A stretch of DNA of 48,035 nucleotides from Acidobacteriota bacterium (lineage in GTDB: Bacteria > Acidobacteriota > Aminicenantia > Aminicenantales > Saccharicenantaceae), in NCBI GenBank assembly GCA_029553365.1, contig JAKPCG010000177.1, positions 1-48,035 on the forward strand, given 5' to 3'. Below, one piece after another: positions 1 to 48,035 of the stretch. The position numbers and the translations under genes are program-made. Every line of letters starts with the position of its first letter. Position 1 is the stretch's first letter. The notes below the pieces were generated by a model. That model was not told the DNA's origin. It worked only from the letters and a program-made list of their open reading frames with translations, and did no database searches.

Positions 1-1
1 T

Positions 2-202
2 CCTAAGTGCCATAGTGTCTATCTTAACGAAGAGACCTGTCTCCTCTGCCAGACTAAAACTGAACCCGCAGCTGATATTGTGGATGAAGCGGTAGAAGTC
101 GCCTTTAGCCGGGGCCTGCCTGTTTACCATATTACTCCTCCGACCAGATTGAAGCGCTACGGGAATATAGGGGCCTTTTTAAAATACAAGATAACCAGCT
201 AG
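2..202 (+). CDS. 5'-truncated CDS; C-terminus of an eRF1-like / baeRF-type protein with a Cys-rich (zinc-ribbon-like) segment
   Basis: Open frame from the window edge: PKCHSVYLNEETCLLCQTKTEPAADIVDEAVEVAFSRGLPVYHITPPTRLKRYGNIGAFLKYKITS*. The DIVDEAVE...GNIGAFLKYK ending resembles eRF1 domain-3-like proteins. Not in the supplied ORF list. Confidence 0.5.
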   Translation, partial: PKCHSVYLNEETCLLCQTKTEPAADIVDEAVEVAFSRGLPVYHITPPTRLKRYGNIGAFLKYKITS

Positions 203-232
203 CCAGAAAATTTAGAAAGGTTAAAAACCTGT

Positions 233-2473
233 CTATTTTTGGGCGATTTTTTTAAGGGGAAAGGTTATTTTATCCACTGATTCCCAGCTGTTAACTTTTC
301 TGGTGGCCACTACGAGCTGACCATTTTTTCGACCGGTAGTAAGCTTTACTGCCAGAAATTCTCCTGAATTAGGATCGTGATTGGTCGTCCCGGCACACCA
401 GGTCTTGATGCCATTCCAGCTAAAACCCTGAGGAACCTCTGAATGTCCCCAGAAAATCGCAACTATATTATAGGGTTGAATAGCCTGAAGGAAAGCATTC
501 CTCTCCTTCTCTGTCCAGAAAGCTTCACTCCACGAATCGAAGCCATAATGCTGAAATAGGATTACCGGTCGTCCGCTGTTGCCGACATTTCGTCTCAGGT
601 CGTCAATCAGAAATTCCAGGCTGTGTTTCGGATAACGGGCATCACCGCTGATTCTTCTTCTCCAGATATTCAGATATTCTTCGCCCACACTGCCTGGATA
701 AAGATTAAGCTGAACGAAGTGGACCTGGCCCCAGTCCCAGGAATAATGGAGACCATCGGCCGAAATGCTTCTGAGATCTGGCCGCAGGCGGTTACGACTT
801 TTCAGGTTGGTTCTGACCAGGGCAGAAGAAGGGCCGTCGCTCTCGCCAAAACCCTCATAGATAGGAAAAGCCAGAAGTTTTTCACCATTTAGACCATAGT
901 CTTCACTGTACTCCTGCCAGATTCTGTCAATGTCGGGGGCAGAGCCGTCATCAACTATGTCGCCAGTAATGACCACCCCCCGGGGAGTTTGAACTTTTCC
1001 TTTCACCCCTTTATCTTCAGGATAAAGCTGGCCGGGAAGAGAGTTCATAGCTTCGACCATCATCCTGTTCAACTTCCTGTAATTAACTGTTCCTCCATAA
1101 TGGAGGTCGGAAACAACAAAAAAGGTCAGGTCTTGATCAGTCGGTTGATCGCGCACCCGGAAAGACCAAAGCTGACCGGGAGATTCAGGCAGACGATCAT
1201 TTTTGGTTGTAACTTTCCAGTAATAGCTGTGCCCATAATCAAGTTCTTTTTCAGGCAGGTAAAAAAAGTCTGAACCGGGTTTAATTCCTTTGGCCGCCGG
1301 TTTGCTCTTTTCCAATTTTTTAAGGTCTGAACTGAAATAAATATCCTGGGAAATTGCCCACGGTCCCGCCTCCCATTGCAGCCTTTTTAAATCAGGGCGA
1401 ACACTGCCATGAAGATTAGAGGGAGACGGATTCCTGGCCGAGCCATTGTCAATCGAAAAACTTCTGGTCAATCCAGCTTGCAGTAAATTTCCCCTGGCAT
1501 CCAGCTGATCGACCCGCCAGAAATAAACCTGGCCAATTTGAAGTCCGTTGAGTTCATAACTTCTTATTTCTCCAGAGACATTTCCTTTAGCTGCTTTTCT
1601 TTCGCCACTTTCCACCTCTGACCTGGAAGAAGAAAAGAAAATCGAAAAACTCGAAGCTCGCTCATCTCCTTTTTCCCACTTTAGACTGACTGAAGTCGAG
1701 GCGAGAACCTCTCCCTCCGCTGGATACAGGGGAATCGCCTGGTGCTGACCGGCCAGATTCCAGATGGTCATCGGGCTCAGAGCCTCATCCAGAACTTCCA
1801 GAGAAGCCAGCCAGCCATTGAGCGGATCAAAAGGCAGAGGAAAGCCAGTGATGACCTGCCCGCCCAGATAAATAGATTTGCCGGGTTTGATCTCCAGAGG
1901 CCCATCAACCTGGCTATTGAGCCAGCCATCAACATAAATGCTTATTTTCTGCCGGTCATAAACCAGGGCCAGTAGATGCCAGGTTCTTTGAAGAGGAAAA
2001 CCTCCCTTATATCCCAGTCTGTTTTTAACTGAATTATAAAAAGCGGCATCCAGCCCTTTACCCAGACCAAAGATAGCTGAGCTCTCCGGCTCCTGGGACC
2101 AGTTAAGGATTATCTGTCGCTGGCCTAATTCATTAAAATAAACCTTGGCTAAAATAGTAAATGGCTTCTGCCCATTAAGGCTCGAGGGTGAAGTAAAAGT
2201 TGAACGAAGTAGAATATCCCGGCCGGTTAGATTAACCGCCCTCTGGCCACTGACCTGCTGAACTGAGGGTAGGCTTCGAAAAACAGGTATAAAATCGCCA
2301 CCGATTGTTCCCAGATTATGCCATCTTTTTAATGGGCCCTCAGGTAAGATAGAGGCATCGAGATAAATAATTTTCCTGGGAGCGGCCAGCCCCTGGAGAT
2401 TGAAGCTACCAAACAAAACAACCAGAAAAATTAAAAAGCTTAAAAACTTTTTTAAAGCATCTTCTCTTCTCAC
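233..2473 (-). CDS. Secreted LamG/concanavalin-like + Fn3-like + calcineurin-like metallophosphoesterase-fold protein
   Basis: GTG start after an AGGAGG-type SD; signal peptide; LamG-like segment (WHLLALVYDRQKISIYVDG); two repeats ending YFWRV / YYWKV; phosphoesterase motifs SDLHYGG and GDIVDDG. Confidence 0.8.
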   Translation of the reverse strand: MRREDALKKFLSFLIFLVVLFGSFNLQGLAAPRKIIYLDASILPEGPLKRWHNLGTIGGDFIPVFRSLPSVQQVSGQRAVNLTGRDILLRSTFTSPSSLNGQKPFTILAKVYFNELGQRQIILNWSQEPESSAIFGLGKGLDAAFYNSVKNRLGYKGGFPLQRTWHLLALVYDRQKISIYVDGWLNSQVDGPLEIKPGKSIYLGGQVITGFPLPFDPLNGWLASLEVLDEALSPMTIWNLAGQHQAIPLYPAEGEVLASTSVSLKWEKGDERASSFSIFFSSSRSEVESGERKAAKGNVSGEIRSYELNGLQIGQVYFWRVDQLDARGNLLQAGLTRSFSIDNGSARNPSPSNLHGSVRPDLKRLQWEAGPWAISQDIYFSSDLKKLEKSKPAAKGIKPGSDFFYLPEKELDYGHSYYWKVTTKNDRLPESPGQLWSFRVRDQPTDQDLTFFVVSDLHYGGTVNYRKLNRMMVEAMNSLPGQLYPEDKGVKGKVQTPRGVVITGDIVDDGSAPDIDRIWQEYSEDYGLNGEKLLAFPIYEGFGESDGPSSALVRTNLKSRNRLRPDLRSISADGLHYSWDWGQVHFVQLNLYPGSVGEEYLNIWRRRISGDARYPKHSLEFLIDDLRRNVGNSGRPVILFQHYGFDSWSEAFWTEKERNAFLQAIQPYNIVAIFWGHSEVPQGFSWNGIKTWCAGTTNHDPNSGEFLAVKLTTGRKNGQLVVATRKVNSWESVDKITFPLKKIAQK

Positions 2474-2658
2474 CCCGTCCTCCTCTGAGTCAGGTCAGAA
2501 TAAGCATATTAAATTTCTGGCTTTCAAGCAAACTTTTAATCACGTTCGTCCAGAGTAGCAGGCATCTTATCCCGAGTTAAAATGTGGATCTGAAAAATGA
2601 AAGATTGAGTGAGAAAAAATCAAGCCGCTTGGCCGGGATTTTTGGTGCGAATCAAAAC

Positions 2659-2687
2659 AAAAAAGGGGGCAGCCGCCCGGCTGCCCC
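2659..2687 (-). terminator. Rho-independent terminator downstream of the RND efflux operon
   Basis: Minus strand GGGGCAGCC-GGGC-GGCTGCCCC followed by a T-tract. Confidence 0.85.
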
Positions 2688-2704
2688 TGCATATCAGCTG
2701 GTAT

Positions 2705-5700
2705 TTATACTAAGCGGTCTTCATCTTTTGGAACATAATCCTTAAAGGAAATTTTATTAAACAGGCTGTACAGAATCGGGATAATAAACAGAGTCAGAAA
2801 CGTACAAACGATCAAGCCTCCCAGCATAACCATGCCCATGGGCGATCTGATTTCTGAACCAGAAGATCTCGATACAGCCATAGGAATAACGCCGAGAATA
2901 GTGGTTAAAGCTGTCAGTAAAACTGGCCGCAACCTGGTCACTGCTCCTTCAATAACTGCTCTCCTCTTTTCCACACCTCTTCTGATTAGTTGATTAATAT
3001 AGTCAATCATAACTATTCCATTATTAACTGCCACACCAGCCAGAATAATCACCCCAACCAGAGAGACCAGGCTGATAGACTGACCAGCAATAAGCAGGCT
3101 AAATACCACGCCAATTAAAGCCAGAGGCAAAGTAAACATGACCACAAAAGGATGGAGAAAGTGCTCAAATTGGGCAGCCATGACCATATAAATTAAAAGA
3201 ACAGCAACAGCTAAGGCAGCAATCAGGATTTTGAAAGTATCAACCATCTCTTCATAGTCTCCGCCATATTCAATAAAATAACCTTCTGGCAGTTGTTGCT
3301 CAAAACCAGCTAATCTCTCCCTGATATCTCCCATAATACTTCCCAGGTCCCGGCCAATAATGTTGGCAGTGACCGAAACCTCACGTAGCTGGTTTTCTCT
3401 GGTAATCTTCAGGGGACCGATACCGCGTTGCCAGTCTGATACCTGGCTGAGATAAATAGTTTTGCCGGTGGCTGATGATAAAGGCAAGGTTTTAATTTCA
3501 TCCAGAGACTCACGATACTCTTCAGATAAAATCAGCCTGATATCAATCTCGTCTTTTCCATCGCGGTATCTATTGACAACTTTTCCCTGAGTACCGGTCA
3601 GAACGAGGTCTGAGATCTGGCCTATGGACAGGCCCAATCTTGAGGCCCTTTCCCGGTCAAGAATAAATTGATGTTCGGGGCTACCTTCAGTCAGAATATG
3701 AGTTACATCGCGCAGCCCTTCTATGTCTTTTATTTTATACACAATACTGTCAGCCAGCTGCTTAAGAAGGTCGAAATCCTGGCCAAAAACTTTGATCTCA
3801 ACCGGAGCAGCTGCTCCAGTGATGGCGCTGGAGGCCATATTGATCTGTTCAAATTTGACATTGGTTAGAGAAGGTAATGACTTTCTGACTCTTTCCAGTA
3901 TCTCCTTATCAGAAAATTTTCGTTCTTCTTTGGGAACAAGTCTGACAATTATCAAACCTTCATGCTGGCCGCTTAAACTCATCCTGCCACCAGCTCCCAT
4001 CCGATTTTGCTCGGCTGAAGAACCGGCCTGTACTGAGGCAACCAGCACCTCCGGCTGTTGCAGGAATAGTTTTTCAGCCTGGGCGATGACTCGGTCGGTT
4101 TCTTCAATAGCGGTACCAACTGGCAGCGTCACTTTGAGCAGAATTGATTGCTGGTCAGATTCAGGCAGAAATTCAGTCTTCATAAAAGGAATAATCGCCA
4201 CGGAAATAATGAAAAGTGCAACTACTGTACCCAGGACATATTTTCTTTTTTTCAGAGCATCGGTCAGTAACTTCCGATATATACGACGTCCTCCTTCGAA
4301 TCTGGCCTCTCTCATGGCATTTCTATTGACCACCTCGCTGCCCTTACCCCGGTAAAAGATAGAGGAAAAAAGAGGGACAATAGTGAGTGCCACAAAAAGA
4401 GAAGACAACAGAGCAATAGTCACTGTAACCGCCATGGTGGTGGTCAGTTTGGCCACAATCCCGGTGGCAAAGACAATCGGCAAAAAGACAATAACGGTGG
4501 TCAAAGTAGAAGCGGTAATAGCCATACCTACTTCTGACGCACCAACCACCGAGGCCTGATCGACTGGCTCTCCCTGTTCCAGATGCCGGAAGGTATTTTC
4601 TATGACCACAATGGAGTTATCCACCAGCATACCGACACCCAGAGCCAGCCCGGCCAGTGTCATGATATTAAAAGTATAACCGGCAAAGTAAAGGCCAATA
4701 AAAGTCGTAATAACCGAAAGTGGTATGGACAAAGAGATAATAAGAGTCGGCCGCCAGTTACGCAGAAATAAAAAGATTAAGAGGGCAGCCAGCAGTCCGC
4801 CCTGCCAGGCTGTATTGGCTGTATTGCTGGTTACCCGTCTAACCATATCATCCTGGTCCATAACCGGGGTAAACCTGATCCCCTGAGGTAAGTTGGTGGC
4901 TAATCTGGCTACCTCTTGCTTGACCTTTTTGCCCACCGCTGCCACATTAGCCCCTGATCTTTTATTAACGATCAGAAAAACTCCTCTTTCCCCCTGGATG
5001 CGGCCCACCGTATGAGTCTCTTTAAAAGTATCTTTCACCTGAGCAATATCTTTTATATAAATTGGCTCGCCGCGCTGAGACAAACCGACGACCACATTTT
5101 TAATATCTTCAAGACTTTTGAATTCCCCGACCGCTCTGACAATTAGCGATTCGTGCCCTTCGGTTAAATCGCCAGCCGGTGTGTTGAGGTTCTCAGCAGC
5201 CAGAGCCATCATCACCTGATTTAAAGACAGGTTGCGGGCAACCATAGCATTTTTATCAACTTCTACCCTGATTTCCCGGTCGTCACTTGAATAGACCAGA
5301 GCCGAAGCAACGCCATCGATCCTTTCCAGCCGTGGTTTGATTTCATCTTCAATCAGCTTCTTCAAACGATAGGTGGACATAGTGCCGTTAGCCGTTATTC
5401 CATAAAATATGATCGGCAGCTGAGACACATCAAATTTAACCACTACCGGACTATCCGCATTTTCTGGAAGAAATTGCTCATACAATCCCAGCTGGTCTCG
5501 AATATCCTGAGCAGCAAAATCAGTATTGGTTCCCCACTCAAATTCGACCCTGATAGCCGAGACACCTTCTGAGCTGGTAGAAGTTATCTTTTTGACATCC
5601 TTGACCGAACTTATCCATTGCTCGATATTTTCCGTTATGGTTGCTTCAATGTCTTCAGAAGAAGCTCCGCGGTAAGTGGTAATGATTGATACAGTTGGAA

Positions 5701-5824
5701 ATTCCAGGTCCGGCATCAAATCCAGGCCGAGCCTGGTCACCGAAATTAGGCCAAAGACCACGATGATCATAACGATCATCGAGGCTGTGACTTTGCGCTT
5801 GACCGAGAATTCAGAAATGTTCAT
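2705..5824 (-). CDS. RND-family efflux transporter permease (AcrB/MdtC/SwrC-like)
   Basis: 1039 aa; N-terminal FSVKRKVTASMIVMIIVVFG; GVGMLVDNSIVVIENTFRHLEQG; GVAVNNGIVMIDYINQL; two TM blocks. Confidence 0.95.
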   Translation of the reverse strand: MNISEFSVKRKVTASMIVMIIVVFGLISVTRLGLDLMPDLEFPTVSIITTYRGASSEDIEATITENIEQWISSVKDVKKITSTSSEGVSAIRVEFEWGTNTDFAAQDIRDQLGLYEQFLPENADSPVVVKFDVSQLPIIFYGITANGTMSTYRLKKLIEDEIKPRLERIDGVASALVYSSDDREIRVEVDKNAMVARNLSLNQVMMALAAENLNTPAGDLTEGHESLIVRAVGEFKSLEDIKNVVVGLSQRGEPIYIKDIAQVKDTFKETHTVGRIQGERGVFLIVNKRSGANVAAVGKKVKQEVARLATNLPQGIRFTPVMDQDDMVRRVTSNTANTAWQGGLLAALLIFLFLRNWRPTLIISLSIPLSVITTFIGLYFAGYTFNIMTLAGLALGVGMLVDNSIVVIENTFRHLEQGEPVDQASVVGASEVGMAITASTLTTVIVFLPIVFATGIVAKLTTTMAVTVTIALLSSLFVALTIVPLFSSIFYRGKGSEVVNRNAMREARFEGGRRIYRKLLTDALKKRKYVLGTVVALFIISVAIIPFMKTEFLPESDQQSILLKVTLPVGTAIEETDRVIAQAEKLFLQQPEVLVASVQAGSSAEQNRMGAGGRMSLSGQHEGLIIVRLVPKEERKFSDKEILERVRKSLPSLTNVKFEQINMASSAITGAAAPVEIKVFGQDFDLLKQLADSIVYKIKDIEGLRDVTHILTEGSPEHQFILDRERASRLGLSIGQISDLVLTGTQGKVVNRYRDGKDEIDIRLILSEEYRESLDEIKTLPLSSATGKTIYLSQVSDWQRGIGPLKITRENQLREVSVTANIIGRDLGSIMGDIRERLAGFEQQLPEGYFIEYGGDYEEMVDTFKILIAALAVAVLLIYMVMAAQFEHFLHPFVVMFTLPLALIGVVFSLLIAGQSISLVSLVGVIILAGVAVNNGIVMIDYINQLIRRGVEKRRAVIEGAVTRLRPVLLTALTTILGVIPMAVSRSSGSEIRSPMGMVMLGGLIVCTFLTLFIIPILYSLFNKISFKDYVPKDEDRLV

Positions 5825-7011
5825 TTTGCCACCTCATTCTGGATCTCCACTGGATTGCCGTCCGGTAACCCAAAATTTCCTTCCACAATGACCAGATCAT
5901 TCTTATTTAAGCCTGATGTTATCTCGATCAAGTCCTTATTTTTTAAACCAGTGGTGACATTTTTTCTCACTGCTTTGTTACCTTCTACGACCATCACATA
6001 AGAATTTTCTAGCAGGGCTTTTAAAGGAACTGCCAGAACATCTTCCTTTGATTTAACTTCGATGATAACCTGACCGAACATACCTGGTTTGAGCTGAAGC
6101 TCGGGATTATTAATCAGGGCCTCGACTCTGAATTTTTTTGTCTGGAGATCAGCAGCCGAGTTAACTACCGAAATCTCTCCTTCAAATCTTTGCCCTGGAA
6201 GATCATACCCTTCCAGATAAACCTTCTGACCGCGAGAAATCTTATGAATGTCTTCAGGGGCTACATCAAATTTAACCTTGATCCGCGAATAATTGGCCAG
6301 ACTCAGAACACCCGAACCGGCAGACATACCAGCCATCATCGGGTTAATGACGTCACCTTCCTCAGCATTTTTGGAAGCAATCACTCCGTCAAAAGGAGCT
6401 TTCATCAGAGATACTTCCAGGTTGTGCTTGGCCAGATTAACCGCAGCTTCGGCTTGGTCTTTTTGAGCCTGAGCTGCTTCCAGCGCCAGTCTGGCTTTTT
6501 CATATTGTTGTTCTGAAACGGCCTTTTCCTGAAAAAGCCTTTCCATCCTTTCCATATTTTTCCTGGCGTCCTCCAGGTTAGCCTTGGCTGCAGCCAGAGC
6601 TGCCTCTGCCTGTTCCAATTGCAACCTGATAGCTCTGGTATCAAGTTCAGCCAGCAATTGCCCGGCTTTGACGCGGTCGCCTTCATTAACATAGATTCTG
6701 GCAATTTTGCCTGAAATATCAGGAGTAATAACCTGTTTTTTCCAGGCTTCCAGAACCGCTGTATAAGTTAATTTTTCTGCGATTTTCTGTCCGGTAACTT
6801 TATAGACTTTGACCTGAACAGGCCTGTATTCTATTTGAGTCTGACTGTTGAGAGTATTTTTATCCTCGGTCTTTGTCTGGCAAGCAGCAAAAGTTAAAAG
6901 AAGCAAACCACACAGAACCAGTATTACGGGAATACCTTTAACCTTCTTTAGCATTCTATCCTCCTCAAAAGCAATCAAGTTTCTTTTTATACATAAAATC
7001 CTAACGATCAA
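5821..7011 (-). CDS. RND efflux periplasmic adaptor (membrane fusion protein)
   Basis: Lipoprotein-like N-terminus (LLTFAACQ), lipoyl/hairpin region (GKIARIYVNEGDRVKAGQLLAELDT), 4-bp overlap with the RND gene. Confidence 0.93.
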   Translation of the reverse strand: MIVRILCIKRNLIAFEEDRMLKKVKGIPVILVLCGLLLLTFAACQTKTEDKNTLNSQTQIEYRPVQVKVYKVTGQKIAEKLTYTAVLEAWKKQVITPDISGKIARIYVNEGDRVKAGQLLAELDTRAIRLQLEQAEAALAAAKANLEDARKNMERMERLFQEKAVSEQQYEKARLALEAAQAQKDQAEAAVNLAKHNLEVSLMKAPFDGVIASKNAEEGDVINPMMAGMSAGSGVLSLANYSRIKVKFDVAPEDIHKISRGQKVYLEGYDLPGQRFEGEISVVNSAADLQTKKFRVEALINNPELQLKPGMFGQVIIEVKSKEDVLAVPLKALLENSYVMVVEGNKAVRKNVTTGLKNKDLIEITSGLNKNDLVIVEGNFGLPDGNPVEIQNEVAK

Positions 7012-8363
7012 TTTGTCTCTTTATTAAAACTGCCTTCGCCGACCGCTTTTTCCAGTTCAGCCAGGGCCATCAGACAATCATACAGAGCCTGAGAATAATT
7101 GGTTCTGGCCTGACTAAGGGCTACCTGAGCGGTGGTCACATCCAGCGTGGTGGCCAATCCTTCTGAGAAATTCAGCTCAGCCAGCCTCACCGCTTCCTGG
7201 GCCTGCTCTATATTTTTCTCCTGGGAGGCAACGGCTTCTTTAGCCTGTTGATAATTAAGCACCGCCTGTTGAACTTCTAACTTGACCGCCTCAACCAGAC
7301 CTTTCATTGAATAATCCAGCTGTCTGGTCAGGGCCTTAGCCTGAGCCGCCTGAGCCTCATTGGCAAATCCCTTAAAGATGGGAACATTCAGAACCAGGCT
7401 AATGGTGTAATAATTCTCCCAGTTATTTTTCTTTAGGGCCAGAGAATTCGACCAGTAATTAAGACTTCCACCAATAGCCAGAGAAGGTAATTCATTAGCT
7501 CTGGCCAGTTTAAACATCTGCTCACTCATCATCCGTTGATAGCTCAGCTGATGGACTTCTGGCCGATTTAGCAGGGCTTTTTGAACAGCTTCCTCCGAAT
7601 TAATCTGAACTTCTTCAAAAGATAGCTGGCCTTTAATCTCAATTGGCTGGTTAAGCTCAACACCGATAAGATTCTTCAGGGCCAGCTCGGACAGATTCAA
7701 AGCATTTTTCGCCTTGATGAGCTGGGGCTGTAAATTTGCTAATTGTACTTCAGCTCGCAGCAGATCAAATTTGGTGGCCATCCCAACTTCATACAGATTT
7801 CTGGCAATGGTCAGGTGCTTTTCAGCCAGGTCAACCGATTCCTGAGCAACAATCTGAAAATCCCGAGCCAGCAGATAAGCGTAAAAAGCACTTTTAACAT
7901 TATAGACAGTTTCCTGCCTGGTCTGGCGAATAGAGGCTTTGGTAGCCTGATAATTGTAGTCGGCTTGCTTGTAGCCTGACATCAACCGGCCACTGGTAAA
8001 GAGAGGAAAGGAAAAACTCAGGGTCATCTGATAGGTTCGGGTAAAATCAAACTTTACTCTCTGGGGCGGCTGTCCGGGCACCATGGGGGGGATTTCTACT
8101 GTAAAGACTTTTTTATCCAGAATATCAGTCCCCTGAGCACTGACATTAGGGAAAAAGTTGGAAACAGCCTGGCGAACCTGGGCCTTAGCCTGTCCCTCTT
8201 TTTCCAGTGCGGAAAGATAGAAGGGATTTTGTTCGAGAGCCAGTCTCAAACAATCATCCAGAGTCAATTGCATTTTCTTTGGCTCGGCCTGCTGGGCTGA
8301 TAAAGATGACCAGCCAGCCACGAGCAAAATGAAAACTGCTAGCCAAAATTTCTTTTCCTTCAT
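7008..8363 (-). CDS. TolC-family outer membrane efflux protein
   Basis: Signal peptide, LTLDDCLRLALEQNP, duplicated alpha-hairpin repeats, VALSQARTNYSQALYD; 4-bp overlap with the adaptor gene. Confidence 0.92.
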   Translation of the reverse strand: MKEKKFWLAVFILLVAGWSSLSAQQAEPKKMQLTLDDCLRLALEQNPFYLSALEKEGQAKAQVRQAVSNFFPNVSAQGTDILDKKVFTVEIPPMVPGQPPQRVKFDFTRTYQMTLSFSFPLFTSGRLMSGYKQADYNYQATKASIRQTRQETVYNVKSAFYAYLLARDFQIVAQESVDLAEKHLTIARNLYEVGMATKFDLLRAEVQLANLQPQLIKAKNALNLSELALKNLIGVELNQPIEIKGQLSFEEVQINSEEAVQKALLNRPEVHQLSYQRMMSEQMFKLARANELPSLAIGGSLNYWSNSLALKKNNWENYYTISLVLNVPIFKGFANEAQAAQAKALTRQLDYSMKGLVEAVKLEVQQAVLNYQQAKEAVASQEKNIEQAQEAVRLAELNFSEGLATTLDVTTAQVALSQARTNYSQALYDCLMALAELEKAVGEGSFNKETN

Positions 8364-9040
8364 CTATCTTCTCCCTTCTGAAGGGGTTTAGTGGCAATTC
8401 CCTCCATCAAAAGTCTGAACATCTGATCTGTTTCCTGCTGGGCTGATAGCCTTTTTTCTTCCCAGAATCGACTGTAAACCAGGCCTTCTATCATGGCCCT
8501 GATATATTTGACAATAACTGCTGGTGAAATCTGAATAAACCTGCCTTTTTCTATGCCTTCACTGATGACCTGACAGGCAGCCCTGAAGACTTCTTCTCTT
8601 TTTGCCCTGAAATACTTCTGGTACTGCAAAAATTCTTGCTTATCTTCTTTGATTGAAATAAAAATGCAATGTAAAAAATCCTGCAAGCTTCTATCCTGAA
8701 GAACAAGTCTGGCGATATTTTCTTTTCTGTTCTGGATATTGATGACAGTATAGATTATCTTTTTTAGTTTCTCTTCCGGCTCGAATTTCGACTGACTGAT
8801 GACAATCAATTCACTCCTGATTTCTTCTATGTACTGAAGGATAATCTCGAGAAATATTTCACCCTTATTTTTAAAATATTTATAAAGAGTGGCTTTAGAA
8901 AACTCGGCTTCGCGGGCAATTTCATCCATGGTAGCCGACTGATAGCCATGACGACAGATTACTCTCTCGGCGGCAGCCAGCATGAGCCTTTTGTATTCAG
9001 CCTGAATTCTTTCTTTTCTTTCCCGGGCAGCTAATTTCAC
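8360..9040 (-). CDS. TetR/AcrR-family transcriptional regulator
   Basis: N-terminal HTH: AAERVICRHGYQSATMDEIAREAEFSKATLYKYFKNKGEIF; first gene of the efflux operon. Confidence 0.93.
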   Translation of the reverse strand: MKLAARERKERIQAEYKRLMLAAAERVICRHGYQSATMDEIAREAEFSKATLYKYFKNKGEIFLEIILQYIEEIRSELIVISQSKFEPEEKLKKIIYTVINIQNRKENIARLVLQDRSLQDFLHCIFISIKEDKQEFLQYQKYFRAKREEVFRAACQVISEGIEKGRFIQISPAVIVKYIRAMIEGLVYSRFWEEKRLSAQQETDQMFRLLMEGIATKPLQKGEDR

Positions 9041-9079
9041 TTCGTGACCTTTTGATCATCTAAACAGGAGAGTTTATTA

Positions 9080-9099
9080 ACTAAACTGCTTAGTTTAGT
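9080..9099. promoter_or_regulatory. 20-bp perfect inverted repeat, putative TetR operator
   Basis: ACTAAACT-gctt-AGTTTAGT, located 40 bp upstream of the TetR start codon. Confidence 0.7.
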
Positions 9100-9120
9100 A
9101 TCTAATCTATCAAGTTTAAT

Positions 9121-9149
9121 ACTCTACCATCGCCAGGACTGGTTGTCAA
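9121..9149 (-). promoter_or_regulatory. Putative sigma70-type promoter of the TetR-RND operon
   Basis: Minus strand TTGACA (9149-9144), 17-nt spacer, TAGAGT (9126-9121). Confidence 0.5.
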
Positions 9150-9251
9150 CAGAGTAGCCAAAAAATTTTTAGAGGCAAATAACTGGCTCAAAAGCAAAGA
9201 ATTGACAGCGATTGATCAGCTGGCAGACAGTAAATTCAAAGACAGCCAGCC

Positions 9252-10154
9252 TCAAGCCCGAGGATGATAACGGTCATAAATTTTCCTGAGTCTTTCCCGG
9301 CTGACGTGAGTATAAATCTGAGTGGTTGTAATCTGACTGTGGCCAAGTAGCATTTGGACCGAACGCAAATCTGCCCCATGCTCCAGCAGATGGGTAGCAA
9401 AAGAGTGCCGGAGAATATGGGGATGGATTTTTTCAGACAGGCCCGCCTTCTGGCCATAAGCCTTGAGTAGCTTCCAGACTCCCTGGCGGGTAAAGCCTGA
9501 ACCGCGTCGGCTAAGAAAAACCAGGGGCGAACCTTTCTTATCCCAGCCAGGTCTTATATCCCGGAGGTAGGTACTCAGCCAGTGGCCAGCCTGACGGCCA
9601 ATCGGTACTATTCTTTCCTTGTTTCCCTTACCCTTACAAACCAGGAAACCATCTTTCAGCCTGATATCCTTAAGTTCCAGACCGATGAGCTCCGACACCC
9701 GTAGTCCACCCCCATAGAGGACTTCCAGCATAGCCCGGTCTCGAAGTCCATAGGGCTGACTGGTGTCAGGTTGTTCCAGCAGCCTGGTTACCTCGTCCTC
9801 GGTCAGTACCTGGGGCAGAGTAAACCAGATGGCAGGCGAATTCAAACGGCTGGCTGGATTGGTTTCCATATAATTTTCCAGCTGTAAAAACCGATAAAAA
9901 GACTTTAGGGAAGAGACCAGCCTGGCCAGGGATCGAGCTGATAGACCAGTCTGAGCCTGGAAATGAAGAAAATTAACCAGGTCGGTCTCTTTCAGTCTGG
10001 TCAAATTCTTTTTTTGCTGAGAACAATAGCCAAGCAGTTTTTCAAGATCAAGGGTATAAGAGCCAACGGTATTCGCCGACAAGCCCCTTTCCACGGTTAA
10101 ATAATCGGTATAAATCTTAAGCAGGTTTTCAGCTTTTTCGCTTCTGACTGTCAT
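9252..10154 (-). CDS. Tyrosine recombinase, XerC/XerD family
   Basis: Catalytic-domain motifs LYGGGLRVSELIGL, HILRHSFATHLLEHGADLRSVQMLLGHSQITTTQIYTHV. Confidence 0.93.
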   Translation of the reverse strand: MTVRSEKAENLLKIYTDYLTVERGLSANTVGSYTLDLEKLLGYCSQQKKNLTRLKETDLVNFLHFQAQTGLSARSLARLVSSLKSFYRFLQLENYMETNPASRLNSPAIWFTLPQVLTEDEVTRLLEQPDTSQPYGLRDRAMLEVLYGGGLRVSELIGLELKDIRLKDGFLVCKGKGNKERIVPIGRQAGHWLSTYLRDIRPGWDKKGSPLVFLSRRGSGFTRQGVWKLLKAYGQKAGLSEKIHPHILRHSFATHLLEHGADLRSVQMLLGHSQITTTQIYTHVSRERLRKIYDRYHPRA

Positions 10155-10771
10155 TCCAGGTAGGGGTTAGATTCTCTTTCTTCGCCGATCGTCGTTTTGG
10201 GACCGTGACCGGGTAGAACCACCGTTTCATCCGGTAGGGTCATCACTCTGGCCTTTAAGGAATGAGCTAAATCCTTCCATGAGCCTCCGGGCAAATCGGT
10301 CCGGCCTACACCGCCGCAGAAAAGCGTGTCACCGGCAAAAAGGAGATGGTCGGCATAAAAACAGACGCTACCAGGGCTGTGACCGGGAGAATGAATAACC
10401 TGAAGAAAAGTCTCCCCAATGACAATTTTTTCTCCATCAGCCAGAAGACGGTCGGGAGCTGGAGCCGGTCTGGCCCCCAGCATCAGCCCGAATTCCAGCT
10501 GAAGATATTCTTCAAGCAGGGGCAAATCACCAGGGTGAATAGCGATTGGTACCTGGTACCTTTCTTTTAAATCAAGGTTAGCTCCGGTATGGTCAACATG
10601 ACCATGAGTATTCAGGATAATAATCGGCTTTAAATTTAGAGAGGAAATAGCCTCGAAAATTTTTTCTGCCTCTGCTCCAGGGTCAATGACAGCACACTCC
10701 CTGGTTTTAGAGCAGTAAAAGAGATAGCAATTAGTCTCAAGAGGACCGACAATTACCAGTTGATAATCCAT
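10151..10771 (-). CDS. MBL-fold metallo-hydrolase (glyoxalase II-like)
   Basis: NTHGHVDHTGANLDL, HSPGHSPGSVCFY, FAGDTLF, VLPGHGPKTTIGEE. Confidence 0.92.
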   Translation of the reverse strand: MDYQLVIVGPLETNCYLFYCSKTRECAVIDPGAEAEKIFEAISSLNLKPIIILNTHGHVDHTGANLDLKERYQVPIAIHPGDLPLLEEYLQLEFGLMLGARPAPAPDRLLADGEKIVIGETFLQVIHSPGHSPGSVCFYADHLLFAGDTLFCGGVGRTDLPGGSWKDLAHSLKARVMTLPDETVVLPGHGPKTTIGEERESNPYLE

Positions 10772-10788
10772 ATCTCTATGTTGTTTTG

Positions 10789-10817
10789 ATATTATGTCAA
10801 ATTAACTGCCTCGTCAA
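10789..10817 (-). promoter_or_regulatory. Promoter of the MBL hydrolase-Xer operon
   Basis: Minus strand TTGACG-17 nt-TAATAT. Confidence 0.6.
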
Positions 10818-10824
10818 GTTGATT

Positions 10825-10854
10825 TTGTCGGCCGAGTTCTGACTGTGTTATAAT
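10825..10854 (+). promoter_or_regulatory. Putative promoter of the 10862 gene
   Basis: TTGTCG-18 nt-TATAAT; the -10 ends 7 nt before the ATG. Confidence 0.5.
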
Positions 10855-10861
10855 TAAAAAA

Positions 10862-11275
10862 ATGGATGTGGTCATTCTCCATGAGCCGTTGACAGATTTA
10901 CAGCTTCTGGCTAATTCTATTCAGACCAAAAAGCAGGAGGTAGGAGGGTATCTTCTCGGGCAAAAACTCGTCGCTACCTATCTGGTTCAAAAAATCATGG
11001 TAGTTCCCGAGAAGCAGCTTTTTTTACCGGAAACATTCATTTTGACCGAATCGCAGAACAAGCTACAGATTCTTGGTATCTTTAGTTTCGGTCAGGAAAC
11101 CGGGATCAAAAAGAAAATGAAGCAGCCTTTATTCTGTGAAAAAATTGTTCTTTTTATAAGAAGGGAGAAAAAGGCAGGTTTTAAAATAAATAGCAGTCTG
11201 TTGAGGTTTGACCGTCGCTTTTATTTTGCCAGGCCAGACCGACTGCTACTGGAAGTGGAGGAAGGAAATGTCTGA
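10862..11275 (+). CDS. Hypothetical protein (137 aa)
   Basis: ORF from ATG; stop overlaps the start of the AMMECR1 gene (atgtctga); no family recognised. Confidence 0.6.
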   Translation: MDVVILHEPLTDLQLLANSIQTKKQEVGGYLLGQKLVATYLVQKIMVVPEKQLFLPETFILTESQNKLQILGIFSFGQETGIKKKMKQPLFCEKIVLFIRREKKAGFKINSSLLRFDRRFYFARPDRLLLEVEEGNV

Positions 11276-11855
11276 AGAAAATTCAGAATTTTTTAATGAC
11301 CAGGAAAAAATTTTTCTCTTAAAATTGGCCAGGGAAACTCTGAATCTTTATTTAAAGCAGGGCAGATGGCCCGAGGTCATTCCGGACAACCCCAAGCTAA
11401 TCAGAAAACAGGGAGTTTTTGTCACTTTGAAAATTAATGGCGAACTACGGGGTTGTATTGGCTACCCGCTGCCTGTTAAGCCCCTCTACCAGGCAGTCAT
11501 GGAGATGGCGGTAGCAGCCGCGACGGAAGACTATCGTTTCCCTCCTCTATCACCAGAAGAACTGGACCGGCTGTCGATTGAAATTTCAGTTCTGACCAGG
11601 CCTAAAAAGGTCAATCGGCCAGAAGAGGTAATAGTTGGCCGCCACGGAATTATCATCAGCAAGGGCTACAACCAGGGTTTATTGCTACCCCAGGTTCCAC
11701 TTGAATACGGGTGGGATCTGGAGACCTATCTCAGCCATGGCTGCCTGAAGGCCGGGCTCCACCCTGATGAATGGAGACGCGGGGTTAACATCGAGGTTTT
11801 TGAAGCTCAGGTCTTTTCTGAAGATGATTATAATTTAAGAGCTGACCAGGCCTGA
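11268..11855 (+). CDS. AMMECR1-domain protein
   Basis: LRGCIGYPLPVKPLYQAVMEMAVAAATEDYRFPPLSPEELDRLSIEISVLT. ATG at 11268 after GGAGGAAGGA preferred over the longer ORF starting at 11208. Confidence 0.9.
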   Translation: MSEENSEFFNDQEKIFLLKLARETLNLYLKQGRWPEVIPDNPKLIRKQGVFVTLKINGELRGCIGYPLPVKPLYQAVMEMAVAAATEDYRFPPLSPEELDRLSIEISVLTRPKKVNRPEEVIVGRHGIIISKGYNQGLLLPQVPLEYGWDLETYLSHGCLKAGLHPDEWRRGVNIEVFEAQVFSEDDYNLRADQA

Positions 11856-12030
11856 AAACCAGCTTTAAGGCTAGATCTTTGAGTCAGAAACCGCCTGGAT
11901 AGTAATTTTGTTGCTTTTTAAATCTGCGTCCAGTGCCGGCCAGACACGGGGATGAATTTTAGCACGCTCGTTGACAGAAAGAGTAGAGTCAGCAAAAATA
12001 TATCTATAGTTTAAATAAAGGACCGAATGA

Positions 12031-12753
12031 ATGGCAGCTAACTTAAGGGAAGGCAGCAAGTGGACGGGCTTTCCAGTTTTTTTAAACACTGGCTGGAAAG
12101 CAGGCTGTCTGTTTCTGTTCTTTCTTTTCGGCCCCCTTTTAAGGCTGTCACCGGCTCTGGCTCAAGACTTTAATCCGCAGGAGGTAGCCTTAAAACTCTG
12201 GGAAAAACTCAGTTCAGTAACCAGTCTCGAAGCGAATTTTGTTCAATATTATTATTCAACCCAGGTGGAGGAACCGGTTGCTGGTCGAGGGAAGGTCTTT
12301 ATTCGTCGTCCGGACCGCATGCGCTGGGATTATAGCTCGCCCGAAAAGCAAATTTTTTTAATTAAGGGCGAACTGCTCTGGATTTACTTCCCCGAAGAAA
12401 AACAGCTCATTAAAAAAGAAGCCAACTATGAACTTCAAGCAGGAGAAATTCTCGGCCTCCTGGCTGGCAATGTTAATTTACTGGAGAAGTATGAAGTCAG
12501 CGCCAGTCCTTTTCCAACCAATCAAAAAAATGTCTATCAGATCAGACTGACTCCCCGGGAGCCTGGTCAGTATTCTTATCTTTTACTTGAAATTGACCGG
12601 AAATCCTACCTGCTCTCCACAGCTATCCTTTTTGAAGCGACAGGCGGCAAGCTTGAATATCATTTCAGCCAGTTCAAGCTTAATCATAAAATGAGTGACG
12701 AGCTTTTTGAGGTAAAAATTCCTGCTGATTGTGAAATAATCGAAGGAGATTAG
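12031..12753 (+). CDS. lolA: Outer membrane lipoprotein carrier protein LolA
   Basis: LSSVTSLEANFVQYYYSTQVEEPVAGRGKVFIRRPDRMRWDYSSPEKQIFLIKGELLWIYFPEEKQ is the LolA signature region; AAAGGA SD upstream. Confidence 0.88.
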   Translation: MAANLREGSKWTGFPVFLNTGWKAGCLFLFFLFGPLLRLSPALAQDFNPQEVALKLWEKLSSVTSLEANFVQYYYSTQVEEPVAGRGKVFIRRPDRMRWDYSSPEKQIFLIKGELLWIYFPEEKQLIKKEANYELQAGEILGLLAGNVNLLEKYEVSASPFPTNQKNVYQIRLTPREPGQYSYLLLEIDRKSYLLSTAILFEATGGKLEYHFSQFKLNHKMSDELFEVKIPADCEIIEGD

Positions 12754-13307
12754 CCCTCCATAATTTCTTTTTCTTTGGCTGCAGTTATTTCTTCGGCCTG
12801 CTTGATATATTCATCCAGCAATTCCTGCAATTTTTCCAGGGCCTGGAATTTATCATCTTCGGTAATTTTTTTGTCCTTTTCCAGCTTTTCGATATACTCT
12901 TTACTTTCTCTTCTCATGTTACGAAGAGCGGTTTTTTCCTCTTCCAGCATTTTACTGGCTTTTTTAGCCAGTTCCTTCCGTCTTTCTTCATCCAGCGGCG
13001 GTACCGGCACTTTAATCACCCGGCCGTCATTGATTGGATTAAAACCGAAATCGGAAGACCGAATAGCCTTTTCCACCGCTTCCATCAAACTCGGATCCCA
13101 GGGTTGCACGGTAATTAAGGTTGGGTCAGGGACGCCAATTGTTGCCACCTGATTGATTGGCGTTGGCGTTCCATAATACATAACTTTTATGTCCTCAAAA
13201 ATACTGATATTTGCCCGGCCAGTACGCAACTTACTGATTTCCTTGCGAAAATAATCGAGCGAGGCCTTCATCTTTTTTTCGGTATCTTTTAAGACCTCTC
13301 TGACCAT
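12750..13307 (-). CDS. frr: Ribosome recycling factor
   Basis: LRTGRANISIFEDIKVMYYGTPTPINQVATI, WDPSLMEAVEKAI, 185 aa; strong SD. Confidence 0.98.
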   Translation of the reverse strand: MVREVLKDTEKKMKASLDYFRKEISKLRTGRANISIFEDIKVMYYGTPTPINQVATIGVPDPTLITVQPWDPSLMEAVEKAIRSSDFGFNPINDGRVIKVPVPPLDEERRKELAKKASKMLEEEKTALRNMRRESKEYIEKLEKDKKITEDDKFQALEKLQELLDEYIKQAEEITAAKEKEIMEG

Positions 13308-13339
13308 GGTAGCCCTCCTTCAGTTGGTCTCAGCCAGGA

Positions 13340-14059
13340 TTATGAAATTTTGGTCCCAACTTTCTGGCCAAGAACGGCCTTCATAATATTGCCTGGCTGA
13401 TTTAGATTAAAAATTATGATAGGAAGATTATTATCTTTGCAAAGGCTGATAGCCGTACTGTCCATAACCTTGAGTTCTTGCTGCATCACTTCCAGAAATT
13501 TGATAGATTCAAATCTGGTCGCCCCAGCATCAACCATCGGATCGGCTGTATAAACACCATCCACTTTCGTCGCCTTCAGAATGACTTCAGCTTTAATTTC
13601 CAGAGCTCGAAGAACAGCCGCAGTATCGGTCGTAAAATAAGGACTGCCCAGGCCGGCCGTAAAAATAACCACCCGCCCTTTTTCCAGATGACGCAGGGCA
13701 CGTCTTCTAATAAAAGGCTCGGCCACAGCTTTGATTTCTATGGCTGAAATAAGTCTCGTGACCAGACCTTCCTTTTCCAGAGCATCCTGCAAAGCCAGGC
13801 CGTTGATAACTGTGGCCAGCAGGCCAATATGGTCAGCCGTTACCCGATCCATACCTTCAGCCACCCCCTGGGAACCGCGGAAGATATTGCCGCCGCCAAT
13901 CATGATCGCAATATCCACCCCCAGGCTATGAATTTCATTCAATTCACGGGCAATTGATCGAGCCCGTTTGAAATCGATCCCATAAGGCAGCTCTCCTCTC
14001 ATCGCTTCTCCTGACAGCTTCAGGAGAACCCGCTTATAAGCCGGCTGCCCCTCATTCAT
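13340..14059 (-). CDS. pyrH: UMP kinase
   Basis: [61 protein letters not shown]. Confidence 0.98.
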
Positions 14060-14074
14060 TGTCTAAAAACCAAT

Positions 14075-14671
14075 TTAGTATTTGCCTATTTCATAGCGAA
14101 CAAATCGCCTGATTTTGATATTCTCGCCAAATTTAGCAATGTGGCTGTTGACCAGATCCCTGACTTTTATTTTTTCTTCCCTGATATAAGGCTGATCAAG
14201 CAGGCAAACTTCTTCAAAAAACTTCTTCAGTTTACCTTCAACAATCTGCTCTATAATTTGCGGCGGTTTTTTAGCGTCCTGTATTTGAGCTCTGATAATT
14301 TCTTTTTCTCTCTCCATCACTTCAGCCGGAACATCTTCACTCGAAATATAAATCGGATTAGAAGCAGCTACCTGCATAGCCAGATTCTTGACCAGTTCCT
14401 TAAATTCATCATTCCGGGCCACAAAATCCGTCTCGCAGTTGACCTCAATCAGCACACCAAGCCTGTTGTTGGCATGGATATAGGCGCCGACGACCCCGTC
14501 CGCAGCCTGGCGCTCGGCTTTTTCCTGGGCCCGGGCATGACCTTTTTTCCGCAAAATTTCGATAGCTTTTTCGATATCTCCGCCGCTTTCCTGCAGAGCT
14601 TCCTTACATTCCATCATCCCGATGCCTGTTCTATCTCTTAATTCTTTAACCTGTTGAGCAGTTATCTCCAT
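14075..14671 (-). CDS. tsf: Translation elongation factor Ts (short form, 198 aa)
   Basis: VKELRDRTGIGMMECKEALQESGGDIEKAIEILRKKG, IEVNCETDFVARNDEF. Confidence 0.98.
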   Translation of the reverse strand: MEITAQQVKELRDRTGIGMMECKEALQESGGDIEKAIEILRKKGHARAQEKAERQAADGVVGAYIHANNRLGVLIEVNCETDFVARNDEFKELVKNLAMQVAASNPIYISSEDVPAEVMEREKEIIRAQIQDAKKPPQIIEQIVEGKLKKFFEEVCLLDQPYIREEKIKVRDLVNSHIAKFGENIKIRRFVRYEIGKY

Positions 14672-14691
14672 GGCCTTCTCCTTTAAGAAAG

Positions 14692-15486
14692 TTACTCTGT
14701 TTTTTCTGTTTTAACGGTGAGCTCAGCTTCGGTTTCTTCTGGTGGCACTGTGGCTTCGGCTTGAACTTCTTCCTTTTTCTCCTCCATCATACCCTGAGCC
14801 AGTCTGGCCTTTTTACCTTCAATTATGGCCTCGGCCACCTTGGAAGCAAAAAGTTCTATGGCTCTGACTGCATCATCATTACCGGGAATAGGATAATCTA
14901 TCCCTTCCGGGTCACCATTGGTATCAACCACGGCCACAATTGGAATACCAACCTTTTTCGCCTCGGCAATAGCAATTTGTTCTTTGGAAGAATCAATTAT
15001 AAAGAGCGCACCGGGCAGCTCCGTCAACCGTTTCAATCCACCCAGATTTTTCTGTAGCTTTCTATATATCTTTTCCTGCCGGTACTGGTCTTTTTTAGGC
15101 AGGAGATCCCAGCGGCCGTCTTCTCTCATTTCTTCCATTTCAACCAGTTTTTCAACGCTGGCCCTGATCGTCTTGAAATTGGTCAGCAAACCACCAAGCC
15201 AGCGCTGATTGACATAACTGGACTCACATTTAGTGGCATAATCCCTGATAATGTCCTGAGCTTGCTTCTTGGTGCCCACAAAAAGTATCTCGCGACCGTT
15301 TTCTGCTGTCGTCCGGATAAATTGCAGAGCTTCTTTGAAGTTCTTAATGGTCTTCTGCAGGTCGATAATGTAAATTCCATTTCTCTGTCCAAAGATGTAC
15401 TCTTTCATCTTTGGATTCCAGCGCCGGGTTTGATGCCCGAAATGTACGCCAGCTTCTAACAATTCTTTCATCATAACTGAAACCAA
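14692..15486 (-). CDS. rpsB: 30S ribosomal protein S2
   Basis: [41 protein letters not shown]; likely TTG start 7 nt after GGAGG. Confidence 0.98.
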
Positions 15487-15510
15487 AGCTATCCCTCCAC
15501 CGCTAATTCT

Positions 15511-15915
15511 TTATCTCTTATGATACTGTGGTGCCTTTCTGGCCGCCAGCAAGCCGTATTTCTTCCGCTCTTTAATTCTTGAATCTCTGGTCAACAGACC
15601 GGCATTGCGCAGAATTGGTTTAAGATCTCGGTTGAATTCAAGCAGCGCACGGGCTATGCCTAATCTAACCGCCTCGGCCTGACCATGTATTCCACCACCT
15701 TCGATTCTCATAAAAATATCAAATTTTTTGTCGGTCTCGGTCAGCACTAAAGGCTGGTTAATAAGAGTACGCAAAGACTCAACTCTAAAATATTCTTCAT
15801 AAGGATGAATCTTTTTATTAACTACCAGGGTGATATCACCCTTACCGGAGCGAAGAAAGACCCTGGCAATGGCGTTTTTTCGTTTTCCCGTTCCATAGTA
15901 TTGAATTAGACTCAA
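15511..15915 (-). CDS. rpsI: 30S ribosomal protein S9
   Basis: YYGTGKRKNAIARVFLRSGKG, ends GLLAARKAPQYHKR. Confidence 0.98.
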   Translation of the reverse strand: MSLIQYYGTGKRKNAIARVFLRSGKGDITLVVNKKIHPYEEYFRVESLRTLINQPLVLTETDKKFDIFMRIEGGGIHGQAEAVRLGIARALLEFNRDLKPILRNAGLLTRDSRIKERKKYGLLAARKAPQYHKR

Positions 15916-15930
15916 GGTTCCTCCTTAATC

Positions 15931-16359
15931 TTATATCCTGTATTCTTCAGGGTTCTGTGCCTGGTGCGGGTGCTCAGCTCCTCGATAAACCTTAAGCTTT
16001 TTCAGAATTGATCGGCCCAGCTTGTTCTTTGGCATCATACCCCAGACTGCCCGCCGGATAACTTCCTCTGGTTTGGTGTCCAGCATTTCTTTAAGTCTGG
16101 TCTCCTTCAAGCCGCCAGGATAAAGACTGTGATGATAATAAATCTTGTCTTCCAGTTTGTTCCCCGTGACTTTTATCTTGTCAGCATTAATGACCACCAC
16201 AAAATCTCCGCTATCCACATTCGGTGCAAACTGAGGTTTGTTCTTGCCCCGGAGAAGAACGGCTACTTCTGTGGCCAGTCTGCCCAGAATCTGACCATCA
16301 GCATTGACCAGCCACCATTTCTGCTGAATTTCATCTTTTTTGGGATGATAAGTCTTCAT
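15931..16359 (-). CDS. rplM: 50S ribosomal protein L13
   Basis: WWLVNADGQILGRLATEVAVLLRGKNKPQFAPNVDSGDFVVVINADKIKVTGNKL. Confidence 0.98.
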   Translation of the reverse strand: MKTYHPKKDEIQQKWWLVNADGQILGRLATEVAVLLRGKNKPQFAPNVDSGDFVVVINADKIKVTGNKLEDKIYYHHSLYPGGLKETRLKEMLDTKPEEVIRRAVWGMMPKNKLGRSILKKLKVYRGAEHPHQAQNPEEYRI

Positions 16360-16403
16360 TTTTCCAACCTATCTTTAAAAAAATACAATAATAACGTTTG
16401 CTA

Positions 16404-16432
16404 AAAATACTAAAATATGACTAAATTGTCAA
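16404..16432 (-). promoter_or_regulatory. Promoter of the rplM-rpsI-rpsB-tsf-pyrH-frr operon
   Basis: Minus strand TTGACA-17 nt-TATTTT upstream of rplM. Confidence 0.65.
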
Positions 16433-16493
16433 CAAGACCGAGCTTTTAGAGAAATTGATTATAGCCTTTCTTCTTTCTAAATTCAAGATAAGG

Positions 16494-17171
16494 TCAGGAA
16501 TAATAATTATGGACATTAAGGCCTTTTCTCAATCTCTGCCATACCCAGGCCATGCCAGTTAAAAAACCACCAACATGAGCAAACCAGGCCACGCCGCCCC
16601 CCAGGCCAGCATTAGATAGCTGCAAAACAAACCACACCCCGAGGAAGATCCAGGCAGGAACGTAAACTATAGTTACATAAATAAAAAGAAACAGCAGCGT
16701 TTTGATCCTGGCCGAGGGGAACAAAACAAGATAGGCTCCGAGTAAACCGGCAATGGCCCCGCTGGCTCCGATCATCGGTATCTTTGAATCAGGAGAAAAA
16801 ATAGTCTGAACCAGGGAGGCAGACAGCCCGGAGACCAGATATAAAGATAAGTAACGAAAATGACCGAGCACATCTTCCACATTATTTCCGAAGATCCAGA
16901 GATAAAGCATATTGCCGCCAAGATGCCAGAGACTGCCATGAAGAAACATTCCCGTTAATAAACTCAGCGGCCAGGCCACCCTGGGCAGGCCAGGCTGGAA
17001 GTTCCAATGGGTAATTTCATAGGGAATAATGCCGAATTTAAGAACATAATATTCGAGACCCTGAGGCGACAGGGCTTGATAAGCAAAAATCAGACAATTG
17101 AGGGCAATTAAACAGACAGTGATAACAGGAAACTTTTCGGTTGGATTTTCATCCTTTAACGGAATAAACAT
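16494..17171 (-). CDS. Rhomboid-family intramembrane serine protease
   Basis: GSLWHLGGNMLYLWIFGNNVED, IGASGAIAGLLGAYL (catalytic Ser), FAHVGGFLTG (catalytic His). Confidence 0.95.
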   Translation of the reverse strand: MFIPLKDENPTEKFPVITVCLIALNCLIFAYQALSPQGLEYYVLKFGIIPYEITHWNFQPGLPRVAWPLSLLTGMFLHGSLWHLGGNMLYLWIFGNNVEDVLGHFRYLSLYLVSGLSASLVQTIFSPDSKIPMIGASGAIAGLLGAYLVLFPSARIKTLLFLFIYVTIVYVPAWIFLGVWFVLQLSNAGLGGGVAWFAHVGGFLTGMAWVWQRLRKGLNVHNYYS

Positions 17172-17180
17172 CTAATAAAT

Positions 17181-17214
17181 AAAAAAAGGGCAGGTTGATT
17201 GATCTCAACCCGCC
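17181..17214 (-). terminator. Rho-independent terminator downstream of the TPR lipoprotein gene
   Basis: Minus strand GGGCGGGTTGA-gatca-TCAACCTGCCC followed by T7. Confidence 0.85.
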
Positions 17215-17239
17215 CCCGAATCAACTTTCCAGTTGGTTA

Positions 17240-18250
17240 TTATACTTTCTTTAATTCTTCTTCGAGCTTTTTCTTTTCAGCTGCCTTGGTTCTGAGGCTA
17301 TTGAATTTTTCAATATTTTTATCGGCCTCAGCTGTATAGCGGGCAGCTTTATCAGGTTCAAGGACAGACAGAACGCTTCGATACAGAACACTTAACCAGG
17401 CATATGGCTCGGGATAATTCGGATCAAGATCCCTGGCTTTTTCGATAGCCTGGAGAGCTTCTCTGGCGATGGCTAATCTCTCTGCTGCCGGCAATGATTG
17501 AAAGCGGTAAGCACGTCCCCAGCGATTTACCCCCTTGGCCAGCCAGGACTGAGGATCGTCAGGAGTAAGAGCTATCCTTTTCTCCCAGAACATATTGGCT
17601 TTATCATAATTTTCGAGAGCCTGTTCGAGATTCTGTTCCGTAACAGGCAGATGCTCATAATAATTGGCTGCATAAGCATAGCCAATCGGATTTTCGGGAT
17701 CAGCTTCTATCCGGCGAAGGTACATCGTTTCTGCTTTCTTGGCAGCATCTGGAATCTCGCCGGCATAGCGGCTATAGAACTCGGCCACCACATAGAAGTT
17801 ATCCATGTTCTGAGGATCAAGCTCCAGAATTCTTAAATAGAGCTTTTCGGCCTCCTCAAATTTTCTGAGCTTATCATACATATCACCCAGCGAATAGATG
17901 ATCTCAATGTTATTGGGATCAATCTCCAGAGCTTTAGTCAGAGCTTCCAGGGCTTTAGTTTCGAATTCTTTGTTCAAGGGTGTCTGGACACCTGGTTTGT
18001 AAAGCTGCTTATAACTTTCACCGATATAGCGATAGGCTTGAACCAGATCTGGCTTGTACTTTAAAGCCAGTTCATACTCAGTGACGGCATTACGATATTT
18101 GCCTTCTCTGAACAGGTTATTGGCTTTTTTAAAATGATAATTAGCCTGTAAATTATTGACCTTAAGCTTCTCGCAACTGGTTGCGGTCACAAGAACAGCT
18201 AAAGCTAAAAAGATAACGGCCAAGCTGTTTATCCTCTGACGAGACATCAT
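17240..18250 (-). CDS. TPR-repeat lipoprotein
   Basis: Lipobox-like LVTATSCEK; successive TPR units (ALEALTKALEIDPNNIEIIYSLGDMY, AEKLYLRILELDPQN). Confidence 0.85.
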   Translation of the reverse strand: MMSRQRINSLAVIFLALAVLVTATSCEKLKVNNLQANYHFKKANNLFREGKYRNAVTEYELALKYKPDLVQAYRYIGESYKQLYKPGVQTPLNKEFETKALEALTKALEIDPNNIEIIYSLGDMYDKLRKFEEAEKLYLRILELDPQNMDNFYVVAEFYSRYAGEIPDAAKKAETMYLRRIEADPENPIGYAYAANYYEHLPVTEQNLEQALENYDKANMFWEKRIALTPDDPQSWLAKGVNRWGRAYRFQSLPAAERLAIAREALQAIEKARDLDPNYPEPYAWLSVLYRSVLSVLEPDKAARYTAEADKNIEKFNSLRTKAAEKKKLEEELKKV

Positions 18251-18294
18251 GACCTCCTTAAAACATCTGGCTTCTAATAATAATTAAGAATAAA

Positions 18295-18323
18295 TTTATA
18301 TAAGAATATAGCTCTAAAGTCAA
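18295..18323 (-). promoter_or_regulatory. Promoter of the TPR lipoprotein gene
   Basis: Minus strand TTGACT-17 nt-TATAAA. Confidence 0.7.
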
Positions 18324-18350
18324 GAAAAAATGAAGTTTGGCCAGGAAAAG

Positions 18351-19685
18351 TCACCCCCGGCGAACCTTAAAAACTACCGGGGTACCGTTTAACTTAAAGT
18401 TTTTCCTGAAGCTATCGGCCAGGAATTTTTCATAGGCCGGGCTCAGCTGGCTTTGACTATGGCCGAACAGAATAAAAACCGGCGGCCTCACTCCCTTCTG
18501 AACCAGATATTTAATTTTAAGGGGTGAACCATCCCGACCACGGGGAGGGTACTGGCGGGAAAATTTCTCCCAGAACTGGTTGAGAAGGCGAGTCTCAATT
18601 GTTCTTGAAGCTGCCTGATAAACCTCTTCTGCCAGATCCAGTATTCTAACGACTCTCTGTCCGGTCAGGGCAGAAATAAAAATGAGCGGAGCATAGTCAA
18701 CAAAGTGTAGCCTGTCCAAAACATATTGTTTTATTTCAGCCGGATTGACTTTTGATTTTTCAACCAGGTCCCATTTATTGAGGGCTATAATCAGCGGTTT
18801 ACCTGACTCAAAGGCCAGGCTGGCGATTCTGGCATCCTGCCTGGTAGGAAATTCCTGAACATCCATGACCAAGCAGATGACATCAGCCTCTTTGATATTC
18901 TTTTCTGCCCTGATAATTCCGGCTTTTTCCCTTGAATCCCTGGTCCCACTGAATTTTCTAATGCCAGCTGTATCGATCAGACAATAGGTCTTCTTGTTTC
19001 TGGTAATCAGAGTATCAATGCTGTCTCTGGTAGTTCCAGGGATTTCGCTGACCAGAAGTCTTTCCTCTCCACAGAGGCGATTGATGAGCGATGATTTCCC
19101 GACATTAATCCGACCGACAATGGCTATCCTTAAAATATTTTCCTCACTCGCTTTGTCTTTTTTAACCTCAGGACGAGCGGGAAGAAGAGCCAGGATTTTT
19201 TCCTGCAGCAAATCAAGATTAATTTTATGTTCAGCCGATATCGTCAGCAATTCCTCCTGGCCCAGCCGATAAAAATCAGACAGATCAGGTTGACGATGAA
19301 GACTGTCTATTTTATTGACCACAGCCAGAACCGGCCGGTTGAGTTTTTTCAGCTGGATAAAAAGCTCCTCTTCTCCCCTCGACAAGGAACGCTGGCCATC
19401 AGCCAGGAAAATTAGCACGTCACCTGTTCTGGCTGCTTCCAGAGCCTTGTCCCGAACCCTGATAGAAATAGGATCCTTCTCATCACCAGCGAAGCCACCC
19501 GTATCCACCAGAAGATATTCCCGACCTCCTTGCTTGACCACCCCGGTTACCAGATCTCTGGTCATACCGGGCAGAGAGTGGACCAGAGCTTTGTGCTGGC
19601 CAAGTAACCTGTTAAAAAGAGTAGACTTGCCCACATTGGGGTAGCCCAGAATAACCACTTGTGGTAGTTTATTGATCCTGGTCAT
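18351..19685 (-). CDS. der: Ribosome biogenesis GTPase Der (EngA)
   Basis: Two tandem G domains: GYPNVGKSTLFNRLLG / DTGG / NKID and GRINVGKSSLINRLCG / DTAGIR / NKWD; KH-like C-terminus. Confidence 0.97.
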   Translation of the reverse strand: MTRINKLPQVVILGYPNVGKSTLFNRLLGQHKALVHSLPGMTRDLVTGVVKQGGREYLLVDTGGFAGDEKDPISIRVRDKALEAARTGDVLIFLADGQRSLSRGEEELFIQLKKLNRPVLAVVNKIDSLHRQPDLSDFYRLGQEELLTISAEHKINLDLLQEKILALLPARPEVKKDKASEENILRIAIVGRINVGKSSLINRLCGEERLLVSEIPGTTRDSIDTLITRNKKTYCLIDTAGIRKFSGTRDSREKAGIIRAEKNIKEADVICLVMDVQEFPTRQDARIASLAFESGKPLIIALNKWDLVEKSKVNPAEIKQYVLDRLHFVDYAPLIFISALTGQRVVRILDLAEEVYQAASRTIETRLLNQFWEKFSRQYPPRGRDGSPLKIKYLVQKGVRPPVFILFGHSQSQLSPAYEKFLADSFRKNFKLNGTPVVFKVRRG

Positions 19686-19702
19686 AGACTTGCCTGGCCG
19701 GT

Positions 19703-20293
19703 TTAACGGGCAATTAAGGAATAATCCGGCACAAAAGGATTAGAGAGGTCAACATGTCCGCCCAGTGTTTCCCGTTCGTTGCCTTCAATAAGCAGACTGA
19801 CCTTTTTAATCGATTTAAAATTATAAGTCAACGAATCAACAATCGAATAAACAACCGCCATTTCTCCTGACGATCCATAAAAGTTAGCCTCCGTCACCTG
19901 CCTGGAAAGATCGACATAGGCCAGGCCGTCAGCGGTGACAAATAATTGTCTTAACCTGGTGTTCTCCGGGATGACCGCCATCAGTCCGGTTTGCGGGCCT
20001 TTGATCAGTTCTTCTACTACCGCCCGGGCCTCACCATTGAGATCCGATTCCGGTATTTGCCGCTCTTCAGCATGCAGCAGGCCATCACTTTCTGACAGAA
20101 AAAATAGCGTTACCGGTTTCATTTTTATTTCAGCGGTTCTACCGGCCACCTGCTCGGTTCCAGCTGGTCGGCCTTCATGCTTTATCTTTTCTTTCCGATT
20201 GCCAAACAAAAATATCAGAATAAGAACAATCAGAATTACCAGCAAAATCAGCATAATTCTGAGCTTCTTTTTTTTATGCTTATTGTTTCTCAT
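19703..20293 (-). CDS. GerMN-domain protein, membrane anchored
   Basis: N-terminal TM; VTLFFLSESDGLLHAEERQIPES...VEELIKGPQTGLMAVIPENTRLRQLFV...AYVDLSRQV. Confidence 0.85.
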   Translation of the reverse strand: MRNNKHKKKKLRIMLILLVILIVLILIFLFGNRKEKIKHEGRPAGTEQVAGRTAEIKMKPVTLFFLSESDGLLHAEERQIPESDLNGEARAVVEELIKGPQTGLMAVIPENTRLRQLFVTADGLAYVDLSRQVTEANFYGSSGEMAVVYSIVDSLTYNFKSIKKVSLLIEGNERETLGGHVDLSNPFVPDYSLIAR

Positions 20294-21528
20294 GGCTTTT
20301 CATACAAATCGAAATACCCACTCAGACCGCGATAAATTGCTTCTGCCACCTGAGTTTGAAAATCTTCCGACTGCAGTTTTTTCTCTTCTTCCGGGTTGGT
20401 TATAAAAGCAATTTCCACCAGGATAGCCGGACAGGCTACCCCGGCCAGGACCTTAAAAGGAGCCTGTTTGATGCCGCGATTCTGGGTACTCAAAAACTGA
20501 TTGAGCTGATTCTGAACAAACTCAGCCAGCTGGCTGCTCTGTTTGATATAGATTGATTGAGCCATATCCCAGAGGATCAACTTAAGATCATCAAAATCCT
20601 GTTCTCCCAGCCGATTTTCCAGCTCACCAGAATTATTTTCAAAGTAAGCCAGGCGCCGTGCTTCCTCATCAGTTGCATTGAGACTTAAAAAATAAGTTTC
20701 TGAGCCACGGGCATTGGTCCGCCTGGAACCATTGGCATGAATACTGATAAAAACATCGGCCTTATTATTGTTGGCGACCGCTGCCCGGCGGTCGAGGGCC
20801 ACCACCACATCAGAATCTCTGGTCATAACTACCCGGTATTTAAGCTCCCCTTCAATTCTCTCCTTGAGCTTTTTAGCCACCGCCAGAGTAACATCTTTTT
20901 CCAGAGTTCCATAATTGCCTTTAGCGCCAGCTTCGATCCCCCCATGTCCGGGATCAATCACAATAGTTTTTACGCCTTTTGGGCGGGGACGGCCGGAAAT
21001 TACTTCCTGGCTGACCCGTTCAGCCGGCGGGCTGCTAGCTCCAGAAGAACTTTCATTATTCCGGGAAGGCGAAGTTTTAGCCACAGTTTCAGCTGGCTGG
21101 CTTTCTCTGGCTGTGCCCATATTTTTCAGCTTGAAATTGAGTGTGAGCTCAAAAGGATTCTTTCGAGCAGATGAGGTAAAAGAAAAGTCAGGTGAACCAG
21201 TCTTGATTATCAGCAAATAAGCCTCAGGCGATTTAGCCAGGTCGATCGATTTAATGATCTGACTGGTAAAAGGAGATTTCTCCAGCTTCAAACCATTCAA
21301 AGCTCTAAAGGTGATAATTAAAGAGTCCGAAGATTTCTTCAGATTATAGGCAAGGTTAGAACTTCCACTTATCCTCACCACACTGGCCTGGGAGGAATCC
21401 TCCACAGTCACTTTGATGACCGGAATAGTTTTAGCAGCAGCCGGGGCTCCTTTGAGAGGAAAGCCCTGAGTGCTAACCAGAATCAAACTAATGGCGATGG
21501 TTGCAAAAATTTTTATGAATCTGGACAT
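20290..21528 (-). CDS. N-acetylmuramoyl-L-alanine amidase (AMIN + Amidase_3)
   Basis: IVIDPGHGGIEAGAKGNYGTLEKDVTLAVAKKLKE, DVFISIHANGS, CPAILVEIAFITNPEEE. Start placed at 21528 (MSRFIKIFATIAISL) because the longer ORF to 21606 runs into the tmRNA gene. Confidence 0.93.
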   Translation of the reverse strand: MSRFIKIFATIAISLILVSTQGFPLKGAPAAAKTIPVIKVTVEDSSQASVVRISGSSNLAYNLKKSSDSLIITFRALNGLKLEKSPFTSQIIKSIDLAKSPEAYLLIIKTGSPDFSFTSSARKNPFELTLNFKLKNMGTARESQPAETVAKTSPSRNNESSSGASSPPAERVSQEVISGRPRPKGVKTIVIDPGHGGIEAGAKGNYGTLEKDVTLAVAKKLKERIEGELKYRVVMTRDSDVVVALDRRAAVANNNKADVFISIHANGSRRTNARGSETYFLSLNATDEEARRLAYFENNSGELENRLGEQDFDDLKLILWDMAQSIYIKQSSQLAEFVQNQLNQFLSTQNRGIKQAPFKVLAGVACPAILVEIAFITNPEEEKKLQSEDFQTQVAEAIYRGLSGYFDLYEKP

Positions 21529-21561
21529 TATTTTGTCTATCAATTCACCTTTATAAAAAAA

Positions 21562-21913
21562 TGGTGGAGGCGGCGGGAATCGAACCCGCGTCCGGAGGCA
21601 TTCCACAGTCAGCCTCTACAGGCTTATCCTCTTCCTTGTATCTTGTTGAGCGATTCTCGAAGAGGAAGAGCATCACTCAACCAGCTCAAGAGTTAGTTCA
21701 TCCGGCGAGCCCTGAGCACGCCCGCCAGACTATCCTGCTCAACGGCGTCTCGACCAGCCCGCAGGAAGAGCTGGCGGAGACGGCTGCACTTTCTATCAGG
21801 CAGCGACTGCAACAGGTTCTGCAGTTAATTTTTTCCCACCTGTTTAACGAGGTTGATGGGACCTCGGCCTGCAGCTTCTGCTTCACTACCTCCGTCGAGT
21901 CCATTTCGCCCCC
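21562..21913 (-). ncRNA. ssrA: Transfer-messenger RNA (tmRNA), encoded CCA
   Basis: 5' GGGGGCGAAATGGACTCGACGG and 3' GACGCGGGTTCGATTCCCGCCGCCTCCACCA. The 7-bp acceptor GGGGGCG/CGCCTCC contains a G3-U70 wobble. AGGCCGAGG...CCTCG...AAAAAATTAACTGCA precedes the tag ORF. Confidence 0.95.
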
Positions 21914-21922
21914 GACAATTAG

Positions 21923-21952
21923 ATTATAGGAGAGAGCCTCCACTATTGTCAA
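21923..21952 (-). promoter_or_regulatory. tmRNA promoter
   Basis: Minus strand TTGACA-18 nt-TATAAT, directly upstream of the tmRNA 5' end. Confidence 0.85.
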
Positions 21953-21998
21953 TTAAAAGCAGGCTGCCGAACCGGCTCAGCCCTGAGGAATTAATATC

Positions 21999-23063
21999 TT
22001 AACTGGTCAGCGGCAAGGCGACATAGAAGGTCACCCATTTCCCCTGTTCTGATTCAAACCAGATCCGTCCTTTGTGGCTGTCAACTATCTTTTTGCAGAT
22101 ATAAAGTCCGAGACCGGAACCCTTGACTCCTTCTGTTCCGGGCTGTTTTAACCTTTCAAATTTCCTGAAAAGGCGCTGTCCATCCTCGGGTCTTATCCCC
22201 ACCCCCTCATTGTAGACAGAAAAAATCATTTCATTATCTTTCTTTTCCAGGCCAAGTTTGACTTCTGTACCTTCATATCCATACTTGATAGCATTGTTGA
22301 TAAGATTCCTGACCAGAATCTTCAACAGTCGTGGATCGCCGGTAATCTTGATGTCCTCCTGAAAATTTTTGGTAACCTTCATTTTCTTGCCATTGTCAGC
22401 TACTTCAGGCAGGTTGAGTACATCATCAACCACATCTTTGGCGAAATAGATTTCTTCTTTGAAGGCTGCCAGCTGATCCAGTTCCATTTTCGACAGATCT
22501 AAATAGCTGCGGATAATATCTTCAAGATATTCGCAGTTGCGGATAATTGTCTCCAGAATTTTCATCTGCTCTGGAGATAGCTGGCCAAAATAACCCTTGT
22601 AAAGCGTGGAGGCAGTGGTGTGAAGAGCAGAAAGCGGGCTTTTCAATTCGTGAGAGACAATAGCCATCAGGTCAAGCATATTGCGCTCTTTACCAGCCCG
22701 CGCCTCGAGCGCATTTTTGATGACCTCTCTCATTTCCTCCGGGGTAAAAGGCTTCGGAATATAATCGAAAGCTCCATTTTTCAAGGCTTCACGAGCTGTA
22801 TCAACGCTGGCATAACCGGTAAAAATGATCACCGTGGTATCCGGCCTGACCTTTCTCAACCTGGCCAGCACTTCCATGCCGCCAATTCCAGGCATTTTTA
22901 AATCAGTAACCACAATGTCATAATCTCCATTAATAGCTTTGCTCAGACCTTCTTCCCCAGATTGGGCGGTATCTATCTCATAATCTGAGCTGGCAAAAAT
23001 CCGCCGGCAACTGCGCAGGACGATTTCCTCGTCATCAATAAAGAGAATCCTTGGTTTGCTCAT
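21999..23063 (-). CDS. Hybrid protein: N-terminal receiver (REC) + histidine kinase (HisKA-HATPase)
   Basis: ILFIDDEEIVLRSCRRI...VVTDLKMPGIGGMEVL...FTGYASVDTAREALKNGAFDYIPKPF; IVSHELKSPLSALHTTAS; NLINNAIKYGYEGTEV; GSGLGLYICKKIV. Confidence 0.95.
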   Translation of the reverse strand: MSKPRILFIDDEEIVLRSCRRIFASSDYEIDTAQSGEEGLSKAINGDYDIVVTDLKMPGIGGMEVLARLRKVRPDTTVIIFTGYASVDTAREALKNGAFDYIPKPFTPEEMREVIKNALEARAGKERNMLDLMAIVSHELKSPLSALHTTASTLYKGYFGQLSPEQMKILETIIRNCEYLEDIIRSYLDLSKMELDQLAAFKEEIYFAKDVVDDVLNLPEVADNGKKMKVTKNFQEDIKITGDPRLLKILVRNLINNAIKYGYEGTEVKLGLEKKDNEMIFSVYNEGVGIRPEDGQRLFRKFERLKQPGTEGVKGSGLGLYICKKIVDSHKGRIWFESEQGKWVTFYVALPLTS

Positions 23064-23082
23064 GTCTTTTCTCCTTCCGGTT

Positions 23083-25026
23083 CTAATCCACCGGCAATCT
23101 TATAATGAACTCTGTTCCCTCGCCGACTTTGCTCTTCACATCAATCGTACCATTATGTCGCTTGATGGCTCCATAAGCCATGGCCAGCCCCAGACCTGTA
23201 CCTTTACCTTTTTCCTTGGTGGTGAAAAACGGTTCAAAAATCCGCTGCAGATTTTCCTCGCTTATCCCCACACCGGTATCAGCCACTCTTATTATAACCT
23301 CCCCCGCCTCGGAATCATACGAGGTTGAAATGGTCAGCTGACCGCCCTGGGGCATAGCATCAGCGGCGTTAACGGCCAGATTATTGATAACTGACCGGAA
23401 TTCGTCAGCATCAATTCTAACCTCAGGCAAATTCTGATCAAGGTTTTTGACAATCTTAATATTCTGGAAACTGACGTGATTTTCTAAAATCTGCAGGGTC
23501 TCTTCAATGAGAGTATTAAGATCAACACTGACCTTTTCTGGTTTGTAGTCGCGGGCAAAATCCAGCAGACCCCTGACTATCTTACGACAGCGCAGAGTTT
23601 CTTCCGTAATGACTTTTAAATCTTCCTCGTAGGGAGTGCCCTTCAGCTCTTCCAGCAGCAGGCTGCTATAGGTCAGGATTCCAGTCAGCGGATTGTTGAT
23701 TTCATGGGCGATGCCTGCCGCCAGCCGTCCGATTGAGGCTAATTTTTCTGACCGCAAAATTGTCTTCTCGGCCAGTTCTTTTAAACGGTTATCTCTTTCT
23801 TCTATAGCTTTAACCATGGCATTAAAAGATTCTTCTACTTCTCTTATCTCCTCGCTTTCTTTAGGTGAGATATCTATCAGGTGATAATTTCCCCTGGCCA
23901 CTTCGGCGGTCAACTTTATCATTCTATTTATAGGTCGGGTATAGACATTGACCAGATAGGTGGAAATATAAATGGCGATCCCGGTCATCAGGAAAATCAG
24001 GACAAAATACAAGATAGTGGTCTGTCGCAGGATCTGATCAAATTTAGACTGAAGAATACCGACATATAGCATGCCGACTGGCTGACCTTCGATATCGCGC
24101 AGCAGAGTATAACCGGAAAGATAATAATCATTGACCACAAACGCCCGGCCGAGCCAATCCTTTCCCTGCTCAAAAACCTGGTGATAGACTTCCTCTGAGA
24201 CAATCGTCCCGACTGCTCTTTTCCCATCTTTGTCCAGGACATTGGTCGCCACCCGGACATCTTCCAGAAAAATGGTGGTGGTTCCAACGTCTTTGCCTTT
24301 TATTTTCTCTTCTTTAAAGATGAACCTTCTAAAACGGTCAACAAAACGTTCGTTATTGTTAAGCAACACAGCTGCATAGAGAACCCCGACCAGTCTATTT
24401 CTCTGAAATATCGGCACCACTGTTTTAAGGACCAGAGCTCTTTCCTCGACCTCCCGACGCATGGTCCTGGCCCGTGGGGTCGGAATAATATTTATCAGCG
24501 TTCTCTCGGCCAGATCAGGCCCTTCATTTTTTATATTTTCATAGCCAAGGATACCTGTGCCAGCAGCGGGTTTTTTGTTTTTTAGAACCCATTGAATAAA
24601 TTTATAATGAATAACACTGTCCCCATAAGCCTCAAAGTTGTTAGCTCGAACCAGAATAGTACCGTCGGGCTTAACCACATTGACAATATCGAAGCCGAAT
24701 TCTTCTTTGATCTGGACAAGTTTCTCATAGAGATATTCTCTATTGCCGGCGGCTGTGGCATTGACTATCTCTGAAGTCCTGGACAGATACTCCACTATTT
24801 TTGCCCTGGTATTGATTTCTTCCTGATAAAGATCGTTAATAGCCTTCAAGCTGTTGCGCAGATTATCATAGGCTTCTCTGATGACGTTGCGGTTAATTGA
24901 GTTGATACCAATATAAATAGAAAGAGCACCCATCAGGAAAACAATAGTCAGAAGGCCGGTGATCAGCTTGAAACGCAAACTGGATCTTAAGGCAGAAGTC
25001 TTGCTCAGGAATTCCTTAAGATCCAT
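23083..25026 (-). CDS. Membrane histidine kinase with extracytoplasmic Cache-like sensor, HAMP, HisKA, HATPase
   Basis: TM-sensor-TM; [18 protein letters not shown] (HAMP); [57 protein letters not shown]. Confidence 0.95.
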
Positions 25027-25027
25027 G

Positions 25028-25438
25028 TTATTTTTTGAGGTTTTTCTCTATCTTTTCCAATAGCTCGTCAGGGTCAACCGGTTTATTCAGAAACTCATTG
25101 CGGCCAGGTAAAAAGCTCTCTTCCTGATCAAGAGAAAATCTGGAGTTAGTCACCTGGTCAATAGCGGTCAGGATAATGATGGGAATATCCCTAAAATCTT
25201 TAAATCTGGAATCTGGGCGATCACTTCTGATTTTATAAATAGCTTCAAAGCCAGCTGTGTCTGTTTCCATCATAACATCCATAATGACCAGGTCCGGTTT
25301 CGTTTCCAGCAATTTTTTCAAACCTTCTGCCCCGCTATAAGCAACCACCACCTCATAGCCTTTAAGACTTAAGATCTGACTTAAGGTGCCGGTCAGGTCA
25401 CGGTCGTCATCAACCAGTAGTATTCTGGCCATGGTCAT
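25028..25438 (-). CDS. Stand-alone receiver-domain response regulator
   Basis: ARILLVDDDRDLTGTLSQIL...DLVIMDVMMETDTAGFEAIYKIR...PIIILTAIDQ...EFLNKPVDPDELLEKIE; no output domain. Confidence 0.93.
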   Translation of the reverse strand: MTMARILLVDDDRDLTGTLSQILSLKGYEVVVAYSGAEGLKKLLETKPDLVIMDVMMETDTAGFEAIYKIRSDRPDSRFKDFRDIPIIILTAIDQVTNSRFSLDQEESFLPGRNEFLNKPVDPDELLEKIEKNLKK

Positions 25439-25995
25439 TTCCTCCCGGGAAGAAGGCGGTCATCTTCCTCGCCCAGAAGTTTATATATAACCCGGTTGCT
25501 TTCCAGAATTTTTGACTGTCGGTACATATCAACCGGAAACTCCATTTGTTTGAGCTCGACCGGTGCCACTTTCTTGTCAACCAGGCCCAGGGCCAGCGCC
25601 ACCCCGAAAATAATGGCTTCCGGTCGAGGCGGACAGCCCGGGATAAAATAATTGACAGGAATGGCTTTATCCCCGCCACCGGTCACGTTGTAAGTATCAT
25701 ACCAGCATCCCCCGCCGATAGCACAGGAGCCGACAGCAAAGACCAGCTTCGGGGCCGGCACCGCCTGATAGGCTTTCTTGACCAGAGGCAACGTCGGTCT
25801 GGTCACCGCCCCCGAGAGTAGAATAGCATCAGCATGACGGGGAGAAGCAACCAGCCTGATACCGAATCTCTCCACATCATAATAGGGCGTTAAAACATTG
25901 AGGATTTCTATGTCGCAGCCATTGCAGGCTCCGCTGTTGCAATGATAAACCCAGACCGAGCGGCGAAAAGCTTTTTCCGTTAGTCTTTTCCACAT
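25435..25995 (-). CDS. Group-4 [NiFe] hydrogenase small subunit (NuoB/HycG/HyfI-like)
   Basis: SGACNGCDIEILNVLTPYYDVERFGI, FAVGSCAIGGG, NYFIPGCPPRPEAII. Confidence 0.93.
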   Translation of the reverse strand: MWKRLTEKAFRRSVWVYHCNSGACNGCDIEILNVLTPYYDVERFGIRLVASPRHADAILLSGAVTRPTLPLVKKAYQAVPAPKLVFAVGSCAIGGGCWYDTYNVTGGGDKAIPVNYFIPGCPPRPEAIIFGVALALGLVDKKVAPVELKQMEFPVDMYRQSKILESNRVIYKLLGEEDDRLLPGRK

Positions 25996-26543
25996 GGCGA
26001 TTTCTCCAGTTTTTCAGGACGTCGATAAGTAGCCGTTTTTTCCAGAAGCTCGGGTTCCAATTCAGGCGTTGATTGCCTTATGACTTTTCTGGCTTCCAGG
26101 CTATCATAACGGTAGCCAAGCATTTGCAGCTTATCGAGGGCATTCTTTATTTCCAGGTCGAAGCAGCGACCGCAGCGCTGACAGGTCATCATAAACAGCT
26201 CCATAGTCTCTGTTATATCCTGGCGATGATCGGTGGCCAGCTCAAAATTTTCGCTCATGGTAATGGCTTTTTCCGGGCAGAGGTCAGCACATCGACCGCA
26301 ATACGTGCAGCGAGACGAATCATAAAGAAGAATCCTTATTTCCTGACAGATATCACGGAGGAAAATGGTTCTGGCCGGGCAGTTGCTGGCACAGCCGGCA
26401 CAGCCAATACATTTGGTATGATCCCAGACAGGCTGGCCGCGAAAACCGGCAGGAGCCGGCCTGGGCTTATATGGATAACGCAGGGTAACTACCCCTGTCC
26501 TGGAAGGAATGGCCAGTTGTTTGATTTTATTCCAGAGCCACAT
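25980..26543 (-). CDS. 2x[4Fe-4S] ferredoxin subunit (NuoI/HycF/HyfH-like)
   Basis: CIGCAGCASNCPARTIFL, CTYCGRCADLCPEKAITM, plus a C-terminal CQRCGRCFDLEIKNAL resembling the extra C-terminal Cys motif of HycF/HyfH. Confidence 0.93.
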   Translation of the reverse strand: MWLWNKIKQLAIPSRTGVVTLRYPYKPRPAPAGFRGQPVWDHTKCIGCAGCASNCPARTIFLRDICQEIRILLYDSSRCTYCGRCADLCPEKAITMSENFELATDHRQDITETMELFMMTCQRCGRCFDLEIKNALDKLQMLGYRYDSLEARKVIRQSTPELEPELLEKTATYRRPEKLEKSPCGKD

Positions 26544-26564
26544 TTTAACCCCTGCCTTTCATTA

Positions 26565-27464
26565 TCACCAGCCCTTGACCGCACAACCAACCGCTATCAG
26601 GGCTAAAATTAAAAGCAAAGCGTAATATTTTAAAGCCTGGTCTATTCTAAAACGTGGATGAGTCGCTCCGATAAGAGAAATTAAGACGAAGACCACGATA
26701 ATCAGCACTGTTTGCAGGAGCAGACTGAGAAAAAAATTGGCCGGCAAAATAAAACTTAAAAAGGAAGAGATAAGAAGCCAGGCATAAAACATTCTCTTAA
26801 GATTTAAAGTATAACGGAGCAAAGCATAATTGGGTCCGCTATATTCCATATAGGGACCTTCCAGAATTTCAACTTCAGCTTCAGCAATATCAAAAGGCTG
26901 TCTGGCGACAAAAGCCTGAAGAGCCAGAAGATAAACAACCAGCATCAGAAAATAGGAGACACCTCTGCTGACCGCCACGCCTGACACAGCAGCGGTCAAA
27001 GAAAAGCTACTGATTCTTACTGTGCCCAGAATTAAGAGCATGGCCAGAACCGGTTCGAGCATAACCGTGGTCATCATTTCGCGGCTGGCTCCGACCGCAG
27101 CAAAGGGATTCCCACTGGCTAAAGCACCAACCAGCAGACAGAAACCGCTCAGGGTCAAAAAATAAATCAGGGTCATTAAGTCTGACGAATGAGCTAAAAT
27201 ATTGGCCTGACCGGTTAGAGGGATAAGGGCAATAGCCGCCAGCATTGAGCTGAAGGACAGAACAGGTGCCAGAGAGTAGGCCCAGTTCCCGCCGGAATTT
27301 AAATTTTCCTTGCCCAGAAGTTTCAGAAGATCAAGATATGGCTGATATAGCGGTGGACCTTTCCTCGATTGAATCCAGGCGGTTAGCTTTCTCATCACCC
27401 CTTCCAGAAAAGGGGCCAGCAGCAGAAAATAGATTAAATTAATGAAGACAGCCACAACCTTCAT
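26565..27464 (-). CDS. Membrane subunit NuoH/HycD/HyfC-like
   Basis: FLEGVMRKLTAWIQSRKGPPLYQPYLDLLKLLGKE; PFDIAEAEVEILEGPYMEYSGPNYALLRY. Confidence 0.95.
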   Translation of the reverse strand: MKVVAVFINLIYFLLLAPFLEGVMRKLTAWIQSRKGPPLYQPYLDLLKLLGKENLNSGGNWAYSLAPVLSFSSMLAAIALIPLTGQANILAHSSDLMTLIYFLTLSGFCLLVGALASGNPFAAVGASREMMTTVMLEPVLAMLLILGTVRISSFSLTAAVSGVAVSRGVSYFLMLVVYLLALQAFVARQPFDIAEAEVEILEGPYMEYSGPNYALLRYTLNLKRMFYAWLLISSFLSFILPANFFLSLLLQTVLIIVVFVLISLIGATHPRFRIDQALKYYALLLILALIAVGCAVKGW

Positions 27465-29152
27465 GTCTTAGACCTCATCTCTCTGGACAGTTTTTCCAGC
27501 TCCTGTCGGCTTAAAATTCTGCCGGAAGCTGATCTTCTGTCTATAACCGCCACTCGGTCTGTACAGGAAATGCAGGGATCAATTGAGCCAACTATAATGG
27601 GAAAATCAGCCAGCTTGTTGTTTAACAACATGTCAGGTACAGCCTGAAGGTTGGGATAAGTTGGTGCTCGTACCCGCCAGCGTTCTGGACGGTTATCATC
27701 ACCGGTAAGAACATAATGGACTGCTTCTCCCCGCGGTGCCTCTACTACCGACAATCCCTGTTGACCGGCTGGAATAGGATCTTCTATCTCAATAGCGAGA
27801 GGAGAACCCTGAAGCCTAGAAGCCAGTTTTTCCAGGCACTGATGGATTATCCTTATGGCCTCATAAATCTCTTTAATCCTGACCACCAGTGTTCCCCAGA
27901 CATCACCAGAATCAGCCACCACGACCTCAAATTTCACCTCGTCATAGGCAGCATAAGGATGGTCTCTCCTGGCATCTATATCCAGCCCGCGGGCTCTGGC
28001 CACCGGCCCTACCAGATTCCACTCCTTCGCCTTTTCTCTGGAGAGATAACCCACACCTTTAGTTCTCCTGTGGATAGACTTATCCTTTATAATAGCTTTT
28101 TCCAGAGCCTGCACATCTTTTTCAACTTCAGCCAGGGTTTTCTTAATCAGCTCAGCTTTGGTCAGATCAATATCACGCCTTACGCCCCCGATGATGACCA
28201 TGCCGTAAGTCTTCCTGTTGCCGGTCAGGCTTTCGGCCAGCCACATTATTTTCTCTCTTATTCTCCAGGCCTGCATAAAAACCGTATCAAAGCCGATCAG
28301 ATGGCCGGCCACTCCCAGCCACATCAGGTGGGAATGAAGCCTTTCTATTTCCAGCATAATTGTTCTGATAAACTCAGCCCGCCGGGGAATTTTAAGGCCC
28401 GAAGCCGCCTCCACTGCCTGGGCATAATTGACCGAATGCACCGAACCGCAGATCCCGCAGATCCGTTCAGCTACAAAAGGTATTTCATTATAAGTCAGCT
28501 CCGTTGCCGCTAATTTTTCAATGCCCCGATGAACCATAAAACCTCTGTACTCACAGCCCTTAATTTCTTCTCCATCTACATAAACAGCAAAATGAGCAGG
28601 CTCATGCAGACAGGCATGAAAAGGTCCAAAGGGAATTATAGAACTGCCAGGTGGAGCCTCGTCGAGCCGAAAAGCTACCTCTTCGGCCGCAGGCGGCATC
28701 AGATCATAAGGGACCTCCTGGCGTAGAGGATAAATTCCCTCCGGCCAGTCATCAGACAGTACCAGGCGTTTGGGATGGGGATGATTTTTAAAATGAAGTC
28801 CGAGAAGGTCAATATATTCACGCTCTGACCAGCCAGCACCGGGAATGAAAGGAGTAAGCGAATCAAATTCTGGCTCATCTTCTGTCGTCAAAGCCCTGAT
28901 CGCCACCAGTAGTGAATCAGCATCGAAGGCAAAGGTGTGAACCATGGCCAGACCCCGGCCATTCTTTCTGGCCTCATAGCCAACACCCATCTGATAACGG
29001 GCACCCGCTCTCATCAGCTGGTTGGCCGTCTCGACCAATGCTTCTTTTTTTATATCAATAAACAGACGGTTTTCTTCCAGACTGCTTGCCGCCAGAAAAT
29101 TTCCTTTTAATTCATCCTTAAGCAGGTTCAGCAATTCATCTTTTCTGCTCAT
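27461..29152 (-). CDS. Group-4 [NiFe] hydrogenase large subunit with fused NuoC-like domain (HycE/HyfG-like)
   Basis: N-terminal NuoC-like region; ERICGICGSVHSVNYAQAVE (L1) and GSIDPCISCTDRVAVID (L2), i.e. all four Ni-ligand Cys present. Confidence 0.95.
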   Translation of the reverse strand: MSRKDELLNLLKDELKGNFLAASSLEENRLFIDIKKEALVETANQLMRAGARYQMGVGYEARKNGRGLAMVHTFAFDADSLLVAIRALTTEDEPEFDSLTPFIPGAGWSEREYIDLLGLHFKNHPHPKRLVLSDDWPEGIYPLRQEVPYDLMPPAAEEVAFRLDEAPPGSSIIPFGPFHACLHEPAHFAVYVDGEEIKGCEYRGFMVHRGIEKLAATELTYNEIPFVAERICGICGSVHSVNYAQAVEAASGLKIPRRAEFIRTIMLEIERLHSHLMWLGVAGHLIGFDTVFMQAWRIREKIMWLAESLTGNRKTYGMVIIGGVRRDIDLTKAELIKKTLAEVEKDVQALEKAIIKDKSIHRRTKGVGYLSREKAKEWNLVGPVARARGLDIDARRDHPYAAYDEVKFEVVVADSGDVWGTLVVRIKEIYEAIRIIHQCLEKLASRLQGSPLAIEIEDPIPAGQQGLSVVEAPRGEAVHYVLTGDDNRPERWRVRAPTYPNLQAVPDMLLNNKLADFPIIVGSIDPCISCTDRVAVIDRRSASGRILSRQELEKLSREMRSKT

Positions 29153-31047
29153 TCTATTTCACCTTTTTGCTGACTATCAGGCAAAACAGCCAGCTCATTA
29201 TCGTCAATAACCTTTTTAGGCGATCCGCCCGTCCACCAGAAAAATTTCTTTAAATCAGAGAAGACATGACGGTCAGCATAAACATTGTTCGAATTTAAGT
29301 CCTGATATCCAGAAAGCCAGGCAGGAACTTTGATTTCGGCTGGATGCGCCGATCGGCTAAACCAGTAGGCCAGGAAAGCTAATAAAACAATAAGAAACAG
29401 CATTAAAAGCGGGGAAGTGGCAGCCAGGAGGCTCTGGCCGTCATAAATTTTCAAATTGAGCATATTTCCACTCAGTACATCCCCACCAGCTTCAGGCAAA
29501 AGAAAGCCAGAAGAAAGCCCAAGACTCCGGTTAATCAGTTTAACATAGCCCATAGGAAGAAAAGCCTGGCTCAAGCAAATGATGGTCAGGAAGATTTCAG
29601 AAGCCAGCAACTTCCAGGGAACTTCCTTGATGCTCTTTTTTAATTTCCAGCTGGCCCCGGCCGAAGTAAAAGCCAGACCGAAGAACTTGACATAGCAGGC
29701 TAAGGTAAAAGCAGCGGTGAATAGAGCAATAATACCGGATAGTGTCAGCAGCAAGCTGTTCCGGCCGGCCAGAAAATTAGAAGAAATCATTAACCATTTG
29801 CTGACAAAACCACTGGAAGCTGGCATACCAGAGATAGAATAAGAGGCAATGGCTGCCAGAAAGCCACTAACTGGCATGACAGCCAGCAGCCCCCCCAGGC
29901 GGTTCAAATCACGTGTGCCGGTGGCATAAAGGAGGTTTCCTCCCAGTAGAAAAAGAAGACCCTTAAAAATGCCGTGGTTAAGGCTATGATAAACAGCAGC
30001 GATAAAAATAACTGAGGCCAGGGATTTGGCCAGCAGAGAAGAACTATTCCAGGCGAGCAAACTACTCCCCAGAGCAAAAATTATGTAGCCGACCTGCCCG
30101 ATCGAGCTATAAGCCAGAAGACGGAGATAGTCGCTCTGCTTGATAGCCTGAACAGTACCAATGAAAAGCGTTAGTACTCCAGCCACCACCAGTACTTTTC
30201 CCCAGAGTTCAGGATTAAAAGCTGCGCCTGCATTTTTGGCCACAAAGAAAAAAATCCGGATTAACCCGAAAACGCCGGTCTTTTCCAGAATACCGGCCAG
30301 AAGAGAAGAGACCTGAGGCCAGGCAGTCGAATAGGCTTCGGGGATCCACCACTGTCCAAAAGGGAAAACTCCCGTTTTTATTCCGAAGCCCAGGAAGAGG
30401 AGGCTGAAAAATAAGATAGCCTGCCAGGGACCACTCTGTGCGAGCTTCAAGCCAACAGTACCCAGCGAATCACCAAATACATAGCCTTTGGCCAGGAAAG
30501 CAGAACCCGTAATCAGAAGCCAGGCGGCTTCCATAAAAAGAAGATAAACTAAAGCCGGCCGGGCAGAAATTTTAACCGGCCTTCCCCATCTAACCAGGAG
30601 ATAAGAAGAGATAACCATTAACTGCCAGGCCAGGGTAAAACCTGGTCCAAGATCATCAACGGTAAGCAGTCCGGCCAGACCACCAATAAACAGGGGCAAG
30701 ACCAGATAAAACTTCCACAGTTCGTCGGCTTTATATTTTTTGACAAAATCCAGCGAAAAAAAGACCGAGGCCAGGGTTAATATGGCCAGAAGAAGGAGAA
30801 AAAGAGCTGATAAGCCATCAATTAAAAATGGCAGATGAAAAGCTGCGACTTTAACCTCGAACTCAAAGGGCAATCCTCCTTTCCCGAGGATGGATAGGGA
30901 GATTAAGATCAGTATCAAGCAACTCAGACCGAGCAGGAAAGTCCCTGCCGGGCGAAGGTAATTAGCTTTCTTCTTCAGGATCAGAGCCAGGAAGGAAGCC
31001 AGAAGCAAACTCAGCCAGAACAGCCAGAAACCTGACAGGGTAGTCAT
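29149..31047 (-). CDS. Antiporter-like membrane subunit (NuoL/HycC/HyfB-like)
   Basis: 632 aa polytopic protein; FGIKTGVFPFGQWWIPEAYSTAWPQVSSLLAGILEKTGVFGL; LAYSSIGQVGYIIFALG; HSLNHGIFKGLLFLLGG. Confidence 0.93.
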   Translation of the reverse strand: MTTLSGFWLFWLSLLLASFLALILKKKANYLRPAGTFLLGLSCLILILISLSILGKGGLPFEFEVKVAAFHLPFLIDGLSALFLLLLAILTLASVFFSLDFVKKYKADELWKFYLVLPLFIGGLAGLLTVDDLGPGFTLAWQLMVISSYLLVRWGRPVKISARPALVYLLFMEAAWLLITGSAFLAKGYVFGDSLGTVGLKLAQSGPWQAILFFSLLFLGFGIKTGVFPFGQWWIPEAYSTAWPQVSSLLAGILEKTGVFGLIRIFFFVAKNAGAAFNPELWGKVLVVAGVLTLFIGTVQAIKQSDYLRLLAYSSIGQVGYIIFALGSSLLAWNSSSLLAKSLASVIFIAAVYHSLNHGIFKGLLFLLGGNLLYATGTRDLNRLGGLLAVMPVSGFLAAIASYSISGMPASSGFVSKWLMISSNFLAGRNSLLLTLSGIIALFTAAFTLACYVKFFGLAFTSAGASWKLKKSIKEVPWKLLASEIFLTIICLSQAFLPMGYVKLINRSLGLSSGFLLPEAGGDVLSGNMLNLKIYDGQSLLAATSPLLMLFLIVLLAFLAYWFSRSAHPAEIKVPAWLSGYQDLNSNNVYADRHVFSDLKKFFWWTGGSPKKVIDDNELAVLPDSQQKGEIE

Positions 31048-31586
31048 CAGCCTTTCTCCCTTTCAACCTGAATTGTTGTCTGTTCGCCCACCTTTTCAAG
31101 AGGTGCAGCTTTATCCAGGATCTTTTCAAAAATGGTTATCAGTTCGTCGGTGATCTTTTTGATATGAGGAGTCAATTCCTGGCCAAAACTGGTGGTTTCA
31201 GGAACAACACCCAGGAGAAAAACCTTCTTACCAGTCTTCTCCAGCAGCTGAGCGGTTAACCTCAGGGATAATTTATGAGTCGAAACAATCTGGCTGACCT
31301 CTTCCAGCTCAGCCAGCGGACCAAATATAACTGTGCCGGCTGGCGCATCGAAAAGAACAGCATCTATGAAAATTACATTCTCAACATCTTTTTGAGCCAG
31401 GGGGAAGGCATAATTTTCAGGCACATCTTCAACAACTAGCAGGTTATCGGAAGGAAAGAGTATTTTTGTCTTAATCGACTCTATAAAATACAGGCCAAAA
31501 CCGTCATCACCGCGCAATTTATTGCCGATGCCGACCAGACAGGTTCGACCGGCCAGGACTTGCTGCAAATTCTCGAGGGCTTCCAT
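31047..31586 (-). CDS. Hydrogenase maturation protease (HycI/HyaD family)
   Basis: CLVGIGNKLRGDDGFGLYFIE; VVEDVPENYAFPL; VIFIDAVLFDAPAGTVIF; STHKLSLRLTAQLLE. Confidence 0.92.
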   Translation of the reverse strand: MEALENLQQVLAGRTCLVGIGNKLRGDDGFGLYFIESIKTKILFPSDNLLVVEDVPENYAFPLAQKDVENVIFIDAVLFDAPAGTVIFGPLAELEEVSQIVSTHKLSLRLTAQLLEKTGKKVFLLGVVPETTSFGQELTPHIKKITDELITIFEKILDKAAPLEKVGEQTTIQVEREKG

Positions 31587-32426
31587 TTAGATCTGCTCTC
31601 CCAGAGTTCTAATTTGCTTATAAGTGTAAACAGGTCCATCCACACAGACCAGTGTCCGGCCTATAGCGCAATGTTGGCATTTGCCAATCCCGCATTTCAT
31701 ATGCCTTTCCAGGGTTGAATAAATATTCTGCTCTTTTATCCCTTTTAGTTTGAGTTCTTTAATCACAGCGTTAAACATGACGGGTGGCCCGCAAACAAAG
31801 GCCACTGTGTTGGACACCGGCAGATCAAGTTTAGCCGTCAGATGATTGACAAAACCAACTTCTCCAGACCAGCCCGGTTCTGGCCTATCAATTGTAAAGT
31901 GAGTCTCAAAGTTTTCTGTCGCCTGCCATTCTTTTATGCTCTCCTTGTACATCAATTCCTTTGAGCTTTTGGCCCCGTAAACCAGGATGACCCGACCAAA
32001 ATCCTGTCGGTGCTGGAGGACATGAACAATCGACGAGCGAAGTGGAATCAGACCGATCCCTCCCGCCACATAGATGATATTGCTTCCCTTTATTTCTTCG
32101 AAAGGAAAACCATTGCCAAAGGGGCCCCTGACCCCGATTTTGTCGCCCGGTTCGAGCCGATGCAGAGCAGCAGTTACTTTCCCCACCCTCCTCACCGAAA
32201 TATGCTTGCGGTCATTCTCGGGACTGAAAGGCAAAGAAACAGCGAATTCGCCTGCTTTAAAAACAGTGCACATAATAAATTGACCGGAGCGGATTTTAAA
32301 AGCCTCCTCGATTTCTGGCCGGTCGAGAGTGAAATAAAAGCTTTTGACCTCTTCAATTTCATCCCTGATATCAACGATAGTGGCAATTTCTGGAATAGAG
32401 ACTATGGGCACTAAACTTTTATTCAT
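31587..32426 (-). CDS. FAD/NAD(P)-binding oxidoreductase with C-terminal [2Fe-2S] (sulfhydrogenase gamma / AsrB-like)
   Basis: GDKIGVRGPFGNGFPFEEIKGSNIIYVAGGIGLIPLRS; VAFVCGPPVMFNAVIKELKLKG; HMKCGIGKCQHCAIGRTLVCVDGPVYTY. Confidence 0.92.
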   Translation of the reverse strand: MNKSLVPIVSIPEIATIVDIRDEIEEVKSFYFTLDRPEIEEAFKIRSGQFIMCTVFKAGEFAVSLPFSPENDRKHISVRRVGKVTAALHRLEPGDKIGVRGPFGNGFPFEEIKGSNIIYVAGGIGLIPLRSSIVHVLQHRQDFGRVILVYGAKSSKELMYKESIKEWQATENFETHFTIDRPEPGWSGEVGFVNHLTAKLDLPVSNTVAFVCGPPVMFNAVIKELKLKGIKEQNIYSTLERHMKCGIGKCQHCAIGRTLVCVDGPVYTYKQIRTLGEQI

Positions 32427-32431
32427 AGCTT

Positions 32432-33499
32432 TTATTCTCCAGATTCTCCAGTTATTTCACGTCTGATGTAGGTTACGACATTAGGCAAACCTATATCACC
32501 GGGACAGACTCTGGCACATCGACCGCAACCAACACAGCCAGGGCGAAGATATTTTTTTGACTGCGAATAAGAAAGCTTGCAGAAGAATCTCTTATTGCGG
32601 CGGTCTTCGACCGGTTTCCTTGGATTGTTATCACCGGCCATTTTCGTATAACCTTCAAACGAACAGGAATCCCAGGTCCTCAGGCGGTTGGTCTCCCCGC
32701 TGGCCAGATTAGCATCCTCAATATTAAAACAGGAGCAGGTGGGACAAACAAAAGAGCAGGCTCCGCACTCAAAACACTGATTACCGATATATTCCCAGAC
32801 CTCAGGTTTGATAAAGCCGGTGGTCAACCGATTGGTCGCCCGAGAAATCCAGGCCTTGTTTTCCAGGGCAAAGCGATCAAACGAAGAGACAGAATCATCT
32901 ACAATTTTTTTCTTCAGGGTTAAAGCTTCCGGGCCTGCTTCAGGCAGGTGAAGATCGGCAATTAAAGCCAGGCCTTTTTTTGAACCAGCTTCAACCAGGT
33001 AACCGCGTCCGGTAAAAGTCAAATCCAGATCAAAACCATCTTTAGCCGCCGGCCCGCTATCCGTACAGACACAGAAACACTGAGGAAACGGACGCAGACA
33101 GGTATTGGAGATAATGAACAGCTTTTTTCGGTGAGCCAGATAAAATTCATCAACATATTCCTGGTCGAGGAAAAAGCGATCGAGACAGAGTAAACCAGTC
33201 AGATCGCAAGATCTCAAACCAATTAAAGCCTTCGGTTCGAGAAGATTGATCTGTTCAATTCTGACTTCTTTTGTCTCTGGCTGGTAGCGATATTTAAGAA
33301 TTTCTTCATAGTGAGGGAAAAGAATAAATTTGGGTGGGTTATAAGGAATGGCCGCCTGCAAATCCAGCTCGGACCAGTCAGACAGATGATCAAAGATCAC
33401 CTCACCAGATACACGGTCATGGCGCGGACCAAAAATTTTATACTCTTCGGCCAGTTTTTTAACCAGCAACAGTAACTGTTCCTTTGTCAGCCAGTACAT
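32432..33499 (-). CDS. 4Fe-4S dicluster protein (sulfhydrogenase beta / AsrA-like)
   Basis: IGLRSCDLTGLLCLDRFF; CFECGACSFVCPTCSCFNIED; PGCVGCGRCARVCPGDIGL. Confidence 0.92.
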   Translation of the reverse strand: MYWLTKEQLLLLVKKLAEEYKIFGPRHDRVSGEVIFDHLSDWSELDLQAAIPYNPPKFILFPHYEEILKYRYQPETKEVRIEQINLLEPKALIGLRSCDLTGLLCLDRFFLDQEYVDEFYLAHRKKLFIISNTCLRPFPQCFCVCTDSGPAAKDGFDLDLTFTGRGYLVEAGSKKGLALIADLHLPEAGPEALTLKKKIVDDSVSSFDRFALENKAWISRATNRLTTGFIKPEVWEYIGNQCFECGACSFVCPTCSCFNIEDANLASGETNRLRTWDSCSFEGYTKMAGDNNPRKPVEDRRNKRFFCKLSYSQSKKYLRPGCVGCGRCARVCPGDIGLPNVVTYIRREITGESGE

Positions 33500-33502
33500 A
33501 GC

Positions 33503-35521
33503 TTAAACCACCTTTTCCAATCTGACCGGCAGAAAGAACTCCTCGTTCTTTTCTAAGTCAGCCACCTGCCGGTGAAGAAATTCTGGAATCATTTCATCAA
33601 TAAAGTAAGGTATATAAAGCATACCGGGCAGAATATCGCCTGAAATTCTGGCGGCCAGCCTGACCTCAGCCGATTCAGCCACCACCCTCACCATTTGTTT
33701 TTCTCTCAAGCCAAGACGGCTGGCATCTTCTGTCGAAATTTCAACAAAACCTCTGGGATAAAGAAGGAGAAGGGCATTATATTCGCGTTTGGGGATAAAA
33801 GTTCTTTTCATGACGGAATTCTGGTGCCAGAAATAATTGCTCCGCCCCACTACTAATTTAAAGGGAAACTCTTTTTGAATCTCCGGCTCACCGGTCAGTT
33901 TTTCCTCCTGGCCGTTTACCTGAACAAATTGAAAGCGCCGGCCTGCTTCTTCTACCAGCAAGCAATCTGTACCTTCAGGATGAAGATCATCCGCTGGCCA
34001 TTTCAAGCCAAGTCTGGTCTTGAGTTTTTCGTAACTCAGACCTTGATAATAAGGAATCAGCTGACTTATCTCACCCATGATGCTTTCAACCGAATGATAA
34101 TTCCAGTCATGCCCGAGAGCCAGGGCCAGGTTAGTCAGAGTTTTCCATAAGGGACGTACCCCGGCTGGGGGCTCGATTCTTTTCTGAACCAGCTGAACTC
34201 GACGTTCAGAGTTGGTATAAGTTCCATCCTCTTCAATGTAGCTCGTTCTGGGAAAAATAACATGAGCCAGAGAGGCAAACGGATTCTCATAAGCACCAAA
34301 ATAAACTATTAAATCAAGCTGTCTTATTCGGTTGACATGTCTGATAATTTCCTCATCATGATCAACAACAAAAAGAGCCTTTATATCTTTCTCTTCCGAC
34401 AGGCAGGTGTCGACATTCTTACCTGGCCAGCGCTCCAGCCTGGTCTGCCAGAAATTTTCGAGTCTCTCCCAGGCCAACTCATCCTCAACCGAAGCGTAAC
34501 CAGGCAGGAAAACAGGCGAAAGGCCCATATCATAGCTGCCCAGAAGATTACTGATGCCAGTAACGGGATTTATCCCGCTGCCACGTCGTCCAATTTTCCC
34601 GGCTAAAAGGAAAAGGTTAAAGAGAGCAGCCATTGTTCGGCGATCAAGACTCTGCACTCCGGTTGGGTAAAAGGCATAAGCTGAATTAGATTCTATTAAC
34701 TTTTCAGTCAATTCAGTCATCTCTTCTCTGCTTATACCGGTCAGCTCTACTATCTTTTCAATTTCGATCTGCTTTAACTCGTCGAGAAAAGCCTGACTGT
34801 TGACTGTAAACCTTGACAGGTAATCATCATCAATAGCCTTCTCCTCAACCAGAACTCTGGCTAAACCCTGGAGCAGGTAAAAAATTGTTCCCGGCCTGGG
34901 TCTAAGATGTAGCTGGCTGAGTCTGGCCATTTGCGTCTTCCGGGGAGAAATGGTTGCTAAAAAAGTCCCGCCTCGATGGGCATGATGGATTTCGCTGGCG
35001 ATAATCGGATTCTGCTTGGTCAGGTCGCCGCCGACAACCAGGATAAAATCAGCCTGTCTCAATTCAGCCAGCGTCCCGGTCATGGCTGGCCAGCCACAGC
35101 CCTCAAGAAGCACCCTGGCACTTTCTTCCTGACCGGCATCAGACGATAGGCTTAGATTATTTGTTTTCAGGATCGTCCTGGCAAACTTACCCAGCAGATA
35201 ATTCTCTTCGTTAGAGGCCCGAGGAGAACCAAGAACAGCTAGCTGGCGGCCAGACAGTTTTTTTACCTTTTCCACCACATAATCAAGAGCTTCTTCATAA
35301 GAGACAGGCTTGAAACTGCCACCGTCTTTAATGAGGGGCTGGGTAATTCTATCTTCCGTCTGCAAGAGCTCGTGAATATGCCAGCCGCGGACACATAGCC
35401 GGCCACGACTCAATGGATGACCGGACACGGGATAAACACCTCTTACCCGGTTGCCTTCCACCCGCAGCAGGTGGCCACAACCAGTACCGCAGAAGTTGCA
35501 TATACCTCGATAATAAGGCAA
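33503..35521 (-). CDS. Molybdopterin oxidoreductase-family protein, FdhF/NuoG-like, catalytic residue apparently lost
   Basis: CNFCGTGCGHLLRVEGNRVRGV...RGRLCVRGW; ADFILVVGGDLTKQNPIIASEI; LFLLAGKIGRRGSGINPVTGISNLLGSYDMG. Confidence 0.93.
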   Translation of the reverse strand: MPYYRGICNFCGTGCGHLLRVEGNRVRGVYPVSGHPLSRGRLCVRGWHIHELLQTEDRITQPLIKDGGSFKPVSYEEALDYVVEKVKKLSGRQLAVLGSPRASNEENYLLGKFARTILKTNNLSLSSDAGQEESARVLLEGCGWPAMTGTLAELRQADFILVVGGDLTKQNPIIASEIHHAHRGGTFLATISPRKTQMARLSQLHLRPRPGTIFYLLQGLARVLVEEKAIDDDYLSRFTVNSQAFLDELKQIEIEKIVELTGISREEMTELTEKLIESNSAYAFYPTGVQSLDRRTMAALFNLFLLAGKIGRRGSGINPVTGISNLLGSYDMGLSPVFLPGYASVEDELAWERLENFWQTRLERWPGKNVDTCLSEEKDIKALFVVDHDEEIIRHVNRIRQLDLIVYFGAYENPFASLAHVIFPRTSYIEEDGTYTNSERRVQLVQKRIEPPAGVRPLWKTLTNLALALGHDWNYHSVESIMGEISQLIPYYQGLSYEKLKTRLGLKWPADDLHPEGTDCLLVEEAGRRFQFVQVNGQEEKLTGEPEIQKEFPFKLVVGRSNYFWHQNSVMKRTFIPKREYNALLLLYPRGFVEISTEDASRLGLREKQMVRVVAESAEVRLAARISGDILPGMLYIPYFIDEMIPEFLHRQVADLEKNEEFFLPVRLEKVV

Positions 35522-35599
35522 TCTTTTTCTCCTCGGCAGTCAGGTTTTGAGACTTATATTTTTTCTCTTGCGTTTTAAAATCAAAAATACCAGAAAACG

Positions 35600-36112
35600 C
35601 TAATCTTGTAAACTGTTTAAGTTCAGACGCGAAATAAAAATGCTCAGAAGATACCTGGTGTTGTAAAGAGTTGAGATCCCTCCCAGGAACCTTTCTTTAA
35701 TCATACCCTTGGGCAATTCGTCGATGGCCGCTTTCAGTTCGTCCAGTGAAGCCTGCAGGCGACTGAAAGAAGAAACGAGAAGCGGCAGGTCTCCCGAACG
35801 TTGGTAATCGTCCAGGAGTCCGGCTATTGATTCGGGCTGATCAAAAGCCCGTCTGAAAAAATCCTTAACTGCAGCCGGCAGCCCGGCCAGGGCCTTTTCC
35901 AGCAGACAGCATCTGGCCAGTTGATAACCAAGCCTGACTTCATCCAGGTCTCTTTTAACAAATTTCTCTGGATGAAGTTCAAAATAAGCCTGCCCCAGGG
36001 CTTCCATTTGCCGGCTGTCCAGATCAAAATCACCGCCCAGCTTTCTGACCTCCTGGCAAAAGACTTCCAGATCTGAATTTTGCCGAAAAAGGTCAGCCAG
36101 AGAAATACTCAT
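35600..36112 (-). CDS. Hypothetical helical protein (170 aa) in the hydrogenase cluster
   Basis: ORF in the same orientation, 30 bp downstream of a receiver gene and 78 bp upstream of the Mo protein; no family recognised. Confidence 0.75.
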   Translation of the reverse strand: MSISLADLFRQNSDLEVFCQEVRKLGGDFDLDSRQMEALGQAYFELHPEKFVKRDLDEVRLGYQLARCCLLEKALAGLPAAVKDFFRRAFDQPESIAGLLDDYQRSGDLPLLVSSFSRLQASLDELKAAIDELPKGMIKERFLGGISTLYNTRYLLSIFISRLNLNSLQD

Positions 36113-36141
36113 TTTCTAATTGGTAAATGGGCCAGGAGGCC

Positions 36142-36519
36142 TCAGGACTTTTTTCTGTGTTTTTCAATTACACCGAGCAGCAAATCGAAATTGACCGGCT
36201 TCTGAAAAACTCCATTAAAACCTAACTCGTCAAGACCAATAGTTCGGGCGGTGGCATCACCGATAGTACTTAACAGAAAAACTGGCAGCTCAGGTTGTTC
36301 TTTCTTGATCACCCCGGCCACTTTTGCCCCGGCATCTATGTCTTCCATCATCATATCGCATAGAACAATATCTGGATGAACCTGATGGAAAAGCTCAAGC
36401 CCTTCCTTCCCACTTAAGGCTGTGAACACCTCATAGCCACTGGCTTCCAGAATAGCTTTAACTGAAACACAAATAGCCGGATCGTCATCTATCACCAGAA
36501 TTTTGGTTTTATCAGGCAT
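36142..36519 (-). CDS. Stand-alone receiver-domain response regulator
   Basis: KILVIDDDPAICVSVKAILEASGYEV...DIVLCDMMMEDIDAGAKVAGVI...FLLSTIGD...GVFQKPVNFDLLLGVI; GGAGGAACC SD; no output domain. Confidence 0.92.
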   Translation of the reverse strand: MPDKTKILVIDDDPAICVSVKAILEASGYEVFTALSGKEGLELFHQVHPDIVLCDMMMEDIDAGAKVAGVIKKEQPELPVFLLSTIGDATARTIGLDELGFNGVFQKPVNFDLLLGVIEKHRKKS

Positions 36520-36701
36520 TGGTTCCTCCTGAATTTATTAGACTTATATATAACACACAAAAAGGATTAAAGAAAGAGGAAGCTGGCAGCTATCTCTGGC
36601 TGAGCGGGAAGCCAGATGAGCAAGTCAAACAGATAGCCAGTTTTGCCTTTACCCGGGAAAGCTTAAAATATCAGAAAGAAAAGATTGATGAAATAAAAAA
36701 A

Positions 36702-36778
36702 TGGCGGGGCCGACGAGGCTCGAACTCGCGACCTCCGGCGTGACAGGCCGGCGTTCTAACCAGCTGAACTACGACCCC
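36702..36778 (-). tRNA. tRNA-Asp (anticodon GTC)
   Basis: Minus strand GGGGTCGTAGTTCAGCTGGTTAGAACGCCGGCCTGTCACGCCGGAGGTCGCGAGTTCGAGCCTCGTCGGCCCCGCCA, 77 nt including CCA; loop CTGTCAC; G73 discriminator. Confidence 0.97.
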
Positions 36779-36793
36779 GCCCAGGGCGACTAA

Positions 36794-36822
36794 ATTATAA
36801 ACAAAGACAACTTAAGTTGCAA
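36794..36822 (-). promoter_or_regulatory. tRNA-Asp promoter
   Basis: Minus strand TTGCAA-17 nt-TATAAT. Confidence 0.7.
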
Positions 36823-36920
36823 GCCGTGGCCCGGCCTGGAACCTAACCTTTAAGCCCGATCCTCAGGTCAGAAAAATACCTGACTTTGTTCTAGCCATTG
36901 CCTTGAAATCAAAATTAACC

Positions 36921-37829
36921 TCAAACTTTTTCAAAAGACATTTTTTCCAGCGCAGCAATCCGCTCTTCAATTGGGGGATGAGTGCTGAATAATTTGTTGA
37001 CCCGGCCTTTTACATTTTTCAGAGGGTTAACAATGTAAAGATGCGCCGTCGCCTTGTTGGCCACTTCCAGTGGTTCAGGATCAGCAGCCAGCTTTCTGAG
37101 GGCAGAAGCCAGACCAGCAGGATATCTGGTCAGCATAGCCCCGTTAGCGTCAGCCAGGAATTCTCGCCGCCTGGAAATAGCCAGCTGAATCAGCTGAGCA
37201 ACAAGCGGAGAAAGTATGGCCAGAACCAGGCCGATGCCGAATATAATCAGACCGACACTTCCCCCACCTTTTTCCCGGTCTCTTTTCCGGCCACCTCCCC
37301 ACCAGAAGCTCTTCATCATCCAGTCCGAAAGCAACGCTACGATGCCAACCATCACGACGGCTACGGTCTGAAGAAGGACGTCATAATTTTTTATATGGGA
37401 CATCTCATGGGCAATAACGCCTTCCAGTTCGAGACGATTTAACTTCTGCAGCAGGCCGGTGGTAACACAAATAACCGAATGCTCGGGATTACGGCCGGTA
37501 GCAAAAGCGTTAGGTGCTGAGTCATCAATAAGATAACAACGCGGAGCAGGGATACCGGCGGCCAGAGCCAGCCCTTCGACGGTATGATAAAGATAAGGAT
37601 ATTCCTCTTTGCTTACCGGGCGAGCCCCGCTGATGGCCAGAACAATTTTATCGCTGGAATAATATCCGCCTATGGCTGTAGCCAGGGAAATGATAAGAGC
37701 CAGCACCAACCCGCCTTCACCCCAGCCTGTAACCTGTTCAAAGGCCCAGACTACCAGGAAAACAAAAGCTATAAAAAACAGGACCAGAAAAATAGATTTG
37801 ACTTTGTTAGCAGTTATCTGTTCATACAT
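36921..37829 (-). CDS. htpX: Zinc metalloprotease HtpX (M48)
   Basis: GVIAHEMSHIKNYDVLLQTVA, RRREFLADANGA, FSTHPPIEERIAAL. Confidence 0.96.
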   Translation of the reverse strand: MYEQITANKVKSIFLVLFFIAFVFLVVWAFEQVTGWGEGGLVLALIISLATAIGGYYSSDKIVLAISGARPVSKEEYPYLYHTVEGLALAAGIPAPRCYLIDDSAPNAFATGRNPEHSVICVTTGLLQKLNRLELEGVIAHEMSHIKNYDVLLQTVAVVMVGIVALLSDWMMKSFWWGGGRKRDREKGGGSVGLIIFGIGLVLAILSPLVAQLIQLAISRRREFLADANGAMLTRYPAGLASALRKLAADPEPLEVANKATAHLYIVNPLKNVKGRVNKLFSTHPPIEERIAALEKMSFEKV

Positions 37830-37891
37830 GCGATAAGGCTACTTTATAATCAGGTGAAAAGAACCAGGCTTCAGCCACTTCCATCAGGATT

Positions 37892-38446
37892 TCAGAATGA
37901 AACTTTTACCGGCCCACGAGCTTCCGGTTCTTCTATTTCAAAATATTCTTTAGGCTTAAAACCGAACAGGCTGGCAATGATATTAGAAGGAAACACCTGT
38001 TGTTTCATATTGAATTTCATAACAGTATCATTGTAAAACTGTCGGGCATAGGCAATCTTGCTTTCAGTGCCAGCCAGTTCTTCCTGCAGCAGAAGAAAAT
38101 TCTGATTGGCCTTGAGCTCGGGATAATTCTCCACGACAGCAAAAAGCGACTTCAAAGCACCGGTCAGCATATTCTCAGCTTCCCCCTGCTCTTTAACCGT
38201 CTGAGCATGGATAGCCTTAGCCCTGGCCTCTGTTACTTTTTCAAAAACTTCTCTTTCATGTTTGGCATATCCCTTAACCGTCTCCACCAGATTCGGGATA
38301 AGGTCATAGCGCCGTCTGAGCTGAACATCAACCTGAGCCCAGGCATTATCGCAGCGATTCCTCAGAACGACCAGGCTATTGTAAATAGCAATGCCCATAA
38401 TGACCAGCAGCCCTAGAATTATCAAAAGAATAACCACCGCACTCAT
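37892..38446 (-). CDS. lemA: LemA family protein
   Basis: [62 protein letters not shown]...[12 protein letters not shown]. Confidence 0.97.
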
Positions 38447-38556
38447 TGATTTCTCCTTTCTGACATCAACCTAATATTTAAAAGATTGGCTGAAAGGAAG
38501 GATATAAGCCTTAGGCAAAAAAATCAAGCTTTTAAAAGCTGATAAAAAAATTCTGA

Positions 38557-38586
38557 TTGACTTAAATTTATTTTAAATGTTATATT
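38557..38586 (+). promoter_or_regulatory. Citrate synthase promoter
   Basis: TTGACT-18 nt-TATATT upstream of gltA. Confidence 0.65.
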
Positions 38587-38655
38587 CTGGCTCGAATATA
38601 TGGCTGAGATTATTGCAATAATAATAGCAATTTATAGCCCGAAGGAGGTTTCTGA

Positions 38656-39978
38656 ATGGCTAACTTAAAGGAAAAATTTGTTTCCAAACTGATGCCCATG
38701 CGTGACCGGATTCAAAAGATCCAGAAAGAGCATGGGGAGCTCAAAATTTCAGACGTCACCATCAGTCAAACATATGGTGGCATGCGCGGAGTGAAATGCA
38801 TGATCTGGGAATGCTCATCGCTCGATCCCAATGAGGGAATTCGCTTCCGTGGTTTTACCATTCCTGAGGTCCGGGAAAAGCTGCCCAAGGCCCCCGGTAG
38901 TGAAGAACCCCTGCCAGAAGGAATGTTTTATCTTCTGCTGACGGGTGATATCCCGACTTATGAAGACTGCCAGGAAATAACCGAAGACTGGCGAAAGAGA
39001 AGTGAACTACCTAAATATCTAATTGATGTTCTCCGGAGCTTACCTGTTGAGACTCATCCCATGACTCAATTTGCTATAGCTATCATGCAGCTTCAAAAAG
39101 ATTCCGTTTTTGCTGAAAGATATCGGCAGGGGATTCACAAGCTTGATTACTGGGACCCAATGTATGAAGACACGATGAACATTCTGGCTAAATTGCCAGC
39201 TATCGCCTCCTACATTTACCGCCGCACCTATAAAGGCGACAAGCATATCCCGGCTGATCCAAAATTAGACTGGGGCGCCAATTTTGCTCACATGCTGGGC
39301 GTAACCGATGATCCCGCTTTTAAGGATTTAATGAGGCTCTATCTTGTTCTTCACTGCGACCATGAAGGCGGCAATGTTTCCGCTCATACCTGCCGTCTCG
39401 TTGGTTCAGCTCTTTCCGATGCCTATTATTCTTTATCCGCTTCCATGGCCGGTCTGGCCGGACCGCTGCACGGCCTGGCCAACCAGGAAGTCCTGCGCTG
39501 GATCATGGAACTGATGGAAAAACTCGGCAACACCCCGACCAAGGAACAGATCAGCCAGTACATCTGGGATACACTGAATGCTGGTAAGGTCGTTCCTGGC
39601 TATGGTCACGCTGTTCTCCGCAAAACCGACCCGAGATTTATAGCTCAGAGGGAATTTGCTCTCAAACACCTGCCTGATGATGAAATCTTTAAGGTTGTCA
39701 GCCTGGTTTTTGAAGTTGCCCCTGACATCCTGACGAAACATGGCAAAGCTAAAAATCCCTGGCCTAACGTTGATGCTCATTCTGGTTGTCTGCTCTGGCA
39801 TTATGGGGTAAGAGAATACGATTTTTACACTGTTTTCTTCGGTGTATCGAGGGCTATGGGAGTTCTGGCTCAGCTGGTCTGGGACAGAGGCCTTGGCCTG
39901 CCAATTGAAAGACCAAAGAGTGTCACCACCGAGTGGGTAGAAGAATTTATTGCTTCTCAGCAAGCACCTAAAGCCTGA
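38656..39978 (+). CDS. gltA: Citrate synthase, mitochondrial/Geobacter-like type
   Basis: GIRFRGFTIPE; AGLAGPLHGLANQEVLRWI; VVPGYGHAVLRKTDPRF; GAAGGAGG SD. Confidence 0.95.
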   Translation: MANLKEKFVSKLMPMRDRIQKIQKEHGELKISDVTISQTYGGMRGVKCMIWECSSLDPNEGIRFRGFTIPEVREKLPKAPGSEEPLPEGMFYLLLTGDIPTYEDCQEITEDWRKRSELPKYLIDVLRSLPVETHPMTQFAIAIMQLQKDSVFAERYRQGIHKLDYWDPMYEDTMNILAKLPAIASYIYRRTYKGDKHIPADPKLDWGANFAHMLGVTDDPAFKDLMRLYLVLHCDHEGGNVSAHTCRLVGSALSDAYYSLSASMAGLAGPLHGLANQEVLRWIMELMEKLGNTPTKEQISQYIWDTLNAGKVVPGYGHAVLRKTDPRFIAQREFALKHLPDDEIFKVVSLVFEVAPDILTKHGKAKNPWPNVDAHSGCLLWHYGVREYDFYTVFFGVSRAMGVLAQLVWDRGLGLPIERPKSVTTEWVEEFIASQQAPKA

Positions 39979-40003
39979 GTTCATATTACCAACTGACGAT
40001 CAA

Positions 40004-40030
40004 GGGCTGCCCCGGCGGGCAGCCCTTTTT
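40004..40030 (+). terminator. Rho-independent terminator downstream of gltA
   Basis: GGGCTGCC-ccggcg-GGCAGCCC followed by T5. Confidence 0.9.
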
Positions 40031-40125
40031 ATTTCTCTATTGGGATAGAATTATCCATTGGAGCAGTTCCACCTTTTTATTTCCTGTTTAATTTAAACAG
40101 CTCCCCCTCTCATCCCAATCACAGT

Positions 40126-40154
40126 TTGAATTTTCCTCCCAGCTAAACTAAAAT
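40126..40154 (+). promoter_or_regulatory. Putative murA promoter
   Basis: TTGAAT-17 nt-TAAAAT; the -10 ends 6 nt before the murA ATG. Confidence 0.6.
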
Positions 40155-40160
40155 CGGGGC

Positions 40161-41465
40161 ATGGAAGCTTTGAGAATCTATACGGAAAAGCCATACTGCT
40201 TACAGGGCGAGGTGACTGTCAGCGGAGCTAAAAACGCTGTTTTGCCGGCCATAGCCGCCTGCCTGCTGACCGAAGACGCTCTAGAACTGAACAATGTGCC
40301 TCTGGTTAAAGATGTTCAGACCATGCTAACCCTTATCAGCGAGCTGGGGGCCAGCTGTGCCCTCGACGAAAAGCACAGGACTCTAACTCTTCAGGCCAAA
40401 AAAATTAAATCGACTGAGGCTCCTTATAAGCTGGTCAGAGCCATGAGAGCTTCTATTCTTGTCCTCGGTCCGCTGCTGGCCAGAAGCGGCCAGGCCACTG
40501 TTGCCTTGCCAGGAGGCTGCGCCATTGGTACCAGGCCGGTTGATCTCCACATTAGTGGCCTGCAGAAACTCGGGGCCAATCTGAAGATTGAACACGGTTA
40601 TATCATCGCTGAGGCCAGAAGACTCAAGGGCACAGAAATTGAATTCGAAAAAAAGACAGTGACTGGTACAGAAAATCTGGTCATGGCTGCCTGTCTGGCC
40701 AGGGGTGAAACCGTGCTTAAGAATTGCGCTCTCGAGCCCGAAGTGGTTAACCTGTGCGAACTGCTGGTTAAGATGGGAGCTAAGATAGATGGCATTGGGG
40801 AAGAGACATTAAGAATTACCGGCAGCAGGGATCTAGGTGGGGCGAAACATCGCGTTATTCCTGACCGGATAGAAACCGGCACCTTCATGGTGGCTTCAGC
40901 GCTGACCAGGGGTGATTTAATTCTAAAAGAGGTTGAACCACGACACATCGAAGCTATCACTGATAAGCTGATTATCGCTGGCAGCCAGGTCGAACAGGTC
41001 AGTCCTAATATCATACGGGTCAGAGGCTCCGAAGAAATAAAACCACAGGATATAACGACTGCTCCCTATCCTGGCTTTCCGACTGATATGCAAGCTCAGT
41101 TTATGGTATTAATGACTCAGGCCAATGGCCGCTCTATAATTACCGAAACCATCTTTGACCGGCGCTTCGCTCATGCTAATGAGCTGCTGCGATTAGGGGC
41201 TTCGATCGAAATTGAAGGAGACAAAGCCATTATAAAGGGGAAGACTTCTCTTTCCGGGGCAGAAGTCATGGCGACTGATTTACGGGCTTCAGCTTGTCTG
41301 GTTCTGGCCGGTCTGATCGCTACCGGTCAGACAACCATTAATGATATTGAGCATCTTGACCGTGGATATGAGAGAATTGAAGAAAAACTTCGTCAGCTCG
41401 GGGTCAGAATAGAGCGTTTTATAAGCAATAATAACAACCATAGAAAGGTGGAGGTAAAATCATGA
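40161..41465 (+). CDS. murA: UDP-N-acetylglucosamine 1-carboxyvinyltransferase
   Basis: VSGAKNAVLPAIAACLLTED; LPGGCAIGTRPVDLHI (catalytic Cys); PGFPTDMQAQFMVLM; DLRASACLVLAGLIA. Confidence 0.98.
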   Translation: MEALRIYTEKPYCLQGEVTVSGAKNAVLPAIAACLLTEDALELNNVPLVKDVQTMLTLISELGASCALDEKHRTLTLQAKKIKSTEAPYKLVRAMRASILVLGPLLARSGQATVALPGGCAIGTRPVDLHISGLQKLGANLKIEHGYIIAEARRLKGTEIEFEKKTVTGTENLVMAACLARGETVLKNCALEPEVVNLCELLVKMGAKIDGIGEETLRITGSRDLGGAKHRVIPDRIETGTFMVASALTRGDLILKEVEPRHIEAITDKLIIAGSQVEQVSPNIIRVRGSEEIKPQDITTAPYPGFPTDMQAQFMVLMTQANGRSIITETIFDRRFAHANELLRLGASIEIEGDKAIIKGKTSLSGAEVMATDLRASACLVLAGLIATGQTTINDIEHLDRGYERIEEKLRQLGVRIERFISNNNNHRKVEVKS

Positions 41466-41806
41466 CTGATTGTCTTTTCTGCCGCATTGTCAATAAAGAA
41501 ATCCCTTCCAGATTGGTCTACGAAGATGAAAAGGTGCTGGCTTTTGAGGACATTAAACCACAGGCCCCGGCTCATATTTTAATAATACCCAAAAAACATC
41601 TGGCTTCGCTCAAAGAAGCGGATGAAAATGACCAGAACCTTCTTGGCTACCTTCTTCTGACGGCCAGGAAGATTGCCCAGGACAAAGGACTGGCGGAGAG
41701 CGGCTTTAGACTGGTCATCAACAGCGGTCCAGATTCAGGGCAGGAAGTATATCATCTTCATGTCCATCTGTTAGGAGGTCGCCGTTTTGGCTGGCCGCCG
41801 GGTTAA
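41462..41806 (+). CDS. HIT-family (HinT-like) protein
   Basis: CLFCRIVNKEIPSRLVYEDEKVLAFEDIKPQAPAHILIIPKKH...VYHLHVHLLGGRRFGWPPG. Confidence 0.97.
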   Translation: MTDCLFCRIVNKEIPSRLVYEDEKVLAFEDIKPQAPAHILIIPKKHLASLKEADENDQNLLGYLLLTARKIAQDKGLAESGFRLVINSGPDSGQEVYHLHVHLLGGRRFGWPPG

Positions 41807-41866
41807 GCCGTTTGGTGTTGACCAAAAACGACTGACAGATAAGTCCGGTTAAAGGCGACTGATATT

Positions 41867-42340
41867 ATGGCTTATTTGATTGATGGCAACAATTTGATGG
41901 GTCAGGCTGATCCTTATTTTAAATTCAATAGTTCGAGCCGCAGTCAGCTTATCGGTCGGCTCCTTCTCTTCCAGAAAGCAACCAGAGCAAGACTGTTCCT
42001 GGTTTTCGACGGGCGTCCTCCGGAAGATGACCGGGCGATTAAACTTAATCCTAAGTTTACTGTTTTGTTTCCTGAGCCAGGACAGTCTGCTGATGAACTC
42101 ATTGAAGAATTGCTCAACTGTAAAAAAGATAGACGTTATTATCAAGTAGTCAGCTCCGACCGAGGAGTAAGAGAAATCGCCCGGCAGCATGGGGTAAAAT
42201 CAATGACCTGTCAGGAATTCTGGAAAGAGCTAAAAAAGATTTTAAAGGACAGCCGTGCTAGCCGGGAACTCGAAAAACAGACCGAGGCTTCGACTCCCCT
42301 TGAGATTTCGCTCTGGGATGAGCTTTTTGGCCGAAAATGA
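41867..42340 (+). CDS. NYN-domain putative RNase (YacP-like)
   Basis: YLIDGNNLMG...RLFLVFDGRPPEDDR...SADELIEELL...YQVVSSDRGVREIARQHG. Confidence 0.9.
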   Translation: MAYLIDGNNLMGQADPYFKFNSSSRSQLIGRLLLFQKATRARLFLVFDGRPPEDDRAIKLNPKFTVLFPEPGQSADELIEELLNCKKDRRYYQVVSSDRGVREIARQHGVKSMTCQEFWKELKKILKDSRASRELEKQTEASTPLEISLWDELFGRK

Positions 42341-43197
42341 AAAGTTTTTCTATTATCGGAGCAGGAAAAGTAGGGGTCGCGCTGGGGCTGGCCCTGGTCA
42401 ATAAAGGTTTAAGACTAAAATACATATCAGATTGTAATCCAGATGCCGCCCGCCGGGCAGAAAAATTAATAAAAATGGGGAAGACGACACAGAATAATCG
42501 GCTGGCAACACAGGCGGCAGAGATAAGTTTTATCTGCGTCCCGGATGGGTTGATAAGGAAAGTAGTCAGGGAACTGTCGGAGCTGGCCCTCGACGGACAC
42601 TATATTTTCCATACGAGCGGGGCAGTTACTTCCAGGGTTCTCCGCCCGTTGTCCAGACAGGGGGCCGTCGTTGCTTCCTTCCATCCGATACAGACTTTCG
42701 CCACAACCTGCCCTGACCCGGATATTTTCCGCGGTATTTTTTTTAGCCTGGAGGGAGATGAGAAGGCTATCGAGCTCGGCCAGTCTCTGGCTGGAAAACT
42801 TCAGTCCGGGGTTATTTTGATTTCGCCTGCCAATAAACCTTTATATCATCTGGCTTGCTCTATGGCTTCCAATTTTATGGTCGTTCTGCTGGCCGAAGTT
42901 AAAAACCTGTTTGAACTCCTTGGGCTGGACGAAAAAGCCTGTCTGGAAGTCATTTATCCTTTGCTGAGCAGAACCCTTCTTAATGTTAAAGAACTTGGCT
43001 GTGAACAGAGCTTGACCGGACCCATTTTAAGAGGTGATCTGAAGACGGTCAAGGGACATCTAAAGGCCCTGTCATCACAACCTGATCTGGAAAAACTCTA
43101 CCGCTTGATGTCTCTGGAAGCCCTAAAAATGGCTGAGAAAAGAGGGCTCAGCGCCTCAAAGGTTAAAGCATTGAAGCGTCTGCTGGTACAAAAATAA
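42337..43197 (+). CDS. Rossmann-like + DUF2520 domain protein
   Basis: FSIIGAGKVGVALGLALVNKGL; SFHPIQTFATTCPDPDIFRGIFFSLEGDE; HLACSMASNFMVVLL; LTGPILRGDLKTVKGHL. Confidence 0.9.
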   Translation: MKSFSIIGAGKVGVALGLALVNKGLRLKYISDCNPDAARRAEKLIKMGKTTQNNRLATQAAEISFICVPDGLIRKVVRELSELALDGHYIFHTSGAVTSRVLRPLSRQGAVVASFHPIQTFATTCPDPDIFRGIFFSLEGDEKAIELGQSLAGKLQSGVILISPANKPLYHLACSMASNFMVVLLAEVKNLFELLGLDEKACLEVIYPLLSRTLLNVKELGCEQSLTGPILRGDLKTVKGHLKALSSQPDLEKLYRLMSLEALKMAEKRGLSASKVKALKRLLVQK

Positions 43198-44104
43198 CTT
43201 CTTCTTCCAGCCAGAGGCCAAAATTTTGATGCACCATCTCCTGCAGGCGATGGGCTAATTCCTTAACGTCCCGGGCGGTTGCTCCGCCTAGATTGATGAT
43301 AAAATTGCAGTGGCCGTGAAAGACTGCCGCGCCGCCCACCTGCATTCCTCTGGCTCCGGATTTTTCAAGCAACAAGCCGGCCGCCACTTTTTGACCGTCA
43401 GGCAGTACAGGATTTTTAAAATAGCTACCAGCGCAGGCCACCGAACGTGGGGGGTGCTTGCGCTCACGCTGCTCAAGATAGTCTTTAACTTGGCGCTCAA
43501 TCTCACTTTTATCACCGGGTTCAACGGCTAAAAAAACTTTAAGAACGACCTGATGATCCTTTTTTAAATTAGAAAACCGGTAGCCAAATCCCAGCTCCGA
43601 TTGTTTTAGAGTAATAAGGCGTCTGTCCCGGCTGAAAATTAGAACCTCAGATACTTTCTCTCCAATAGACTGTCCGAAGGCCCCGGCGTTGCCATAAATG
43701 GCTCCTCCTACTGTTCCCGGAATACCAGCCAGAAATTCCAGCCCCTTTAATCCCTTAGAAATTGCAAATCTGACCACCTGTTGAAGATCGCTACCCGAAT
43801 CGATTTCCAGCAGACCTTGCTCGGGGTGAAAATTAATAGCTAAAGCTTTGTTTCTGATAATCAGTCCATTAAAGCCTATATCATCAAATAGAAGATTATA
43901 ACCACCACCAATAAGGTAAAAAGGAAACCGGCGAGAGCTGACTGCTGAGACAGCTTTAATCAGCTGATCAGTACTGGTAACTTCAATAAAATAACGGGCC
44001 AGTCCACCTATTTTAAAACTTGAATAATCAGATAGGGCTACATCCTTTTTGAGCTTCAATCCAGTCTCAGCCTGAAAAAACTGTTCAAAATCAAAATCTT
44101 GCAT
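43163..44104 (-). CDS. murB: UDP-N-acetylenolpyruvoylglucosamine reductase
   Basis: SSFKIGGLARYFIEV; GGGYNLLFDDIGFNGLII; FLAGIPGTVGGAIYGNAGAFGQ; ACAGSYFKNP; HCNFIINLGGATARDV. Confidence 0.97.
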   Translation of the reverse strand: MQDFDFEQFFQAETGLKLKKDVALSDYSSFKIGGLARYFIEVTSTDQLIKAVSAVSSRRFPFYLIGGGYNLLFDDIGFNGLIIRNKALAINFHPEQGLLEIDSGSDLQQVVRFAISKGLKGLEFLAGIPGTVGGAIYGNAGAFGQSIGEKVSEVLIFSRDRRLITLKQSELGFGYRFSNLKKDHQVVLKVFLAVEPGDKSEIERQVKDYLEQRERKHPPRSVACAGSYFKNPVLPDGQKVAAGLLLEKSGARGMQVGGAAVFHGHCNFIINLGGATARDVKELAHRLQEMVHQNFGLWLEEEVIFVPADASML

Positions 44105-44282
44105 CTTTTTTTCTTTTTTTTAGTTTTTTATTATATATAAGTGAGATGGTTAAGTCTAACCCTGCCTGTCTGGAAAGCGGTACCAGGCAAGCTCGATTTC
44201 AAGGCAGGTTAATTAATAATTGACTTTTTAGTTGATTAAGGGCAAGATAATTAGCAAATTAATTTAAATGAGAGGTTTAGAG

Positions 44283-45461
44283 ATGAAAAGAATCCAGCTG
44301 ATGTTTTTACTTTTAGTTTTGGCCAGCAGCCTGGCTCTGGCTCAAAACCCAGCTGACGAAGCTTATATTAAAGCCATGCAAACGAGTGACCCCTGCCAGC
44401 GAGTTCAATTATTAAAAAATTATATCAATACTTACGCTGGAAAAGGCACAACCTATGAGAACTACGCCTATGCCAACCTTTGCCTGACACCCTGTAAGAC
44501 CAAGACGGTGGAAGAAACGATTACTTATGGCGAAAAAGCCCTGAGCCTAGGCGGCCTCGATGATACCACTAAATGCCAGGTCTTATTAACCCTGAGCGGT
44601 ATCTATGCCTATCAGGGTCAGAATCTGGATAAAGCTAAAAATTATGCTAACCAGGTGATTGAGATAGCTAAAACAAACAAAAATAAAGAGGGTGCTAATC
44701 CTGACCAGTGGAATAAAATGATCGGTGCTGGCTATCTGACCCTGGCCAGTGCAGCCGAAAAGGCTAAGGACACCAATGGAGCCATTGAGGCCTATCTGAC
44801 AGCCTATTCATTCCTCAAGGACCCCAAGGTTCTGGCTCCCTTGAAGAAAATGGGCAAAGAACTTTACGACGCTAAAAACTATACTGAAGCGGAAAAAGTC
44901 TTCCGGGCAATTTATAATCAGAGCAAAGACCCCAACGATGCTCTGCTCCTCGGTCAGTTATTGGTCAAAGCGAACAAAAATGATGAAGCCTTAACCTTCC
45001 TGAAGGAAGCCTACAGCAAGAAAAGGAGCGGAGAAGTGGCCTTTTCTATTGCCGTTATACTGGCCAAAAAAGCCCAGAGTGATCCGTCTGTCGTGAATGA
45101 GGCTATCCGCTACTCACTGGAAGCGGCTCTTCTTCCCAATCCTAATTCCCAGCAGGCCATGAAGATGGCTGAAAGCCTTTTTTACACGATGAACAAAGAT
45201 CTTAAATATAACGAGACCGTCCTGGCTATACAGAATAAGGCTAAAGAGCTGGAAGAGCTAACTCAGATTTTCAATGAACGATTCGGCGGTAAAAGCGAAG
45301 AAGAATTATCAGATAGAGATAAACAAAAGATGAAAGAGTTTCTGGGAGATATTGAAGCCAAGAAAGCCGAAATTGAAGGCCTCAAGAAGCAGCAACAGGT
45401 AGCTATTGACAAATTCAATCAGCTCATCGAGGAAACAAAAAGAAGACTCGGTGTGAAATAA
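44283..45461 (+). CDS. Secreted TPR-repeat protein with C-terminal coiled coil
   Basis: Signal peptide MKRIQLMFLLLVLASSLALAQ; TPR-like repeats; Lys/Glu-rich C-terminus. ATG at 44283 preferred over 44268. Confidence 0.8.
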   Translation: MKRIQLMFLLLVLASSLALAQNPADEAYIKAMQTSDPCQRVQLLKNYINTYAGKGTTYENYAYANLCLTPCKTKTVEETITYGEKALSLGGLDDTTKCQVLLTLSGIYAYQGQNLDKAKNYANQVIEIAKTNKNKEGANPDQWNKMIGAGYLTLASAAEKAKDTNGAIEAYLTAYSFLKDPKVLAPLKKMGKELYDAKNYTEAEKVFRAIYNQSKDPNDALLLGQLLVKANKNDEALTFLKEAYSKKRSGEVAFSIAVILAKKAQSDPSVVNEAIRYSLEAALLPNPNSQQAMKMAESLFYTMNKDLKYNETVLAIQNKAKELEELTQIFNERFGGKSEEELSDRDKQKMKEFLGDIEAKKAEIEGLKKQQQVAIDKFNQLIEETKRRLGVK

Positions 45462-45580
45462 TCAGTGAACAAGAAATAAAAGGAACTCTGCCATTTTTTG
45501 ATTACCAGCAAAAAGTAAAATGCTATCGTCGCTGGCTTAACTCCCGCTCTTTTTTTTTGTAAAATATCCTTAAATTGTGA

Positions 45581-47599
<2,019 letters not shown>

Positions 47600-47600
47600 A

Positions 47601-48035
47601 TTATTTTTTCTTTTTGAATAGATCAGAAAAATCGAGATTTAAAAATGACTTAAGCCCGGTCTTCTTTTCCTGCTTATCAAGTTCAGCCAGTAGGTCTCTG
47701 GTCTGCTGGCGTTCGGGATCTATCTCCAGTGCCTTCTCCAGTTGCTTTCTGGCTTTTATTTTCAATCCTTCATTCATATAAAGCATACCCAGCCCGAGGT
47801 AAGCCTCGGCATTCCAGGGCTGCAATTCAATAGCATGGAGAAAATCCTGCTCGGCTTTTTTCTTATAAGCGGGAAGCTTCGATTCCACCATTGCCAGCAA
47901 TAAGAAATAATCAGCCTTATCCCGACGAAGGCGAATAGCCTCTTCCAGAAAAATAATAGCTTCTTCATACATTCCCTGATTAAACAAAGTCCTGGCCTGA
48001 CGGAACTTAGTGTCTGCTTTTTTCCCCTGATCCTC
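47601..48035 (-). CDS. TPR-repeat protein, N-terminus truncated by the window edge
   Basis: The frame stays open past the M at 47987 to the edge (EDQGKKADTKFRQARTLFNQGMYEEAIIFLEEAIRLRRDKADYF...), with TPR units. Confidence 0.85.
   Translation of the reverse strand, partial: EDQGKKADTKFRQARTLFNQGMYEEAIIFLEEAIRLRRDKADYFLLLAMVESKLPAYKKKAEQDFLHAIELQPWNAEAYLGLGMLYMNEGLKIKARKQLEKALEIDPERQQTRDLLAELDKQEKKTGLKSFLNLDFSDLFKKKK

Follow-up and report, generated by a model that had tools for sequence, protein, structure and literature searches.

FdhFd, an FdhF-like protein of 672 residues encoded in the window (the whole stretch of DNA analysed here, 48,035 nucleotides in length), has lost the formate site of the formate dehydrogenases (FDHs) it otherwise resembles. 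With a probability of about 0.7, we consider it to be a formate-inactive and probably molybdenum-free homologue of FdhF that relays electrons within a formate hydrogenlyase (FHL)-type group 4 [NiFe] hydrogenase. An earlier note on this DNA had proposed that the protein is not a formate dehydrogenase, and this stands, because all three residues of the Sec/Cys, His and Arg triad have gone, their loss is fixed in two phyla and the activating protein FdhD is missing from every relative searched. The note's suggestion of an electron-wiring subunit analogous to NuoG is the best-supported reading of its function; we infer it from the surroundings of the gene, as the operon joins HydB and HydG to a group 4 hydrogenase with invariant cluster cysteines, and from the solved precedent of StnC. 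Little supports the note's other option, a different substrate.

The gene and its neighbors are listed in Table 1. Pfam recognises all three molybdopterin oxidoreductase domains in FdhFd, the C-terminal Moco domain included, and the closest solved proteins are true FDHs, namely the F420-dependent enzyme 9t1s, the FdhF of hydrogen-dependent CO2 reductase, ForC and E. coli FdhF. Against TIGR01591 (formate dehydrogenase alpha) FdhFd scores 422 bits, far below the curated equivalog cut-off of 666. The score against TIGR01973 (NuoG) is 142.7 bits, for a cut-off of 470, and the match begins at model position 213, past the ferredoxin part. The motifs quoted in the earlier note (NNLSLSSDAGQEESARVLLEGCGWPAM, LCVRG and GISNLLG) occur in FdhFd as written, the N-terminal CxxCxxxC...C [4Fe-4S] motif was correctly described as intact (Cys8, Cys11, Cys15 and Cys43), and the E. 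coli FdhF segment given there is that of fdhF in NC_000913.3.

Table 1. Features of the hydrogenase operon and of fdhFd in the window
Feature	Coordinates	Strand	Remark
FdhF-like subunit (FdhFd), formate site lost	33503..35521	-	672 aa; TTG start at 35521, stop at 33503
AGGAG ribosome-binding-like site 5' of the TTG start	35529..35533	-	seven bases from the start
[4Fe-4S] motif codons, Cys8, Cys11, Cys15 ... Cys43	35393..35500	-	invariant in orthologs
Codons Asp128-Ala129-Gly130-Gln131	35129..35140	-	E. coli FdhF Arg138-Val139-Sec140-His141 positions
Codon Thr321	34559..34561	-	E. coli FdhF Arg333 position
HydB-like iron-sulfur subunit	32432..33499	-	sulfhydrogenase beta / AsrA family
HydG-like FAD/NAD(P)/[2Fe-2S] subunit	31587..32426	-	sulfhydrogenase gamma / AsrB / PyrK family
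HycI-like [NiFe] hydrogenase maturation protease	31047..31586	-	
NuoL/HycC/HyfB-like antiporter-type membrane subunit	29149..31047	-	
HycE-like [NiFe] large subunit, fused 30-kDa domain	27461..29152	-	RICGIC and DPCISCT intact
NuoH/HycD-like membrane subunit	26565..27464	-	
HycF/NuoI-like 2x[4Fe-4S] subunit	25980..26543	-	
HycG/NuoB-like small subunit	25435..25995	-	
Stand-alone response regulator receiver	25028..25438	-	conserved in operon
Histidine kinase, Cache_3 sensor domain	23083..25026	-	conserved in operon
Receiver-histidine kinase protein	21999..23063	-	conserved in operon
170-aa protein	35600..36112	-	conserved 5' of fdhFd
Stand-alone response regulator receiver	36142..36519	-	conserved upstream of fdhFd

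An AlphaFold2 model built with 31 aligned family members has a mean pLDDT of 81 and a pTM of 0.86. Its best Foldseek matches are FDHs and NapA, with TM scores (by query length) of about 0.80-0.84, and mycobacterial NuoG is matched at 0.63. The modelled fold is that of a whole FdhF and not of NuoG, so that FdhFd is better called analogous to NuoG than a NuoG. FdhFd shares with formate dehydrogenase alpha the FDH fold and the N-terminal [4Fe-4S] motif. Two loops of the model, 324-332 and 561-580, have pLDDT values below 50, and by alignment they lie near the expected cofactor site.

The formate site was compared in three alignments, produced by phmmer to the solved FDHs, MAFFT to E. coli FdhF and blastp to FdhF. 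All three agree, with no gap near the site, that Sec140 is replaced by Gly130 and His141 by Gln131, as had been read by eye, and at Arg333, the third position named for checking in the earlier note, FdhFd has Thr321. That note had also allowed that the Cys of LLEGCGW might be found to serve as the metal ligand; other orthologs have Ala, Gly, Ser or Thr in its place, so it is not conserved, and we rejected it as a molybdenum ligand. Further substitutions relative to E. coli FdhF are Lys44 to Arg45, Arg138 to Asp128, Asn176 to Asp166, His181 to Asn171 and Gln335 to Ile323. Changes found in nearly all orthologs are those of Lys44 to Arg, Asn176 to Asp, His181 to Asn, Gln335 to Ile, Val or Leu, and Gly402-Glu403 to Asp-His. 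The Arg138 position is Asp or Glu across the orthologs, with Asp128 invariant in a 20-row Aminicenantes alignment and Asp or Glu found in Spirochaetes. Of 102 columns in which at least 95% of 21 catalytic FDHs agree, FdhFd keeps the FDH-type residue in 46, including several of NPVxGxxN and DGTYTNxERR, and the family carries an insertion in the C-terminal domain with the signature TxIPxREYNALLLLYPxG. Several of the altered positions fall in what we take to be the guanine-dinucleotide binding loops, and binding of bis-MGD has therefore probably been lost.

Clear orthologs of FdhFd are present in 15 of the 18 other Ca. Saccharicenans genomes at 65-93% identity, further ones with 44-50% identity come from the same family and order, and others were found in MAGs of Spirochaetes, including 29/46 genomes of one class. 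No Cys or Sec was seen at the Sec140 position in any of the orthologs examined, which come from more than 50 genomes of Aminicenantes, Spirochaetes and other Acidobacteriota; the residue is Gly, or Trp in three Aminicenantes and Thr in one other Acidobacteriota. In the same set, His141 is represented by His, Gln, Leu or Tyr and Arg333 by Thr, Ala, Val, Pro or Ser. When genuine FDHs are taken through the same procedure, whether they come from these Spirochaete genomes or from other Acidobacteriota, they give U or C followed by His, together with Arg333. Because Cys/Sec is missing in all of these genomes and the controls read properly, the loss is not due to chance or sequencing error, and it is a fixed trait of the family across two phyla. 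By profile score, full-length FdhFd orthologs (at least about 850 bits) stand apart from true FDHs (at most about 510 bits), with one full-length protein between them. Cluster cysteines 8, 11, 15 and 43 are invariant in all orthologs aligned. The fdhFd gene is under purifying selection, with dN/dS of 0.08-0.11 (about 0.09); the values between the gene of the window and four relatives are 0.086-0.088. A decaying gene was considered and is ruled out by this ratio and by the absence of internal stops in the orthologs.

The fdhFd gene opens a tight run encoding FdhFd, HydB, HydG, HycI, NuoL, the HycE-like subunit, NuoH, NuoI and NuoB, followed by a receiver protein, a Cache-domain histidine kinase and a receiver-kinase. 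Spirochaetes share this arrangement with Ca. Saccharicenans and with another family of its order. The HydB-like and HydG-like subunits find their best solved matches in the beta and gamma subunits of P. furiosus sulfhydrogenase I (9nez B and C), and they score below the equivalog cut-offs of NF040829 and NF040833, so we regard them as homologues rather than as the same enzyme. The nearest solved relative of the large subunit is E. coli HycE (E 1e-124). Both [NiFe] CxxC motifs, RICGIC and DPCxxCT, are present in 30/30 operons, and these motifs with the Nuo-like membrane and Fe-S subunits are what marks a group 4 [NiFe] hydrogenase of the FHL type. The cluster cysteines of HydB, NuoI and NuoB and the [2Fe-2S] cysteines of HydG are likewise invariant or nearly so in 30-31 operons. 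With cluster and [NiFe] cysteines retained, the formate site is the sole missing part of the operon's complex. The catalytic FDH subunit and HycB-type ferredoxin of a group 4a formate hydrogenlyase are not found in the operon; no gene for such a ferredoxin, with which FdhF is partnered in E. coli, is present in it, and HydB and HydG occupy its place. Nor does the operon encode a GltD-like module, the flavoprotein partner of FdhFd being the HydG-like subunit.

Other genes travel with the operon. The 170-aa protein, which has no Pfam or NCBIfam match, is kept beside the hydrogenase operon in Aminicenantes and some Spirochaetes. The two-component genes (21999-25438 and 36142-36519) accompany the hydrogenase in two phyla, which suggests dedicated H2/redox or ligand signalling.

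Operons of the same design, more divergent in sequence, were found in other Acidobacteriota at loci L183, L201, L202, L203 and L205. Their FdhF-like subunits have His, Thr or Ala at the Sec position and are missing Arg333, the L203 subunit being truncated and poorly aligned, and the divergent homologues with a readable N-terminus retain the [4Fe-4S] motif. Two of these subunits, at L183:10224-12323 and L202:10483-12504, have His and Ala respectively at the Sec position, and the L202 operon carries two NuoL-like genes. In a phylogenetic tree, 34 FdhFd-type and divergent proteins fall on one side and 20 catalytic FDHs on the other with a support of 93, and a second tree agrees; the 30 FdhFd rows alone are grouped with a support of 100. 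Long branches make the placement of L201, L202 and L203 relative to one another unreliable. In a sample of 347 genomes of the phylum, HydB matches of at least about 290 bits were found in 15, and all of them adjoin an FdhFd-type gene. Our survey of two phyla found no operon that combines HydB, HydG and a group 4 hydrogenase with a live FdhF. Because the divergent operons of the same design are also without Cys/Sec and group with FdhFd, complexes of the HydB-HydG group 4 hydrogenase type seem to be characterised by a lost formate site.

FdhD is needed to activate FDHs of the E. coli type. It was not found in any of the 60 relatives searched, with positive results in 8 of 14 control genomes. MoaA, MoaC and MoeA were not found in the possibly incomplete Spirochaete genome G064, which carries FdhFd and, besides it, a single weak PF00384 match of the NuoG type. 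Judged from such gene content and from the altered residues, FdhFd is likely Moco-free. Most Saccharicenans genomes have the genes to make Moco, so the cofactor could reach FdhFd there. The absence of MoaC, MoeA and MoaA from the genome of the window is unusable as evidence, as this MAG is 74.5% complete and its genus mates have them. Missing Moco genes in the Aminicenantes genomes G019, G034, G046 and G056 would have made a clean argument for a Moco-free protein; the argument is weakened because G034 has a true Cys-His FDH and all four have other DMSO-reductase-type proteins, and we rely on G064 instead. Gene absences are uncertain in MAGs with gaps, G034 being the case in point: MoaA, MoaC, MoeA and FdhD were not detected in this 95%-complete Aminicenantes genome, in which a genuine Cys-His-Arg FDH is encoded (L036 / L100, G034:C71:17869-19872). 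Elsewhere, a molybdopterin oxidoreductase of the DMSO-reductase type, 766 aa long and with relatives in other Aminicenantes, is encoded at L034:14127-16427 (contig C115); it carries SWACITPAT close to the metal site. A second degenerate FdhF-like protein of 605 aa, with a weak PF00384 match, is encoded in the window's genome at L035:1040-2857 (contig C163). It is followed directly by a 277-aa ORF (L035:214-1047, the contig ending in the gene) that resembles by eye a PyrK/HydG-type FAD/NAD flavoprotein, and this pair is possibly an Nfn/Stn-like complex.

We propose that the molybdenum domain of FdhFd would serve as a scaffold and docking surface, with the N-terminal [4Fe-4S] cluster acting as an electron relay. 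Electrons from NAD(P)H would enter at the FAD of HydG and pass by way of the HydG [2Fe-2S] cluster to the clusters of HydB. From there they could move to FdhFd, directly to NuoI and NuoB, or by both routes to the [NiFe] site, which would reduce protons or, in reverse, oxidise H2. The NuoL/NuoH membrane arm would couple this reaction to ion movement. In FHL, electrons run from FdhF through its [4Fe-4S] cluster to HycB, HycF, HycG and the [NiFe] site (PMC9474812). The FdhF-like domain of StnC in StnABC is catalytically inactive and nonetheless carries clusters in an NADPH-linked complex (PMC10482914), and Stn did not show formate oxidation (PMC7483475). For the FdhFd complex, we infer the absence of Moco, the nucleotide used, the path and direction of the electrons and the coupling to ions.

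FdhFd could be purely structural or regulatory, with electrons passing from HydB directly to NuoI and NuoB, since the matching N7 cluster of NDUFS1 is off-pathway in many forms of complex I (PMC9474812); FdhF is also loosely attached in E. coli FHL (PMC9474812). The four invariant cluster cysteines in all aligned orthologs, and the motif kept in the divergent homologues whose N-terminus can be read, speak against a cluster that carries no electrons, and we regard this reading as unlikely, while giving it more weight than any other alternative. An electron relay remains the function we prefer.

FdhFd might instead still bind bis-MGD with Mo or W and act on another substrate, with Asp128 as the metal ligand in the manner of the Asp of nitrate reductase NarG. 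An acidic residue stands two positions ahead of the former Sec and would suit such a role, much of the molybdenum domain is conserved and modelled as an FDH fold, and Moco genes are present in most Saccharicenans. However, FDH-conserved positions are changed family-wide (Asn176Asp, His181Asn and Gly402-Glu403 to Asp-His), the divergent subunits of the same operon type are without the acidic residue, one genome carrying FdhFd yielded no MoaA, MoaC or MoeA, and model confidence is low in the loops near the expected active site; we consider this improbable. The overall fold and the TIGR01591 match favor a last reading, that FdhFd is catalytically active as a formate dehydrogenase whose active site is unusual, in an ordinary formate hydrogenlyase. 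This reading is contradicted by the sequence, in which Sec/Cys, His and Arg are all replaced and the TIGR01591 score is far under the cut-off, as well as by the missing FdhD and by HydB and HydG standing where a HycB-type ferredoxin would be expected, and we give it almost no credence. Our preferred reading is still that of a formate-inactive relay in a hydrogenase complex.

Annotation by homology would call this operon a formate hydrogenlyase, and genomes of Aminicenantes and Spirochaetes would be wrongly credited with formate oxidation via the FdhFd complex. No published description of the operon was found in the open-access literature, subscription papers being outside the scope of the search. 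It is conceivable, at somewhat less than even odds, that the operon represents an undescribed energy-converting class in which NAD(P)H drives an FHL-type proton-pumping [NiFe] hydrogenase via a sulfhydrogenase-like module and a Mo-free FdhF. If so, it would parallel, independently and in living organisms, the step proposed to lead from formate hydrogenlyase to complex I, and such complexes would be spread over Aminicenantes, other Acidobacteriota and Spirochaetes, wired to their own two-component system. If the wiring is right, an FDH has been made a passive NAD(P)H relay more than once in bacteria, and the route from formate hydrogenlyase to complex I (PMC9474812) becomes testable in a second, independent lineage.

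With E. coli FHL-1 (FdhF and HycBCDEFG) the operon shares HycE-, HycF-, HycG-, HycC- and HycD-like subunits and an FdhF-like subunit with a [4Fe-4S] cluster; unlike FHL-1, its FdhFd has lost the active site, HydB and HydG replace HycB, and two-component genes are part of the operon. The large subunit is FHL-like, as in groups 4a and 4f of HydDB, where group 4f is described as 'formate-coupled (putative), undetermined role' (PMC5037454). Formate coupling as assumed for enzymes of these types cannot hold for the FdhFd operon, to judge by its residues, which makes it a concrete case in which HydDB's 'putative' coupling of some group 4 hydrogenases would fail. P. furiosus sulfhydrogenase I (HydBGDA, group 3b) has the nearest solved counterparts of the HydB and HydG electron-input subunits, whose cluster and flavin motifs are conserved; in the FdhFd operon these subunits are combined with a membrane-bound group 4 hydrogenase and an FdhF-like protein and not with the soluble HydDA. 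NuoG/NDUFS1 is likewise a molybdopterin-enzyme-like subunit of the same superfamily, without the catalytic Cys and in an NAD(P)H-linked complex, but FdhFd keeps the whole FdhF fold and C-terminal domain, has no N-terminal ferredoxin domains and groups with FDHs. StnC, NfnC, NsoC and SfrA also have an inactive FdhF-like domain with an Fe-S cluster wired to an NADPH flavoprotein; in their soluble complexes a GltD-like NADPH module is either fused to this domain or its separate partner, in contrast to FdhFd, a separate subunit of a membrane [NiFe] hydrogenase operon. On these comparisons, the best reading is that FdhFd is convergent with NuoG and StnC.
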